Source: Vibrio sp. 05-20-BW147 (GTDB lineage: Bacteria > Pseudomonadota > Gammaproteobacteria > Enterobacterales > Vibrionaceae). From it: DNA of 64,000 bases. Shown here in pieces: positions 1-64,000 of the stretch. How positions within the stretch are numbered: the stretch's first letter is position 1; each line of letters starts with the position of its first letter. The DNA is taken from positions 62,001 through 126,000 of the forward strand of contig NZ_SZTO01000018.1 in assembly GCF_013369385.1 (NCBI RefSeq), given 5' to 3'. The position numbers were made by a program, and so were the translations under genes. The notes below the pieces were generated by a model. That model was not told the origin of the DNA. It was given only the letters and a program-made list of their open reading frames with translations, and did no database searches.

Positions 1-25
1 CTGCCGCGCGATCATTTGGACGCAT
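1..25 (-). CDS. rph: Ribonuclease PH, first codons only (partial)
   Basis: Read on the minus strand from the ATG at 25-23, the window edge encodes Met-Arg-Pro-Asn-Asp-Arg-Ala-Ala, which matches the conserved N-terminus of RNase PH, the phosphorolytic 3' exonuclease that trims tRNA ends. Only eight codons are inside the window. The gene is divergent from yicC, an arrangement common in gammaproteobacteria. The call rests on this short match plus the neighbour, so it is good but not certain. Confidence 0.7.
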
Positions 26-217
26 GGATGAATACCTTTTCTGGGGATCGATTTGATTGGGGGTGAAGTATAGCGGAAACCACCGCAAGGCACTAGGGAA
101 AGGCTCACGGTTTTTAGCTCACAGTTTTAGCAACAATGCTTCACGCCTAGCCGCAACGCCATTCTGTGCTACTATTGCCAAGCGTTATTTTCAAAGATGA
201 TAAAACAGGAAAATTCG

Positions 218-1084
218 ATGATTTACAGCATGACCGCATACGCGCGCAAAGAGATCAAAGCCGATTGGGGCAGCGCGGTATGGGAAATCCGCAGTGTTAA
301 CCAACGCTACCTAGAAACCTACTTCCGCATGCCAGAGCAGTTCCGCGGTCTAGAACCCGTTCTGCGCGAGCGTTTTCGCCAACGCCTTGCTCGCGGCAAA
401 GTCGAGTGCAGCCTAAGATTTGAAGCCAATCCAGCGGCGCGCAGCGAACTGACGATCAATGAGACCTTAGCGAGCCAAGTGATTGGTGCCGCAAAGCAAA
501 TCATGCAGCTCACCGGTGAAGATAGCCGCATCAACCCATTCCAAGTGATGCAGTGGCCTGGTGTGATGGAAACGCCAGAGCAAGATATGGACGCCATTAA
601 TCAGCAATTGTTGGCCGCTTTTGACCAAGCACTTAACGAATTTATCGAAGCGCGTGGCCGTGAAGGCGACAACATGAAAGCCTTGATTGAGCAGCGCCTA
701 GCAGCCATCACCGCGGAAGTAGTGAAAGTACGCGCCCGCATGCCAGAGATCATTGAGTGGCAGCGTGAGCGTCTGTTCTCGAAATTTGAAGAAGCCAAGG
801 TGGAACTGGACGCTTCTCGCGTAGAGCAAGAGCTGATCATTTTGGCACAGAAATCGGATGTGGCAGAAGAGCTGGATCGCCTCGATTCTCACGTTAAAGA
901 GACCACCAATATTTTGAAAAAAGGCGGCGCCGTTGGCCGTCGTTTGGACTTCATGATGCAAGAGTTCAACCGTGAATCCAACACGCTCGCGTCCAAATCG
1001 ATCGCCACTGACATCACCGCTTCAGGTGTAGAGCTTAAGGTGTTGATTGAACAAATGCGCGAGCAGATCCAAAATATCGAATAG
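218..1084 (+). CDS. yicC: YicC family RNA-degradation protein
   Basis: The 288-residue product is a full-length YicC-type protein, with the typical start MIYSMTAYAR and a C-terminal DUF1732-like segment ending in VLIEQMREQIQNIE. E. coli YicC has been described as an endoribonuclease or adaptor that promotes decay of the small RNA RyhB; the role here is by homology. An in-frame ATG 21 bases upstream (197) exists, but the family starts at MIYSMTA, so 218 was chosen. The protein is charged and helical with no signal peptide, so cytoplasmic. It is monocistronic: rph diverges on the left and a strong terminator follows. Confidence 0.9.
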   Translation: MIYSMTAYARKEIKADWGSAVWEIRSVNQRYLETYFRMPEQFRGLEPVLRERFRQRLARGKVECSLRFEANPAARSELTINETLASQVIGAAKQIMQLTGEDSRINPFQVMQWPGVMETPEQDMDAINQQLLAAFDQALNEFIEARGREGDNMKALIEQRLAAITAEVVKVRARMPEIIEWQRERLFSKFEEAKVELDASRVEQELIILAQKSDVAEELDRLDSHVKETTNILKKGGAVGRRLDFMMQEFNRESNTLASKSIATDITASGVELKVLIEQMREQIQNIE

Positions 1085-1492
1085 ATTCTCTAGGGTAGAA
1101 AGCTATACGTCCTAGAATGTCATAAAAGCCCTGTATTACTTTGTGAAGAGCCTGGTAAATACAGGGCTTTTTATTTTCTCCATCCAAATCGGTTTGAAGG
1201 AATATGTCTGCTAACCGACTACCATTTGCTTGATTACAATTCGTTGATCGTGAAACGGAATGTGTCCGTTTGTAGAGGTTGAATCTGCAAAGCCAATAAA
1301 TAGGTTCAAAGTGTAACATGGCCGTTTAACTCTACCGAGGTCAGAGCGTCAAAACCTTCGAACTCTGCTCAGTCCAGTTTGCGCCATCTCTTGTTCTGAG
1401 AGAAGGATACAAAAATCCTCTGCGCATCTTTTCCCTGTTGCGATATAGTTGCCAACCCGCACCATCTATTGATCACTTGTATTTATTCAACC
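1085..1492. other. Intergenic region yicC to sulfatase gene
   Basis: Apart from the terminator at 1125-1176 this 408-base gap shows no open frame with coding character and no clear RNA gene. The promoter of the downstream sulfatase gene must lie in its right half, but I see no convincing -35/-10 pair. Confidence 0.5.
1125..1176 (+). terminator. Rho-independent terminator after yicC
   Basis: A 13-base perfect stem (AAAGCCCTGTATT at 1125-1137 pairing with 1158-1170) is followed by a T-rich run. It lies 40 bases after the yicC stop. Confidence 0.88.
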
Positions 1493-3379
1493 ATGTTTAT
1501 TCGCAATACGCTCACATCCTTCTTTTTCCTGTTCGTGGTGGCACTAAGCAGCAAATTTCTTGCACTCATGACTTTTGCACAATTGCCTACCGAATTACTT
1601 TCAGCACAAGGTACCGAAGCGCTGTTTTTTGGGCTCCGCTTTGACGCTACGATAGCAACCATGCTGACGGTGCCGATTTTTTTACTCACTATCCCGTTTC
1701 TTTTCATTCATCGCGATAGTCAGTTTCTAATAAAAGGGCTGATGAGCTTAGGCGTACTGTGGATCGTGACGACAACATTTTCCGATGCGATTTACGCTAA
1801 AGATGCCAGTAAACATGTCACGTTTGAGCTTTTTACCGCGCAAGGCGTAGAAGGGGCATTGCTAGTCACCGCCTTTAAAAGCTACTGGGGAACCATCGCG
1901 ATAGGTTCTTTCTGGCTGGTGATTTGCCAATACCTACTATGGAAAAAAATCTCCCTTGACCATTCTGCGCGTCATCCTTGGTATCTCAATGGCATTTTTG
2001 GCCTTATTTGGCTGGTGGTGAGTATCACCATCATCCGCGGAGGCTGGGGCGATGCACCGCAAACCCCAATGCGTGCTTACAACATCGGTAACAGTGAGCA
2101 AGCCTTCGTCGCTTGGAGTGCGCCTTATAGCATCACCTATTACTTAGCCAACGGCGATCGTGCCGCCATTGCTAAAATCACCAAAGATCCATCCGCAGCG
2201 CAGTTGGCTCAGTGGCAAGCGGCCCTAGCACACAGCCGCCCAGCACAACTGACATCACTCAAGCCAGCCAACGTGGTGATGATATTACTGGAAAGCTGGC
2301 CCGCATACGATATGCAAAGCTACTCTGGCGTAGTCAATACGACGCCCTTCTTTGACGAACTTCGCCAGCGTACTCTAACCACCGACTCCAGCTACGCTGA
2401 TGGTTATCGCACCGTGCAAGGGATGTTTGCCACTTTCTGTTCATACCCAAACCCGACTGATGGCATCATTTCCACCAGCCAGCTGCAAAATGCTAACTAT
2501 GTTTGCTTACCGCACATTTTGCGCAAGCAGGGATGGCAAACCACCTTTATCCAAGGCAGTGCCAAGGGAAAAGTCGGTTCCTTTGCTCAAACGCTGGGCT
2601 TTGCCGAATCTTTCGGTAAGCACGACTACCCCTTTGAAGCCGTGCACAATGAATGGGGGTATATGGACGGCGACATCTATCGCTATTCAATGCAACAGAT
2701 AGAGCGTTTGAGCCAGTCGTCTCAGCCCTTTTTTATCACCATCAATACGGGCACGACTCACGGCTCCTATCTCCCTGAAGAACAATATGCTTTTGGACGC
2801 GACACACCGATTAATGAACGACGCAGTGTCATGAAGCATGCCGACGATGCTTTGCGACAATTTATACCTCAACTTGATGCCAAGCTGGCTCAGTTGGACA
2901 AGCCGACGCTGGTGGTACTCGTGGCCGATCACACCGCCAAAACGGTTAAAGGTGGCTTTGTTAAAAATGCGATCCCACTAGCGATGTATGCGAGTGACCA
3001 CTCACTGCCCATCAAAGTCCTGCCGATCAGCGCATCACAACGCGATGTGGGTGCAACCATTTTGGATTGGCTTGGTGGCTACGCGCCTTGGTTTACGGGT
3101 CACTCATTGCTCGATGAGCAATACTCTGGCCGTGCGAGTTTTGCCTTTGGTACTGGGTTCTTTTGGCTAGCCAAAGATCATGGTATTGCCATCAATGTCA
3201 AAACCGGGGAACTGGCTCAATGCTTCGAGATTGGCGATGACCGCGTGACCAAACAAGTGATCGCATGTGAAGCAACGGCTTGGGCTGAAACACTCTACCA
3301 AGAAGCCAGCTACTACAACGCCATTTCACAACATTTACTGTTTAAAGGACGCACTACCGACTATCGCCCGCTTCCTTAA
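1493..3379 (+). CDS. LTA synthase-type membrane sulfatase/phosphotransferase
   Basis: The 628-residue product has five predicted N-terminal membrane helices (about 8-30, 55-73, 78-97, 133-152, 165-182) and a periplasmic alkaline-phosphatase-superfamily domain. Visible metal-site features are LLESWPAYD (Glu267) and VADHTAKT near the C-terminal third. A Thr at about 307 in GYRTVQGMFA sits where LtaS-type enzymes carry the nucleophilic Thr. Such proteins transfer phosphoglycerol or phosphoethanolamine to envelope glycans; because Gram-negative bacteria have no lipoteichoic acid, an OpgB-like role is more plausible, but the acceptor is unknown. The ATG at 1493 was preferred to 1469 because the first helix follows directly. 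It is a single gene with a bidirectional terminator downstream. Confidence 0.8.
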   Translation: MFIRNTLTSFFFLFVVALSSKFLALMTFAQLPTELLSAQGTEALFFGLRFDATIATMLTVPIFLLTIPFLFIHRDSQFLIKGLMSLGVLWIVTTTFSDAIYAKDASKHVTFELFTAQGVEGALLVTAFKSYWGTIAIGSFWLVICQYLLWKKISLDHSARHPWYLNGIFGLIWLVVSITIIRGGWGDAPQTPMRAYNIGNSEQAFVAWSAPYSITYYLANGDRAAIAKITKDPSAAQLAQWQAALAHSRPAQLTSLKPANVVMILLESWPAYDMQSYSGVVNTTPFFDELRQRTLTTDSSYADGYRTVQGMFATFCSYPNPTDGIISTSQLQNANYVCLPHILRKQGWQTTFIQGSAKGKVGSFAQTLGFAESFGKHDYPFEAVHNEWGYMDGDIYRYSMQQIERLSQSSQPFFITINTGTTHGSYLPEEQYAFGRDTPINERRSVMKHADDALRQFIPQLDAKLAQLDKPTLVVLVADHTAKTVKGGFVKNAIPLAMYASDHSLPIKVLPISASQRDVGATILDWLGGYAPWFTGHSLLDEQYSGRASFAFGTGFFWLAKDHGIAINVKTGELAQCFEIGDDRVTKQVIACEATAWAETLYQEASYYNAISQHLLFKGRTTDYRPLP

Positions 3380-3401
3380 TGCCAATGACAATGAGCGAAT
3401 A

Positions 3402-3432
3402 CAAAAACAGCAGCGAATCGCTGCTGTTTTTG
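3402..3432. terminator. Bidirectional terminator between convergent genes
   Basis: A 14-base perfect stem (CAAAAACAGCAGCG at 3402-3415 with 3419-3432) has A and T runs on its two sides, so it can end both the sulfatase transcript (+) and the ABC importer operon (-). Confidence 0.88.
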
Positions 3433-3451
3433 TTTATGTCAAGTTCAGACC

Positions 3452-4291
3452 TTAAGCGGCCCCTTGCTGATGTTCGGCTTTGCGCTTGTGTTTGCGATAC
3501 TTTGGATGAGTAATCGGAATCGCTGAAAGCAGTGTTTTGGTGTAATCGTTTTGTGGGTTGGCGTACACCTCTTTGGCACTGCCCTCTTCGACCACTTTAC
3601 CGAAGTACATCACTGCCACTTTGTCGGAGACGTGTTTCACCACCGACAGATCGTGCGAAATGAAAATGATCGCCAAATTCATCTCTTGCTGAAGCTGCAG
3701 CAATAAATTGAGGATCTGTGCTTGCACAGAGACATCCAACGCAGAAACGGACTCATCACAAATCAGTAACTTGGGTTTGAGTGCAATGGCGCGTGCAATA
3801 CCAATACGCTGACGCTGGCCACCAGAAAATTCGTGTGGATAGCGATTGACGGCTTCTGCGGGCAAGCCCACTTTCACCAGTAGCTCTTTCACCCACGTTT
3901 TACGCTCTTCCGGTGTACCGACCTTATGGATGATGAAAGGCTCTTCCAAAATCATACCAATGGTATGACGCTGATTGAGCGACTCCATCGGATCTTGGAA
4001 AACAATCTGCATCTCTTTGCGCAGCGGGCGCATTTCTTTAGCGGAAAGTTTGGTGATATCACGCCCTTCAAAGAAAATGCTTCCTTCCGTTGGCTCATAC
4101 AGTTTGAGCAGCGTACGCCCTAAGGTGCTTTTGCCACAACCCGACTCACCAACCAAACCTAAGGTTTCCCCTTGGTTCACTGACAAACTGACGCCATCCA
4201 CCGCTTTCACAGTATAACCTTTACGAAACAGACCTTTGCCTGAGACAAAATGCTGCTTGAGGTTTTCAATCCTTAATACTTCTTTACTCAT
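3452..4291 (-). CDS. Oligopeptide-type ABC importer, ATPase subunit (OppF-like)
   Basis: This 279-residue nucleotide-binding subunit has a Walker A motif GESGCGKST at 48-56, the signature FSGGQRQR, Walker B LLICDES, the switch His in FISHDL, and the C-terminal extension with AIPITHP typical of the OppF/DppF group. It would pair with the preceding OppD-like ATPase to drive uptake. An upstream in-frame start at 4339 would overlap the previous gene; the ATG at 4291 follows an AAGGA box and begins MSKEVLRIENL, so it was chosen. It is the last gene of the five-gene operon, 10 bases after the OppD-like stop, and ends before the bidirectional terminator. Confidence 0.9.
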   Translation of the reverse strand: MSKEVLRIENLKQHFVSGKGLFRKGYTVKAVDGVSLSVNQGETLGLVGESGCGKSTLGRTLLKLYEPTEGSIFFEGRDITKLSAKEMRPLRKEMQIVFQDPMESLNQRHTIGMILEEPFIIHKVGTPEERKTWVKELLVKVGLPAEAVNRYPHEFSGGQRQRIGIARAIALKPKLLICDESVSALDVSVQAQILNLLLQLQQEMNLAIIFISHDLSVVKHVSDKVAVMYFGKVVEEGSAKEVYANPQNDYTKTLLSAIPITHPKYRKHKRKAEHQQGAA

Positions 4292-4301
4292 CCTGAATTC
4301 C

Positions 4302-5171
4302 TTAGCTCGCCCGACTCGGCTCAAACATGCTGCTATCAATCGGCTTAATGTCGATCAACTGCTTCGGTTCACTATCCAAACTCGGCATCAAACCCATTAG
4401 TCTTTCTGTGTAGGGGTGTTTGGGGTGATCAAACAGCTCAAAAATTTCGGCGTATTCAACAATTCGTCCACCGTACATCACCGCGACGTCATCACACACT
4501 TCCGCTACCACACCCAGATCGTGCGTAATAAAGATCATCGCCATCCCGGTTTCTTGCTGTAACTCGTTCATCAGTTCCAAAATGGATGCCTGAACGGTCA
4601 CGTCCAACGCGGTGGTTGGCTCATCACAGATCAAAATATCCGGTTTACACGCGAGTGCCATCGCAATCATCACGCGTTGGCGCATGCCACCGGAAAGGTT
4701 GTGCGGGTACTCATTGAGACGCTTCTCTGGCAGTGGAATTTTCACTTTTTTTAGCATTTCAAGAGCGTATTCGTTACGCGCACGTTTATCCAGATCAGGA
4801 CGATGCAGTTCCAAGACTTCATTGATCTGGCGACCCACGGTATGGACAGGGTTGAGGGCCGTCATCGGATCTTGGAAAATAATGGAGATACGATCCCCTC
4901 TCATCGCGTACATCTGTTCCGCAGGCAAGGTCACCAGATCTGTGCCACGATACAGCACCTGACCATTGACGATTTGGCCATACGGCTTTGGCAATAACCC
5001 CATGATCGACATGGAGGTGACACTCTTGCCACTGCCAGACTCACCCACCAATCCCAAAGTACGCCCTGCTCGCACGTCAAAATTGACGCCGTGCAAAACC
5101 TTAACCGGGCCATCATCGGTCATGAAAGAGACCTCAAGGTCTCTCACACTCAGAATCACATCATCCTGCAT
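4302..5171 (-). CDS. Oligopeptide-type ABC importer, ATPase subunit (OppD-like)
   Basis: The 289-residue protein carries Walker A GESGSGKS at 43-50, the signature NLSGGMRQR, Walker B ILICDEPTTALD, the D-loop and a FITHDLGVV switch region, followed by the OppD-type C-terminal segment (HPYTERLMGLMP). It is one of two separate ATPases; in E. coli YejABEF, whose binding protein and permeases look closest to those here, the ATPases are fused in one YejF polypeptide. It lies 24 bases downstream of the binding-protein gene on the same strand and was presumably co-transcribed with it. Confidence 0.9.
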   Translation of the reverse strand: MQDDVILSVRDLEVSFMTDDGPVKVLHGVNFDVRAGRTLGLVGESGSGKSVTSMSIMGLLPKPYGQIVNGQVLYRGTDLVTLPAEQMYAMRGDRISIIFQDPMTALNPVHTVGRQINEVLELHRPDLDKRARNEYALEMLKKVKIPLPEKRLNEYPHNLSGGMRQRVMIAMALACKPDILICDEPTTALDVTVQASILELMNELQQETGMAMIFITHDLGVVAEVCDDVAVMYGGRIVEYAEIFELFDHPKHPYTERLMGLMPSLDSEPKQLIDIKPIDSSMFEPSRAS

Positions 5172-5195
5172 TGCTCTTCCTTCCTTGCCGCCAAC

Positions 5196-7025
5196 TTATA
5201 ATTTATAGGTGTCATCAATAATGGTGACAGGCGCAAAGGCTTTGTTGGATTTCACCGCTTTTTCGGTTTCTTTCTTGACGTCTTTATCAATCCAGAAGGT
5301 TCCCAAACCAATCGCACCACCGCTGGTAAACAGCACTTCTGACTTCTTGGTCATCGCTGCTTTTGGGTACTTCAACCAACGCCAGTAGCCCACTCGGGTA
5401 TAAGGCACCATGTAGCCAGGGACAATCACGTTTGCATCGGTGACAATCTGCTGAATTTGATGCGAGTAGTTGTACTTCTTCTCTAAATCAAACTCGTTTT
5501 TGTATGCCATGATCAGCTCATCAAGTTCAGGCGTGCTAAAGTTGGTGTGGTTGTTGGTTTGTGGGCGATTCGCATTGGCAGAATGGAAGTATTCCCAGTA
5601 AGCCGGTACATCAGAGGTGCCCATGTCTAAGAAGGCCAATTCATGTTTCTTCTCAAGAATAAACTTAAATGCCGAAGACCCATCCACCAATTTGAGTTCA
5701 AACTCAAGGCCTGCCTTCTTCGCCTGCTCTTTCAAATAAGCAATACGCGGGGTGTGATGAGCAAAACCGTAAGTAATGGCGAAACTAAGGCGCTGCCCCT
5801 TGTCGTTGACACGCACACCATCTGATCCAATTTGACTAAAACCGGCCGCTTCAAAGTAACGAATGGCCAACTCAGGATCGAACTTCGGCGCAACCGGATT
5901 CGGTAAGTCATACTTACCATGCCCCGCACCCAGCGCATGAGGTTTACGTGAGTAGTCGCCACGAGTGATCTTCTCGATCATGCCGTCGTAGTCACTGGCA
6001 TGCATGATCCCTTTACGCACATTGAGATCATCTAACAAAGGAGTGGAGACATTCATCCAAAGGCCACCCGCACCTTGTGGTGTTTGGTTATAACCCCAGA
6101 ATTTCTCTATATAACCTTTCTGATAAGGTTCGGTGTTCGATTTGTCGTGCCATAGGTCAGGCAGGATCAATGCAAACGTATCCAAGTCACCTTTTTCAAA
6201 GTGCTTCATCGCAATATCGTTATCACGGATCACCGTAATGCGAATCTTATCCACGTTGTAACGATGCTGGTAATACTTGTTGCTGTAACCCCACCAATCT
6301 TGGCCAACATGGTTAAAGGTGACACTTTTACCTTTCTTGATGTCATCAAGGTAGTAAGCACTGGTGGTCGGTTCTGACTTGAAGTTGTATTTACGCACGA
6401 AATTATCGTCGATACCGTCACCATTCTCATCTTTGCTCGGGTTGGCATAGAAATGTGCAGGACGTGGGCGAAGCGCACCTAGGGTATAAAGCAGATCTTC
6501 TTGGTTTTTTTCAACTTTGCTTACCGCCGCGAAGGTGTGCTGATCAATTTTCTGCACATCCTCAATCACGTTGGTGTAGTACTCGTTGTACCAAGGTGCC
6601 ACCAAGTCTTTTGAGCGGTAAAACTTGAGCATAAAAACAAAATCGTCCGCTGTGACTGGCTTACCGTCAGACCATTTAGCCTTCGGATTGAGTTTAAAAT
6701 AGACCGTGCGTTTATCATCAGCGAATGCCCATTCGTTGGCTAACGCAGGGATCCACTCTAGCGTGTTTGGATGTTGATCAACCAGTGCTGGCGTTTCATC
6801 CAGAATGAACGAACGCAATCCCGAGTTAGAATCTGGCCCTACACTGCGCAAGGTTTGTGGGAAGCTTGAGATGTGAGTACGAAAAGTACCACCGAATTTT
6901 GCCTCAGAAGAAGCAAACAATGGCTCATCCCAATTCGTTTGCCACTGCACATCCGCAGGTAAACTCGCTGCGTAGAGGCTGGTACTCATCAGCGATAACG
7001 CTGTGGTTAATAATGTTTTTTTCAT
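5196..7025 (-). CDS. YejA-like periplasmic substrate-binding protein
   Basis: The 609-residue product begins with a signal peptide (MKKTLLTTALSLMSTSLYA, cleavage near 19-20) and is a cluster C (SBP_bac_5) binding protein. Features include the family-typical stretch LNPKAKWSDGKPVTADDFVF and the long FGGTFRTHISSFPQTLRSVGPDSN opening of the YejA branch. Members bind oligopeptides or peptide-like antibiotics such as microcin C; the ligand here is unknown. The gene sits third in the operon, after the two permeases and before the two ATPases, 42 bases from its upstream neighbour. The protein is larger than classical OppA or DppA (about 530-540), as usual for YejA types. Confidence 0.9.
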   Translation of the reverse strand: MKKTLLTTALSLMSTSLYAASLPADVQWQTNWDEPLFASSEAKFGGTFRTHISSFPQTLRSVGPDSNSGLRSFILDETPALVDQHPNTLEWIPALANEWAFADDKRTVYFKLNPKAKWSDGKPVTADDFVFMLKFYRSKDLVAPWYNEYYTNVIEDVQKIDQHTFAAVSKVEKNQEDLLYTLGALRPRPAHFYANPSKDENGDGIDDNFVRKYNFKSEPTTSAYYLDDIKKGKSVTFNHVGQDWWGYSNKYYQHRYNVDKIRITVIRDNDIAMKHFEKGDLDTFALILPDLWHDKSNTEPYQKGYIEKFWGYNQTPQGAGGLWMNVSTPLLDDLNVRKGIMHASDYDGMIEKITRGDYSRKPHALGAGHGKYDLPNPVAPKFDPELAIRYFEAAGFSQIGSDGVRVNDKGQRLSFAITYGFAHHTPRIAYLKEQAKKAGLEFELKLVDGSSAFKFILEKKHELAFLDMGTSDVPAYWEYFHSANANRPQTNNHTNFSTPELDELIMAYKNEFDLEKKYNYSHQIQQIVTDANVIVPGYMVPYTRVGYWRWLKYPKAAMTKKSEVLFTSGGAIGLGTFWIDKDVKKETEKAVKSNKAFAPVTIIDDTYKL

Positions 7026-7066
7026 CTGTATGTCCCTATATTATCCGTTCCAACAGTATTGACTAT

Positions 7067-8110
7067 TTAAACGTAGCGGGTGAATTTTTTCGGATCAAAT
7101 GCGGCGCGAATCGCTTCACCAATGAAGGTCACCATAACAAGCACTGCGACGATAGAAGTCACCACTGACGCCACAATCCAAGGAGAATCAAGATTGGATT
7201 TCCCTTGTTGCAGCAACTCGCCCCAACTTGGCGTTGGTGGCATCAGCCCTAGACCAAGGTAATCCAATGCTGTTAAAGCCGTAATGTTTGCAGCAATAGT
7301 AAACGGCGCTAAGGTTACGATCATCACCATGGTATTTGGCAAGATGTGTTGAAAAAGAATGCGAGCGGTTGATGCACCCAGCGCTTTCGCTGCTAATACA
7401 TATTCACGTGCGGACTCTTTGTACGTCATGGTGCGCATGTACCAAGTCATCCCCATCCAACCAAACAATACGTTGATCCCCACAAACAAAGCAAAAGTGG
7501 GTTGAACAATCGATACCAAGATCATAATGACGTACAAAAACGGCACCATTGACCAGATCTCAATCAGTCGCTGTACAAACAGGTCAAACTTGCCGCCCCA
7601 GTAGCCCATTGCACAGCCCACAGCGGTGCCAATGGTATAGGAAATGGCCATCGTCAGCAGAGCAAAGCCCATTGCCGTTCTAAATCCGTACACTAAGCGA
7701 GCTAAAATATCTCGCCCAATCACATCCGTGCCAAGATAGTGCTTGGACTCTGCATTCGGCGCGGTAGGCGGGAAATCACCAGAAAAATCCTGCTCGTAAG
7801 GGTTCCACGGCACAATTGGCATGATGACAAAGTTGCCATTGTCTTGCGCAGCAAACTGCTTTTGCAAATCGCGATAGTTGGCTTCACCCGCAGAATCCTG
7901 ACCAAACTCCGTCCCACTGCGAACATCACTGATCACAGGGAAGAAATAACTTCCCTCATATTTCACCACCAGCGCTTTGCTGTTAATCAGCAGTTCCGCA
8001 AACAGCGACAGCACCAACATGATGGACAAAATAATAAATGACCAGTAGCCACGCTTAATCGCTTTAAAGCTACGAATTTTCTTTTGAGTTAAAGGGCTTA
8101 CGTTAATCAT
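7067..8110 (-). CDS. ABC importer permease (OppC/YejE-like)
   Basis: The 347-residue inner-membrane permease has one N-terminal helix (about residues 25-45), a long periplasmic loop, and a C-terminal BPD_transp_1 domain with the ATPase-coupling loop EYVLAAKALGASTARILFQHILPN. This layout and the long first loop match OppC and YejE. It should form a heterodimer with the permease encoded just upstream. A TTG at 8122 would overlap that gene; the ATG at 8110 has a GGAG box at good spacing, so 8110 was chosen. The neighbouring stop codon lies only one base away, which suggests translational coupling. Confidence 0.9.
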   Translation of the reverse strand: MINVSPLTQKKIRSFKAIKRGYWSFIILSIMLVLSLFAELLINSKALVVKYEGSYFFPVISDVRSGTEFGQDSAGEANYRDLQKQFAAQDNGNFVIMPIVPWNPYEQDFSGDFPPTAPNAESKHYLGTDVIGRDILARLVYGFRTAMGFALLTMAISYTIGTAVGCAMGYWGGKFDLFVQRLIEIWSMVPFLYVIMILVSIVQPTFALFVGINVLFGWMGMTWYMRTMTYKESAREYVLAAKALGASTARILFQHILPNTMVMIVTLAPFTIAANITALTALDYLGLGLMPPTPSWGELLQQGKSNLDSPWIVASVVTSIVAVLVMVTFIGEAIRAAFDPKKFTRYV

Positions 8111-8111
8111 A

Positions 8112-9137
8112 TTAAGCTCCAAACTTCACGCGAGGGTCAACCAGTGCCACACAAATGTCGGAAATAATATTACCCAACAGAAGAAGTACCGCATTAATAG
8201 CAACAATGCCCATTACAACCGGATAATCGCGTTCGATGATCGACTCATAGCCTAATAAGCCAATACCATCGATATTGAAAATAACTTCAATCAAAAACGC
8301 TCCGGTCATAAAGAAGAGTAACGAGTTACCAAAATGGCTAGCGATAGGAATTAAACTATTGCGCAAAGCGTGTTTACGGACTGCGGTTTTAAATGGCAAA
8401 CCTTTCGCAATGGCGGTACGAATATAATCGGATGACAAATTTTCCATTAAGTTATTTTTCATCGTCAGCGTCAGTGTGGCGAAGTCACCAATTAAATAAC
8501 AGATAAGTGGTAGCACCGCATGCCACATGACGTCTTTGGCACGTTCAAAAAACGTTTCCAAATCATCGAAATCATCGCCGACAAAGCCCCCCATCGGGAA
8601 CCACTCTAAATGGTAAGAAAAGAGTGTGATCAGCAGAACACCCACCACGTAACCAGGCAGCGCATAACCAATAAAAATCAAGATGGAGGAGGCAGAATCA
8701 AACACCGACCCATGTCGAAGCGCCTTGTAATAGCCCAGCGGAATAGAGATAAAATAGCTGATAAAAAAGGTCATTCCACCGTAGAAAAGCGAGACGGGAA
8801 GGCGCTCTGCGATCATGTCACCGACCGGTTCGTAGTAACGCGTGGATTCACCAAAATCCAGCATGACCAGCTTACTCAACCAATCAATATAAGCCTCTAC
8901 GACAGGTTTATCCAAGCCATAGAAAGCGTTGAGCTCCGCCATTTGCTCTTCAGACAGAGCAGAATTGCCACCTGCGGTCGTCATCGCTGCAGCACCGTCG
9001 CCTTGTGCCTGCATTTTAGACAGCATGCGTTCAACTGGACCACCAGGAACAAAACGGGTAATGGCAAAAATAAGGATAGTAATTCCCAAAAAAGTCGGAA
9101 TTACAAGCGCCAGTCGGCGCAGAAAATAGGACAGCAT
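8112..9137 (-). CDS. ABC importer permease (OppB/YejB-like)
   Basis: The 341-residue product starts MLSYFLRRLALVIPTFLGIT, the hallmark N-terminus of OppB/DppB/YejB permeases, and has the coupling loop DYIRTAIAKGLPFKTAVRKHALRNSLIP. Six membrane segments are predicted. Relative to OppB it has an extra periplasmic loop (AQGDGAAAMTTAGGNSALSEEQM), as in the YejB branch. It is the first gene of the operon; the ATG at 9137 is preferred over a TTG at 9143 because the GGAG box is better spaced. The promoter must lie in the 9138-9793 region. Confidence 0.9.
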   Translation of the reverse strand: MLSYFLRRLALVIPTFLGITILIFAITRFVPGGPVERMLSKMQAQGDGAAAMTTAGGNSALSEEQMAELNAFYGLDKPVVEAYIDWLSKLVMLDFGESTRYYEPVGDMIAERLPVSLFYGGMTFFISYFISIPLGYYKALRHGSVFDSASSILIFIGYALPGYVVGVLLITLFSYHLEWFPMGGFVGDDFDDLETFFERAKDVMWHAVLPLICYLIGDFATLTLTMKNNLMENLSSDYIRTAIAKGLPFKTAVRKHALRNSLIPIASHFGNSLLFFMTGAFLIEVIFNIDGIGLLGYESIIERDYPVVMGIVAINAVLLLLGNIISDICVALVDPRVKFGA

Positions 9138-9411
9138 ATACAACTACTCCATGTTCACTGTCTAGAAAAGCAAAGGATCTCTATCACTTCGTTTTACTAA
9201 GTGAATGTGCAAACCTCTCAGCAGACAATTTACGTTCACGAAACGCATGTTTCTCGACGTATTGTTCTTCCTGAACAATCTCAATAACGGTCTTATGACC
9301 AGTCAGCGAGATAATGAGCGACATATTTATCTCGAATGAATCAAAGCATCAAGTATTTCTGAAAAAAACGTAACAAATAACCGAGAACATCGAAAATAAT
9401 TGATCTATTTC

Positions 9412-9426
9412 GTAAGAAATTCTTAC
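9412..9426. promoter_or_regulatory. Operator-like inverted repeat upstream of the ABC operon
   Basis: GTAAGAA and TTCTTAC form a perfect 7-base inverted repeat around one central A, in an AT-rich stretch about 275 bases before the first ABC gene. The size and symmetry suit a dimeric regulator, but no binding protein can be named. Confidence 0.35.
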
Positions 9427-9683
9427 TAAGTTAATTATTAATACCACAGCATGATAAGCGGTAAAATATAGAGATCAATGCGAACAACATTGAATACTCA
9501 TTTTATTCGTATGGCATAACATATCCCTACCATAACCCCATTTCAGCAGCGTATTAAAGAAGCGCGTTCTGTTTTATTTCGCTTTCCTACTCTCTTGCGC
9601 AATCACTGGGCGATTCTGGCTAGCTCTCTGAACTTCAACTGGTAACCACCCGCGGTTCGTGATACTCTTCGCCTCCATTTTTT

Positions 9684-10417
<734 letters not shown>

Positions 10418-10543
10418 GCCCCCAGAAAGCATTCTGTGGCACTAATAATACAACTCAAGGTAGCTCAAGCTAGACACTGAGAACTGAGAGCCTGTATACT
10501 TTCTCGTCATTCAAAAAATTTAGTTAACTAATTTGGAGTTCTC

Positions 10544-10816
10544 ATGGCACGCGTAACTGTTCAAGACGCTGTTGAAAAAGTTGGCAACCGTTTCGACTTG
10601 GTTCTGATTGCGGCTCGCCGCGCTCGTCAAATGCAAACTGGCGGCAAAGATTCACTAGTGCCGGAAGAGAATGATAAGCCAACCGTTATCGCACTGCGCG
10701 AAATCGAAGAAGGCCTTATCACTAAAGATGTACTTGATGCACGTGAGCGTCAAGAACAGCAAGAACAAGAAGCAGCTGAATTAGCGGCCGTTAGCAGCAT
10801 CGCTCGCAACCGTTAA
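10544..10816 (+). CDS. rpoZ: RNA polymerase omega subunit
   Basis: The 90-residue product begins [29 protein letters not shown], the conserved omega core that wraps the beta' C-terminus and contributes to the ppGpp site 1. The C-terminal third is Glu/Gln-rich and variable, as usual. The ATG follows GGAGTTCTC. It lies 126 bases after gmk and 34 bases before spoT, so rpoZ and spoT are likely co-transcribed. Confidence 0.97.
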
Positions 10817-10850
10817 TTCGCCTTAAAACACAACATCCCGGGCCCATAAT

Positions 10851-12971
10851 TTGTATCTATTCGATAGCCTCAAAGACGTTGCCCAAGAATACCTTACAGA
10901 GCCTCAACTAGAGGCTCTGCGTCAATCTTATGTGGTAGCGCGAGATGCCCATGAAGGGCAAACCCGCTCAAGCGGTGAACCGTATATCATCCACCCAGTC
11001 GCGGTGGCGCGCATTCTGGCCGACATGCGCCTGGATGTTGAAACTCTACAAGCAGCGTTACTCCATGATGTCATTGAAGATTGTGACGTCAGCAAAGAAG
11101 ATCTCGAAGCACAATTTGGCCATACGGTGGCGGAATTGGTTGATGGGGTTTCCAAGCTGGATAAGCTGAAATTTCGCGATCGCAAAGAAGCACAGGCGGA
11201 AAACTTCCGCAAAATGGTGCTGGCGATGGTGCAAGATATTCGCGTTATCCTGATCAAACTGGCCGACCGCACTCACAACATGCGCACCTTGGGCGCACTT
11301 CGACCAGACAAAAAACGCCGTATCGCACGCGAAACTCTAGAGATTTATTCTCCACTGGCGCATCGCCTTGGTATCCACAATATTAAAACCGAATTGGAAG
11401 AGCTCGGCTTTGAAGCCCTCTATCCCAATCGCTACCGCGTGTTAAAAGAAGTCGTTCGATCTGCACGTGGTAACCGCAAAGAGATGATCCAACGTATCCA
11501 CAGTGAAATTGAAGGCCGCTTGCAAGAAGTGGGTTTGAAAGCTCGCGTAGTCGGTCGTGAAAAGAATCTTTTTTCCATCTACAACAAGATGAAAACCAAA
11601 GAGCAACGTTTTCACACCATCATGGATATTTACGCGTTTCGTGTCGTGGTCGATACGGCCGACACTTGCTATCGCGTACTCGGTCAGGTGCACAGCTTGT
11701 ACAAGCCTCGTCCTGGTCGTATGAAAGATTACATCGCAGTCCCCAAAGCCAATGGCTACCAATCGCTGCATACCTCGATGGTTGGCCCTCATGGCGTTCC
11801 AGTGGAAGTGCAAATCCGCACCGAAGACATGGACCAAATGGCGGACAAAGGGGTTGCGGCACATTGGTCTTATAAGGGTAATGGCGAACGCACTGGCACC
11901 ACGGCGCAAGTGAAGGCGCAACGCTGGATGCAAAGCTTGCTGGAACTTCAACAAAGCGCAGGTAACTCCTTCGAATTCATCGAGAACGTTAAATCAGATC
12001 TCTTCCCAGATGAGATTTACGTCTTCACACCGAAAGGCCGCATTGTTGAACTGCCTGTCGGGGCAACGGCGGTGGATTTTGCCTATGCCGTGCATACCGA
12101 TGTCGGTAATACCTGCGTTGGTGCACGTGTCGATCGCAATCCATACCCACTGAGCAAAGCGCTGAAAAATGGCCAAACCATTGAAATCATCAGTGCGCCA
12201 GGTGCTCGTCCTAACGCAGCTTGGCTCAACTATGTGGTGACTTCTCGTGCACGTACTAAGATTCGCCAAGTGCTGAAAACCATGCGTCGTGAAGAGTCGG
12301 TGACGCTGGGTCGCCGTTTGTTGAATCATGCGCTCGGTGAGCACTCACTTGCCGACATCAGCCCAGAAAATCTCAACCATGTCTTGAGCGATCTCAAAAT
12401 CCAATCTTTGGATGATCTGCTTGCCGCCATCGGCTTGGGTGAGCGTATGAGTATCGTGATTGCGCGCCGTTTGTTAGGTGATGCAGACGAGCTCACCGAA
12501 CTTCGTTCAAGCGACAGCAAGAACAAGAAGAAGCTACCAATTCGTGGTTCGGAAGGATTACTGCTGACGTTTGCCAACTGTTGTCATCCCATCCCAGATG
12601 ATCACATCATTGCCCATGTGTCACCCGGCAGAGGCTTGGTGGTTCACCGTGAGACCTGTCCAAACGTACGTGGCTACCAACGCGAGCCCGACAAGTACAT
12701 GGCGGTGGCATGGTCAGACGATTACGATCAAGAGTTCATCGCGGAACTTAAAGTCGACATGCTCAATCATCAAGGTGCCTTGGCAGAGCTGACTAACGTG
12801 ATTTCCAAAACCGGTTCAAACATCCATGGCTTATCGACTGAAGAGCGTGATGGCCGCTTGTATACCGTGACGGTGCTGCTGACCACCAAAGATCGTGTGC
12901 ATCTTGCAGGCATCATGAAGAAGATTCGCGTCATGCCATCTTGTTCACGCGTGCGTCGCCGCAAGAACTGA
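10851..12971 (+). CDS. spoT: Bifunctional (p)ppGpp synthetase/hydrolase SpoT
   Basis: The 706-residue protein begins at a TTG codon, the same unusual start used by E. coli spoT; MYLFDSLKDVAQEYL aligns from there. The HD hydrolase domain has HDVIED with His72-Asp73 intact. A RelA/SpoT synthetase domain (GREKNLFSIYNKM and following), a TGS domain (DEIYVFTPKGRIVELPVGATAVDFAYAVHTDVG), a conserved Cys-containing segment and a C-terminal ACT domain follow. It hydrolyses and weakly makes (p)ppGpp in response to carbon, lipid and phosphate stress. Its tail (MPSCSRVRRRKN) differs slightly from E. coli but the length is normal. Confidence 0.97.
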   Translation: MYLFDSLKDVAQEYLTEPQLEALRQSYVVARDAHEGQTRSSGEPYIIHPVAVARILADMRLDVETLQAALLHDVIEDCDVSKEDLEAQFGHTVAELVDGVSKLDKLKFRDRKEAQAENFRKMVLAMVQDIRVILIKLADRTHNMRTLGALRPDKKRRIARETLEIYSPLAHRLGIHNIKTELEELGFEALYPNRYRVLKEVVRSARGNRKEMIQRIHSEIEGRLQEVGLKARVVGREKNLFSIYNKMKTKEQRFHTIMDIYAFRVVVDTADTCYRVLGQVHSLYKPRPGRMKDYIAVPKANGYQSLHTSMVGPHGVPVEVQIRTEDMDQMADKGVAAHWSYKGNGERTGTTAQVKAQRWMQSLLELQQSAGNSFEFIENVKSDLFPDEIYVFTPKGRIVELPVGATAVDFAYAVHTDVGNTCVGARVDRNPYPLSKALKNGQTIEIISAPGARPNAAWLNYVVTSRARTKIRQVLKTMRREESVTLGRRLLNHALGEHSLADISPENLNHVLSDLKIQSLDDLLAAIGLGERMSIVIARRLLGDADELTELRSSDSKNKKKLPIRGSEGLLLTFANCCHPIPDDHIIAHVSPGRGLVVHRETCPNVRGYQREPDKYMAVAWSDDYDQEFIAELKVDMLNHQGALAELTNVISKTGSNIHGLSTEERDGRLYTVTVLLTTKDRVHLAGIMKKIRVMPSCSRVRRRKN

Positions 12972-12996
12972 TCACCGCATTCGATCGCTTTTCATC

Positions 12997-13032
12997 GCCC
13001 TTGAAATCAAGGTTTCAAGGGCTTTTTATTTT
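12997..13032 (+). terminator. Rho-independent terminator after spoT
   Basis: A 10-base perfect stem (GCCCTTGAAA 12997-13006 with TTTCAAGGGC 13013-13022) is followed by TTTTTATTTTT. It separates the rpoZ-spoT unit from trmH. Confidence 0.9.
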
Positions 13033-13058
13033 TATCAGAAAGCCAAATTCAAAATGTT

Positions 13059-13745
13059 ATGAATGAAGAACGTTATCAGAGAATCCAACAAGTTTTAAAA
13101 GCGCGTCAAACCGATCTCACCCTGTGCCTTGAAGAAGTGCATAAACCCAATAATGTGTCAGCGATGATCCGCACTGCCGATGCCACGGGATTGCACAAAG
13201 TGCATGCTGTGTGGCCCACCGAACAGATGAAGACATTGAAAAACACCTCTGCCGGTGCAAGAAACTGGGTGGAAGTGGATACGCATGATTCCATCGCAGA
13301 CGCCGTGAGCGCTTTAAAAGCACAAGGCATGCAAGTGTTGGTGACCAACCTCTCTGATAGCGCCGTCGATTTTCGCCAAATCGATTACACCCAACCGACC
13401 GCCATCATTTTGGGCAGCGAAAAGATTGGCGTTTCTGAGCAAGCCAAGGCGCTGGCGGATCAAGACATCATTATTCCTATGGTGGGCATGGTGCAATCCC
13501 TTAACGTTTCGGTGGCTTGCGCGGTGATTCTGTATGAAGCGCAGCGCCAACGTGAAGCCGCGGGTATGTACCAAAACGACGAAAGCTCGATTGATGCCGA
13601 AACCATCAACCGCATTTTGTTTGAGCGTGGCCACCCGGTGTTGGCTAAAGTCGCCAAACGCAAAGGACTCGCTTACCCACCCCTAGATGATGCCGGACAA
13701 ATTGTTGCGGATCCTGCGTGGTGGGCAGACATGCAAAAGAAATAG
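13059..13745 (+). CDS. trmH: tRNA (Gm18) 2'-O-methyltransferase
   Basis: The 228-residue SPOUT-class enzyme methylates the ribose of G18 in the D-loop of tRNA. Visible motifs are NNVSAMIRTADATGLHKVHAV (motif 1 with the catalytic Arg), AIILGSEKIGVS (motif 2) and IIIPMVGMVQSLNVSVACAVILYE (motif 3, the knotted SAM site). The start ATG at 13059 gives the family N-terminus MNEERYQRIQQVLKARQ. It follows spoT as in E. coli but here a strong terminator intervenes, so it probably has its own promoter. Confidence 0.95.
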   Translation: MNEERYQRIQQVLKARQTDLTLCLEEVHKPNNVSAMIRTADATGLHKVHAVWPTEQMKTLKNTSAGARNWVEVDTHDSIADAVSALKAQGMQVLVTNLSDSAVDFRQIDYTQPTAIILGSEKIGVSEQAKALADQDIIIPMVGMVQSLNVSVACAVILYEAQRQREAAGMYQNDESSIDAETINRILFERGHPVLAKVAKRKGLAYPPLDDAGQIVADPAWWADMQKK

Positions 13746-13752
13746 TCGTTAT

Positions 13753-13796
13753 CTAGTTTTCTAGTTATCTAGTTTTCTAGTTTTCTAGTTTTCTAG
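13753..13796. repeat. Short tandem repeat, five and a half 8-base units
   Basis: Units CTAGTTTT, CTAGTTAT, CTAGTTTT, CTAGTTTT, CTAGTTTT and a final CTAG run head to tail between trmH and recG. One unit differs by a single base. It starts seven bases after the trmH stop. Confidence 0.9.
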
Positions 13797-13872
13797 AGCC
13801 TATTTTTTCCTGTACAAAAACACAGCCTAATGGTTAACATAACGCTATGTTTATCATTGTCTTGAGGCCAAT

Positions 13873-15954
13873 ATGTCTGCCCAACTGTTATCTGCTATCC
13901 CCCTCACGTCCCTCAGTGGGGTCGGTGCTAAGGTGGCTGAAAAACTGGAGAAAATTGGCCTAAGCAGCGTGCAAGACCTGCTTTTTCACTTGCCACTTCG
14001 TTACGAAGACCGCACCCGCATCTACCCGATTGCCAAATTGCATGCCGGATTGTGGGCCGCTGTGCAGGGCCATGTGATGCAAGTGGATACCTTGTTTGGT
14101 AAACGCAAGATGTTGACGGTGAAGCTCAGTGACGGGAATGGCACCATCACGTTGCGTTTTTTCAACTTTACCGCGGCAATGAAAAACAATTTTGCTGAAG
14201 GTAAGTTAGTACACGCTTACGGCGAAATTAAGCGCGGTAATATGGGGCTGGAGATCGTTCACCCAGACTACAAGTTTTTCGCCCCAACGCAAAAGCCCGA
14301 TGTGGAACAGAGCTTAACGCCTGTTTATCCTACCACCGATGGCTTAAGGCAAATCACGCTGCGTAACCTCACAGACCAAGCCCTCGCCCTGCTCGATAAA
14401 GCCGCGGTTCAAGAGTTACTTCCTGCCGGGTTGTATGACCAACAACTGACCATGGGGCAAGCGCTGCACATTATCCATCGTCCTTCGCCGGAGATTAATC
14501 TGGAACTGTTCGACGAAGGGAAGCACCCTGCCCAAGTTCGCTTAATTATGGAAGAGTTGCTGGCTCAGAACTTATCCATGCTCGCCGTGCGCAGCAAAGG
14601 TCAGCAAGATGTCGCGCTGCCACTTCCCCCCGTCCACCAGCTTAAACAGCAGCTGTTAGCCCAACTGCCTTTTTCACCGACCAATGCCCAAGCGCGAGTG
14701 GTGCAAGAGATTGAAGAAGATTTGCAAAAAGCGCATCCGATGATGCGTTTGGTGCAAGGGGATGTTGGCTCGGGCAAAACCTTAGTGGCAGCCTTGGCCG
14801 CGGTACGCGCTATCGAACATGGCTACCAAGTGGCGCTGATGGCGCCCACCGAACTGTTGGCCGAGCAGCACGCGATCAACTTCGCCAATTGGTTTGAAAA
14901 AATGGGCATTCCCGTTGGCTGGCTCGCAGGCAAGCTCAAAGGCAAAGCCAAAGAAGCCGAATTAGCCCGCATTGCCAGTGGCGAAGCCAAAATGGTGGTC
15001 GGGACACATGCGCTGTTCCAAGAACACGTGGTGTTTGACCATCTTGCTCTTGTGATCATTGATGAACAGCACCGCTTTGGCGTACATCAACGCTTGGAAC
15101 TGCGCGAAAAAGGCGCCAAACAAGGCGCTTACCCACATCAACTGATCATGACTGCTACTCCGATCCCTCGCACATTGGCCATGACCGCCTATGCCGATTT
15201 GGAAACATCGGTGATCGACGAGTTACCGCCGGGACGAACCCCGATCCAAACCGTCGCGATTCCCGACACCAAACGCGAGGACATTGTCGAGCGTATTCGT
15301 CATGCCTGCCTCAATGAGGGTAAGCAGGCGTATTGGGTCTGTACCCTGATTGATGAATCGGAAGTATTGGAAGCCCAAGCGGCAGCAGACACTGCCGAAG
15401 AGCTGCAACGTAAATTGCCTGATGTTCGCATTGGTTTGGTGCATGGCCGAATGAAACCAGCTGAAAAACAAGCGGTGATGCAAGCGTTCAAAAACAATGA
15501 ATTGCATCTTTTGGTGGCCACCACAGTGATCGAAGTCGGGGTCGATGTGCCCAACGCCAGCTTGATGATCATCGAAAACCCAGAGCGCTTGGGTCTAGCA
15601 CAATTGCACCAGTTGCGCGGTCGCGTCGGTCGAGGCTCGGTAGCAAGCCACTGCGTATTGCTCTATCACGCTCCGCTGTCCAAAACAGCGCAAAAGCGCC
15701 TCTCGGTGCTGCGCGAAAGTAACGATGGTTTTGTCATTGCTCAGCGCGATCTTGAGATCCGCGGGCCAGGTGAGCTGCTCGGCACCAAACAAACTGGCCT
15801 GGCGGATTTCAAAATTGCCGATCTCGTCCGCGATCAGCGCCTTATCCCCGAAGTTCAGCGCGCCGCACGCTACATTCACCACAATTACCCACAAAATGCC
15901 GCCGCGATTATTGAACGCTGGTTGGGCGAGCGTGATATTTATTCTAAGGCGTGA
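13873..15954 (+). CDS. recG: ATP-dependent DNA helicase RecG
   Basis: The 693-residue superfamily 2 helicase remodels stalled replication forks, R-loops and Holliday junctions. It has the N-terminal wedge/OB domain (about 1-200), Walker A GDVGSGKT at 296-303, the diagnostic DEQH box in IIDEQHRFGV, the SAT-like TATPIPRTLAMT, and motif VI with QLRGRVGRG, then the TRG segment near residue 630. Length is the family norm. A GAGG box precedes the ATG at 13873. Gene order with spoT and trmH is conserved. Confidence 0.97.
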   Translation: MSAQLLSAIPLTSLSGVGAKVAEKLEKIGLSSVQDLLFHLPLRYEDRTRIYPIAKLHAGLWAAVQGHVMQVDTLFGKRKMLTVKLSDGNGTITLRFFNFTAAMKNNFAEGKLVHAYGEIKRGNMGLEIVHPDYKFFAPTQKPDVEQSLTPVYPTTDGLRQITLRNLTDQALALLDKAAVQELLPAGLYDQQLTMGQALHIIHRPSPEINLELFDEGKHPAQVRLIMEELLAQNLSMLAVRSKGQQDVALPLPPVHQLKQQLLAQLPFSPTNAQARVVQEIEEDLQKAHPMMRLVQGDVGSGKTLVAALAAVRAIEHGYQVALMAPTELLAEQHAINFANWFEKMGIPVGWLAGKLKGKAKEAELARIASGEAKMVVGTHALFQEHVVFDHLALVIIDEQHRFGVHQRLELREKGAKQGAYPHQLIMTATPIPRTLAMTAYADLETSVIDELPPGRTPIQTVAIPDTKREDIVERIRHACLNEGKQAYWVCTLIDESEVLEAQAAADTAEELQRKLPDVRIGLVHGRMKPAEKQAVMQAFKNNELHLLVATTVIEVGVDVPNASLMIIENPERLGLAQLHQLRGRVGRGSVASHCVLLYHAPLSKTAQKRLSVLRESNDGFVIAQRDLEIRGPGELLGTKQTGLADFKIADLVRDQRLIPEVQRAARYIHHNYPQNAAAIIERWLGERDIYSKA

Positions 15955-15964
15955 TCCACGCCTT
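15946..15964 (+). terminator. Terminator-like hairpin at the recG stop
   Basis: AAGGCGTG (15946-15953) pairs with CACGCCTT (15957-15964) across a three-base loop and overlaps the recG stop codon. Only a short T stretch follows, so termination may be partial. Confidence 0.45.
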
Positions 15965-16025
15965 TCATTGACCATCTTCTCTTCGCTCCCTGTCGAATCC
16001 ATCATCCTGTTTCGTCAACAGAAAA

Positions 16026-16041
16026 TAGCAAACGATTGCTT
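16026..16041. promoter_or_regulatory. PurR operator ahead of xanP
   Basis: TAGCAAACGATTGCTT matches every fixed base of the PurR consensus (GCAA-N-CG-N-TT-N-C-N-T) apart from the first, less conserved position. It overlaps the -35 element of the candidate xanP promoter, where bound repressor would block RNA polymerase. The site is read directly; binding by PurR is inference from the consensus and the gene's purine-transport role. Confidence 0.75.
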
Positions 16042-16063
16042 TTTAGAATAATCGCCCTATAAT
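16036..16063 (+). promoter_or_regulatory. Candidate sigma-70 promoter of xanP
   Basis: TTGCTT at 16036-16041 and a perfect TATAAT at 16058-16063 are separated by 16 bases. The start codon of xanP is about 145 bases downstream, leaving a leader near 140 bases. Confidence 0.6.
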
Positions 16064-16209
16064 GCCGCACAAATTGTGAGGATGACTTTTCTCACCTTCC
16101 CAACCAGAGCGGATTTCTGAGTAACAGCAATCACAGATGATGACATCCGTTCACCTTGGCCTCCCATTCAGCGAGCGCTAAGTCTGCGTACAACAATTAG
16201 GAACATACC

Positions 16210-17613
16210 ATGACAACGCCGAACCCGACGCGTAAAACGGATCTGATCTATCAACTCAACGATCGTCCACCTTTGCCTCAAACTTTGTTTGCTGCACTGC
16301 AGCACTTGCTGGCGATGTTTGTCGCTGTGATCACCCCATCCTTGATTATTTGCCAAGCGCTTGGCGTGTCTGCCGAACAAACCAACACCATCATCAGCAT
16401 GTCGCTGTTTGCTTCGGGCATTTCTTCCTTTATTCAAATCCGCACTTTTGGTCCGATTGGTTCTGGGCTGCTGTCTGTACAAGGCACCAGTTTTAACTTC
16501 TTAGGTCCGATTATCGGAGCTGGTTTAGCGCTGAAGGCAGGCGGTGCCAGCGTTGAGAGCATGATGGCGGCGATTTTTGGCACCATTTTGGTTGCCTCGT
16601 TTGCAGAGATTCTCCTTTCGCGCGTGCTGGAATACGCGCGTCGCATCATTACGCCATTGGTTTCTGGTATCGTCGTAACTTTAATTGGTTTAACCCTGAT
16701 TCAAGTCGGCTTGGTATCGATGGGCGGCGGCTACGCGGCCCTGGGCGATGGCACTTTTGGCAGCCTCGATAAGTTGGCGCTGGCGGGCACCGTACTGGGC
16801 CTGATTGTGTTACTCAATCGCGCCAAAAACCCTTACGTACGCGTGGCGTCGATTGTGATTGCCATGTTGGTGGGCTATGTCATGGCCTACTTCATGGGCA
16901 TGGTAGACACTCGCCAAGCCAGCAGCAGTGCACTGATTGCCTTGCCAATCCCGATGCAGTTTGGTCTGAGTTTCGACTGGTCGCTGTTTATTCCACTGGT
17001 TCTGATTTTCCTCATCACCGCGCTGGAAGCCATTGGTGATATTACCGCCACCTCGGAAGTGTCTGGCGAACCAGTCAAAGGCCCGGTGTACATGAAACGC
17101 ATTAAAGGCGGCGTATTGGCCGACGGTCTGAACTCGGCATTAGCGGCGGTATTCAATAGTTTTCCGAACTCCACTTTCAGCCAAAACAACGGTGTGATCT
17201 TGCTAACGGGTGTAGCAAGCCGCTACGTCGGTTACTTCATCGCAGGCATGTTGGTACTGCTTGGGCTGTTCCCTGGCGTGGCTGGTTTTGTTCAGTTGAT
17301 TCCGGAACCAGTTTTAGGCGGTGCAACCATCGTGATGTTCGGCACCATCGCCGCTGCAGGTGTGCGCATCATTTCTCGTGTTGACCTCGATCGCCGTGCC
17401 ATTCTCATCATGGCCCTGTCGTTCTCGATGGGTTTAGGTATTGCGCAAAAACCGGAGATTTTGCAGTTTATGCCTGAGTTCATTAAGAGCATTTTCTCTT
17501 CCGGCGTTGCGGCTGGCGGCATTACCGCGATTGTGCTTAACCTTCTTCTGCCTGAAAAGCTTCAGGACGAAGAAGAGGAAAAGGCGCACGAGCCCGCGAT
17601 TACAAAGCGTTAA
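16210..17613 (+). CDS. xanP: Xanthine permease of the NCS2 family
   Basis: The 467-residue membrane protein has about 12-14 helices and the NCS2 signature parts: [22 protein letters not shown] near the start, [12 protein letters not shown], the substrate-site [16 protein letters not shown], and [22 protein letters not shown]. It is close to E. coli XanP (YicE), a proton-xanthine symporter whose gene also lies near recG. The C-terminal tail is charged and cytoplasmic. A PurR box on its promoter supports a purine role. It is a single gene with a strong terminator. Confidence 0.9.
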
Positions 17614-17624
17614 TCTGCACAAAG

Positions 17625-17656
17625 AAAAAGGGTTGCCGACTGTGGCAACCCTTTTT
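17625..17656 (+). terminator. Rho-independent terminator after xanP
   Basis: A 13-base perfect stem (AAAAAGGGTTGCC 17625-17637 with 17644-17656) ends in a T run. A-rich bases on the left could also let it serve the convergent envZ transcript. Confidence 0.9.
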
Positions 17657-17695
17657 AACCCAATTGACTCTGACCCGTCCTAAATAGGGTTACGA

Positions 17696-18994
17696 CTAAC
17701 GTTCGCTGGTCGGAAAGCTCAACTGTACTTTGAGCCCACCTTCGCTGCGGTTGTTCACCACCACCGAGCCGTGATGCTGGCTGACAATACGTTTGACAAT
17801 GGCCAGCCCTAAGCCGGTTCCTTCGCTACCACGAGCCGTATCGCCACGGGTGAAAGGTTCAAACAACTTCGCCACTTGTGATTTTTCAATCCCTGGGCCG
17901 TTATCTTCCACACACACCCACACCAACTTGCTGTCTGCGGTCATCCCCGTGCTGATTTTCACCCATCCATTACCGTAACGCAGTGCATTGACCACTAAGT
18001 TGCTCACGGCACGCTTAATCGCAATCGGGCTGCCAAAAGCGGCGCGAATCGAAGGCTGGAAGGCGGTCTCAATCTGCACTTCGTAACCCCCTTCAGAGCT
18101 CGCCACATCCCCAGAAATACCATTGATGTCGACCTCGGTGAAACTTTGCGTATTCACCGGTTTGAGGTAGTCCATAAACTGGCTGATGATCTCATTACAC
18201 TCTTCAGTATCACTGATGATCCCTTCCGCTAAATAGCTGTCTTCTGGTGACATCATTTCAGTCGCAAGGCGAATTCGTGTTAACGGCGTTCTTAAATCAT
18301 GGCTAATACCCGCCATCAACAACGCACGGTCAGCTTCCAACTCTTGAATGCCGCGAGACATTTGATTGAACGCGCGCGTCACCGCACGGATCTCTGTGGC
18401 CCCTTTTTCTGGCAGCGGTGGCGGGATTTCCCCTCGACCGACTTCCTTGGCCGCCTTCTCCAGCGCGATGAGTGGCCGGTTTTGTAAACGGATAAACAGC
18501 CAACCACCAGCGATGATCAACAGCGCCACAATCAAACTGTTGCGAAACAGTGGAGCGAAATCTTCTTCTTGCAGTTCAGAGAGCGGAATGCGGATCAGTG
18601 AGCCTGGAAGCGCGTCAATTTTCATCCACAAAATGTAGCTTTCGCTGCCCAACAGCAGACGCACTTCGGTTGGCGAACCAAGCTCGTGAGTCATCTCTTC
18701 ACTCATCAAATCGATGGTCATCGCATGGTCAAACTCTCGCGTTTGATCACTGTCCATGCTATGTACCGTCACTCCTAGCTGCTCCAACATCTGTCGACGT
18801 AAAGGACCATCTGCCTTCAAATCGCTGTCTTCATCCAGCACTAGGTTTAACTCATGGGCAAGGATCTTATTGAACTGTTGCAAACTGGGCATCAATGCGT
18901 AATTAAAGACGGCGTAATACGAGAACACCTGACTGGCGAGCAGTAACGTAATGAAAATGAAAATGGATTGGGTAAAAGAACTACGAAAACGCAT
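17696..18994 (-). CDS. envZ: Osmosensor histidine kinase EnvZ
   Basis: The 432-residue inner-membrane kinase phosphorylates and dephosphorylates OmpR. It has helices near 10-30 and 152-170 flanking a periplasmic domain, a HAMP linker, the H box [15 protein letters not shown] with His232, the N box [12 protein letters not shown], and G boxes [10 protein letters not shown] and GTGLGLAIV. The ATG at 18994 was chosen over a TTG one codon upstream. Unlike E. coli, where ompR and envZ overlap, here 92 bases with a terminator-like hairpin separate the two genes. Confidence 0.95.
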
Positions 18995-19040
18995 CAAGGA
19001 CCTCGGCAGCTAGGTAGAGTACGAAAGTAGAATAAACAAC

Positions 19041-19064
19041 AATCCCTGGTCAAAGCCAGGGATT
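19041..19064 (-). terminator. Attenuator-like hairpin between ompR and envZ
   Basis: A 9-base perfect stem (AATCCCTGG 19041-19049 with CCAGGGATT 19056-19064) sits in the ompR-envZ gap. Read on the minus strand it is followed by GTTGTTTATT, a broken T run, so partial termination is likely. Confidence 0.6.
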
Positions 19065-19086
19065 GGGGAGAAATCGTCAGATTAAG

Positions 19087-19806
19087 TTAAGCTTGCTTAC
19101 CGTCGGGAACAAAGACATAACCTAAGCCCCATACGGTTTGAATGTAGCGAGGCTTGCTTGGGTCCTCTTCCAACATGCGACGCAGACGAGAGATCTGCAC
19201 ATCAATGGAACGTTCCATCGCGGAGTATTCACGCCCGCGTGCCATGTTCATCAACTTGTCACGCGACATCGGTTCACGCGCATTGGTCACCAATGATTTT
19301 AGCACCGCGAATTCACCCGAAGTGAGGGGCATCGGCTCATCACCACGGAACATCTCACGAGTGCCCAAGTTCAGACGAAACTCACCAAACTCAACCACTT
19401 TCTCTTCTGCGCTTGGTGCGCCTGGCAGCTCGATGGTTTGACGGCGCAGCACCGCTTTAATACGTGCTAACAGCTCGCGCGGGTTGAATGGTTTTGGCAG
19501 GTAATCGTCCGCACCCACTTCTAAACCCACGATGCGGTCAACCTCATCCCCTTTTGCTGTTAGCATCAGGATAGGCAACATGTTATTGGCATTACGCAAA
19601 CGGCGGCAGATCGACAAACCGTCTTCGCCCGGCAGCATTAAATCCAGTACCATTAAGTGGAAGTTTTCGCGGGTCAGTAGGCGATCCATCTGTTCTCCAT
19701 TGGCGACACTGCGCACTTGGAAACCTTGCTCTGACAAATAGCGTTCTAATAACGCACGCAAGCGAGCATCATCATCGACTACTAAAACTTTAAAATTCTC
19801 TTGCAT
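19087..19806 (-). CDS. ompR: Response regulator OmpR
   Basis: The 239-residue regulator has a receiver domain with the acidic pair in VVDDDARLR, phospho-acceptor Asp55 in VLDLMLPGEDG, and Lys in LPKPFNPRE, then a winged-helix DNA-binding domain (GTREMFRGDEPMPLTSGEFAVL to GLGYVFVPDG). It is very close to E. coli OmpR. A GTG at 19818 is in frame and has its own AGGA-like box; the ATG at 19806, which gives MQENFKVLVVDDD, was chosen by homology. It is first in the pair, with envZ downstream. Confidence 0.96.
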   Translation of the reverse strand: MQENFKVLVVDDDARLRALLERYLSEQGFQVRSVANGEQMDRLLTRENFHLMVLDLMLPGEDGLSICRRLRNANNMLPILMLTAKGDEVDRIVGLEVGADDYLPKPFNPRELLARIKAVLRRQTIELPGAPSAEEKVVEFGEFRLNLGTREMFRGDEPMPLTSGEFAVLKSLVTNAREPMSRDKLMNMARGREYSAMERSIDVQISRLRRMLEEDPSKPRYIQTVWGLGYVFVPDGKQA

Positions 19807-19966
19807 GGGTTCGTCCACCTATTTCCTAAGCTTCCACCAAATTTGGTTCGGTAAAATGTAACACCAATCATTCTAATGTGGCGCAAAGAATTGTTAATCT
19901 TTATTACTTTTTAGCTTATGCACCACAAGGTTGCAACGTTACACATCACTAATCGTTGAGATAAAA

Positions 19967-19989
19967 CAAACCCGCACAAGGCGGGTTTG
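19967..19989 (-). terminator. Terminator after the secreted chitin-binding protein gene
   Basis: CAAACCCGC (19967-19975) pairs with GCGGGTTTG (19981-19989). On the minus strand it is followed by TTTTATCTC, fitting termination of the gene ending at 20010. Confidence 0.8.
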
Positions 19990-20009
19990 ATGTCTCAACT
20001 AAAATAGCG

Positions 20010-22196
20010 TTAGTTACATGGCGCAACGAACTGCCAAGGACCACCCTGATCGGGTCTATCATTATTGGTCCACCATTTCGCTTGGTAGATGTTTCCTTGA
20101 TAAACCGCTTGATCGCCGCCAACATACACTTGTCCTGCAACCCAGTTGGCAGGACAAGCACTACCCGGTTCAAAACTCACCACCAGCGTTTGGTTTGCGG
20201 CTAAAGATGGGAATGTAAAGCTGCTCGCCACAGGTTGCGTCACACCGTTGACCACGATAGTGCTCACTTTATAGCCCGTGTCAGCAATGAAGTTCACCGT
20301 AAAGTCAGCGCCACCTTGTGCCGAGATCACGCCAGCGGCATCTGGTGTTGGCGAAATGACGCCACCCACCCCACTGACGGAAGCAGTAATTTGGTAGAAC
20401 ACCGGAATATCCGTAGTGACTTCATTGAAGCTTCCAGTGAAGCCTGCAAAATTACTCGCCGTCAATGCTGACAACTGAGTATTCTTGAGCACGAGGCTTT
20501 TCTTGTTGCCCTGCGCAAACGGATCTAACAGGGTTAATACTGTGTCACTTCCCGCTTGAGTCAGTTTAACTGCATTGAACGGGATCGCTTCGTTACTTGC
20601 TGTTGTGATCACCGTTTTCGCTGGATAGAAGTTATTCACCACCATCTGCACATTCCATCCCCAGCTTACGCTGTTGAGTGGAACAATATAACCAAGGCGA
20701 TCGTATCCACCAGTCACGTTAACAAACATCTCTGGATTGATGTCCGCTAACGTTAAACCGACCAACTCATAAGATGCGTAGATACCACCATCTTCCGCTT
20801 GCGGTCCGATCACCACTGAAGTTGCGGTTTCGTACGCTTTCAAGTGTTTAAAGCCAATACCAGCCGATCCTTCAATCTTGTCGACCAGCGGGTCAAAACC
20901 AGTGACCACTTTCTTGCCTGAGTTCCATGCCAGTCTGTAGATATCCGATTTCGTAATCACCGCTGCTGGATTCGCTTGTACCTCAGCAGCACTCACGCCT
21001 GAAAGCAACACCGTTTGTCCTGAGAACTGCAGTTCAGTGCCCCCCGCGACCGAGGCGACAACCAAGCCAGCGAGAGGATCCGTTGCCTGCCACCCTCGTA
21101 GAATGATTTTGTCTTCACCGACAGTAAAATCAGAAATGGTCGTGTTGCTGCCCAGTTGCTCATTAAGTAGCACTTGGTCAACACCCCCACCGGTAATCAC
21201 GATATCGTTGCCCAAGCCCGCAGACAGCACTTCATTGTATTGCGAACCTTCAATCACATCGTTCGCTGGGGTATCAAAAATGGTGTTAAAGCCGCCGAAT
21301 TTGTGGATGTATGTGGTGATACAAGTGCCCAGTTCATCACAGGTAATTTGATCTTTGGTCAACAGTGTTGCGGTTCCCCAAGCCCCACGCAAATGCGCGG
21401 CAGCAAGGATGCCGGACATCGTGGCTTGGATTTGGATCGGGTTGCCATTGGCGTCAGTACCGGGCCAGCTTTTCGCTAACGCTTGCTCCCAAGTCACGTT
21501 GGCATCAGCAAGAAGTTTACTGATCACCTTAACGTTAAAGTGCATGGCGTCGCGCATCACCAACTCTTGCTTTTCTGGTAAACGTAAATCCGCCAGTGAG
21601 TTCACGCCATTTTTGCCAACGAACGTCCCTTCCCAGCGGTTGTTGTCAGTCACGTAAACCTTGTTACCACCAGAGCCCTCAATTTCCGCCAGAGCCTCGG
21701 TTTTACAACCAGCCCACGTCGAATCCGGCACAAACATGTAGAAACTGTCGTAATCTTTACCCGCAATCGAGACCGTTTTCGGGCTGTAGTAACCCGCATC
21801 AATCAAGACAGCCTCACCCAGTTGATAGCCAATGAATCCCCACGCGTTCATTGAGTTGTATTGCATTTGACGGAACATTTCAGCGTCCGTTGGGGTCAAT
21901 GGATTGTAGAGGGTGTCCACGCCAAGCTTAGTAAAAAACTGACTGATTGTGGTTGGTTCCGAGAGCATTGAACCGGTAGAGCAATCACGAACCAATCGTC
22001 CTGGACTGGTTACCTGCGCATAGGTGTACACGGGATTATCAAGGTTTTGTAGGTAAAAATCCGCCAGAGCGGGATTGATACCCGATTCAAAGTTGCGCAA
22101 TGCATCTAAGAAACCTTGGATACCACTTGAGTGGGCGGGTGTGGCCAACGCCACTGCGACAGAGGCTGTTAGCAGTGCTTTTTTCGTTGTGAACAT
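20010..22196 (-). CDS. Secreted multidomain chitin-binding protein, function unknown
   Basis: The 728-residue product has a signal peptide (about 1-23), then an N-terminal domain (24-305) that I cannot assign firmly. RNFESGINP (34-42) and MSGILAAAHLRGAWG (260-274) are reminiscent of lysozyme-like or transglycosylase folds, with Glu37 a possible catalytic acid. A degenerate RTX-like calcium-binding stretch (GSQYNEVLSAGLGNDIVITGGGVDQV, about 317-342) follows, then a region of unknown fold, an InlB-type bacterial repeat (about 612-675), and a C-terminal carbohydrate-binding module of family 5/12 (681-728) with the YQGNIYQAKWWT and GGPWQ aromatic motifs typical of chitin binders. The ATG at 22196 after GAGGA was chosen; upstream frame is not signal-like. 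It lies 133 bases after the family 3 glycosidase gene and shares its strand. Confidence 0.72.
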   Translation of the reverse strand: MFTTKKALLTASVAVALATPAHSSGIQGFLDALRNFESGINPALADFYLQNLDNPVYTYAQVTSPGRLVRDCSTGSMLSEPTTISQFFTKLGVDTLYNPLTPTDAEMFRQMQYNSMNAWGFIGYQLGEAVLIDAGYYSPKTVSIAGKDYDSFYMFVPDSTWAGCKTEALAEIEGSGGNKVYVTDNNRWEGTFVGKNGVNSLADLRLPEKQELVMRDAMHFNVKVISKLLADANVTWEQALAKSWPGTDANGNPIQIQATMSGILAAAHLRGAWGTATLLTKDQITCDELGTCITTYIHKFGGFNTIFDTPANDVIEGSQYNEVLSAGLGNDIVITGGGVDQVLLNEQLGSNTTISDFTVGEDKIILRGWQATDPLAGLVVASVAGGTELQFSGQTVLLSGVSAAEVQANPAAVITKSDIYRLAWNSGKKVVTGFDPLVDKIEGSAGIGFKHLKAYETATSVVIGPQAEDGGIYASYELVGLTLADINPEMFVNVTGGYDRLGYIVPLNSVSWGWNVQMVVNNFYPAKTVITTASNEAIPFNAVKLTQAGSDTVLTLLDPFAQGNKKSLVLKNTQLSALTASNFAGFTGSFNEVTTDIPVFYQITASVSGVGGVISPTPDAAGVISAQGGADFTVNFIADTGYKVSTIVVNGVTQPVASSFTFPSLAANQTLVVSFEPGSACPANWVAGQVYVGGDQAVYQGNIYQAKWWTNNDRPDQGGPWQFVAPCN

Positions 22197-22272
22197 GTTT
22201 TTCCTCGTTGAGTCATTGTTTAAGGCTCCTTGCCTTGTCCATCTCTCCCAACCACAAACCACTAGGAGTCCA

Positions 22273-22298
22273 ACCACTGCTCGATGATGAGCAGTGGT
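22273..22298 (-). repeat. Intercistronic hairpin, glycosidase to secreted protein gene
   Basis: A 10-base perfect stem (ACCACTGCTC 22273-22282 with GAGCAGTGGT 22289-22298) lies between the two genes. No T run follows on either strand, so it is better read as an RNA-stabilising or processing hairpin than a terminator. Confidence 0.65.
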
Positions 22299-22329
22299 GT
22301 ATTCAGATTACCGGTGAATAAATTTCTGT

Positions 22330-23937
22330 TTAGGCGACGCGAATCACGGCGCAGCCTTGTGCTGGAGCTGCCTCGCCACTCAAGACACGAGCCGCAGCGG
22401 CGGCACTTTCGGGTCTTGGGGAATGCGCGCACAAATAATGCTTAACATGCGGATACTGCAATAAATCGTAGGGGCTTCGTAGCGCAAGGACGATCAGGTT
22501 AGGGAAATCCTGACTGAGCTGCTGCACCTTGGCTTGCGCTTCAACTTGCTCAAAGTCCTCCCCGGGCAATGGGTGATTTTCGGTCACCACAATCAAGTAA
22601 CCATCGCGACATGCATCCAACTGTTCTTCTTTGATCAATTGCCAATTGGCGTTTTGCTCCGTTAACGCCTGACACAGGGCGCTGAAGGCGGGCAAGGCTT
22701 GGTTAGGGCCGATACCACGAGGATTCATTAAGTTGTGGTAACTTGCCGCTGGTGTCGCGTTAAGTACATAGAGTTTCTGATCACGGAGTGTCAGACCACC
22801 TCGAACCCAAGTCACCGCGCCCCGAGAAACGTCCGCTGCCACTTGTTGGTTCGCAGCAAGGGAAAGATCTTGGTACAACGCCATCGGTACCAGTTTCTCC
22901 AGTTTTAGGCGCACCACTTTCTCTAGCGCTTGATCGATCACGGATTCCGCTAAATCCCCCTGCTCAACGGCATCGATCACGCCATGAATCATCGCCAGTT
23001 GTTTGTCCAAATAAGCATCGGAGTGATCATAATGTTCTTCCGAGAGCATAATCATGGTGATCCCCGCTTGCATGGCCTTGACTGCGGCATCCACAGGCGC
23101 GTAGTGATTGACGATGGCCCCCATGTTCATGCTGTCGGAAATAATCACCCCTTCAAATCCCATGTCTTGACGTAACACTTGCTGCAATATCGTCGCAGAA
23201 AGAGTGGCTGGGGCATGAGCGTCCAGCTGTGGGTAGAGAATATGGCTGGTCATCACCAAGTCAACGCCTGCATCCACGGCCGCTTGGAATGGCGCTAAGT
23301 CGTTCAGCTTTAGATCAGCGTACGATTTATCAACGCGTGGAATATCGCGATGCGTATCACCATGGGTATCACCGTGGCCTGGGAAATGTTTGGCACACGC
23401 AGTGATGCCACCACTGTGTAAGCCTCGCACTGCGGCCGCAGAGTGGCGAGAGACTTTCTCTGGTTGATCGCCAAACGAACGGGTATCGATGATCGGTGAA
23501 GCGGGGTTGAGGTTCACATCACAACAAGGGCCAAGGATGCAGTTAAAACCGGCGCTGCGCATCTCTTGCGCAAACACTTGGTACATCTGCTCTGTGCCCA
23601 TCGTTTGATCCGCCACACCCAATGCTAAGTTGCCCGGCCCGGTGGTCGACTCACCCACCAACACACCCCAAGCCCCTTCTTGATCGACGCCAAGCAGCAA
23701 AGGCAAACGCTGATGTGCCTCTAAGATGCTCTGCAACCCTTTATTGAGCGCTTGCGCCTCAGCAAAGGTTTCTGCGTTATCTTGGCTCAGGTAGCAACCA
23801 CCGAGATTGTACTCCGCGATCATGTGTTGCGCCGCCTGGGCCGATTTACCCGGAAAGGCCAAAATAAACAGTTGTCCGACTTTCTCTTTCAGGCTCCACT
23901 TGGCGATCTGCTCAGTGATCTGTTGTTGGTTTACCAT
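22330..23937 (-). CDS. Glycoside hydrolase family 3, NagZ-like beta-N-acetylglucosaminidase
   Basis: The 535-residue enzyme has no signal peptide and should be cytoplasmic. The GH3 barrel shows VDQEGA at 84-89, the NagZ-type loop KHFPGHGDTHGDTH at 183-196, whose Asp/His act as the general acid/base in NagZ enzymes, and nucleophile Asp268 in VIISDSMNMG. This loop marks beta-N-acetylglucosaminidases (or phosphorylases) rather than beta-glucosidases. A second domain (about 350-535) follows, as in the two-domain Gram-positive NagZ and unlike the roughly 340-residue E. coli NagZ. It lies 27 bases after the permease gene, so it probably cleaves the imported disaccharide or oligosaccharide. The substrate is inferred. 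Confidence 0.85.
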   Translation of the reverse strand: MVNQQQITEQIAKWSLKEKVGQLFILAFPGKSAQAAQHMIAEYNLGGCYLSQDNAETFAEAQALNKGLQSILEAHQRLPLLLGVDQEGAWGVLVGESTTGPGNLALGVADQTMGTEQMYQVFAQEMRSAGFNCILGPCCDVNLNPASPIIDTRSFGDQPEKVSRHSAAAVRGLHSGGITACAKHFPGHGDTHGDTHRDIPRVDKSYADLKLNDLAPFQAAVDAGVDLVMTSHILYPQLDAHAPATLSATILQQVLRQDMGFEGVIISDSMNMGAIVNHYAPVDAAVKAMQAGITMIMLSEEHYDHSDAYLDKQLAMIHGVIDAVEQGDLAESVIDQALEKVVRLKLEKLVPMALYQDLSLAANQQVAADVSRGAVTWVRGGLTLRDQKLYVLNATPAASYHNLMNPRGIGPNQALPAFSALCQALTEQNANWQLIKEEQLDACRDGYLIVVTENHPLPGEDFEQVEAQAKVQQLSQDFPNLIVLALRSPYDLLQYPHVKHYLCAHSPRPESAAAAARVLSGEAAPAQGCAVIRVA

Positions 23938-23964
23938 TGTTTGTTCTCCTTAAATTTTTATCGG

Positions 23965-24942
23965 CTATTTTTTGCGCAACTGTTTAATTTGCCCCATGGT
24001 GAACGTCACCGCGACAATCACGATAATCCCACGCAGGATGAGCTGCTGGTCAACGTTGAGGCCCATCAGAATCAATCCGTTATTCACCATTCCCATGATT
24101 AATGCGCCAATCACGGAGCCAATCACGGTGCCTTTGCCACCAAACAAACTGGTTCCACCGATGATCACCGCGGCAATCACCAGCATCAAATCGCTCTCAC
24201 CTAAGGTATATCGTGCGCTGTACAAGCGTCCGGAGTAGAGAATGCCCGCCAAAGCGGCAAGAAAGCCATTGAGCATCAATACATAAAGTTTGATTCTATT
24301 GACGTTGATCCCTGAGTACATGGCTGACACTTTGTTGCCCCCCGTCGCCAACACATGTTTACCAAACGTAGTGTTACGCAGCACAAAGGCACCAATCACA
24401 GTGACGACCAAGGTCCAGATGAACAGCACCGAGAATGGGCCAATATCACCAGAGCCAAAAATAAAGGCGTAGGTATCGTTATCAATGGGAATGGATTGCA
24501 AAGACGTTGACCAACGCGCCACCCCGGTAATGATGCCCGTTGTCCCCAAGGTAACAAGAAATGACGGTATGCCGACCTGAGTAACAAAAATGCCATTGAT
24601 AAAGCCGATCATGGTACCGACCAGCAACGCCGCCGAAACCGCCATCAAAATGCTGTCCGTCTCTTGCAGCGTTAACGCTGAGACGATCGCCGATAAGGCC
24701 ACCGTCGCACCAAAGGAAAGATCGATCTCTGCCGCACTGAGCACAAAGGTCATGCCCACCGCCATAATGGCGATGGTGGCGGTTTGACGCGCGATATTCA
24801 TCAAGTTCATCGAGGTCAAGAAGCCCTTATCGTGCAACATCACGGAAAAGAAGATGAAGATGCCGACAAACACAAAATAGATAATGTAGTCACGCCACTG
24901 GATGGAACGTTCTTTTGGCGCTGGGATGGTTTTTTCATTCAT
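23965..24942 (-). CDS. Ribose-type ABC sugar importer, permease
   Basis: The 325-residue inner-membrane protein is of the BPD_transp_2 (RbsC) family, with about 8-10 helices and the conserved segments MTFVLSAAEIDLSFGATVALSAIV, LATGGNKVSAMYSGINVNRIKL and IGGTSLFGGKGTVIGSVIGALIMG. It would pair as a homodimer with the double ATPase encoded just upstream, 14 bases away. The sugar cannot be read from sequence. The neighbouring NagZ-like enzyme argues for an N-acetylglucosamine-containing ligand. Confidence 0.9.
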   Translation of the reverse strand: MNEKTIPAPKERSIQWRDYIIYFVFVGIFIFFSVMLHDKGFLTSMNLMNIARQTATIAIMAVGMTFVLSAAEIDLSFGATVALSAIVSALTLQETDSILMAVSAALLVGTMIGFINGIFVTQVGIPSFLVTLGTTGIITGVARWSTSLQSIPIDNDTYAFIFGSGDIGPFSVLFIWTLVVTVIGAFVLRNTTFGKHVLATGGNKVSAMYSGINVNRIKLYVLMLNGFLAALAGILYSGRLYSARYTLGESDLMLVIAAVIIGGTSLFGGKGTVIGSVIGALIMGMVNNGLILMGLNVDQQLILRGIIVIVAVTFTMGQIKQLRKK

Positions 24943-24956
24943 AATTCATTTCCTTA

Positions 24957-26438
24957 TTACTGGACCGCGGCCAGCAACTCCTCTTCTGACATTCGTTGTC
25001 CCTGGATCTGTTTGACGATTCGACCTTTGTTGACCACGTAGATCACATCGCAAAAGCTGCCCACTTCGGCATATTCACTGGAGACAAAAATTACCCCGTT
25101 GCCTTGTTCCACATACTGATTAACGATTTTCATGATTTCATATTTGGCATTGATATCGATGCCAAAGGTCGGATCATCGAGCAGCAGCACTTTGGCTTGG
25201 GTCGAGAGACACTTACCAATCACCACTTTTTGCTGATTCCCGCCAGAGAGGTAACGGACCGCTTGGGACGCCCCAGCGGTTTTGACGCCAAGACGACGAA
25301 TCGCTGCATCGACAATGTCTTGCCCTTCATTCTTATCAATAACCAAAGAGTGAGAAATGCGATCGAATGAAGCCATCAGGAGATTGTCAAAGACTGAAAA
25401 ATCCAACACTAGCCCTTGTGAACGGCGCTCTTCGGGCACCATATTGATGCCATTTTCAATCGCATCCCGTGGTGAACGGATGTGTACCGGTTTGCCCTCA
25501 ACCAAGACTTCCCCTTTGGTTAGTGGCGTTAAACCATAAATGGCTTGCAAAATTTCGGTGCGACCACTGCCCAGCAAACCGGCCAAGCCCACCACTTGCC
25601 CTGGCATCACTTTGAGCGAAATCGCATCCAGTTGATCGGTTGTCACCTCTCTGAGTTCAAGCAACGGCACTTTCTGCGTGTCAACCACAGGGCGAAGCCA
25701 ATCCATTTGGGTATCACTTTTATTGCCCAACATCGCTTCCACCAGTGCATCCACTGAGGTTTGTGACGTTGGGGTTTCCAGTACACTGTAGCCATCGCGT
25801 AGGACTGTTACCGCATCGCAAATTCGTAGGATGTCCGCCAAATAGTGGGTGATATAGATGATGCTGATGCCACTCGTTTTGAGCTTTTCGATCACACGAA
25901 ACAGTTCGTTGATTTCATTGTTCGAGAGCGACGCCGTCGGTTCATCAAGCACCAGTATTTTGGCATCGAGCGCCAGTGCCTTGGCGATTTCCACCAGCTG
26001 CTGCTCACCCAAGCTCAATGTTTCAACAAGCTGGCTAGGGTCAATCTCCACGCCCAGCAGCTCTAATAGCGGCTTCGCTTGACGCTCACGGGCCCGATTG
26101 GAAATCAAGCTGCGCCTTGCGGTCGGATGGTTAAGAAAAATATTGTCAGCGATACTTAATGTCGGAACGAGGCTGAGATCCTGATAAACCATGGCAATTC
26201 CAGCGGCTTGCGCCGCCTTTGGTGACGAGAAGGTGACCGCTTTGCCAAACAAGCGAATTTCACCACCATCACGAGTGTGGAAACCATTGATCAGTTTCAC
26301 CAACGTGGATTTCCCGGCGCCGTTTTGCCCCACTAACGCATGGACCTCCCCTTGCTTTAAGGTGAAATCGACTCCTTTCAACACTGGAGTACCATCAAAC
26401 CCTTTTTTTAAACCACGGGCTTCAATTGCATTACTCAC
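24957..26438 (-). CDS. Ribose-type ABC sugar importer, double ATPase
   Basis: The 493-residue protein fuses two nucleotide-binding domains, as in RbsA, XylG and MglA. The first has Walker A GQNGAGKST, signature LSLGEQQLVEIAKAL and Walker B ILVLDEPTASL. The second has the degenerate P-loop GLLGSGRTE and signature LSGGNQQKVVIGKCL with LLLDDPTFGID, the usual asymmetry of this group. The gene follows the binding-protein gene by 65 bases that include a strong hairpin and precedes the permease gene by 14 bases. Confidence 0.92.
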   Translation of the reverse strand: MSNAIEARGLKKGFDGTPVLKGVDFTLKQGEVHALVGQNGAGKSTLVKLINGFHTRDGGEIRLFGKAVTFSSPKAAQAAGIAMVYQDLSLVPTLSIADNIFLNHPTARRSLISNRARERQAKPLLELLGVEIDPSQLVETLSLGEQQLVEIAKALALDAKILVLDEPTASLSNNEINELFRVIEKLKTSGISIIYITHYLADILRICDAVTVLRDGYSVLETPTSQTSVDALVEAMLGNKSDTQMDWLRPVVDTQKVPLLELREVTTDQLDAISLKVMPGQVVGLAGLLGSGRTEILQAIYGLTPLTKGEVLVEGKPVHIRSPRDAIENGINMVPEERRSQGLVLDFSVFDNLLMASFDRISHSLVIDKNEGQDIVDAAIRRLGVKTAGASQAVRYLSGGNQQKVVIGKCLSTQAKVLLLDDPTFGIDINAKYEIMKIVNQYVEQGNGVIFVSSEYAEVGSFCDVIYVVNKGRIVKQIQGQRMSEEELLAAVQ

Positions 26439-26467
26439 ACGCTGTCTCCCTATCTGAATCAGGTTCA

Positions 26468-26489
26468 GCCTGCCAGCATGCTGACAGGC
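26468..26489 (-). repeat. Intercistronic hairpin, binding protein to ATPase gene
   Basis: GCCTG/CAGGC arms and an inner AGCATGCT palindrome give a nearly perfect 10-pair stem between the two genes. No T run follows. Hairpins at this place often stabilise the upstream mRNA so that binding protein is made in excess. Confidence 0.65.
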
Positions 26490-26503
26490 CAGTGACTATC
26501 TCT

Positions 26504-27580
26504 TTATTTCAGGGCTTTTTGCACCGCTTCAGGCGCTGGGCGACGCAGCGCTTGCTGCCATGCTTCCAACAAGTTATCGCGGGTCACCGCGCTGGCACCA
26601 ACGGTAACAAAAGGAGGAGTTGGCTGATCCAGTTTCGCCAATGCACCCATGCGTGCGAGGGTCTGGCCCAAGTCATATGGCAAATCCGTGACAATGCCCG
26701 CCACGTTGCGTTGTTTGGCCATGTCTAGCGCATTGGCCGCGCCCAAATCCATGGTAATCACTTTAATGTCTTTACGCCCTGCAGCACGAGTGGCGGCAAC
26801 CACCCCTTCCGCAATGCTGTCCCATGGTGCGTAAATCGCTTTAATGTCAGGATATTGGGTAATCATCGCCGAGGCGATCACTTCACCATCATTCGCATTG
26901 GCAATGCCGCGTTTTGCGACCACTTCGATGTTAGGGTAACGCTGTTGCAAATTGGCCAATGCGGCTTGGTCACGCTGATTGGTGACGTAGTAATTCGCTT
27001 CGTGATAGATAAAGCCGACTTTGCCTTTCTCATCCACGGCATCGGCGATGAGATCAGCCGCAATTTTACCCATCTGAGATAAATCATCCGTCACAATACC
27101 GGCGTAGTCTTTACCATGCTCAAAACCACTTGGTAGGTTACTGATCAGCACAAGCTTACTGCCCTGCTCAACCGCAGGACGAAACGCAGCCGCACCTGAG
27201 ACCGGATCAACGACCAATGAAATAAGAATGTCAGGCTTCATCGCCATGGTGGTTTCAACGTCGGTCTTCTGCTTATTGGCATTGAACTCGGCATCCGTGA
27301 CCGCAACCACCTTGATATTCAAATCGGCGAATTTGTCCTTTGCCCCTTCAATTAACGCATTCGACCAATCTGATGTGCTGTGCATCAAAATGGCGGCGGT
27401 GTAACCGGCGGCGCGCACTTGATTTTTCTCCACCTCAGACAACGTCACTTGTGAATAAGGCGTGGCACTTTCGCCATTAGGACCTTTGGTTTCCGTGACC
27501 GCGAATGCCAAACTGCTCACGGCAAGCACAGCACTCATACTTACCGCACGACATAAACTGATTATTGCTTGTTTTTCCAT
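26504..27580 (-). CDS. Periplasmic sugar-binding protein of the ribose-type importer
   Basis: The 358-residue product has a signal peptide with likely cleavage after SLAFA (about 27) and a Peripla_BP_4 fold related to RbsB and LacI. Typical features are ISLVVDPVSGAAAFRPAVEQGSKLVLIS, the hinge-region AIYAPWDSIAEGVVAATRAAGRKDIKVITMDLG, and no lipobox. It is first in an operon with the ATPase, permease and glycosidase genes. The ATG follows weak ribosome-site sequence. A CRP site and other operator-like elements lie upstream. Ligand unknown. Confidence 0.9.
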   Translation of the reverse strand: MEKQAIISLCRAVSMSAVLAVSSLAFAVTETKGPNGESATPYSQVTLSEVEKNQVRAAGYTAAILMHSTSDWSNALIEGAKDKFADLNIKVVAVTDAEFNANKQKTDVETTMAMKPDILISLVVDPVSGAAAFRPAVEQGSKLVLISNLPSGFEHGKDYAGIVTDDLSQMGKIAADLIADAVDEKGKVGFIYHEANYYVTNQRDQAALANLQQRYPNIEVVAKRGIANANDGEVIASAMITQYPDIKAIYAPWDSIAEGVVAATRAAGRKDIKVITMDLGAANALDMAKQRNVAGIVTDLPYDLGQTLARMGALAKLDQPTPPFVTVGASAVTRDNLLEAWQQALRRPAPEAVQKALK

Positions 27581-27603
27581 TTCTCATCCAACCATGTGGG
27601 TAT

Positions 27604-27626
27604 TAGGTAGGTATTAATTTAGGTAT
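27604..27626. repeat. TAGGTA repeats on the operon side
   Basis: TAGGTA occurs at 27604, 27608 (overlapping) and 27620, spanning the expected transcription start of the binding-protein operon. The same hexamer recurs twice before the divergent regulator gene. Confidence 0.5.
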
Positions 27627-27655
27627 TTTATAGGCATTCATATGAGATCGAGATC
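27627..27655 (-). promoter_or_regulatory. Candidate promoter of the sugar importer operon
   Basis: On the minus strand, TATAAA (complement of 27627-27632) can act as a -10 element. The -35 position 17 bases upstream (27650-27655) reads GATCTC, which is poor, as expected for an activator-dependent promoter. Confidence 0.45.
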
Positions 27656-27659
27656 TCAT
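27642..27659. promoter_or_regulatory. 18-base palindromic operator candidate
   Basis: ATGAGATC and GATCTCAT form a perfect inverted repeat with a two-base spacer. It covers the -35 region of the candidate importer promoter, a place suited to a repressor. The binding protein is unknown; a LacI or GntR type would fit the symmetry, but none is encoded here. Confidence 0.5.
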
Positions 27660-27675
27660 CAATCACTTTTTACAT

Positions 27676-27691
27676 TGTGATAACAATCGCA
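27676..27691. promoter_or_regulatory. CRP-cAMP binding site
   Basis: TGTGA-TAACAA-TCGCA matches nine of the ten conserved bases of the CRP consensus TGTGA-N6-TCACA. Its centre is about 62-64 bases upstream of the start predicted from the -10 at 27627-27632, close to the class I distance of -61.5. Confidence 0.7.
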
Positions 27692-27792
27692 AAGATGGCT
27701 AATAATTAAACAAAACGATACATATTGCGCGGAATCATCGCACTGAGAGAACAAAAGCGTAGAATGGCGTGGGTTAAATTTGAGATGCCTAA

Positions 27793-27810
27793 TAGGTAAA
27801 AGATAGGTAT
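27793..27810. repeat. TAGGTA direct repeat on the regulator side
   Basis: TAGGTA occurs at 27793 and 27804, spaced 11 bases or one helical turn, 30-48 bases before the LuxR-type gene start. It may be an autoregulatory site; this is inference from the placement. Confidence 0.45.
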
Positions 27811-27840
27811 ATTGTCAGTTCCAGTTCAATCAGCAGAGAT

Positions 27841-28644
27841 ATGTCACGGTTTATGCCTTCCTCAGACACAATGAATAGTCCAATGACCAGCAATATGTAT
27901 CAACAATTGCTCGCCCTGCATGACATTTATTTTGTGGCCTTTGATCACGAGGAAAAGGTCGTGGCCAGCAATTATCCTGTCGCCACATTGTCACTGCAGA
28001 CCTTAGACGATTTGGTTTTTCTTGTTGGGCCGCAGTTCATAGGTCAAATCCGCGCCTTGTTGAAAGGGCAAACCGCCCAACTCAGTTTTGATATCGCTAA
28101 CTTACACTTTTCTATGTGCCAGCTGCAGGATACCAACAAGAGTCAGCCACTCTACTGCCTGCAAATTGAATCAAAAGAAAAAGTGGCGATGGAACCGAAA
28201 CTCAGCGCCATTGAACAAGACTATCAAATCATTCATGAGCTGACGGAGTCCTTGAGCCTATTGAGTCAATCCGGAACAACACAGCTCCCTGATGAACTGC
28301 AGCAAGAGATCCGCAGCAAACACTTGCCAGAAGTTGAACATCGCTTATCGCAACTGCAAGATCCCAGCTTGAAACTGTGCTTAGAAATCGTCAAAACCAA
28401 TATGGAGAACCTGCTGCAAGAAGACGGTGCGCTCAACAGCCGTTTGCTCGAAGTGCTGACACCATCGGAGCTACAGGTGGCGGAGTTCATTCGCAGTGGC
28501 ATGTCGAGCCAGGAGATTGCCAGCACACTCAATGTGGCGCGGAAAACGGTGGAAAACCACCGCAACAGCCTGCGCAACAAATTGGGCATCACCAATCGCG
28601 GCGTCAATCTGCGCAATTACTTATTAAGTTTAGAGAAACGCTGA
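27841..28644 (+). CDS. LuxR-family transcriptional regulator
   Basis: The 267-residue protein ends in a LuxR-type helix-turn-helix (about 206-262: LTPSELQVAEFIRSGMSSQEIASTLNVARKTVENHRNSLRNKLGI). The N-terminal 110 residues (LLALHDIYFVAFDHEEKVVASN and following) look PAS-like, with a helical linker between. There is no receiver Asp, so it is not a classical response regulator; it may sense a small molecule. It is divergent from the sugar importer operon and is the obvious candidate to control it. The ATG at 27841 has only a weak GAG box; in-frame ATGs at 27853 and 27871 are possible starts. Confidence 0.85.
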   Translation: MSRFMPSSDTMNSPMTSNMYQQLLALHDIYFVAFDHEEKVVASNYPVATLSLQTLDDLVFLVGPQFIGQIRALLKGQTAQLSFDIANLHFSMCQLQDTNKSQPLYCLQIESKEKVAMEPKLSAIEQDYQIIHELTESLSLLSQSGTTQLPDELQQEIRSKHLPEVEHRLSQLQDPSLKLCLEIVKTNMENLLQEDGALNSRLLEVLTPSELQVAEFIRSGMSSQEIASTLNVARKTVENHRNSLRNKLGITNRGVNLRNYLLSLEKR

Positions 28645-28662
28645 CCACGCTCCTTTATGAGC

Positions 28663-28685
28663 GATCCTCCCATTTGGGGAGGATC
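28663..28685. terminator. Hairpin between convergent luxR-type gene and greB
   Basis: GATCCTCCC (28663-28671) pairs with GGGAGGATC (28677-28685) over a five-base loop. T runs are lacking on both sides, so it is a weak terminator at best. Confidence 0.4.
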
Positions 28686-28730
28686 TGCTGCCCAACACCC
28701 GCTTTTTGAGTGGTGCTAGAGAGTGAAACA

Positions 28731-29213
28731 TCACGCCCCTTTGTCGTATTCAATCGAGTTGATGAACCACTCTTTGATACCGCTTGGGGTTGGCACTTGC
28801 ACTTCGTCATCGACTTCTTTTTTCAGCAGCGCGCGCGCCATCGGCGAATCAATCGAAATGTAGCCTTTGGCGTCACCGTAAATCTCTTCTGGACCGACGA
28901 TGCGAAATTTCATCACTTCGCCCGCTTCATTTTCAATTTCCACCCACGCACCAAAAAAGACTTTGCCCTCTTGCTGCGGTGCGTAATCAACGATTTTGAC
29001 TTCCGGTAAAAACTTACTCAAAAAGCGCACACGGCGATCGATTTGACGCAGCAAACGCTTGTTGTAGGTGTAGTCGGCGTTTTCTGAACGATCGCCGAGA
29101 CTCGCGGCCCACGACACTTTTTGCGTGATCTCAGGGCGGTGCTCTTTCCACAGATAATCGAGCTCTTGCTTGAGCTTGTTGTACCCTTCACGGGTAATCA
29201 TTTTGGTTTTCAC
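28731..29213 (-). CDS. greB: Transcription elongation factor GreB
   Basis: The 160-residue factor stimulates cleavage of backtracked RNA in RNA polymerase. It has the N-terminal coiled coil with the acidic tip in LGDRSENADYTYNKRLLRQIDRRVRFLSK and the C-terminal FKBP-like domain (PQQEGKVFFGAWVEIENEAGE, ISIDSPMARALLKKE). A GTG start at 29213 gives MKTKMITREGYNKLKQEL, matching the family, with AAGGGA upstream; the longer open frame to 29288 is not conserved. Confidence 0.94.
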   Translation of the reverse strand: MKTKMITREGYNKLKQELDYLWKEHRPEITQKVSWAASLGDRSENADYTYNKRLLRQIDRRVRFLSKFLPEVKIVDYAPQQEGKVFFGAWVEIENEAGEVMKFRIVGPEEIYGDAKGYISIDSPMARALLKKEVDDEVQVPTPSGIKEWFINSIEYDKGA

Positions 29214-29448
29214 GAACTTTCCCTTAATGGCTCGAACGGAATCAGATGGAGCGAAAAGTAACGAGTTTTGCCGCGCTTTGCCAGTCACCTGCGAAGATTT
29301 GACGCAATACTCTCAAAAGCGGCGGTAAAACGTGTTATTGATCACCAACATGAACGCAGGTCGCTCAGCCACTCTCCCACAAGGGTAGAAACTGACGCGA
29401 ACTGTCCCCATATTAGACCCACCAACGAAGAACAAAGAGATCCCACGG

Positions 29449-31773
29449 ATGAGCCAAGCTATCTGTCGTCTGATTGCTCAAGAGCTGAATGTTCGCCCTG
29501 AGCAAGTCACTGCTGCCGTTGCCCTAATTGATGATGGCAACACCGTTCCTTTTATCGCCCGTTACCGTAAAGAGGTAACCGGTGGGTTAGATGATACTCA
29601 ATTGCGCAACCTTGATAGCCGTTTGTCCTATCTGCGCGAGTTGGATGACCGTCGCCAAACCATTCTTAAATCGATTCAAGAACAAGGCAAACTTACCGCT
29701 GAACTGGAAAGTGAGATCCTCACTGCCGACAGCAAAACGCGCCTTGAAGATCTGTATCTGCCTTATAAGCCAAAGCGCCGTACCAAAGGGCAAATCGCGA
29801 TTGAAGCAGGCCTAGAGCCACTGGCCGATACACTTTGGAACCACCCGCAAACCGAGCCAGAAAGCGAAGCGATCCGCTACATTAATGCCGACAAAGGGGT
29901 GGAAGACAGCAAAGCCGCGCTCGATGGCGCACGTGCCATCCTCATGGAGCGCATTGCCGAAGACGCCAACTTGCTGGAGAAAATTCGCCAGTACCTCAAT
30001 CGTCATGCCGAAATTGTGTCACGCGTGGTGGCGGGCAAAGAGCACGAAGGCGAGAAGTTCAAAGATTACTTTGAGCACAACGAAGCGATCAGCAAAGTGC
30101 CTTCTCACCGCGCTTTGGCGATGCTGCGCGGCCGAAACGAAGGCTTCCTCAGCCTGACGCTCAATGCCGACCCACAGCAAGAAGAAAGTGTGCGCCAATC
30201 CTATTGCGAAACCCTGATTGCCGATCACTATGGCGTGACGCTGAGCAGCGCCCCTGCTGACAACTGGCGCAAGCAGGTCATCAGTTGGGCGTGGCGCATC
30301 AAGGTGTCAATGCACATGGAAACCGAGTTGATGGCGGCAATGAAAGAGCGCTCGGAAATCGAAGCGATTGAAGTGTTCGCCACCAACCTCAAAGATCTGT
30401 TGATGGCAGCGCCTGCGGGCCCGCGTGCAACGCTCGGTCTTGACCCTGGCTTGCGCACCGGCTGTAAAGTCGCGGTGGTGGACGCCACCGGTAAAGTACT
30501 GGCCACCGACACCATTTACCCACACGTACCACAGAATCAGTACGATCGCGCCATGCAAACGGTGGCAGCGTTGATCAAGCAACACAATGTCGATTTGATT
30601 GCGATTGGTAACGGCACCGCTTCACGCGAAACCGATGCCTTTGCTGCAGATTTGATTAAGCGTGGCAATCTCAAAGTACAGAAAATCATGGTCAGCGAAG
30701 CAGGCGCTTCGGTCTACTCCGCCTCAGAACTGGCGGCCAAAGAGTTCCCAAATATGGACGTGTCACTGCGTGGCGCGGTGTCGATTGCTCGGCGCCTGCA
30801 AGACCCACTGGCCGAGCTGGTGAAAATCGATCCGAAATCAATCGGTGTGGGCCAATATCAGCACGACGTGAGCCAATCCATGCTGGCCAAACGCCTTGAT
30901 GCGGTGGTGGAAGATTGTGTAAACGCGGTCGGTGTGGATGTGAATACCGCTTCCGCCGCGCTGCTGACCCGCGTGGCTGGTCTCTCGACCACGTTGGCGC
31001 AGAACATTGTCGATTTTCGTGATGAGAATGGCCGTTTCGACAGCCGTACCACATTGAAAAAAGTGCCACGTTTGGGGCCAAAAGCGTTTGAACAGTGTGC
31101 GGGCTTCCTACGTATTATGGATGGCAAAAACCCGCTCGATGCCTCTTCAGTTCACCCTGAAGCCTACCCAGTGGTCAAAGCGATTGCCGAGAAGAACCAA
31201 AAAGCGGTCAAAGCGCTGATTGGCGATTCGGGCTTCCTTAAAGGATTGCGCGCGGTGGATTACACCGATGAACACTTTGGTGTGCCAACGGTGACCGACA
31301 TCATCAAAGAGTTGGATAAACCGGGCCGTGACCCTCGTCCTGAATTCAAAACCGCCACCTTCGCCGAAGGCATTCATAATGTGTCCGATCTCGAAGTGGG
31401 GATGATTCTTGAAGGGGTAGTATCAAACGTGGCCAACTTTGGCGCCTTTGTTGACATCGGCGTTCACCAAGATGGCTTGGTGCACATTTCAGCGCTGACC
31501 GATCGCTTTGTTTCTGATCCGCGTGAAGTGGTTAAAGCGGGCGACATCGTTAAAGTCAAAGTGATGGAAGTGGATGTGCAGCGCAAGCGTATCGCACTGT
31601 CAATGCGCCTCAGTGATGAGCCAGGGCAAGACAATCGCAGCCAACGCGCTGCCACACCACGTGGCCAGCAAGAGCGCCGCGCTCCATCGCCACGTAGCCA
31701 TGACAACGACAATACACTTGGCGGTGCCATGGGTGGTGCGTTTGCCGCCGCGTTTGCCAAAGCGAAAAAGTAA
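29449..31773 (+). CDS. tex: Tex RNA-binding transcription accessory protein
   Basis: The 774-residue protein has the full Tex layout: N-terminal helical region ([24 protein letters not shown]), YqgF-like RNase H fold ([18 protein letters not shown]), helix-hairpin-helix repeats ([26 protein letters not shown]), and a C-terminal S1 domain (about 645-715). The last 50 residues are low-complexity and Ala-rich. Tex binds nucleic acids and affects transcription and stress tolerance in several bacteria; the exact role in Vibrio is not set. It is divergent from greB and followed by a terminator. Confidence 0.95.
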
Positions 31774-31794
31774 CCGCAGCCCGCTGAGCAAAAT

Positions 31795-31826
31795 AAAACC
31801 CACTATGCTTCCATAGTGGGTTTTTA
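31795..31826 (+). terminator. Rho-independent terminator after tex
   Basis: A 13-base stem (AAAACCCACTATG 31795-31807 with 31812-31824) has loop CTTC and ends in T residues. A residues on the left allow use by the convergent 31856-32326 gene too. Confidence 0.9.
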
Positions 31827-31855
31827 TTGTCAGTCACTGCGGTGGTGTTTGCTTG

Positions 31856-32326
31856 CTATAACACCGCAATCACTTCTGAAGGGGTATGAGGCGCGACAGA
31901 GTGACCGTAATGGTACTTGATGATCGCTCGACGCTTCTCCATGATCCCTTCTCTTATCGCCGCATCCAAGATACGTTTGGGCAGACGATAGCGCATTGCG
32001 TAGCCTTTACCCTGTTCTTCACTGTAACTTCGCAGTGCCAGAAGTCCAAAAAGCCGCTCAAGCGTGTCTTTGGGGTCTTCATGATAGACCGAGATCTCTT
32101 GCGTATTGGTTTCCATCTCATAGCCAGGGTGCTCTGAAGGATCCCACGAAGATTGACGTCGGCGTTTATCATCACTTTTGACTTTACGTTCCGCGTTAGA
32201 TTTGGCCAACGCAACGGTTGGCGCCACAGGTTCACGCACTCTGTTGTCGCGCGCGGCCTGCTCTGTCTGCACATTTACCGATGGGGCGATCAGTGGCACA
32301 CTCACAGTGGTCGGTGACACTATCAT
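31856..32326 (-). CDS. Conserved hypothetical protein, 156 residues
   Basis: I do not recognise a domain. The N-terminal half is Pro/Val/Ala-rich then strongly basic (KVKSDDKRRRQSSW), the C-terminal half is more ordered (DPKDTLERLFGLLALRSYSEEQGKGYAMRYRLPKRILDAAIREGIMEKRRAIIKYHYGH). There is no signal peptide or membrane helix. A perfect GAGGAGGT ribosome site precedes the ATG by about five bases, which argues that the gene is real and well translated. A hypothetical gene between tex and bioH is, as I recall, also present in V. cholerae. Confidence 0.75.
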   Translation of the reverse strand: MIVSPTTVSVPLIAPSVNVQTEQAARDNRVREPVAPTVALAKSNAERKVKSDDKRRRQSSWDPSEHPGYEMETNTQEISVYHEDPKDTLERLFGLLALRSYSEEQGKGYAMRYRLPKRILDAAIREGIMEKRRAIIKYHYGHSVAPHTPSEVIAVL

Positions 32327-32463
32327 CGCGATACCTCCTCAAAGAATCGCCCTACCATGCACATCACTGCACAGCCCCAAAACCGCTTCACTAACCCTAG
32401 TAAGTTGCCTTGGTTACTTCTTGTATCGACCAATATTTGAACAGGTTTAATTTTATTTTTCGC

Positions 32464-33231
32464 TTACTTGCCGGCAAAGCTCAGCAACTGGTGGCAAAAA
32501 CTCTCTGGTTCAGTGATAAAAGGCGCGTGTGACGACTGGGTGAAAATGAACTGCTCACTGGCGGGTAACGCTTTCTCCAGATCCTGCGCCACCTTGATCG
32601 GCACCAACCCGTCCAAACGGCCGTACAGACGCAACATCGGCATCGTTAAGTGCGGCAGATGGTCGCGCAAGTCCACCTCCGCCAGCATTTGCAGCCCAGC
32701 CAAAAGCGATTGAGGGTTGGGTTGCGGGCGCGAGAACACCGCTTGTTTGAGGTTTTTCACATCTTGTCGCGCAGAAGGGCTGCCCATGGCTTGCAGCGCC
32801 ATAAAACGCTCTACCGTGGTGTGAAAATCTTCACTCAACTGCTCGGTAAAGGCGCTCAGAACTTGTGGCTGAATGCCGCGCCAACGCGCTTCTGCAGCGA
32901 ACTTCGGTGAGCTCGCCACCGTCACTAACTTGCTGACGTAATCGGCGTGATGCAGCGCCATGTGCGTCGCCACCAGACCACCTAATGACCAGCCAACCCA
33001 AATGGCTTGTTTTGGTGCATGCTCGAGAAGCTGCTGGGCAATCTCTTCTAAACTTGCCGCATGAAGATGGGCACTGTGGCCATAGCCAGGCAGATCCACC
33101 ACATGCAAACGAAAGTGCAGCTCCAGCCTTTCAACCACCTGCTGCCACACCGCGCCATTCATGCCCCAGCCATGCAGCAACACCAAATCGGGCCCCTGAC
33201 CTTGTGTTTGCCAGTGTAAATCTGTGCTCAT
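32464..33231 (-). CDS. bioH: Pimeloyl-ACP methyl ester carboxylesterase BioH
   Basis: The 255-residue alpha/beta hydrolase removes the methyl group from pimeloyl-ACP methyl ester in biotin synthesis. The catalytic triad is fully visible and has E. coli numbering: Ser82 in GWSLGG, Asp207 in RLDGLVP, His235 in SSHAPF. The oxyanion region HGWGMNG is also present. The ATG at 33231 was chosen for MSTDLHWQTQG and its AGAGGGA box; the open frame extends 27 codons further upstream. It is divergent from comF with about 90 bases between. Confidence 0.95.
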   Translation of the reverse strand: MSTDLHWQTQGQGPDLVLLHGWGMNGAVWQQVVERLELHFRLHVVDLPGYGHSAHLHAASLEEIAQQLLEHAPKQAIWVGWSLGGLVATHMALHHADYVSKLVTVASSPKFAAEARWRGIQPQVLSAFTEQLSEDFHTTVERFMALQAMGSPSARQDVKNLKQAVFSRPQPNPQSLLAGLQMLAEVDLRDHLPHLTMPMLRLYGRLDGLVPIKVAQDLEKALPASEQFIFTQSSHAPFITEPESFCHQLLSFAGK

Positions 33232-33319
33232 CTTCCCTCTTACTCCTACTTTTTCCAGCCTCAAGCGCCACGTGTGGTCGAGTACGCTAGCGACACGATT
33301 CATTCGCCCCACTGCCCGT

Positions 33320-34030
33320 ATGTTAACCGATTGGCTTAGTGAAAAAATACTCCGATCTCTTCCTCGCCTCTGTCATCTGTGCGGCTTGCCGATGAATCAC
33401 GACCATCACCCGCTTTGGTGCAAGCACTGCCTAACCCTGTTCGATGCCGAACCGCGTTGCCAACGTTGCGGGCTGCCGACGTTAACGGTTGTCCCCCAGT
33501 GCGGCCAATGTCTGAAATCTCCGCCCCCTTGGCAAAGGCTCTACTGCCTCACGCCGTATCGCTTTCCAACCTCACACTACGTCAATCAGATCAAACATCA
33601 GCGCAAATTCTGGTACTGCGCCAACTTGGCACCTTTGCTCATCCAACGCATTGACCGCCCCGCGCCACTGCTGCTCTCTGTGCCGATGCATTGGCGTCGG
33701 CAATGGCAGCGAGGCTTCAATCAAAGCGATGTGTTGGCGGCGCAACTGGCCCGTAGATTAAATCGCCCCTTCCTTGCCCACGCTTTTACTCGTTTGTTGC
33801 ACACTCCGCCACAGCAAGGGCTCAATAAACAGCAGCGTCAGCGCAACTTAGCGGGTGCTTTTCGCCTCAATCGCTCGGCTCTGCCCCATGCGATTCCCAA
33901 GCATGTCGCGATTGTCGATGATGTGGTCACGACGGGCAGTACGGTACGACAATTATGTCAATTACTGCTTGCAGTCGGCGTGGAAAGCATTGATATTTAT
34001 TGCCTCTGCCGAACTCCCGAGAAGGATTAA
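33320..34030 (+). CDS. comF: ComF family protein (competence-linked phosphoribosyltransferase-like)
   Basis: The 236-residue protein has an N-terminal zinc-finger-like region with four Cys-X2-Cys pairs (CHLCG, CKHC, CQRCG, CGQC) and a C-terminal PRTase fold with the PRPP loop VAIVDDVVTTGST. ComF proteins are needed for natural transformation in several bacteria, including Vibrio and Haemophilus relatives, probably in single-stranded DNA handling. The ATG at 33320 was chosen because the upstream in-frame sequence is not conserved. It is divergent from bioH and precedes nfuA. Confidence 0.9.
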   Translation: MLTDWLSEKILRSLPRLCHLCGLPMNHDHHPLWCKHCLTLFDAEPRCQRCGLPTLTVVPQCGQCLKSPPPWQRLYCLTPYRFPTSHYVNQIKHQRKFWYCANLAPLLIQRIDRPAPLLLSVPMHWRRQWQRGFNQSDVLAAQLARRLNRPFLAHAFTRLLHTPPQQGLNKQQRQRNLAGAFRLNRSALPHAIPKHVAIVDDVVTTGSTVRQLCQLLLAVGVESIDIYCLCRTPEKD

Positions 34031-34160
34031 GTTGGATGTCACTGTCGCTTGACAGTGCGGCGTGCGCTCTAAAGCATGTTTTCTCATCAAAACACTAGAT
34101 CCTTTCGTTATCAGGAGTAAAATGGCGTCAATAACCTACAAATTTACTCGGGTATTCGTC

Positions 34161-34745
34161 GTGTCAAATATTACTATCACTGAAGCAGCACAAACTCATT
34201 TTGCCAATCTATTGGGCCAGCAGCCTGATGGAACCAACATTCGTGTTTTCGTCGTCAATCCAGGCACACAAAACGCAGAATGTGGCGTTTCTTACTGCCC
34301 ACCTGAAGCGGTAGAAGCTACCGATACCGAAATCCCATACCAAAGCTTTTCTGCCTACGTTGACGAGCTCAGCTTGCCGTTCCTTGAAGATGCGGAAATT
34401 GACTACGTGACCGACAAAATGGGCTCACAGTTAACACTGAAAGCACCCAACGCCAAAATGCGTAAAGTCGCGGACGACGCGCCACTGCTTGAGCGTGTTG
34501 AATACGCGATTCAAACTCAAGTGAACCCACAACTTGCTGGTCACGGCGGCCACGTGAAACTGATGGAAATCACTGACGCTGGCGTTGCGATTGTTGCCTT
34601 TGGTGGCGGCTGTAACGGTTGTTCAATGGTCGACGTGACGCTAAAAGAAGGCATCGAGAAAGAGTTACTACAGCAATTCTCAGGTGAGCTAACGGCGGTT
34701 CGCGATGCCACTGAGCACGATCGCGGCGATCACTCATACTACTAA
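34161..34745 (+). CDS. nfuA: Iron-sulfur carrier NfuA
   Basis: The 194-residue Fe-S carrier has an N-terminal degenerate A-type domain ([17 protein letters not shown] to about 100) and a C-terminal Nfu domain with the cluster-ligating CNGCS motif in [15 protein letters not shown]. The GTG at 34161 gives the family N-terminus. However an ATG at 34122 lies behind a much better ribosome site (CAGGAG) and would add 13 residues ([13 protein letters not shown]), so the start is uncertain. A terminator follows. Confidence 0.93.
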
Positions 34746-34781
34746 GTTATTCTCATTTTGGTTATAACTGAGACGAAATTT

Positions 34782-34812
34782 AAAGGTTGGCACACTTGGG
34801 CCAACCTTTTCT
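34782..34812 (+). terminator. Rho-independent terminator after nfuA
   Basis: AAAGGTTGGC (34782-34791) pairs with GCCAACCTTT (34800-34809), followed by TCTTTT. Confidence 0.85.
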
Positions 34813-34860
34813 TTTAGTATATATTCCAGTCATCAATGTTTTGCAGGAGGAATCAACGTC

Positions 34861-35415
34861 ATGAGCAGAAGGAAAGAACCCGATATTCTTAATCGTAATG
34901 TCGTTGCTCAATCACGACTCTTTTCTATCGAAAGCCTTGAACTGCGTTTCTCCAACGGCGAAGAGCGAATTTACGAGCGCCTCAAACCAAGCGGTAAAAA
35001 TGCCGTGATGATGGTTCCCGTTACTGAGCAAGGTGACCTATTATTAGTGAGAGAGTACGCTGCAGGTACAGAGCGCTATGAGCTTGGCTTCCCTAAAGGG
35101 CTTATTGATCAGGGAGAAAGCGCCGAACAAGCAGCGGATCGGGAATTGAAAGAAGAAATCGGCTTTGGCGCGAAACAATTAACGCCATTAAAGCAAGTGG
35201 TGCTGGCTCCTTCCTATTTCTCAAGCAAAATGACGCTGTTTTTGGCACAAGATCTGTATCCAGAAACATTGGAAGGCGATGAGCCAGAGCCGCTTGAAGT
35301 GGTTCGTTGGCCACTCGCGCAGGCAGAAGAACTTCTTCATCACTTAGATTTTTGTGAATCCCGCAGTATCACAGCGCTACTATTGGCACTGAGAGCACTT
35401 CGATCGGCCAAGTAG
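34861..35415 (+). CDS. nudE: ADP compounds hydrolase NudE
   Basis: The 184-residue Nudix enzyme hydrolyses ADP-ribose, NADH and diadenosine polyphosphates. The Nudix box is GLIDQGESAEQAADRELKEEIGFG, and the NudE-specific APSYFSSKM and DLYPETLEGDEPEPLEVVRWP segments are present. The ATG at 34861 is preceded by GGAGGAATC. The cysQ gene starts 14 bases after the stop, so the two are co-transcribed, as in E. coli relatives, and share a theme of recycling adenosine nucleotides. Confidence 0.94.
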   Translation: MSRRKEPDILNRNVVAQSRLFSIESLELRFSNGEERIYERLKPSGKNAVMMVPVTEQGDLLLVREYAAGTERYELGFPKGLIDQGESAEQAADRELKEEIGFGAKQLTPLKQVVLAPSYFSSKMTLFLAQDLYPETLEGDEPEPLEVVRWPLAQAEELLHHLDFCESRSITALLLALRALRSAK

Positions 35416-35429
35416 TAAGGAAGAGAGCT

Positions 35430-36257
35430 ATGCCTACCTCACAGGATTTATCGGCACTGTTGCCGCAAGTTATCGATATTGCTCGCACCGCGGGGCAATT
35501 GATTCTGGATATCTACCAAAGTAAGCAGTACCAAGAGTACACCAAAAGCGATGAGACGCCGGTCACCAGCGCCGATCTCGCCGCGCACAAATTGATCAAC
35601 CAACGACTGAGTGAGTTAACCCCAGACATTCCAGTGCTGTCTGAAGAAGCGGCGGATATCAGCTTGGAACAACGCGCGCAATGGAACCGTTACTGGTTGG
35701 TAGACCCTCTTGATGGAACGCAGGAGTTTATCGCCCGCAGCGGCGATTTTGCCACCATCATCGCCTTAGTGGAGAACAACAAGCCGGTAATGGGCGTGGT
35801 GTATGGTCCGGTTTCAGGTGTGACTTACTATGCGTATCAAGGTAAAGGCGCATGGAAGATCCCTGAGATGAACGAAAGCTTGAAAATTCAAACCCACAAA
35901 CATGAACTGCCCGGACAAAACATTGCGATTGCCATCAGCCGTCGTCAGGACATCAATCGCATCACCAACCGTATGAGCAGCAGTTGGAATTACGATTTGG
36001 TGCCGTTAGGCTCAGCGGCGTTGAAAGCGTGCTTGGTCGCGGAAGGAGCCGTGGATTGCTATTTGCGCCTTGGTCCGACCGGGGAATGGGATACCGCGGC
36101 GACACAATGCATCGTGGAAGAAGCTGGCGGACGCATCCTCAGCACCTACTTGGAACCGCTTTCTTATAACGAACGAGACACCTTGGAAAATCCGAACTTC
36201 ATCGTATTAGGCGATGCCGATTTGCCGTGGAACGACATTTTGCAGGTCAAAGGCTAG
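35430..36257 (+). CDS. cysQ: 3'(2'),5'-bisphosphate nucleotidase CysQ
   Basis: The 275-residue inositol-monophosphatase-fold enzyme removes 3'-phosphate from PAP, a by-product of sulfate assimilation. Metal-site motifs are DPLDGTQEF and WDTAATQCIVEEAGG, with the upstream acidic VLSEEAAD. Length is typical. AGGAAGAG before the ATG provides a ribosome site. It ends the nudE-cysQ pair and faces the eps operon across a strong terminator. Confidence 0.95.
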   Translation: MPTSQDLSALLPQVIDIARTAGQLILDIYQSKQYQEYTKSDETPVTSADLAAHKLINQRLSELTPDIPVLSEEAADISLEQRAQWNRYWLVDPLDGTQEFIARSGDFATIIALVENNKPVMGVVYGPVSGVTYYAYQGKGAWKIPEMNESLKIQTHKHELPGQNIAIAISRRQDINRITNRMSSSWNYDLVPLGSAALKACLVAEGAVDCYLRLGPTGEWDTAATQCIVEEAGGRILSTYLEPLSYNERDTLENPNFIVLGDADLPWNDILQVKG

Positions 36258-36314
36258 GGACTGTTGACCTAGCTGCCGGCGGAAAGTCCCAGTGAAACGT
36301 GCCAACGGAAACGT

Positions 36315-36339
36315 AAAAAGCGAGCTCAGCTCGCTTTTT
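36315..36339. terminator. Bidirectional terminator, cysQ and eps operon
   Basis: AAAAAGCGAGC (36315-36325) pairs with GCTCGCTTTTT (36329-36339). A and T runs on opposite sides let it end transcripts from both strands. Confidence 0.88.
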
Positions 36340-36383
36340 TGTGTCATTAATCTTTCTTTGCGTTCAACGCCAAGGCAATCTCG

Positions 36384-37145
36384 CTAAAAGCGCCCTTGGT
36401 AGTCAAACTCATACTGCCCTTGACCATTCGGGTTCCCTAGCCAGCTCAGCTGTGATTTCATCGCCGCTGGGAATTCTGCACCCGGTTTAAACCAAGCCGA
36501 GGTCGTGTATTGACGATTTGGCGTCACTTGAGCACTGAATTGCGCGCTGACTTGGGCGCTTTGTTGCTCGCCCTTCACCGACAATTGGCTACTTTTACAG
36601 GTGAAATCGGAAATCACCGGCCCCAAGTCCAATGCGCCGATCGGGGTACCGACTTTACTGGCACTCCACACTAACGTGCCCGTGCCGCTGGCACACCAAG
36701 GTGCTTGGTAAACCGCGTGACGCACGTTCACTTCCACTTGCCCTTCCACTTGCAGCGGCAAAGGCATGGGCAAACGTGAGGCCACTTTTTCCGCGGGTAA
36801 CGAAGCGACAAGATTTTCCACATACGCCCCTTGGCCAAGACCATAGCCGACCAAACCTTTACCACGCAGATTCAAATCGCTGCCGCGACCAAAGCGCAAT
36901 GCGTATTGCACGTTACCGGTGAACAATTTGCTGGTTTGAAAATCCCAATGCACCTCACCAAAACTCTGACCTTGCCAACGAATGGTGCTTGCACTGCCCT
37001 GCCACACCGTACCGGAGGTGCCCTCAATCGTCAGGCCACGCACGGGTGGCAAATAATTGAGCGCAAAGCTAACCGGAATGCTCGACAGTAAACTGATGCT
37101 AAAAAAGAGAACAAAAATCAGGCTGTAAATAATCGCGCGCTTCAC
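36384..37145 (-). CDS. epsN: Type II secretion protein N
   Basis: The 253-residue protein has one N-terminal membrane helix (about 4-24) and a periplasmic T2SSN domain (YLPPVRGLTIEGTSGTVWQGSASTIRWQG). GspN is present in some type II systems, including Vibrio, but its role is unclear and it is often dispensable. It is the last gene of the eps operon, one base after epsM, before the bidirectional terminator. Confidence 0.9.
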   Translation of the reverse strand: MKRAIIYSLIFVLFFSISLLSSIPVSFALNYLPPVRGLTIEGTSGTVWQGSASTIRWQGQSFGEVHWDFQTSKLFTGNVQYALRFGRGSDLNLRGKGLVGYGLGQGAYVENLVASLPAEKVASRLPMPLPLQVEGQVEVNVRHAVYQAPWCASGTGTLVWSASKVGTPIGALDLGPVISDFTCKSSQLSVKGEQQSAQVSAQFSAQVTPNRQYTTSAWFKPGAEFPAAMKSQLSWLGNPNGQGQYEFDYQGRF

Positions 37146-37146
37146 C

Positions 37147-37638
37147 CTAGCCTCGCTTAAACTGTAATCGGTTAACTTCCACTAGACCGGACTCTTTACC
37201 TCGGTCGATGTCCATGAATTCCACTTCAATGCCTTGCTTCTCTTTCAAAAAGGTAAGCCAATCCACTAAACGGTTAAATGGCATCGGAGCCACCCACACT
37301 TGCAACATCTCATTGCGGGGCTGAACACGTTGTAGCTCCACCTTAAATTGGCGCGCGGACGACGCAATGACTTGGTTTAGCGGCTGATTGGAAAACGACA
37401 CGCCGCCACTGGCACGTAAACCGGTGAGCTCATCGGCTTTCTCACTCACCCAACTGAGTAGCTGTTTCTCACTTTGGATACGTAACTGAGCTTGCTCAGC
37501 ACGCGCATTGATGGGCTGTAAAACGCCCCAGTAAATCAGCCCGATAAGACCGAAGACACCACACACCACCACTAAACGTTGCTCACGCTGGCTAATGCTG
37601 CTCCACCAAGCTTGGAACATATTGAGTAAATTTGTCAT
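37147..37638 (-). CDS. epsM: Type II secretion inner-membrane protein M
   Basis: The 163-residue protein has a short cytoplasmic N-terminus with SISQREQRLVVVCG, a membrane helix at about 24-42 and a periplasmic ferredoxin-like domain. It stabilises EpsL and helps link the ATPase EpsE to the inner-membrane platform. It starts seven bases after the epsL stop. Confidence 0.93.
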   Translation of the reverse strand: MTNLLNMFQAWWSSISQREQRLVVVCGVFGLIGLIYWGVLQPINARAEQAQLRIQSEKQLLSWVSEKADELTGLRASGGVSFSNQPLNQVIASSARQFKVELQRVQPRNEMLQVWVAPMPFNRLVDWLTFLKEKQGIEVEFMDIDRGKESGLVEVNRLQFKRG

Positions 37639-37645
37639 CTGCTCC

Positions 37646-38845
37646 TCACTTACGCTTTAACACAAAGCTGCCAATCACAGCGTCGCCAGTGCGGTTAAGC
37701 TGCCCTTGCTCCACTTGGAATTGCTCGCTCAACTTCACGCGTGCCTGTTCAAAAATTTGGAAATCGTTACTTTTCGCCTGAATGCGGACTTCGCCTCGAT
37801 TCCCATCGTATTTGATGCTCAGCACTTCAAAGTTCTTCACTTGGCCAATGGTACCCGGCAATTGTGCCATCCACTGCAACATCGAATCACCCGCGCCACC
37901 CCCAGACAAACGGCGAATTTCGTCTTCCATTTGGCGTTTGAGGTAACTGACGGTTGGGATCTTGTTTCGGCCCGGCATCACTTGACGGAAAATGCGCTCG
38001 CTCTCTTCTCGATACGCCTGTGCTTGCGACTCATAGCGCTGAATCGTGAGCACTTGTTGCGCGACCAACGCGGCGATCAATAAGCTGCCACTGATCGCCA
38101 CCTTCTGCCACACTTTCCAGTGCTTAAAGAACGAGCTTTTCGGCTTAAACTCACCAGTTAGCAGTGAGAATTTACCATCGGCAACGCCTTGGCTGAGTAA
38201 CGCCATGGTCATTTCCACTGGGCGACTCAGCCAATGCGCTTGACCTTGCTGTTCAGGCAACGAGCTAAAGCAGGCGACAGAAAGGGGTTGCTCGCCGGCA
38301 AGGGCATTCAAATAGACGGGCATCCAGCTGTCGTCGACTGCGCTGCCTTGGCAGGCAGAATGACGGAACAACCACTGCTCCCCCAATTGCGCGGCGCTGA
38401 TGCCTTCGTCGTCGAGTGGCAGCGCCAGTGAGTCTGGCAGCACACGTTTGACATCCAAACCTTGAGCGCGAAATGCATCAAGCATATGTTGCAACCAACG
38501 GCGATCCACACCACACACTTGCGCTTTGCCATTCTCTTTGGCCAACACAGAGAAATGCAAATCATCCACATCTTGGGCGATTTCATCTTCCAGCAAGTAA
38601 GGCAGCATCGACTCAAACTGACGTGAGGCACCCGGTGGGATGTCCACTTCGGTTAACACCACATCGCTGGCCGCGACCAGCACTACGATCGGCCTCTGCT
38701 CGGCATAATTTTTGAGATCGTCCAGTTGTTGCCAATCCGACAACTCCCCACTGGCGATCACTTCTTGTTGGCTTGATGACCAAACCAACCAAGGAATGGG
38801 GCTATATTGTTCGCTACTCAGCCGAACGGTCAGAAACTCGCTCAC
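37646..38845 (-). CDS. epsL: Type II secretion inner-membrane protein L
   Basis: The 399-residue protein has a cytoplasmic actin-like domain (1-240) that recruits EpsE, a membrane helix at about 249-266 and a periplasmic ferredoxin-like domain. The GTG at 38845 gives [13 protein letters not shown], which matches V. cholerae EpsL, and follows a GGAGGAATCA box; the longer frame to 38872 was rejected. The gene start overlaps the epsK 3' end by 32 bases, a sign of tight coupling. Confidence 0.94.
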
Positions 38846-39836
38846 TGATTCCTCCAAAACGGCGACGCACAACGGTCACGGTTTCTCTGTTTTTACTGTA
38901 CATAAGGCTGCGAACTCTCACCCGAGAGTCCTCGACTAACACCTGTGCATCCAATTCAAAGTATCGGCTATCAACGCCAAGATACGCTTTTGCTAGTTTT
39001 TTGATTTCTTCGCTGATGCCCGCCATTTCAGATTCTGAAAGAAAAGCATCAATGCTCGCCCAGCCATCAAAGGGGCGTTTTTCTATCAGTTGCTTGGCAT
39101 CAGATTCACTCAACGCAGGCGAAAACAGCGCCACCAGCAAAGCGGCTTGCTCAGCGCTGATGGTATTGACGTTCAAGCGCCACTCATCGGTCGGTAAAGC
39201 ACAGACCAAAGGCTGCAGCGTTGCCATCATTTCACCCGACACTTGGTAAACCGCGCGCAGTTCACTGCTGTCAGCAATGTACCCATTCGCCGCCAAATAG
39301 GCGGGTTTCATCCCTTCATAAGTCGAGTCTTCGACCCCAGAAGAAGAGCGCACCGCATCATTGGGATCGACAAACTCCCACATGGAGTCGGCAATCACTT
39401 CGGATTCATAACTTTCTACGCCTGACTCTTCGAGCAAAGCCCGAAAGACTTTCACCAAATAAGGACGCTCTACCGCAGCGTCTTGCATCACCACGGGAGA
39501 GAGGGCATTGAGATTAAAGCACGCTTGCTTATCAAAAATGCGTCCTTTCGCTTGGCCATAGTCCAAGGGATAGGTTTTCTCTTCCAAGGCCCAAGGCTGG
39601 TTTAAGTTAATGGTGTCACTATCTTTGTAACTTTGCTCAATACCGACCTTCGCCAACGCTTCCACGCCAATGCTGTACCAGTACGCTTGCTGATAGCTGA
39701 TCTGGTTAGTGCCACGCTTAAACTGTGCAAACAAACGCTCAGACATACTGCCTGCGATGGTGGCCATAATGGCCAGCAACAGCAAAATGATGATCAGGGC
39801 CACTCCAGATTGGCGCGAGCGGTTCGATTTAGCCAT
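38814..39836 (-). CDS. epsK: Type II secretion minor pseudopilin K
   Basis: The 340-residue minor pseudopilin caps the tip of the pseudopilus with EpsI and EpsJ. The prepilin cleavage site is [13 protein letters not shown] at 11/12; it lacks the Glu at +5 found in other pseudopilins, which is the rule for GspK. The large globular domain has the two-calcium type layout. The ATG at 39836 gives [15 protein letters not shown]; the frame extends six codons further. It overlaps epsJ by eight bases. Confidence 0.94.
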
Positions 39837-40530
39837 TGTTGCCTGCTCCACCACTATTGTTTTGCCCGGAGTCTTCGCTACCTGACGCTTGTTTTTGCAA
39901 ATTCCCCTCTGGAGTGAGGTAAGTTCGCGCGATCTTTCCGTAATCTTTCAACGTCAGCTCTACCGAGATCGCCGCCGGCAAGGTCAACTCGTTGCTCCAC
40001 TCATTGATCCACTGTTTGCCGTCATAAAAACGCACATTAAGCTCTTCCACATCACTGAGTAACGGAGTCACGACCCCTTCTTGCCCTGCTGGGGTATCTG
40101 GGTAACGCCACCATACTCGCTCTAAGCGCTCATCTTTGATGCGATAACCCACTTTGGTGACCTCCCCGCGAGGAAATTGCTGCTGCGGATTGTGCCAACC
40201 TAAACGCGCGAACATGATGCCTTTGCTGTCTGAATCTAAGAGGTAATCCGCCCAATGCAGCAGTTTTTTGCTCGGCTCTTCGCCGTTGGTGCGTGTTTGA
40301 CGCAGCGCTATCTGACGAAAATCGCTGTCCATCATCACCAAGGCGCGTTGCAATTCATTCAAGCGTGCGGTGCGCTCTTGTGATAATTCATTGCTGCGCT
40401 GCACCTGATTGACCACCTGATACGCGGCCACACTTAAGGTGGCAAAAATGGCAATCGACACCAACACTTCGATGAGGGTAAAACCACGTTGGCGCGTGTT
40501 TTTCTTTCGCCACGTTTTATTTCGCCACAT
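39829..40530 (-). CDS. epsJ: Type II secretion minor pseudopilin J
   Basis: The 233-residue minor pseudopilin has the prepilin peptidase site [11 protein letters not shown] at 16/17 with Glu at +5. Its C-terminus is Gly/Asn/Ser-rich ([18 protein letters not shown]), which is more extended than usual. It forms the tip complex with EpsI and EpsK. It overlaps epsI by 14 bases. Confidence 0.94.
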
Positions 40531-40879
40531 AGCTTCTCACCGTAATCATTGGGCTGGCCTGCTTTTCGGCTGCCACACTCACATCAAACGCTTTCAGCAG
40601 CGGCTGGGTCGTGGCTACGGGTGCGACTTTCCAATACCAAGTTTGCCCCGCTAACTCTTCTTCGCCATTGCTGGCTTTTAGGTTTTTGGGGTTGAGCATC
40701 ACCATCGCCATTTGATTGTCTGCCACCATGGCAGCGAACATCTTCTGCTCCAAATAACCAACGGTGTTGATGTGCTGGCTAACGGCACGGATCACGCTCA
40801 TCGCCGCAGTGGCAAATATCGCCAACGCCACCAGCACCTCAAGCAAGGTCATGCCTGCGTATTTGCGTCGTTTAACCAT
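40517..40879 (-). CDS. epsI: Type II secretion minor pseudopilin I
   Basis: The 120-residue pseudopilin has the processing site AG-MTLLEVLVALAIFA at 9/10, with Met rather than Phe at +1, which prepilin peptidase accepts and is common in GspI. The ATG at 40879 was chosen because the 24 codons upstream in the open frame overlap epsH and are not pseudopilin-like. It overlaps epsH by eight bases. Confidence 0.93.
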   Translation of the reverse strand: MVKRRKYAGMTLLEVLVALAIFATAAMSVIRAVSQHINTVGYLEQKMFAAMVADNQMAMVMLNPKNLKASNGEEELAGQTWYWKVAPVATTQPLLKAFDVSVAAEKQASPMITVRSYVAK

Positions 40880-41474
40880 CGTCTTGCTCTTCTTCACCGG
40901 GAGCCAGCAGAATAATCTGTCCTGTGTCTTTGGCTCGTACTCGCCAACCATTTTCGGTCGCGTCCTGATCGTCGGGATAAAAAGACAATGAAAACGGCGT
41001 CAATTCTCCGCTGGATAAAATGAAAATCTGCGGCGGTCGCTGTTTTTTCTCTTTTTCTTCTTCGGCAAACATCTCTTCATCAAACAGAGAGCCCGGCTCG
41101 AACAGGCGATCGTCTTGCTGCCATGCCCCTCCCCCTAAGGTCAATTGCATCGCGACCTCATCTTCAAGCTCGGTGGTGGCGGGGATTTTATTCAACTCCA
41201 ACGTCTGCCAGCCATCGGCTTCCAATTTGAGTAATGTGTAGCGTGATTTTTCTTCCTCGATCCGAACACCAAAATCTTTACCACTGAGCACCGCCTCTTC
41301 GTTGAGGAGCTGTAATCGTTGGTAAAAACTCTGCGCGTATTTCTTGCCCCGCTCGTCACTGCGAGTGGGAAGGGTGGCGATAACCGCCACCGCAGTCAGA
41401 GACAACAACACCAGCACCAACAGAATTTCGATCAGTGTAAAACCCGCTAAGCGAGATGAAAAACGTGGTTTCAA
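40872..41474 (-). CDS. epsH: Type II secretion minor pseudopilin H
   Basis: The 200-residue pseudopilin has the processing site AG-FTLIEILLVLVLLS at 11/12 when read from a TTG codon at 41474. That TTG follows GAGG by eight bases and starts MKPRFSSRLAGFTLIE, an 11-residue leader like those of its neighbours. ATG codons at 41570 and 41576 would give a 45-residue leader and overlap epsG by more than 60 bases, so they were rejected. The globular domain includes FEPGSLFDEEMFAEEEKEKKQ, as in V. cholerae EpsH. Confidence 0.88.
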   Translation of the reverse strand: MKPRFSSRLAGFTLIEILLVLVLLSLTAVAVIATLPTRSDERGKKYAQSFYQRLQLLNEEAVLSGKDFGVRIEEEKSRYTLLKLEADGWQTLELNKIPATTELEDEVAMQLTLGGGAWQQDDRLFEPGSLFDEEMFAEEEKEKKQRPPQIFILSSGELTPFSLSFYPDDQDATENGWRVRAKDTGQIILLAPGEEEQDDG

Positions 41475-41502
41475 GTGGTTGCCTCTTCGACTCGACGTCC
41501 CA

Positions 41503-41946
41503 TTATTGGAAGTCTTGCATGTTCCAGTTGCCAATATCTGCCGCTGCGCCTTCACCGCCTTCTTGACCATCTGCACCTAAGGTGAAGATATCAATCGTGC
41601 CTTTGTCGCCAGGGCTCATGTATTGGTATTCGTTACCCCAAGGGTCTTTTGGCAGACGCTTGATGTAACCGCCATTACGGTAGTTGCGTGGCTCTGGGCT
41701 GCTTGGCTTGGTCACCAACGCTTCCAAACCTTGATCGGTGGTTGGATACACGCTGTTGTCTAACTTGTACATGTCCAGCGCATTTTCCAACGCGACGATG
41801 TCGGTAATGGCTTTTTGCTGGTCAGCCTTTTCTTTGTTACCTAGCAGGTTAGGGACAACGAAACTGGCCAGAATGCCCAGAATCACCACCACAACCATGA
41901 CTTCAAGCAGGGTGAAACCCGCCTGTTTTTTTGCTTTATTTTGCAT
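41503..41946 (-). CDS. epsG: Type II secretion major pseudopilin G
   Basis: The 147-residue major pseudopilin builds the pseudopilus. Processing site AG-FTLLEVMVVVVILGILAS at 10/11 with Glu at +5, then the typical KDPWGNEYQYMSPGDKGTIDIFTLGADGQEGGEG calcium-binding loop. The ATG at 41946 after GGAG was chosen; the open frame extends 13 codons further with no leader features. Confidence 0.96.
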   Translation of the reverse strand: MQNKAKKQAGFTLLEVMVVVVILGILASFVVPNLLGNKEKADQQKAITDIVALENALDMYKLDNSVYPTTDQGLEALVTKPSSPEPRNYRNGGYIKRLPKDPWGNEYQYMSPGDKGTIDIFTLGADGQEGGEGAAADIGNWNMQDFQ

Positions 41947-41999
41947 TGTTTTCTCCAGAATAATGAGGCCGAATGACCAAGCCACTCAGCACCCCAAAA

Positions 42000-43217
42000 T
42001 CAGCCACTCATTAAATTATTCATTTCCAGCATCGGCATCAGTGTCGCCATCACAATGAACAACACCAATCCCGCCATTAGCGCAATCAACGCTGGGGTAA
42101 AAATACCCAACGCGATATTGACCGTCGATTCAAAACTTTGGTCTTGGTTGTCCGCGGCACGCGTCAGCATGCTTTCCAACTCACCACTTTGTTCTCCACT
42201 GGCAATCATGTGCAACATCATTGGTGGAAAAAGGCGAGTTTGATCCAAAGCTTTACGCAGACTGGCCCCTTCACGCACGCTGTCTGCCGCCAATAAGACC
42301 TGTTGTTTGACAAATTGGTTCGACATCACATCGACCGCCACGCGCATTCCTTCCAAAATAGGAATCGCACTGGAGGTACAAATGGATAAGGTGCGAGCAA
42401 ATCGAGCGGTATTCAACCCTTTCGAGATTTTGCCCAGTAGCGGCAGGCTCAGGATGCGGCGATCCCACGCCATGCGAACATTCGGCTTTTTTAAGGCCGT
42501 TTTGAGTAGGTAAATGGCAAACACGATGCTTCCCAACAGCAATAATCCCCACTCTTGAACAAACTCACTCGCCGCCAACAAAAACTGCGTCGACTGTGGC
42601 AATTCTTGACCCATTTGAATAATCGGCTCAACGATTTTGGGTACCACTGTGGCGAGCAAAAACGCCACAATCGTGACAGCAAACACCACCAATACCACAG
42701 GGTAAATCATCGCTTGCAGTAACTTAGAACGCATCTTCTGGCGATTTTCACAGTAATCGGCCAAGCGCTCTAACACTGCATCCAAATGACCCGATTTTTC
42801 ACCCGCAGCCACCATTGAACGATACAGTTCATCAAAAATATGCGGGTAGTCTGACAGGCTGTCTGCCAAGGTGTAACCTTCGGTGACTTTGGCCCGCACC
42901 GCTGCCAACATACCTCGAATACGAGGCTTCTCTGCTTGATCCGATACCGCTTTGAGACACTCTTCCAGCGGCATACCCGATTGCACTAGGGTCGAGATCT
43001 GACGAGTAATCAACGACAGTTCGGGAGTGGAAATGCCCCGCTTAAAGCCACCTGACGATTTGCTTTTGGCCAACTTGGCTTTGGTTTCCATCACCTCGAT
43101 GGGCACCATGCCTTGCTCTTTCAAGCGTTGGCGTACTTGGCGGGCATTGTCGCCTTCCAATGTGCCTTTTTTGGTGCGCCCTTTCGCGTCGAGCGCTTTG
43201 TATTCAAACGCCGCCAT
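42000..43217 (-). CDS. epsF: Type II secretion platform protein F
   Basis: The 405-residue polytopic inner-membrane protein has two T2SSF domains, each with a cytoplasmic helical bundle, and three membrane segments (near 170-195, 222-240, 375-398). It begins [32 protein letters not shown], the family N-terminus. Its ATG overlaps the epsE stop codon in the sequence TAATG, so translation is coupled. Confidence 0.96.
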   Translation of the reverse strand: MAAFEYKALDAKGRTKKGTLEGDNARQVRQRLKEQGMVPIEVMETKAKLAKSKSSGGFKRGISTPELSLITRQISTLVQSGMPLEECLKAVSDQAEKPRIRGMLAAVRAKVTEGYTLADSLSDYPHIFDELYRSMVAAGEKSGHLDAVLERLADYCENRQKMRSKLLQAMIYPVVLVVFAVTIVAFLLATVVPKIVEPIIQMGQELPQSTQFLLAASEFVQEWGLLLLGSIVFAIYLLKTALKKPNVRMAWDRRILSLPLLGKISKGLNTARFARTLSICTSSAIPILEGMRVAVDVMSNQFVKQQVLLAADSVREGASLRKALDQTRLFPPMMLHMIASGEQSGELESMLTRAADNQDQSFESTVNIALGIFTPALIALMAGLVLFIVMATLMPMLEMNNLMSG

Positions 43218-44716
43218 TAAGATTCCTTGGTCACGCGCATCACTTCTTCCAGTGACGTCACGCCTTGCAACACTTTGTCTAAACCGTCGCTGCGAATGCT
43301 CGGAGTATGTTCACGAATGTATTTGTCCATCGCCTGCTCTCCCGCCTCAGCATGGATCAGCTCTTGGACTTTATCGTCCACCATCAACAGCTCATGGATA
43401 CCGGTACGGCCACGATAACCTTTGTGGTTACATTTTTCACATCCCTTGGCACGATATAAAGTCAGCGCATCTTTCTTCTTCACGCCAAACAGTTTGCGCT
43501 GCTCTTTGTCCGCCTCGTACGGTTCTTTACAGTCTTGGCATAAGGTCCGTACCAGGCGCTGAGCCAACACGCCCAGCAGTGAAGAAGAGATCAAAAAGGG
43601 CTCAATACCCATGTCACGCAGACGGGTAATGGCACCTACGGCGGTGTTGGTGTGCAAGGTTGACATCACCAAGTGACCGGTCAATGACGCTTGTACGGCA
43701 ATTTGCGCGGTTTCCAAGTCACGAATTTCCCCGACCATCACCACGTCTGGGTCTTGACGCAAAATGGCTCGCAGACCACGAGCAAAGGTCATGTCGACTT
43801 TTGGATTCACTTGGGTTTGACCGATACCATCGATATCAAATTCGATCGGGTCTTCCACCGTTAAGATGTTGCGCTCGTTGCTGTTTAGCTCTTGTAGGCC
43901 AGCGTACAAGGTGGTGGATTTACCCGAACCGGTTGGACCTGTGACCAAGATAATCCCGTGAGGACGCGAGATAAGATGACGGAAATTGTTATGGTTCACC
44001 GGCGTCATGCCCAAGCTATGCAGGTCAAGACGAGTGGCGTTTTTATCCAGCAAACGCATCACCACACGCTCGCCGTGTGATGAAGGCATGGTCGATACAC
44101 GCACATCGACCGCACGACCACCGATACGCAGTGAAATACGGCCATCTTGTGGCACCCGTTTTTCTGCAATATCCAGTTTGGCCATGACTTTAACACGTGA
44201 CACCAACAGCGGCGCCAGTTTGCGGCTCGGAGACAACACATCGCGCAAAACGCCATCGACGCGGAAACGAATCGACAGAATTTTCTCGAACGTTTCGATA
44301 TGAATATCAGACGCACCTTCTTTGATCGCTTCGCCCAACATGGCGTTGATCAATTTGATGATCGGTGCATCGTCTTCTGTTTCGAGCAAGTCTTCATCTT
44401 GCGGCAACTCTTCGGCCAAAGAGAAGAAGTCATCATCCGAGCCAATGTCTTCCATCAACTGGCGCGCTTCTGACGAGTCACGTTGGTACGCTTCGGTCAG
44501 TTTTTTTTCAAACGCTTCAGCGGCAATCGCTCGCGGCACAAAAGTTTGCTTTAGCACGCGGCGTACTTCCAGCAACGCGTGGGCATTCAAAGGCTCTACG
44601 TAATAAAGCACTGGCGGCCTTTCTGGATGCTCAATCTCCAGCACCATTTTAAAACGGTTAGCAAAACTAAACGGTAAACGGCGATACGCTAGCGCCGTAT
44701 CCAGCATATCTACCAT
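43217..44716 (-). CDS. epsE: Type II secretion ATPase E
   Basis: The 499-residue cytoplasmic ATPase powers secretion. It shows the N-terminal EpsL-binding domain ([16 protein letters not shown]), Walker [10 protein letters not shown] at 260-268, Asp box [13 protein letters not shown], Walker [14 protein letters not shown], His box [11 protein letters not shown], and a four-Cys zinc module (CQDC and CEKC). The ATG at 44716 overlaps the epsD stop in TAATG. Length is normal. Confidence 0.97.
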
Positions 44717-46734
44717 TACTGCTGTTCCATTTGATCAATAAACGCTTGAATTTCTGTAGGATGACGTCTGTCTTCGCCAAATTTTGGCAACACAGGAATG
44801 TGCTCATCATCCATGAGTTTTAACCCTTGCTCTGCTTTGTAGAGCTGCTCAGCACGGATGTAGTTGTACTTGCGCTGAGTGATGCCGTCGGCTGTCATGC
44901 CATCACGAATGATGGTTGGTTTGATGAACACCATCAGGTTTTTCTTTTCAACTTGCGTATTGGTTGATTTAAACAAATGCCCCAAAATCGGGATATCACC
45001 CAGTAGCGGCACTTTTGATTCGCTCTCTAACGCGCGTTCATCAATCAAGCCACCGAGCACCAACATTTGACCATCTTGCACAATCACCGAGGTATTGAGC
45101 TGTCGCTTGGCAAAACGCACATCCACCGCACCGTTCGCACCCAAGACGTTAGACACTTCTTGTTCAATATTCAGCTGAACCGAATCACCTTCGTTGATTT
45201 GCGGCACCACTTTAAGCTTGATGCCCACTTCTTTACGGTCAACGGTTTGGAATGGGTTGTCGTTGTTGGATCCCGCGGTCGCGCCAGTGATGACCGGCAC
45301 TTCTTCACCAACAATGAAAGACGCTTCACCATTGTCCATCACGGTGATGCTTGGCGAAGAAAGAATATTAGAGTTGGAATCACTTGAGACCGCACTGATC
45401 AACGCCGTCCAGTCCCCCATCACTAAGCTCAATGCGGCACCATTCACGCCAGAAAGCGCAGCAGCAAGGGTGGAATAGTCTCCTGATTCCGTTACCTGAT
45501 AAGGAACGCGATTGCCATTGCCGTCATTATAATATTCGGTTTTAGTTTGATCTTTTGCTTCTTCAAGACCCACCATCACACCGCCAATGGGCGCACCGGT
45601 ATTACCATATTGAATCACCGCACCCGTTTCCAATGAGCCCCACTGAACGCCAAGATTGATACCATCACCCTCTGCCATTTCGACAATCAAGGCTTCAATC
45701 AGAACTTGCGCACGACGGATGTCTAATTGGTTGATCACCTCTTGCAACGCAACCATGATATCGGGTGGCGCAGTCAGCACCAGTGAGTTAGTCCCTTTAT
45801 GCGCCGCAATCACCACATCATTACGCTGTGCAGAACCGCCTTTTTGCCCAGAGTTTTTCTCCGCTTGTAAGTTGTCTGAGACCCCTTTCAATACGTCGAC
45901 TAAATCTTCCGCTTTGGCATACTTGAGATAAACAACACGGTTGTTGCCTTTGCTCGCCATTTCCACATCGAGTTGGCGAATCAGACGCTTCAAGCGATCA
46001 CGCACTTTGGGATCGCCCGAAATCAAAATGGAGTTGGTGCGCTCATCGGCCACCAATTTGGGCTGCAAGAACTCGGGGGTGTTTTTGGCGTCCGTAGTAC
46101 GGCTCAAAGCGTCGACAATACGCACCATTTCTGCCGCTGACGCACTCGCGAGCTCAATCACTTCAATTTCGGTGTCACCCGCCTGGTCAACGCGTTTGAT
46201 GATTTCGGCTAAGCGGTTGACCACCGCAGCACGGCCTGTGATCAAAATGATATTGGCCGGGTCATAATGCACCACGTTGCCCGCCCCTGCGTTATCAATC
46301 AGTTGGCGTAGCAAAGGAGAAAGCTCACGTACCGATACATTACGCACCGCGACCACGCGTGTAATGACATTGTCGCCCTTCACGGTGTCATCACTGACGA
46401 CAGGAATGGCCGAGGTTTTGGAATCTTTGGATTTGACGACTTTCAGTACGCCATTTTCCATTTCAACCACCGCGTAACCATACACTTCAAGCACATTGAG
46501 GAAAAAACTGTAGTACTGTTCTTCGTTTAATACATCGTAACTACGCACATCGATTTTGCCACGAACCGACGGGTCAACAATGATGGTCTTTTCCAAGTTG
46601 CGGCCAACAATGTTAATGAATTCCTGAATGTCAGTGCCTTTGAAACTCGCACTAAAATCGTTTGCCAGCACGCCACTTGAACAGGCTAAAGTTCCCGCTA
46701 GTAGCCAAGCACTTTTGCTAAACCAATATTTCAC
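44716..46734 (-). CDS. epsD: Type II secretion outer-membrane secretin D
   Basis: The 672-residue secretin has a signal peptide cleaved near ...SGVLA-N (24), N0-N3 domains (about 30-330; [25 protein letters not shown]), and the C-terminal barrel with the [10 protein letters not shown] gate region and [31 protein letters not shown]-terminal S-domain follows, which in Vibrio is bound by the pilotin AspS. It forms the outer-membrane channel. Confidence 0.97.
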
Positions 46735-46770
46735 GTCTATCTCCCTGAACTTACGCTGTTAGCCTAAGTG

Positions 46771-47700
46771 TTAAAACTGGATGTAAATATCATGCTGCTG
46801 TCCATCTCGCTCCACTGTGAGATTGAGCTCGGTGAGCTCAGAGACAGCATTAAAAATTTTGCCCATTGCCGCTGGGTCAGTAAGATCATTGCCATTCAAC
46901 TGCACAGCGATGTCACCATCTTGTAAGCCAACGGCTTCAAACAGTTGCGGACTTTTACCCGGGCTCACGCGATAACCCACCACCTTGTCTTCTTGCTTCA
47001 CTTGAGACAAGCGCACGTATTGGAAGATTTTCTGTGGATCGGCCGTGATTTCTTCACGAATCTGCGCCAACTGTTCGTCCGTATCGGGTGGGTTATTTTT
47101 GGTAATGGTCGATGAAGGGATAACTTGTGAACCTGACTGGGAGAGTTTTTTGTATTCCACCCCTTCAAGCATCAAGGTTTCATCTCGACCTTCATTGTCA
47201 ATGATGACGCGATCAACCAGCACCGCTTTCAGTTTGGCACGAGTGCCTTCAATCTCTTCGCCAACGCCATAAGTGGCTTGTTGACCACGATTGGCGATGA
47301 CCGCCAAACTGGTTTGCGGGTTGCTGCTCGCCACCGCACCCACTAACACCAGATTTAAACGAGTTTTTGGTGCATCTTGTACGACGGGCTGACTAACCAC
47401 AGGTTTGGGTTTACTTTCGTTGTAAACCCCAAATAAGTTGATGGCTTGAAGATCGTTGAGGTTGAGTTGTTCACCTTGTTGATGTTGTACTGCCCGTTTT
47501 GACGTAGGTTGCCAAGCAACGATCTGACTATTGCTTTCTTGTGTTAGCCAAACGACCTGCCCAAGCGTCCAACCACTCAAAGCAACCAACATGCCTGTAA
47601 CAACCATGCTAACTCGCTGTTGAATCACGCCTTGGTTAGCCACAAACTTTGCTAGCCACGCACCGTCAACGAATCTAGCATTCAGCTCTGATGGTTTCAC
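46771..47700 (-). CDS. epsC: Type II secretion protein C
   Basis: The 309-residue inner-membrane protein has a short cytoplasmic tail, one helix at about 31-53, a periplasmic homology region (LNLNDLQAINLFGVY onward, about 78-180) that contacts the EpsD N0 domain, and a PDZ domain (about 215-305) implicated in substrate choice. It is the first gene of the operon, 36 bases before epsD. The promoter must lie in 47701-48018. Confidence 0.95.
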   Translation of the reverse strand: MKPSELNARFVDGAWLAKFVANQGVIQQRVSMVVTGMLVALSGWTLGQVVWLTQESNSQIVAWQPTSKRAVQHQQGEQLNLNDLQAINLFGVYNESKPKPVVSQPVVQDAPKTRLNLVLVGAVASSNPQTSLAVIANRGQQATYGVGEEIEGTRAKLKAVLVDRVIIDNEGRDETLMLEGVEYKKLSQSGSQVIPSSTITKNNPPDTDEQLAQIREEITADPQKIFQYVRLSQVKQEDKVVGYRVSPGKSPQLFEAVGLQDGDIAVQLNGNDLTDPAAMGKIFNAVSELTELNLTVERDGQQHDIYIQF

Positions 47701-48018
47701 TCAATTCGTCCCTTTTGCCATTGAAGATTTCGCTTTTTAATCATTGAGCTCATAATTTGTTTTTCAACGCTACTGCTCTCAAAGCTATCCATTTTTTCAT
47801 GTATTTTGAGAAAACTCGTCAAATAAACAGCAGGTTATGCTGATTAACATGGTCAATTTTCCTATCAATACATCGACCCCAAACTATATCACAGCTTGTT
47901 TGTTCGATGCTTCTCCAATGACGATTTTGCCAACTGTCTTGAAAAATTTGCGCCAAGTCACCATTGTACAGAGCAAGATTCAATCAGTCACAGCAGTGTT
48001 TAGAGAGCAATACTAACG
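47701..48018. other. Divergent promoter region, epsC and hslR
   Basis: This 318-base gap holds the promoters of the eps operon and of hslR. I see AT-rich sequence but no -35/-10 pair good enough to name, and no operator-like palindrome. Confidence 0.5.
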
Positions 48019-48405
48019 ATGAGTTCCCCAGTTGAAGCCGTGAGGCTGGATAAATGGCTTTGGGCAGCGCGATTTTATAAGACGCGCTCAATCGCTCGCG
48101 ATATGGTCGATGGTGGTAAAGTCCACTATAATGGTCAACGCGCCAAGCCAAGTAAGATTGTTGAAGTGGGTGCGGTATTGAAACTACGCCAAGGTAATGA
48201 AGAAAAAACCGTGGTGATAGAAAAGCTCTCCACTCAGCGTCGTGGCGCACCAGAAGCGCAAGCTCTTTATAGTGAAACACAAGAGAGCCAAACCAAGCGC
48301 GAAGCACAAGCGATGCAACGTAAGTTAAACGCGCATAACCCAAGTCCAGACCGCCGCCCAGACAAAAAGCAGCGCCGCGACATTATCAAATTTAAACACC
48401 AGTAA
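48019..48405 (+). CDS. hslR: Ribosome-associated heat shock protein Hsp15
   Basis: The 128-residue protein has an S4 RNA-binding domain (VRLDKWLWAARFYKTRSIARDMVDGGKVHYNGQRAKPSKIVEVG) and a basic C-terminal tail. Hsp15 binds 50S subunits carrying stalled peptidyl-tRNA and helps recycle them after heat shock. It lies 30 bases before hslO, the usual pairing. Confidence 0.94.
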   Translation: MSSPVEAVRLDKWLWAARFYKTRSIARDMVDGGKVHYNGQRAKPSKIVEVGAVLKLRQGNEEKTVVIEKLSTQRRGAPEAQALYSETQESQTKREAQAMQRKLNAHNPSPDRRPDKKQRRDIIKFKHQ

Positions 48406-48435
48406 AAGCCGGAAAAACCGACGAGGAATCGCTAA

Positions 48436-49311
48436 ATGGCAAGCAATATTTTGAATCGCTACTTATTTGAAGATCTTTCAGTACGTGGTGAGTTGGTACA
48501 ACTGGATGAAGCGTATCAGCGAATTATTTCTAGCAAGGAGTATCCGGCAGCACTGCAAAAACTGCTTGGTGAGCTATTGGTTTCTACCACTCTTCTGACT
48601 GCAACTTTAAAGTTTGAAGGCTCAATCACGATTCAGCTACAAGGCGACGGCCCTGTCTCACTGGCCGTGATCAATGGTGACAACGAACAGAAAATTCGTG
48701 GCGTGGCTCGCTGGGAAGGCGAGATTGCCGACGACGCGACTCTACACGAGATGATGGGCAAAGGTTATATGGTCATCACCATTGAGCCGAAAAAAGGCGA
48801 GCGCTACCAAGGTATTGTTGGCCTAGAAGGCGATAACCTAGAACAAGTGCTTGAAGGTTACTTTGAACGTTCAGAGCAGCTAAAAACGCGCCTATGGATC
48901 CGTACAGGCGAGCTCGAAGGCAAAGCACACGCCGCGGGTATGCTGATTCAAGTGGTGCCTGACGGCACTGGCTCTGAAAATGATTTTGAGCATTTGGAGC
49001 AGTTGACCAACACGGTGAAAAACGAAGAGCTGTTCACGCTACCAGCAAACGAGCTGCTTTACCGCCTCTACAATCAAGAGCAAGTGCGCCTGTTTGAACC
49101 GCAAAATGTCGAGTTCCATTGTGGTTGTTCACGTGAGCGCAGTGGCGCGGCGATCGTGACTGTCGACAAAAATGAAATTTATGACATTTTAGCCTCTGAT
49201 GGATCCGTTTCTTTACATTGTGATTACTGCGGCACGACTTATTCGTTTGATGAATCTGACATCAGTAAGCTTTACGAAGACGCCACTTCTGAACCAAAAA
49301 CGCTGCATTAA
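48436..49311 (+). CDS. hslO: Redox-regulated chaperonin Hsp33
   Basis: The 291-residue chaperone is activated by oxidation. The four zinc-binding Cys are present as C-X-C (229, 231) and C-X2-C (262, 265), and the N-terminal substrate-binding domain ([32 protein letters not shown]) is intact. Reduced zinc-bound protein is inactive; hypochlorite or peroxide plus heat releases zinc and exposes the binding surface. It forms an operon with hslR and ends at a strong terminator. Confidence 0.96.
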
Positions 49312-49644
49312 TTTGCCCGCTTTACCAAGCACGTAATTTACCCATCAAAAGGCCAGCTCATGCTGGCCTTTTTGTGATCTAAGCATGATAAAACATAGGT
49401 TTACTTGTAATTTAATAACCCATTAATTTTTGCCAATTAATAATCCTTTTAAGCTGGCGCAAAGGTTTGCGCACACGATAAACTATCTCGGCCAATATGT
49501 GACGGGACACCTAAAACCACGGGAATCTTAAGGTTATTTTTTGAACTATATCCCTGTTTTCTACCCCACCCGTTGTTAGCATGGTGAGCAGAAATATTAA
49601 TAAATTCTTACAAAATCCCTACAAAAATCCTAAAAGGAGCACCT
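49312..49644. other. Intergenic region hslO to pckA
   Basis: Besides the hslO terminator this gap carries the pckA promoter region. There is a lone TGTGA half-site near 49498, but the other half does not match CRP. No coding frame is supported. Confidence 0.5.
49347..49374 (+). terminator. Rho-independent terminator after hslO
   Basis: AAAAGGCCAGC (49347-49357) pairs with GCTGGCCTTTT (49362-49372) with loop TCAT, followed by T residues. Confidence 0.9.
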
Positions 49645-51273
49645 ATGACCGTTATGGAACATACAAAGGCTGCATCAATTGATCTAACCAAACATGGTCT
49701 TCGCAACGTAAAAGAGGTTGTGCGCAACCCAAGTTACGAAACATTGTTCGCAGAAGAGACTCGTGCTGATCTCGAAGGCTACGAAAAAGGCGTAGTGACC
49801 GAGCTTGGCGCAGTCGCTGTAGACACAGGTATCTTCACTGGCCGCTCACCAAAAGATAAATACATTGTGAAAGATGCCACCACCGAAGAGCACATGTGGT
49901 GGACCACTGATGCTGTTAAAAACGACAACAAGCCCATCACTCAAGCCGTATGGAACGATCTAAAGCAGCTCGTCACCAACCAGCTTTCTGGTAAGCGCGT
50001 TTTTGTGATTGATGGCTATTGTGGTGCCAACCCTGATACCCGTCTTAGCATCCGTGTGATCACCGAAGTGGCATGGCAAGCGCATTTCGTTAAGAACATG
50101 TTCATTCGTCCAACCGAAGAAGAGTTGGCCAGCTTTGAACCTGATTTCGTGGTGATGAATGGCGCGAAGTGTACCAACCAGAAGTGGCAAGAGCACGGTC
50201 TGAACTCTGAAAACTTCACGGTATTTAACTTAACAGAACGCATGCAGTTGATCGGCGGTACTTGGTACGGCGGTGAGATGAAGAAAGGCATGTTCGCGAT
50301 GATGAACTACTTCCTTCCTCTCAAAGGTATCGCGTCGATGCACTGTTCAGCCAACATGGGCAAAGAAGGCGATGTGGCGATCTTCTTCGGTCTTTCTGGT
50401 ACGGGTAAAACGACGCTGTCGACCGATCCAAAACGCGCACTGATCGGCGATGATGAGCACGGCTGGGATGACGATGGTGTGTTTAACTTCGAAGGTGGTT
50501 GTTACGCAAAAACCATCAAACTGTCGAAAGAAGCTGAGCCTGACATCTACAATGCGATTCGTCGTGACGCGCTACTTGAAAACGTGACCGTTCGTAACGA
50601 CGGTTCAATCAACTTCGACGATGGTTCAAAAACCGAAAATACTCGCGTTTCTTATCCAATTCATCATATTGAAAACATCGTTAAGCCAGTATCAAAAGGC
50701 GGTCATGCCAACAAAGTGATCTTCCTTTCTGCGGATGCGTTTGGCGTGCTACCTCCAGTGTCTAAGTTGACGCCAGAGCAAACCAAATACCACTTCCTAT
50801 CTGGCTTTACCGCGAAACTAGCGGGTACTGAACGTGGCATCACCGAACCAACACCAACCTTCTCTGCGTGTTTTGGTGCTGCGTTCCTGACGCTTCACCC
50901 AACCAAGTACGCTGAAGTACTGGTAAAACGTATGGAAGAAGCAGGCGCGGAAGCCTACCTCGTCAATACCGGTTGGAACGGCAGCGGCAAACGTATCTCA
51001 ATCCAAGATACGCGCGGTATTATCGATGCCATCCTAGATGGCTCAATTGAACAAGCACCAACTAAACACGTGCCTATCTTCAATCTAGAAGTACCTACAT
51101 CACTTCCTGGTGTGGATCCAACCATTCTTGATCCACGCGACACCTATGTAGACCCACTTCAATGGGAAAGCAAAGCACAAGATCTTGCTCAGCGCTTTAT
51201 CAATAACTTTGCCAAGTACACCGATAACGCAGAAGGCCAGGCATTGGTTGCAGCAGGCCCACAGCTCGATTAG
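49645..51273 (+). CDS. pckA: Phosphoenolpyruvate carboxykinase (ATP)
   Basis: The 542-residue enzyme converts oxaloacetate and ATP to phosphoenolpyruvate, ADP and CO2 in gluconeogenesis. The kinase P-loop GLSGTGKTT is at 249-257, followed by the metal-binding [23 protein letters not shown]. The oxaloacetate-site [10 protein letters not shown] is present near residue 70. An AAAGGAGC box precedes the ATG at 49645. Single gene with its own terminator. Confidence 0.97.
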
Positions 51274-51298
51274 TGACCTAGCTACGAAAAGCAAACTT

Positions 51299-51326
51299 AA
51301 GCCCCTCTCCTGAGGGGCTTTTTTAT
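51299..51326 (+). terminator. Rho-independent terminator after pckA
   Basis: AAGCCCCTC (51299-51307) pairs with GAGGGGCTT (51312-51320), loop TCCT, then a T run. Confidence 0.9.
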
Positions 51327-51396
51327 TGAATCACCATAGAAATTAAGCCAAGCTTATCTGCACTTATTTGCAAACCATAGTGATCAGTAGGCAGGG

Positions 51397-53337
51397 ATGA
51401 AAAAAGCACTAGTCAGTGTCGCGCTTTTGTTGGTTGTCGTCGCATTAATACCCATCAGCATTCTTATCAGCTTGCAAACCCGTTATGCCAGTCAAGTGTT
51501 TAACCACCTAAGCCAGCTTTCTTCGTTGGGCATGCAGGTCGAATCTGTTCACTACCAATATCCCCATCACTTTTCTTTTAAGAATGTCTCTTTTGACGAC
51601 AGCGAGATTAATTACGTTGAACAGCTCGATGTTTGGATTGCGCCAGAATGGTATGCCGATGGTCGATGGCAAATAGCCAGTGTGCTGCTCGATGGTTTAA
51701 GCCTGCAAAACGGCTTAACTTCATCGTTGTCAGCACGGCTACCAAATGCAATTCATATCCATCAAATAGCGATCTCCAATCTCGATTATGCCGACAGCGC
51801 CTTCAGCGCGAGGGGGATGAAACTGCAGGTCAAACAGCCAATTTGGCAAAATGACGAGCAACGTATCCCTTTTGGTGAAATCCAATTTTCCGCACAACAG
51901 CTCTATTGGCAAGGTGAAGCCTTTAACCAACTGCTGGTTGATATTGACTATAAACCCCAGGACAGCACCGTTTATGGCCTCTCATTGGTTTGGCGCGGCG
52001 CCAAAGTCTCTGGCCAAGCGGAGCAATACCCGCAAGGTTGGTCATTGGTCAATGTTACCCTAGAAGGATTGACACTCACCGAGCAACAAGTCACCTCTAT
52101 TTTGGCCAAGCCATGGCAAAGCCTTGGCATGAAGGTGAACCATATCAATAGCCTAGATATCTTACGCAGTTCACTTGCGATTGAGGGGTATCAATTGGTC
52201 AATTTTGAGTTGAGCAGTGAAAACCTCACTCTGCCTTTTGAACCTTGGCAACAGCAGCAAGGTCTGCTGTCCTTTTCGGCAGAAAGTGTTCAAGCGCCCA
52301 ACAATATTTGGGTGGAACCGCGAGTAAAACTACAGCTCGATCCAAACGCGATTCAAGTAAAAGAGGCTTCTGCCCAATGGCAGCAAGGCAACGTGCTCTT
52401 TGCTGGCTTGCTTACACCAGACAGCATTCAACTGGAACAACTGCTGGTGAACAATGTGAAGTGGGCAGCCGAGCAACCGGGAGAAGGGGCATGGATACGA
52501 CAACTGTTCGCTCAAACACCGCATGTTCGTATTGATAAACTCAGCATTGAACGCAGTCAGTTTATTCAGTTAATCAGCCAGCCCTATTGGCAGCTTTCTG
52601 GACTCAATATCGATGGCGAACAATTACTCTTAAAGCAAAATCATCAGGCAGGATTGTGGCAAGGTAAGTTGCGAGCAACGGCTGTGAATGCCAGCTACAA
52701 AGACATTCTAACCAGCCACCCATTGATTGAAATGCACAGCGAAAATGGCCTGTGGCAGCTTGAACGTCTGTTTGCGCCGCTCAAGCAAGGTTATGTCGAA
52801 GCATATGGGCAACTGCAGTTGGACAGCTTGAGCAAACCCTGGCAAGCCAACTTAAATGCGGATGGCCTGCCTATTGGATTGTTACTCTCTCAACTCCCTT
52901 TGCCTTTTGAACTCAACGCCATCAGCAGCCTTGATGTCAGCGCGAAAGGGCTAGGTGGTGATTGGGCAATGTTTTCCCATTCGCTCACCGGTGGCATTCA
53001 TGCTCGCCTCCACGAAGTCTACACGCCATTTGATGAAGGGAGCATCCTGCCGCTGCAAGTTTCGGAAATCAGTCTGAGTATGGAGAGAGGCAAACTCACC
53101 CTCGACCCTGTCAAACTGCAAGGCCCCGATATCGAGGGCACATTTGGTGGTGCGAGCGATCTTACAGCGCCGGAACAAGGCGGCATTCACTATCAGATGA
53201 AAATGGGTTGCCAACAATGGAGTGGCGATATGATGTCAGACGAACATCAACGCGTAAATCAATGTCCAGAGCAAAGCCAAGCGACACAGGAGACTCCACC
53301 AGCCAAAACAGAAGAGGCCGCAAACGCGGCCTCTTAA
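51397..53337 (+). CDS. AsmA-like inner-membrane-anchored periplasmic protein
   Basis: The 646-residue protein has an N-terminal signal anchor (about 5-25) and then a long beta-rich periplasmic region with repeated short motifs such as FSFKNVSF, LDVWIAPEW and LDGLSLQNG, as in AsmA and related intermembrane lipid-transport proteins. The C-terminal tail (QSQATQETPPAKTEEAANAAS) is low-complexity. AsmA-like proteins act in phospholipid transport and outer-membrane assembly; this member's job is unknown. The last codons form a hairpin that may be the terminator. Confidence 0.65.
   Translation: MKKALVSVALLLVVVALIPISILISLQTRYASQVFNHLSQLSSLGMQVESVHYQYPHHFSFKNVSFDDSEINYVEQLDVWIAPEWYADGRWQIASVLLDGLSLQNGLTSSLSARLPNAIHIHQIAISNLDYADSAFSARGMKLQVKQPIWQNDEQRIPFGEIQFSAQQLYWQGEAFNQLLVDIDYKPQDSTVYGLSLVWRGAKVSGQAEQYPQGWSLVNVTLEGLTLTEQQVTSILAKPWQSLGMKVNHINSLDILRSSLAIEGYQLVNFELSSENLTLPFEPWQQQQGLLSFSAESVQAPNNIWVEPRVKLQLDPNAIQVKEASAQWQQGNVLFAGLLTPDSIQLEQLLVNNVKWAAEQPGEGAWIRQLFAQTPHVRIDKLSIERSQFIQLISQPYWQLSGLNIDGEQLLLKQNHQAGLWQGKLRATAVNASYKDILTSHPLIEMHSENGLWQLERLFAPLKQGYVEAYGQLQLDSLSKPWQANLNADGLPIGLLLSQLPLPFELNAISSLDVSAKGLGGDWAMFSHSLTGGIHARLHEVYTPFDEGSILPLQVSEISLSMERGKLTLDPVKLQGPDIEGTFGGASDLTAPEQGGIHYQMKMGCQQWSGDMMSDEHQRVNQCPEQSQATQETPPAKTEEAANAAS
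53312..53335. terminator. Hairpin inside the 3' end of the AsmA-like gene
   Basis: AAGAGGCCGC (53312-53321) pairs with GCGGCCTCTT (53326-53335) and overlaps the stop codon. On the minus strand it follows the yiiD stop by about 25 bases and precedes CTGTTTTGG, so it may end the convergent yiiD transcript. Confidence 0.6.
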
Positions 53338-53359
53338 TGCACTCAAATAGCCATTACGC

Positions 53360-54280
53360 CTATTGCTGTCGCATCTGCTTTTTGTAGTTTGGCAGCAGCA
53401 TGTAGGTACCGGTAAACTCCACCGCAGCCACATCACCGCTGTAAATGGTCACCAAGATAACAATGCGTGCTTTTCGTCCATTGGCAAGGCGATCTAAATC
53501 GCCACTGATCCCATCGAGCGAAGTGCTCGCAATCGGGGCTTTATCCACGGGATGACGATAACGAATGTTGCTGTCCGCCAGCACGATATCGCCTTTCAAA
53601 CCACGCTCTTTGAGTAACAGCCACGCCATCCCCCAACCCGTAAGCGTCGCCAAGGTAAAGGCTGAACCCGCAAACAAGGTGTTGTGGGGATTGAGATTGG
53701 GATTGAGCTGCGCACAGCACTCAAATTGATAACCGGTGTATTGGTTAATTTTGATGCCCATTTTGTCAGCGATCGGGATTTGCTTTTCCCAACGGTCTTG
53801 CAGCTCGGTGCACCATTCTGGTTTGCGCAGCACATTCGCCATCGGATCAAGCGGTTTGACCATTTGTTGGTGACGCACTGGCCCACGCTCATCGGTCAGT
53901 TCACCGCGGCGTTCAAAACCATTTTTCTCATAAAATGAAATCGCATCTTCGCGCGCATTACACACCAAGCGTTTTGCCCCTTCTTGGCGCGCTAGCGACT
54001 CTAACGCCACCAGCACTAACGAACCCATGCCTTTGCTGCGGCGATTGCCTTTAACCGCCATATAACGAATTTGCCCTTCATTATCCGGCGTGATGTACAA
54101 ACGGCCAATCGCAATCGGACGACCTCGGCCATCCACAATCATGCGATGGTGACTCATCGGATCATACTCATCACGCTCAGAGCCTATCGGCATGCGCCAA
54201 GGTTCGCGCAGCATTTGCCAACGGAAGTGGAAATACTTGTTCAGTTGATTGTCCGTTTCTGGGGTGATCAGTTTAAACAT
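53360..54280 (-). CDS. yiiD: YiiD-like fusion of GNAT and hotdog domains
   Basis: The 306-residue protein joins an N-terminal GNAT fold (about 1-140, acetyl-CoA loop RSKGMGSLVLVALESLA) to a C-terminal YiiD_C hotdog-fold domain (about 155-300; NPHNTLFAGSAFTLATLTGWG). The E. coli protein has been reported to be a malonyl-ACP decarboxylase that helps start fatty acid synthesis; I rely on memory for that. The same two-domain order is kept here. It lies 42 bases after dtd on the same strand. Confidence 0.88.
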   Translation of the reverse strand: MFKLITPETDNQLNKYFHFRWQMLREPWRMPIGSERDEYDPMSHHRMIVDGRGRPIAIGRLYITPDNEGQIRYMAVKGNRRSKGMGSLVLVALESLARQEGAKRLVCNAREDAISFYEKNGFERRGELTDERGPVRHQQMVKPLDPMANVLRKPEWCTELQDRWEKQIPIADKMGIKINQYTGYQFECCAQLNPNLNPHNTLFAGSAFTLATLTGWGMAWLLLKERGLKGDIVLADSNIRYRHPVDKAPIASTSLDGISGDLDRLANGRKARIVILVTIYSGDVAAVEFTGTYMLLPNYKKQMRQQ

Positions 54281-54322
54281 ACAATTCCTTTTCCATGCAT
54301 TATTCGCCCGTTCTTTGGGTCA

Positions 54323-54757
54323 CTATACCTGTAACCAAAACGTCACTGGGCCATCGTTAATTAACGAGACTTTCATATCCGCAGCAAATCGTCCACGCTC
54401 CGTCGGTAGCACTTGCTGACACAAATCGGAGAAATAGTCGTATAAACGCTCAGCATCAGCGGGATGTGCACCACGAGAAAAACCAGCACGCGTGCCTTTT
54501 TTGGTATCGGCAGGCAAAGTAAATTGCGAAACCACCAACACCTTACCGTCTACTTGCTGCACGTTGAGGTTCATTTTTCCTTCGCTGTCCTCAAACACGC
54601 GGTAGGTCGTGACTCTCTCCATCAAACGCTTGGCTTTGGCCTCATCGTCGTCTTTTTCTACGCCGAGCAACACCAAAAGGCCTTGGTCGATCTGACCAAC
54701 CACTTCACCATCGACGCGTACAGCCGCTTCACTAACTCTCTGAATCAAAGCGATCAC
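54323..54757 (-). CDS. dtd: D-aminoacyl-tRNA deacylase
   Basis: The 144-residue enzyme removes D-amino acids from tRNA. Motifs [12 protein letters not shown] and the C-terminal Gly-cisPro [11 protein letters not shown], which forms the chiral-proofreading active site across the dimer, are intact. The family start [23 protein letters not shown] is used. It overlaps the upstream YihY-family gene by 26 bases, so the two are coupled. Confidence 0.96.
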
Positions 54758-55673
54758 GTTGAGTATCCTTTTCTAATTCTGTGTCATTATCTGGCAGCGA
54801 TTGTATCACGTCCTCAGCTGGCCTCCAGTGCTCCCGCTCACCGAGTGCAGCGGTGACTTCAGCACCGATTAAAACGATCAACCAACAGAGATACACCCAA
54901 ACAAAAAGAATCGGAATGGCGGCTAAAGCGCCATAAATCAATTGATACGACGGAAACTGTGTGATGTACGCGGCAAAGCCTTTTTTACTAAGCTCAAACA
55001 ACACCGCCGCAATCATGGCACCAACGACGGCATGAGAAAACTGCACCTTCTTATTCGGCACCAACAAATAAAGACCAACGAAGGCAGAAGAAGAGAGGAT
55101 AAATGGCAGCCAACGCAGCAACTGATCGTAGACTGTCGAGATCGCTTCACTATCGAGTAAACGCAGTGAGGTGATGTAAGAGGTGGCCGCAATACTGGCT
55201 CCGACCAAAATCGGCCCAAGCGTCAACACCATCCAATACATCGAAAACGAGAACACCGCACGACGCTTCTTCTTCACTCTCCAAATATAGTTGAGATTCT
55301 TGTCGATGTTGGAAATCAGCATCAACGCCGCCACAAACAGAAACGCCGCACCCACCGCCGTCATTTTGCCTGTATTGGCGATAAACTCTTGCAATGCCGC
55401 ATGAACAGCGTCTCCCGATGCGGGTACAAAGTTCTGGATGATAAAGCTCTGCAATACCCCGCCCACATCCTCGAACACAGAAAACTTTGACAAGATCGAC
55501 AGCAACACCGTCAGCATCGGCACTATGGAAAGCAAGGTAATGTAAGCCAAATAGCCAGCATTCACATTGACGCGGTCATGATTCATGCGTGTTATCAAAT
55601 AACGGACGAAAGCCACACACGTTTGGGCTCTCTGCGGCAATCTCAACTTGTCTCTGCCAAATAACTGGTTCAT
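54732..55673 (-). CDS. yihY: YihY/virulence factor BrkB family membrane protein
   Basis: The 313-residue inner-membrane protein has six predicted helices and conserved stretches [51 protein letters not shown] and [33 protein letters not shown]. An old assignment as RNase BN is wrong for this family. Function unknown. ATGs at 55673 and 55685 are both possible; 55673 follows AGGACT and was chosen. It overlaps dtd and is divergent from the DUF2959 gene. Confidence 0.88.
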
Positions 55674-55717
55674 AGTCCTAACCATACGTAACTTAAATAG
55701 ATCATTGAGAAATAAGC

Positions 55718-56359
55718 ATGCCTTATTTAATCACCATACTACTAACGATTTTTGCACTGACTGGTTGCCAGTCCGCATACTACTCTGCAATGGAAAAAGT
55801 GGGTTACCACAAACGTGAGATCATGGTCGACCGAGTCGAAGACGCCAAAGAATCTCAGCAAGAGGCCCAACAAGAGTTTACCAGCGCCTTGCAGGCTTTA
55901 TCCAGCCTAACCCAATTTAATGGCGGTGAGTTGGAAGAGGTGTATAACCAAATCAACGACCAATACCAAGAGAGTGAAAAAGCGGCGCAAGAAGTACGAG
56001 ACCGCATTGCGGCGATTGAAGATGTCTCGGATGCCTTGTTCGATGAATGGCAACAAGAGCTCGCACTTTACACCAATGCCAAGCTGCGCCGTTCCAGTGA
56101 ACAGAAGCTCAAGGAGACCAAAGCCTCTTACCAACAGATGCTCAAAGCGATGAAACGAGCGGAGCAAAAAATGACACCAGTGCTCAATACGCTGCGCGAC
56201 AATACTTTGTATTTGAAACACAATCTCAACGCCAGCGCCGTTGGGTCATTGCAAGGCGAGTTCATGAGCTTGGAAAAAGAGATCGCCAACGCCATCTCAC
56301 AAATGAATGCTGCAATAGCCGAATCCGACAAGTTCTTGCAAAAACTCAACCAGCAGTAA
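55718..56359 (+). CDS. DUF2959 lipoprotein
   Basis: The 213-residue product has a lipoprotein signal (IFALTGC, Cys17) and a mostly helical, coiled-coil-rich mature part (repeated SQQEAQQEF, DQYQESEKAAQEVRDRI). Residues after Cys17 are Gln-Ser, so outer-membrane sorting is likely under the +2 rule. Proteins of this family are common in Vibrio and relatives; function unknown. A terminator follows. Confidence 0.88.
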   Translation: MPYLITILLTIFALTGCQSAYYSAMEKVGYHKREIMVDRVEDAKESQQEAQQEFTSALQALSSLTQFNGGELEEVYNQINDQYQESEKAAQEVRDRIAAIEDVSDALFDEWQQELALYTNAKLRRSSEQKLKETKASYQQMLKAMKRAEQKMTPVLNTLRDNTLYLKHNLNASAVGSLQGEFMSLEKEIANAISQMNAAIAESDKFLQKLNQQ

Positions 56360-56366
56360 ACCTCTC

Positions 56367-56394
56367 AAACCTCTCGCTTGCGGGAGGTTTTTTA
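56367..56394 (+). terminator. Rho-independent terminator after the DUF2959 gene
   Basis: AAACCTCTCG (56367-56376) pairs with CGGGAGGTTT (56381-56390) with one G-T pair and loop CTTG, then a T run. Confidence 0.85.
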
Positions 56395-56415
56395 TTGTGC
56401 CTCGCTAGGGTCTTT

Positions 56416-56937
56416 TCACCTTACATGCTGCAGAATAAACGCCACCCGCTCAGCCACACTTCCCCACGGCACTTCCACCACTTGATAACCTAGCTCACGG
56501 TAGCATTCCACCAACATTTGATGAATCTGCAACGCTTCGGCAAACGTGTGTGGCCGCACTTCGTCTTGGACATAAATGGACGACTCTGGTTTGCAGACGA
56601 ACACTTTGGCGTAATAGCCTTGACTGGCCTGATGCAACGCGGTGGGCACCTCACAGTGCCCCATTTTGAGATAGCCAATGATATCGGGAATGGCGCGGTC
56701 GAAAAACGCGACGGTGGCACCACTGGCTTGGCGCTTTTGCTCACTCATCAACGCCAAACACAACTCAGCGAACGCGGGAAGATTGGTCCAGGGCAGAATG
56801 CCGTCAGCGCGTACACTTTGCTCCTCGATCAATGTGCGAGAGCCTTCCGCAAAAGTCATGTAACCCTGCGCCGACAGCGCATTAATTAACGTGGTTTTAC
56901 CCGCTCCGGGGCCACCACTGATGATCACCAAATCCAT
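56416..56937 (-). CDS. Small AAA-28 family ATPase
   Basis: The 173-residue protein has a Walker A GGPGAGKTT near residue 8-16, an acidic region, and an FFDRAIPDIIGYLK segment typical of the AAA_28 group, related to NadR-type kinases. No substrate is known. It is downstream of typA on the same strand, after a terminator, and is likely its own unit. Confidence 0.82.
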   Translation of the reverse strand: MDLVIISGGPGAGKTTLINALSAQGYMTFAEGSRTLIEEQSVRADGILPWTNLPAFAELCLALMSEQKRQASGATVAFFDRAIPDIIGYLKMGHCEVPTALHQASQGYYAKVFVCKPESSIYVQDEVRPHTFAEALQIHQMLVECYRELGYQVVEVPWGSVAERVAFILQHVR

Positions 56938-56956
56938 GTTTTGCTCCTAAATAAAC

Positions 56957-56988
56957 AAAAACCCTGAGTCGTTGCCAACTCAGGGTTT
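56957..56988 (-). terminator. Rho-independent terminator after typA
   Basis: AAACCCTGAGT (56959-56969) pairs with ACTCAGGGTTT (56978-56988). On the minus strand a TTGTTTATTT tract follows. Confidence 0.88.
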
Positions 56989-57013
56989 CCCATTTAATTA
57001 ACCGAAAGCGTAA

Positions 57014-58843
57014 TTACTTCGCTTCGCGAGAAGCACGTTTACGATCACTTTCCGTTAGGAATTTCTTACGGATACGGATGTTTTCCGGTGTAACTTCTAC
57101 TAGCTCGTCGTCATCGATGAACTCTAGTGCTTGCTCTAGGGTCATCACGATTGGTGGAGTCAGAACCTGTGCGTCATCCGTCCCCGAAGCACGAACGTTG
57201 GTTAGCTGCTTACCTTTCAGTGCGTTTACGGTTAGGTCGTTGTCACGGCTGTGAATACCGATAACCATACCTTCGTACACTTCCACACCGTGACCGATGA
57301 AGAGACGACCACGTTCTTGCAGGTTAAATAGCGCGTTAGTCAGCGCTTTACCCGCAGCGTTCGCAATCAATACACCGTTGATACGTTGACCGATGTTACC
57401 GCCTTTGTGTGGGCCGTAGTGATCAAACGTATGGTAAAGAAGACCTGAACCCGACGTCAGTGTCATGAACTCAGTTTGGAAACCGATCAGACCACGAGAT
57501 GGCATCATAAAGTCCAAACGAACACGGCCTTTACCATCTGGAGACATGTCTTTCAGTTCGCCTTTACGCATACCGATCTTCTCCATAATGCCACCTTGGT
57601 GTTCTTCTTGAACGTCGATGGTTACGGTTTCGAACGGTTCCATTAGCTGACCGTTTTCTTCTTTCAGGATTACTTCTGGACGCGATACTGCAAGCTCAAA
57701 GCCTTCACGACGCATGTTCTCGATCAGGATAGATAGGTGAAGCTCACCACGGCCTGAAACGCGGAATTTGTCTGGATCTTCAGTTTGCTCAACACGTAGT
57801 GCTACGTTGTGAACCAATTCCTTCTCAAGACGCTCAAGAATGTTACGTGAAGTCACGTACTTACCTTCAAGACCCGCAAACGGAGAGGTGTTTACTTGGA
57901 ACGTCATGGTGACGGTAGGCTCATCCACAGACAACGGCTTAAGCGCTTCCACTTTGTTCACATCACAGATAGTGTCTGAAATTTTTAGCTCGCCAAGGCC
58001 AGTAATCGCAATGATGTCGCCCGCGGTTGCTTGATCAACTTCGTGGCGCTCAAGACCCATGTAACCCAGTACCGTGCCCACTTTGCCGTTACGCGTTTTA
58101 CCATCTGCACCAATAATGGTTACTTGCTGGTTCGCTTTCACTTTACCACGAGTCACACGGCCAACACCGATAACACCCACGTATGAGCTGTAATCAAGCT
58201 GAGAAATTTGCATTTGTAGTGGACCATCAAGGTCAACATTTGGCGCATCAACCACATCAACGATCGTTTGGAACAGTGGTTCCATATTCTCGCCAGTTTC
58301 GCCTTCTTCAAGCGTTGCCCAGCCGTTTAGTGCCGAAGCATAAACCACTTTGAAATCGAGCTGTTCGTCAGTTGCACCTAGGTTGTCGAAGAGGTCGAAC
58401 ACTTGGTCCATAACCCAATCAGGACGCGCGCCTGGACGGTCGATCTTGTTGATTACAACGATAGGCTTAAGGCCGTGAGCAAACGCTTTTTGCGTTACAA
58501 AGCGCGTTTGTGGCATTGGGCCATCCACTGCATCAACGATAAGCAGTACGCAGTCTACCATCGACATAATACGTTCAACTTCGCCACCGAAGTCCGCGTG
58601 TCCAGGGGTATCTACGATATTGATACGGTAGTCATTCCAACGAATAGCGGTGTTTTTCGCCAAAATGGTAATGCCACGCTCTTTTTCGATGTCGTTCGAG
58701 TCCATGACTCGCTCTTCTACATCGCCGCGAGATTGTATAGTGCCCGATTGCTGCAGCAATTTATCAACCAGTGTGGTTTTACCGTGGTCAACGTGTGCGA
58801 TGATCGCGATATTTCTTAATTTATCAATCTGTGGAGTCGTCAT
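57014..58843 (-). CDS. typA: Ribosome-associated GTPase TypA/BipA
   Basis: The 609-residue translational GTPase has G1 AHVDHGKTT at 16-24, G2 RGITI, G3 DTPGHADF, G4 NKID, then EF-G-like domains and the BipA-specific C-terminal domain ([25 protein letters not shown] type region). It helps 50S assembly and growth at low temperature or under stress. Length normal. It is divergent from glnA, the standard enterobacterial and Vibrio arrangement. Confidence 0.97.
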
Positions 58844-59119
58844 GGATTCTGATTCACTTGTTTAGACAATATTATTCAAGCCGTTCACTTTTTGAACAAG
58901 TCAGGCTTGATTAAAAAAACGGCCATAATGTACCAGATTTTGATAAAAAACCCAGAAATATGTGATCTATTCGTAAGTATTTTTGCTTGATTAACGCTAT
59001 TTGGCCTTTTTAAAGAGTGGCAATTTTTCGACCAAGCTCACTCCACAGCCCATTTATGCATAGATGAGCACACATTGGTTGACAAAAGCGTCAAACAGGG
59101 GCGAAATGGATCGCGATTC

Positions 59120-59187
59120 TGATTCACAATGGTGCAACCGACAAAGGATTGCACCAAACTGATGCAATAAAGGATCATTTTGGTGCA
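59120..59187 (+). promoter_or_regulatory. NtrC binding sites upstream of glnA
   Basis: Three 17-base segments resemble the NtrC consensus TGCACCA-N3-TGGTGCA: 59120-59136 (right half perfect), 59150-59166 (TGCACCAAACTGATGCA, 13 of 14 conserved bases) and 59171-59187 (right half perfect). A weaker fourth lies at 59201-59217. Spacings of 30, 21 and 30 bases keep them close to one face of the helix. Confidence 0.8.
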
Positions 59188-59249
59188 AACATGGATACCC
59201 CGCACCAACAATGCGATGCAAGTGATTGATTAACATAGGTTAAAAAAAC

Positions 59250-59265
59250 TGGCACACTTTTAGCT
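59250..59265 (+). promoter_or_regulatory. Sigma-54 promoter of glnA
   Basis: TGGCAC-ACTTT-TAGCT has a perfect -24 element and a -12 element with one mismatch to TTGCT, at the correct spacing. The start of transcription should be near 59277, about 96 bases before the glnA ATG. NtrC sites lie about 100-150 bases upstream of it. Confidence 0.85.
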
Positions 59266-59372
59266 TTGTATGAATCAGCATCGATTAATAAGAATGAAAT
59301 GAAATTAATCAATGCTGGATTCCAAATCGAATCTGACTATTACCGCTTTAATAACACTGGAGGTTATCCAAG

Positions 59373-60782
59373 ATGTCAGTAGAAAACGTTCTATCGCTTA
59401 TCCAAGAAAACGAAGTTAAGTTTGTTGACCTGCGTTTTACCGATACTAAAGGTAAAGAGCAGCACATCTCTATTCCTTCTCACCAAATCGATGCTGACTT
59501 CTTCGAAGACGGTAAAATGTTCGATGGTTCATCAGTTGCTGGCTGGAAAGGCATTAACGAATCAGACATGGTGATGATGCCTGACGCATCTTCAGCTGTT
59601 CTAGACCCATTTACTGAAGAAGCAACGCTAAACATCCGTTGTGACATCCTAGAACCAGGCACAATGCAAGGTTACGATCGTGACCCACGCTCTATCGCAA
59701 AACGTGCTGAAGAGTACATGCGTTCTACTGGCCTAGCAGACACCGTTCTTGTTGGTCCAGAGCCAGAGTTCTTCTTGTTTGACGATGTGAAATTCGCAAC
59801 TGACATGTCGGGTTCATTCTTCAAGATCGACGACGTAGAAGCGGCATGGAACACAGGTTCTGACTACGAAAACGGTAACAAAGGTCACCGTCCAGGTGTG
59901 AAGGGTGGTTACTTCCCTGTAGCTCCAGTGGATTCTTCACAAGACCTACGTTCTGCAATGTGTCTTGTAATGGAAGAGATGGGCCTTGTTGTTGAAGCGC
60001 ACCACCACGAAGTGGCAACAGCGGGTCAGAACGAAATCGCAACTCGCTTTAACACTCTAACGACTAAAGCGGACGAGATCCAAATCTACAAGTACGTGGT
60101 ACACAACGTTGCACACGCATTTGGCAAAACAGCAACCTTTATGCCTAAACCACTTGTCGGCGACAACGGTTCTGGTATGCACGTTCACCAATCGCTAGCC
60201 AAAGATGGCGTGAACCTGTTTGCTGGTGACAAGTACGGCGGTCTATCTGAAATGGCGCTTTACTACATCGGCGGTATCATCAAGCACGCACGTGCACTGA
60301 ACGCGATCACTAACCCAGCGACCAACTCGTACAAGCGTCTGGTTCCTCATTACGAAGCACCTGTAATGCTGGCTTACTCTGCGCGTAACCGTTCTGCGTC
60401 TATCCGTATCCCAGTGGTACCAAGCCCGAAAGCGCGTCGTATCGAAGTTCGCTTCCCAGATCCAGCAGCAAACCCATACCTAGCGTTTGCAGCTATGCTG
60501 ATGGCTGGTCTTGACGGTATCAAGAACAAGATTCACCCAGGCGAAGCAATGGACAAAGATCTGTACGATCTACCAGCAGAAGAAGCGGCTGAGATTCCAA
60601 AAGTAGCGGAATCACTAAAACAAGCGCTAGAGTGCCTAGACAATGACCGTGAGTTCCTAACTGCAGGTGGCGTATTCTCTGATGATTTCATCGATTCTTA
60701 CATCGAGCTGAAAACAAAAGAAGTTGAGCGCGTAAACGTGGCGGTTCACCCACTAGAGTTCGAACTGTACTACTCAGTATAA
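59373..60782 (+). CDS. glnA: Glutamine synthetase type I
   Basis: The 469-residue enzyme makes glutamine from glutamate, ammonia and ATP and is the main target of nitrogen control. Features: [11 protein letters not shown] loop, metal-ligand region [54 protein letters not shown], and the adenylylation Tyr in DLYDLPAEE near residue 398, so it is the adenylylated GSI-beta type. GGAGGTTATCC precedes the ATG. A terminator follows. Confidence 0.98.
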
Positions 60783-60826
60783 TTTGTCCACTATGTAGAC
60801 AGTGCAACTTTAGTTGCATCCATTTT

Positions 60827-60858
60827 AAGGCTCGCCTCACAGGCGAGCCTTTCTTTTA
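60827..60858 (+). terminator. Rho-independent terminator after glnA
   Basis: AAGGCTCGCCT (60827-60837) pairs with AGGCGAGCCTT (60841-60851), loop CAC, then TCTTTTATTT. A smaller hairpin (TGCAACT-TT-AGTTGCA, 60803-60818) precedes it. Confidence 0.9.
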
Positions 60859-60980
60859 TTTGCTAAATACTCACTGAGTAATAACATAACCTTGCTATAA
60901 CAAAAACGATATCGAAGCCCTGTTTTTCATAGAGGTTTCGTCTTAATTAACGTGAACTTGCATCTCTTAGGAGGTGAAAC

Positions 60981-61520
60981 ATGAAACTACTTTTTGCTCT
61001 ATGCCTCTCACTCTTAACGTCGTTTGTTGCCGCTCAAACGGTATACACATGGGTCGATGAGAATGGCATGCTCCACATGAGTGACACGCCCAACAACGGT
61101 GCAAAGTCCGTAGTACTACCGGATCTTGATGGCACCGCCCCCCCTCCTCAAGTGGAATCGACCCAATCGTTGGCCAAACCAAACCAAGCAGTCAAAGAAC
61201 AAGAGCAACCAATCAAGAAAGAGGAGGCTCAAGCCCTTTCTCTCTCACTTCGCTCACCAACCCACGATGCAACCATTCGCAGCAATCAAGGGTTAATCAC
61301 GATTCAAGTGCAGACCAACCGTAAGCTGGATATTGGTGAGCAGCTGCAACTGATGTTTGACGGAAATCGCTATGGTGCCCCTCAGACCTCGACGTTGTGG
61401 CAGCTGAAAAACATCGATCGCGGTACTCACGTCATTGCCGTACAAGCCTTTCGAAGCGGCAAGCTTATTGCATCTACTAGCCCTATATCAGTGCATCTTC
61501 ATCGCACTAAGATAAAATAG
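60981..61520 (+). CDS. DUF4124 domain secreted protein
   Basis: The 179-residue product has a signal peptide (MKLLFALCLSLLTSFVAA) and an N-terminal DUF4124 domain (QTVYTWVDENGMLHMSDTPNNGA), then a Pro/Gln/Glu-rich linker and a C-terminal beta-rich segment (SPTHDATIRSNQGLITIQVQTNR, GTHVIAVQAFRSGKLIASTSPISVHLHR) that looks Ig-like. Function unknown; periplasmic by prediction. It sits between glnA and ntrB but is separated from both by a terminator and a promoter region. AGGAGGTGA precedes the ATG. Confidence 0.88.
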   Translation: MKLLFALCLSLLTSFVAAQTVYTWVDENGMLHMSDTPNNGAKSVVLPDLDGTAPPPQVESTQSLAKPNQAVKEQEQPIKKEEAQALSLSLRSPTHDATIRSNQGLITIQVQTNRKLDIGEQLQLMFDGNRYGAPQTSTLWQLKNIDRGTHVIAVQAFRSGKLIASTSPISVHLHRTKIK

Positions 61521-61602
61521 CGGTTTACAAGCAATATTAAGTAGCTGATAGACGGAAATTCTCCTTTCTCTTGTCTTTGTAATCCGCCATACTGAATTCA
61601 TT

Positions 61603-61619
61603 TGCACCAAGTTAGTGCA
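61603..61619 (+). promoter_or_regulatory. NtrC site upstream of ntrB
   Basis: TGCACCA-AGT-TAGTGCA matches the NtrC consensus (TGCACYA-N3-TRGTGCA) at all conserved bases. An extra TGCACCA half-site follows at 61621-61627. It lies 35 bases before the ntrB start, where bound NtrC would repress, as at E. coli glnL. Confidence 0.82.
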
Positions 61620-61654
61620 ATGCACCAGAAGATAACAAAAACAAGGATGTGAAG

Positions 61655-62701
61655 GTGAATTCCGCTCTCTCAAATACCATTCTCAACAATATGGTGACGG
61701 CAACGCTTATCTTAGATGATGAGCTGCAAATACATCATGCCAATCCCGCGGCCGAACAGCTGTTTTCACAGAGCGCCAAACGGATTGTGCATCATCCTTT
61801 ATCGCAGTTGATTCAGCATGCATCGCTCGATCTCGCCCTGCTTTCACAGCCATTACAAAGCGGACAAAGCATTACCGACAGTGACGTCACTTTCGTGGTG
61901 GATGGCAAACCTTTGTTGCTGGAGGTGACGGTCAGTCCGATTTCTATCGAAAGAGAGCTGATGCTCTTGATGGAAATGCGCAAAGTTGACCAACAACGTC
62001 GCATCACTCAAGAAATGAACCAGCACGCACAACAGCAAGCGGCAAAGCTGTTGGTTCGTGGATTGGCGCATGAAATAAAAAACCCGTTGGGTGGGTTACG
62101 AGGTGCAGCACAGCTATTGGAAAAAATGCTGCCGGATCCCTCATTGACGGAATACACCCAGATCATTATTGAGCAGGCTGATCGCCTACGCGCGCTCGTC
62201 GACCGTTTACTCGGTCCACAAAAACCCGGTAAAAAACAACAAACCAATCTCCACCAAGTGCTCGAAAAAGTACGCCAATTGGTTGAGCTCGAATCGCAGA
62301 AAACACTGGTGATTGAACGAGACTACGACCCAAGCTTGCCCGACATCTACATCGATACCGATCAAATTGAACAAGCGATGCTCAATATCGTCAGCAACGC
62401 TTCACAAATTTTGGCTCACCAAGAGGATGGCAAAATCTCCATTCGCACCAGAACGGTGCACCAAGCCAATATTCACGGTCAGCGCTGCAAAGTCGCTGCA
62501 AGAATAGAAATCATCGATAACGGTCCCGGCATCCCCGTTGAACTACAAGATACTTTATTTTATCCCATGGTCAGTGGCCGCGATGGAGGAACAGGGTTGG
62601 GACTCTCCATTTCGCAAAACCTGATCGATCAGCACAACGGAAAAATTGATGTTGAAAGCTGGCCGGGGCACACCAACTTTACGATTTATTTGCCAATTTA
62701 A
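61655..62701 (+). CDS. ntrB: Nitrogen regulation sensor kinase NtrB
   Basis: The 348-residue cytoplasmic kinase phosphorylates NtrC when nitrogen is scarce and dephosphorylates it under PII control. It has an N-terminal PAS domain (LILDDELQIHHANPAAEQLF), H box GLAHEIKNPLGGLRGAAQLL with His139, N box LNIVSNASQIL and G boxes DNGPGIPVE and GGTGLGLSIS. A GTG at 61655 was chosen over the GTG at 61649 because AAGGA then lies seven bases upstream; this also gives the H139 numbering of E. coli NtrB. Confidence 0.95.
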   Translation: MNSALSNTILNNMVTATLILDDELQIHHANPAAEQLFSQSAKRIVHHPLSQLIQHASLDLALLSQPLQSGQSITDSDVTFVVDGKPLLLEVTVSPISIERELMLLMEMRKVDQQRRITQEMNQHAQQQAAKLLVRGLAHEIKNPLGGLRGAAQLLEKMLPDPSLTEYTQIIIEQADRLRALVDRLLGPQKPGKKQQTNLHQVLEKVRQLVELESQKTLVIERDYDPSLPDIYIDTDQIEQAMLNIVSNASQILAHQEDGKISIRTRTVHQANIHGQRCKVAARIEIIDNGPGIPVELQDTLFYPMVSGRDGGTGLGLSISQNLIDQHNGKIDVESWPGHTNFTIYLPI

Positions 62702-62719
62702 CGCTGCAAGGAATAGAAC

Positions 62720-64000
62720 ATGAGTAGAGGCTATGCTTGGGTTGTCGACGACGACAGTTCGATTCGCTGGGTAATGGAAAAGACATTATCTTCTGCCAAC
62801 ATCAAATGTGAAACCTACGCCAATGGAGAAAGTGTGTTGATGGCATTAGAACGTGAAGTGCCTGACGTCTTGGTTTCTGATATTCGCATGCCTGGCATTG
62901 ATGGGATCGAACTATTAAAACAAGTGCATGAGAAGTGTCCGAACTTGCCCGTCATCATCATGACGGCACATTCGGATCTGGATGCGGCGGTTAACGCTTA
63001 CCAAAAAGGGGCATTTGAGTACCTGCCCAAACCCTTTGATATCGATGAAACGCTCATGCTGGTTGAGCGTGCGATTGCTCACGGACAAGAGCAAAAACGT
63101 GAACAAATGGCCTCTAGTCAAACACACGCAGCGCACACTCCGGAAATCATCGGCGAAGCGCCAGCGATGCAAGAGGTTTTCCGCGCCATTGGCCGCCTTT
63201 CACGCTCTTCCATTTCGGTATTGATTAATGGCGAATCTGGGACCGGCAAAGAGCTGGTTGCCCACGCTTTGCACCGCCACAGTCCTCGTTCAAGCAAACC
63301 CTTTATTGCATTGAACATGGCAGCAATACCGAAAGATCTGATTGAATCTGAACTGTTTGGCCATGAAAAAGGCGCGTTTACTGGCGCAAACTCGGTACGC
63401 CAAGGTCGTTTCGAACAAGCCAATGGCGGTACCCTTTTCCTTGACGAGATTGGTGACATGCCACTCGACATCCAGACGCGACTTCTTCGTGTTCTGGCAG
63501 ACGGCCAGTTTTATCGTGTTGGTGGCCACTCTCCGATAAAGGTCGATGTGAGAATCGTCGCGGCGACCCATCAAAACCTCGAACGTTTGGTGCAACAAGG
63601 CAAATTTCGTGAAGACCTTTTTCACCGCCTCAACGTCATTCGCGTGCAGATCCCAGCCCTTCGCGAACGTAAGCAAGATATCGAAAAACTGACCCAGCAC
63701 TTCTTGCTGCGAGCCGCAGAAGAGCTCGGTGTAGAAGCCAAAACGTTACACAGCAGCACGGTAGAGATACTCAACCGCCTCAGTTGGCCAGGCAACGTTC
63801 GCCAACTCGAAAACATTTGCCGTTGGTTGACCGTGATGGCTAGTGGTAGCGAAGTTTTGCCCAACGATTTGCCGAGCGAGTTGGTAAACGAGAAACGCAT
63901 GGTGGAGGAATCCAATCCCAGCGGAACTTGGCAAGAAACGCTGTCGGTTTGGGCAGAAAACGCCCTTGAGTCGGGAGAAAAAGAACTTCTGGCTTATGCA
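62720..64000 (+). CDS. ntrC: Nitrogen regulation response regulator NtrC, 5' part
   Basis: The frame opens at ATG 62720 (AAGGAATAGAAC upstream), 18 bases after ntrB, and is still open at the window end (427 codons). The receiver domain has DDDSS and phospho-acceptor Asp54 in VSDIRMPGIDG. The sigma-54 activator AAA+ domain has Walker A GESGTGKE at 171-178, the sigma-54-contacting GAFTGA loop at 218-223 and Walker B FLDEIGDMP. The Fis-type DNA-binding domain lies beyond the edge. It activates the glnA promoter and represses ntrB. Confidence 0.97.
   Translation, partial: MSRGYAWVVDDDSSIRWVMEKTLSSANIKCETYANGESVLMALEREVPDVLVSDIRMPGIDGIELLKQVHEKCPNLPVIIMTAHSDLDAAVNAYQKGAFEYLPKPFDIDETLMLVERAIAHGQEQKREQMASSQTHAAHTPEIIGEAPAMQEVFRAIGRLSRSSISVLINGESGTGKELVAHALHRHSPRSSKPFIALNMAAIPKDLIESELFGHEKGAFTGANSVRQGRFEQANGGTLFLDEIGDMPLDIQTRLLRVLADGQFYRVGGHSPIKVDVRIVAATHQNLERLVQQGKFREDLFHRLNVIRVQIPALRERKQDIEKLTQHFLLRAAEELGVEAKTLHSSTVEILNRLSWPGNVRQLENICRWLTVMASGSEVLPNDLPSELVNEKRMVEESNPSGTWQETLSVWAENALESGEKELLAYA

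Follow-up and report, generated by a model that had tools for sequence, protein, structure and literature searches.

The control region at 27581–27852 of the window (the whole 64,000-nucleotide stretch that was analyzed) is a well-preserved but ordinary type of bacterial gene switch. It is conserved in related genomes, and it most likely turns a sugar operon on once preferred sugars run out, while the neighboring regulator most likely holds that operon off. We propose, with about even confidence in the reading as a whole, that a class III-like promoter served by CRP is combined here with repeat arrays on which a GerE-domain regulator represses both divergent promoters. The motifs, their spacing, their conservation and their linkage to the regulator gene can be read directly from the DNA of the window and its relatives.

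Results and discussion

The operon, its divergent regulator gene and their relatives

The control region and the genes around it are as follows, the minus-strand genes being given in their order from the control region.

27581–27852, no strand assigned: divergent control region, flanked by the minus-strand gene for the binding protein, which starts at 27580, and by the LuxR-type gene, whose likely ATG is at 27853
26504–27580, minus strand: sugar-binding protein, operon gene 1 (Peripla_BP_4)
24957–26438, minus strand: ATPase of a sugar ABC transporter (family matches)
23965–24942, minus strand: permease of a sugar ABC transporter (family matches)
22330–23937, minus strand: GH3 enzyme, N-acetylhexosaminidase-like (family and structure matches)
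20010–22277, minus strand: 755-residue protein with a C-terminal CBM5/12 (Pfam)
27853–28644, plus strand: LuxR-type regulator gene, encoding a GerE domain and an N-terminal half predicted to be PAS-like (the listed ORF begins at 27841)

The operon probably handles a GlcNAc-related sugar. The best solved relative of its GH3 enzyme is the GH3 beta-N-acetylglucosaminidase 6k5j (E 3.4e-68), and the enzyme scores under the NCBIfam beta-N-acetylhexosaminidase cut-off (159.9 against 207). In the 755-residue protein, an RTX-like stretch falls slightly under the Pfam cut-off (22.2 against 23), and residues 1–337 match no Pfam family at E 0.001. Nothing in the window reached the gathering score of an Rfam family, no tRNA was found in it, and 27540–27900 showed no terminator-like site.

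The LuxR-type gene occurs in 17 of 329 genomes of the family (E 1e-25 or better), and a scan of contigs for it returned four loci, in V. mimicus, V. metoecus, V. mexicanus and V. aestivus. The genes for the binding protein, the ATPase and the permease adjoin it in each of the other 16 genomes (the operon table omits matches shorter than a quarter of the query). The GH3 gene is present in 15 of them, the remaining contig, L068, ending inside the permease gene, and the CBM5/12 protein adjoins the operon in the stretches from eight. Operon and regulator are divergent in 15 of the 16; in G238 the two parts lie at opposite ends of one contig. The gene greB is nearby in five of the 16: the operon-regulator block is found near greB in the window and in these five genomes, and is absent there in the stretches from the other 11, as if it may move as a cassette.

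Damaged or incomplete copies include the regulator of L037 and the binding protein of L044/L082; in L078 and L079 the GH3 and ATPase matches are partial. In V. metoecus OP3H the LuxR-type gene (L037 1407–2199, L047 8001–8793) matches in two frames with a break near codon 235, so that this regulator may be damaged while the operon genes remain. V. mexicanus carries a second, partial copy of the LuxR-type gene, a 3' portion at L078 17370–17666, beside ORFs that by eye resemble an IS3-type transposase.

The intergenic comparison comprised 17 sequences in seven clades of our own grouping, which makes the counts over these regions non-independent; the site patterns were written after the alignment was seen. 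Sixteen sequences were aligned, and the seventeenth, L075, which supplies the intergenic part that L038/L074 lack, was joined afterwards. Four records were left out: L046 and L047 are identical to L032 and L037, and L048 and L049 are the named records for L003 and L041. The regulator protein alignment has 15 rows, omitting L037 (broken frame), L038 (cut at the contig end), L045 (partial copy) and the duplicates L046–L049. Across the intergenic alignment, conserved islands stand amid spacer that aligns poorly elsewhere. An earlier note, made from the window alone, had proposed looking for its motifs in orthologous regions and had named their lack of conservation there as the outcome that would speak against it; most of them are kept.

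Two CRP-like sites at a fixed spacing

Two elements in the control region resemble the CRP site.

27676–27691, no strand assigned: canonical CRP site TGTGATAACAATCGCA, TGTGA-N6-TCGCA, core matching nine of ten key bases
27643–27658, no strand assigned: second CRP-like site TGAGATCGAGATCTCA, palindromic, matching 13 of 16 positions of the ideal core, inside the inverted repeat at 27642–27659

Both the CRP site and the inverted repeat, ATGAGATC-GA-GATCTCAT with 8-bp arms and a 2-bp spacer, had been recognized in the earlier note, as had the sequence TTTATA at 27627–27632, and all three are read at these positions. Its view of the region as compact, divergent and equipped with a CRP site also stands, and the canonical site is conserved in 15 of 17 orthologous regions (the pattern was written after the alignment was seen); these 15 represent six clades of our own grouping rather than 15 independent events.

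The note had treated the palindrome as an element lying over a poor −35. Comparison of the regions suggests that a second CRP site describes it better than a separate operator does. In all 15 regions that have the canonical site, the two centers are exactly 33 bp apart, and no other place in the region matches the ideal CRP core TGTGATCTAGATCACA as well as the palindrome, which agrees with it at 10 to 13 of 16 positions (a 22-bp CRP consensus is given in PMC2859248). The match in the window, 13 of 16, was equalled in only 1 of 2000 shuffles of 27581–27840. Two CRP-like sites at a fixed spacing, the arrangement by which a class III (tandem-site) promoter is recognized, are thus present in the sequence. 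We predict, with reasonable though not high confidence, that the palindrome is a CRP site. The window palindrome departs from the CRP consensus at positions 6 and 17, and these positions also vary much among relatives. Some regions are less regular: the left half-site is degenerate in L042 and L043, and the CRP site of L044 is weak (core 8). L039 and L040, which form one clade, lack the tandem pair yet keep the repeat arrays described below; in each, a lone CRP-like site, TTTGA-N6-TCGCA (core 8 of 10), is centered about 43 bp from TATATT by subtraction.

Taken singly, the palindrome and the CRP core each carry little weight. An inverted repeat with arms of at least 8 bp was reached in 92 of 2000 shuffles of 27581–27840, so the palindrome alone is weak evidence, and a CRP core of nine in ten was reached in 25 of 2000. 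Over the whole window there are 3 one-mismatch CRP cores against 3.02 expected, 6 TGMGA-N6-TCKCA cores with at most one mismatch against 9.35 expected, and 1 instance of the palindrome pattern against 0.22 expected, a pattern that 16 of 100 shuffles contained at least once. Independent support for the motifs comes from their conservation in orthologous regions. That they are functionless products of chance would fit how common each is singly, but it is contradicted by conservation at fixed spacing in several clades and by co-occurrence with the regulator gene, and we consider it extremely improbable.

A different identity for the palindrome is also conceivable. It could serve another factor, or it could be a CRP-S (Sxy/TfoX-dependent) site tying the operon to chitin-induced competence. 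The GlcNAc-related look of the operon suits the latter idea, and some relatives carry TGCGA-N6-TCGCG, which agrees at nine of ten bases with the H. influenzae element TGCGA-N6-TCGCA (PMC4595672). The window, however, has TGAGA-N6-TCTCA, with A6/T17 in place of C6/G17, and does not show that core. The in silico Vibrionaceae CRP-S consensus printed in PMC4299799 differs as well, which lowers our estimate for a CRP-S site, and the E. coli CRP-S sites described in PMC6728893 work from a class I-like position. Nor is a genome-wide palindrome regulon evident, a candidate that we rejected: the exact pattern occurs at one place in the genome of the window and at three more with one mismatch, and when up to two mismatches are allowed it matches at 47 places and its reversed control at 25, both strands being counted in each case. 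Taken together, we regard either identity as unlikely. The window also has a putative ComF-like ORF at 33224–34030, and the window scan found no TGMGA-N6-TCKCA core near it.

The palindrome at 27643–27658 contains two GATC (Dam) sequences six bases apart. Two are found in 13 of the 15 regions and one in L042 and L043. Dam methylation of the palindrome could affect binding.

A conserved candidate −10 and the predicted positions of the tandem sites

Two candidates for the −10 element of the operon were compared.

27616–27621, minus strand: candidate operon −10, TAAATT (TATATT in 12 of 15 regions), with a predicted start near 27609
27627–27632, minus strand: TATAAA, the −10 of the earlier note, kept in 2 of 15 regions

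If TATAAA were the −10, a single CRP site near −62 would act from the class I position and the palindrome would be an operator overlapping the −35. TATAAA is indeed the better match to consensus in the window (5 of 6 against 4 of 6 for TAAATT), it stands 17 bp from the hexamer under the palindrome, and it is retained in L031. It is kept in only 2 of 15 regions, however, and an operator over the −35 accounts poorly for a palindrome that keeps its 33-bp distance from the CRP site and is the best CRP-core match in every one of the 15 regions. We consider this arrangement improbable.

The element that is conserved is TATATT, which lies 31 bp from the center of the palindrome in 12 of 15 regions. 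In the window and L031 its counterpart is TAAATT at 32 bp, in L044 it is TATAAT at 30 bp, and L039 and L040 show TATATT as well. Counted from a −10 about 31 bp away, the palindrome would stand near −41.5, where class II sites lie, and the canonical site near −74.5 instead of the −62 to −64 given in the earlier note; these positions are computed from the conserved −10 and so from a predicted start. The conservation of TATATT is not independent of the repeat array, because it shares bases with array unit u3. A simple sigma-70 scan found neither predicted promoter and returned one other match against 1.3 expected from shuffles; the −35 hexamers of both promoters are poor. Measured from the palindrome, the distances are 33 bp to the CRP site and 29–31 bp to u3 (by subtraction), and the CRP center is anywhere between 114.5 and 157.5 bp away from the luxR promoter unit. 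Since this last distance varies, CRP probably serves the operon.

Head-to-tail repeats at both predicted promoters

The repeats at the two gene starts, all on the plus strand, and the candidate luxR −10 are as follows.

27597–27604, plus strand: array unit u1, TGGGTATT
27608–27615, plus strand: array unit u2, TAGGTATT
27620–27627, plus strand: array unit u3, TAGGTATT
27631–27638, plus strand: array unit u4, TAGGCATT
27604–27609, plus strand: TAGGTA outside the 11/12/11 register, not conserved as a unit
27782–27787, plus strand: weak third luxR-side unit, GAGATG (AAGGTG or CAGGTG there in g33)
27793–27800, plus strand: luxR-side unit TAGGTAAA
27804–27811, plus strand: luxR-side unit TAGGTATA, overlapping the luxR −10
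27808–27813, plus strand: candidate luxR −10, TATATT, with a predicted start near 27820

The earlier note had listed five TAGGTA hexamers, at 27604, 27608, 27620, 27793 and 27804, and all five are there. What changes is their description: the hexamers are parts of phased, head-to-tail TAGGTATT octamers spaced in steps of 11/12/11 bp in 13 of 17 regions, the copy at 27604 falls out of register, and the units at 27597 (TGGGTATT) and 27631 (TAGGCATT) had been overlooked. Operon-side variants are TGAGTATT, TAGGTGTT and TGGGTATT. L043 has five operon-side units (steps 11, 12, 12, 11) and L044 three (steps 11, 11); in L040 and L042 one unit each is missed at 6 of 8. On the luxR side, 14 of 17 regions have TAGGTA-type units at an interval of 11 bp, the last unit overlapping the −10 candidate. 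L044 lacks the luxR-side pair, and L039 and L040 have three units followed by a degenerate last one. Over the 17 regions, unit matches of at least 6 of 8, chance matches included, number 123 on the plus strand against 40 on the minus strand.

Neither five TAGGTA on one strand nor a chain of three RGTAT at 10–12 bp appeared in any of 2000 dinucleotide-preserving shuffles of 27581–27840, tests that, like the other shuffle tests on 27581–27840, were picked after the sequence was seen and are therefore optimistic. The whole window holds 16 TAGGTA against 7.92 expected, 5 of them in the control region, and a three-unit GTATT pattern has one place in the genome of the window and none in the reversed control. 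A longer array pattern with at most one mismatch matched in 13 of 329 genomes, all of them LuxR-positive, each match falling in this intergenic region. At two mismatches it matched in 15 of 17 LuxR-positive and 9 of 312 LuxR-negative genomes (10 places); its reversed control matched in 7 genomes. A relaxed pattern, found in 158 of 329 genomes, was dropped as too loose to be informative in favor of this stricter one.

Based on these results, we predict with good confidence that the LuxR-type regulator binds the arrays. The suggestion that one regulator, the LuxR-type protein, acts on the repeats at both gene starts gains support from the restriction of the pattern, at one mismatch or fewer, to LuxR-positive genomes, which falls short of proof; because operon and regulator travel together, this linkage fits the regulator or another operon-specific factor alike.

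A GerE-domain regulator with a predicted PAS-like N-terminal half

The regulator ORF encodes 267 residues with a GerE domain (PF00196, 50.4 bits against a cut-off of 23.5). The ATG at 27853 is its likely start, because in L031, the nearest relative, a TGA directly follows the ATG that matches 27841. GerE is the sole Pfam match at E 0.001, with no PAS or autoinducer-binding family among the results. The predicted structure, which is of low confidence (mean pLDDT 64.1, pTM 0.48), has a PAS-like topology in the N-terminal half. Foldseek placed EL222 at the top for this model (best E 3.2e-3), listed VqmA and photoactive yellow protein along with the homoserine-lactone receptors RhlR, SdiA and CviR, and gave no match at E < 0.001. 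A PAS-like sensor in the N-terminal half is probable. The protein would then resemble the PAS-GerE proteins EL222 and VqmA, which carry GerE as the C-terminal domain, although the structural matches here are weak and the sequence matches cover the GerE part alone.

Two other identities were rejected. An acyl-homoserine-lactone LuxR receptor is not indicated, as Pfam finds no autoinducer-binding domain and the structural matches are weak; and the NCBIfam MalT model gives 31.7 bits against a cut-off of 537. A third comparison offers a lead only. The ATAGGTA unit read backwards, TACCTAT, fits the NarL/NarP heptamer, given as TACYYMT in PMC4886647, and NarL has the same kind of DNA-binding domain; here, in contrast, the units are direct repeats at 11 bp, and Pfam found no receiver domain in the regulator.

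Proposed mechanism

We infer CRP binding, the transcription starts, the LuxR-type protein as the binder, the sign of its action and the sugar, and we offer the following scheme on that footing. cAMP-CRP would bind the canonical site at 27676–27691 and, with the help of that site, CRP would also occupy the weaker palindromic site at 27643–27658, which lies 33 bp closer to the operon. CRP-cAMP would then activate the operon from a class III-like promoter, in which CRP stands near −74.5 and −41.5 and the −10 is at 27616–27621. The GerE-domain protein would sit head-to-tail on the TAGGTATT units, about one helical turn apart, covering approximately −29 to +13 at the operon promoter as well as the −35/−10 stretch of its own promoter, and would block RNA polymerase at both until a signal relieves repression.

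Repression of both promoters is the most likely action because the arrays cover the −10 and start of the operon and the −35/−10 of luxR, and we favor repression over activation with modest confidence. The same sites could instead be used by the LuxR-type protein as an activator working with CRP, in the manner of MalT. Activation is common among GerE-domain regulators, and the poor −35 hexamers at both predicted promoters would suit it; the units, however, span −29 to +13 at the predicted operon promoter and also lie across the luxR −10, where binding should block polymerase. We judge activation to be rather unlikely. Beyond simple repression, it is possible, though doubtful, that a PAS-GerE regulator, found here in Vibrionaceae only, lines up head to tail on at least four directly repeated octamers, roughly one for each helical turn, and shuts both promoters, and that the tandem CRP pair, whose weak proximal site contains the two GATC sequences, imposes a co-operative, perhaps methylation-sensitive threshold on the operon.

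The closest parallels to the proposed repressed, class III-like region each share part of its design. The E. coli malE-malK divergent region is controlled by CRP together with MalT, a GerE-domain regulator, on directly repeated sites, so it resembles the region studied here in its divergent sugar genes, its GerE-domain regulator on direct repeats and its CRP. MalT is a large activator with other boxes, unlike the 267-residue protein described here, whose score falls well short of the MalT model cut-off.

In Vibrio, the class III promoter of tfoX has a good CRP site at −84.5 and a poor one at −41.5, and mutating either lowers activity; the best synergy was reported with the upstream site 40 or 50 bp away (PMC4595672). 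The likeness lies in a good distal CRP site combined with a weak proximal one near −41.5 over the −35. In tfoX, however, the spacing is 43 bp as opposed to 33 bp and −41.5 is counted from a mapped start, whereas here the start is predicted; the tfoX promoter passages of PMC4595672 mention no repeat array such as the one seen here. Judged by titles and the beginnings of abstracts, we found no literature on this operon, and none was found that joins PAS, GerE and direct repeats.

By comparison of orthologous regions, then, the original observation is real and largely conserved, the idea of a single regulator is supported but not proved, and a class I promoter is not supported. The comparison thereby corrects a promoter call made from one sequence, since the window alone makes evident neither the −10 that relatives conserve nor the second CRP-like site. 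It adds to tfoX a likely second Vibrio promoter in which the distal CRP site is strong and the proximal one weak, and it gives an uncharacterized GerE-domain regulator a testable operator with evolutionary support.
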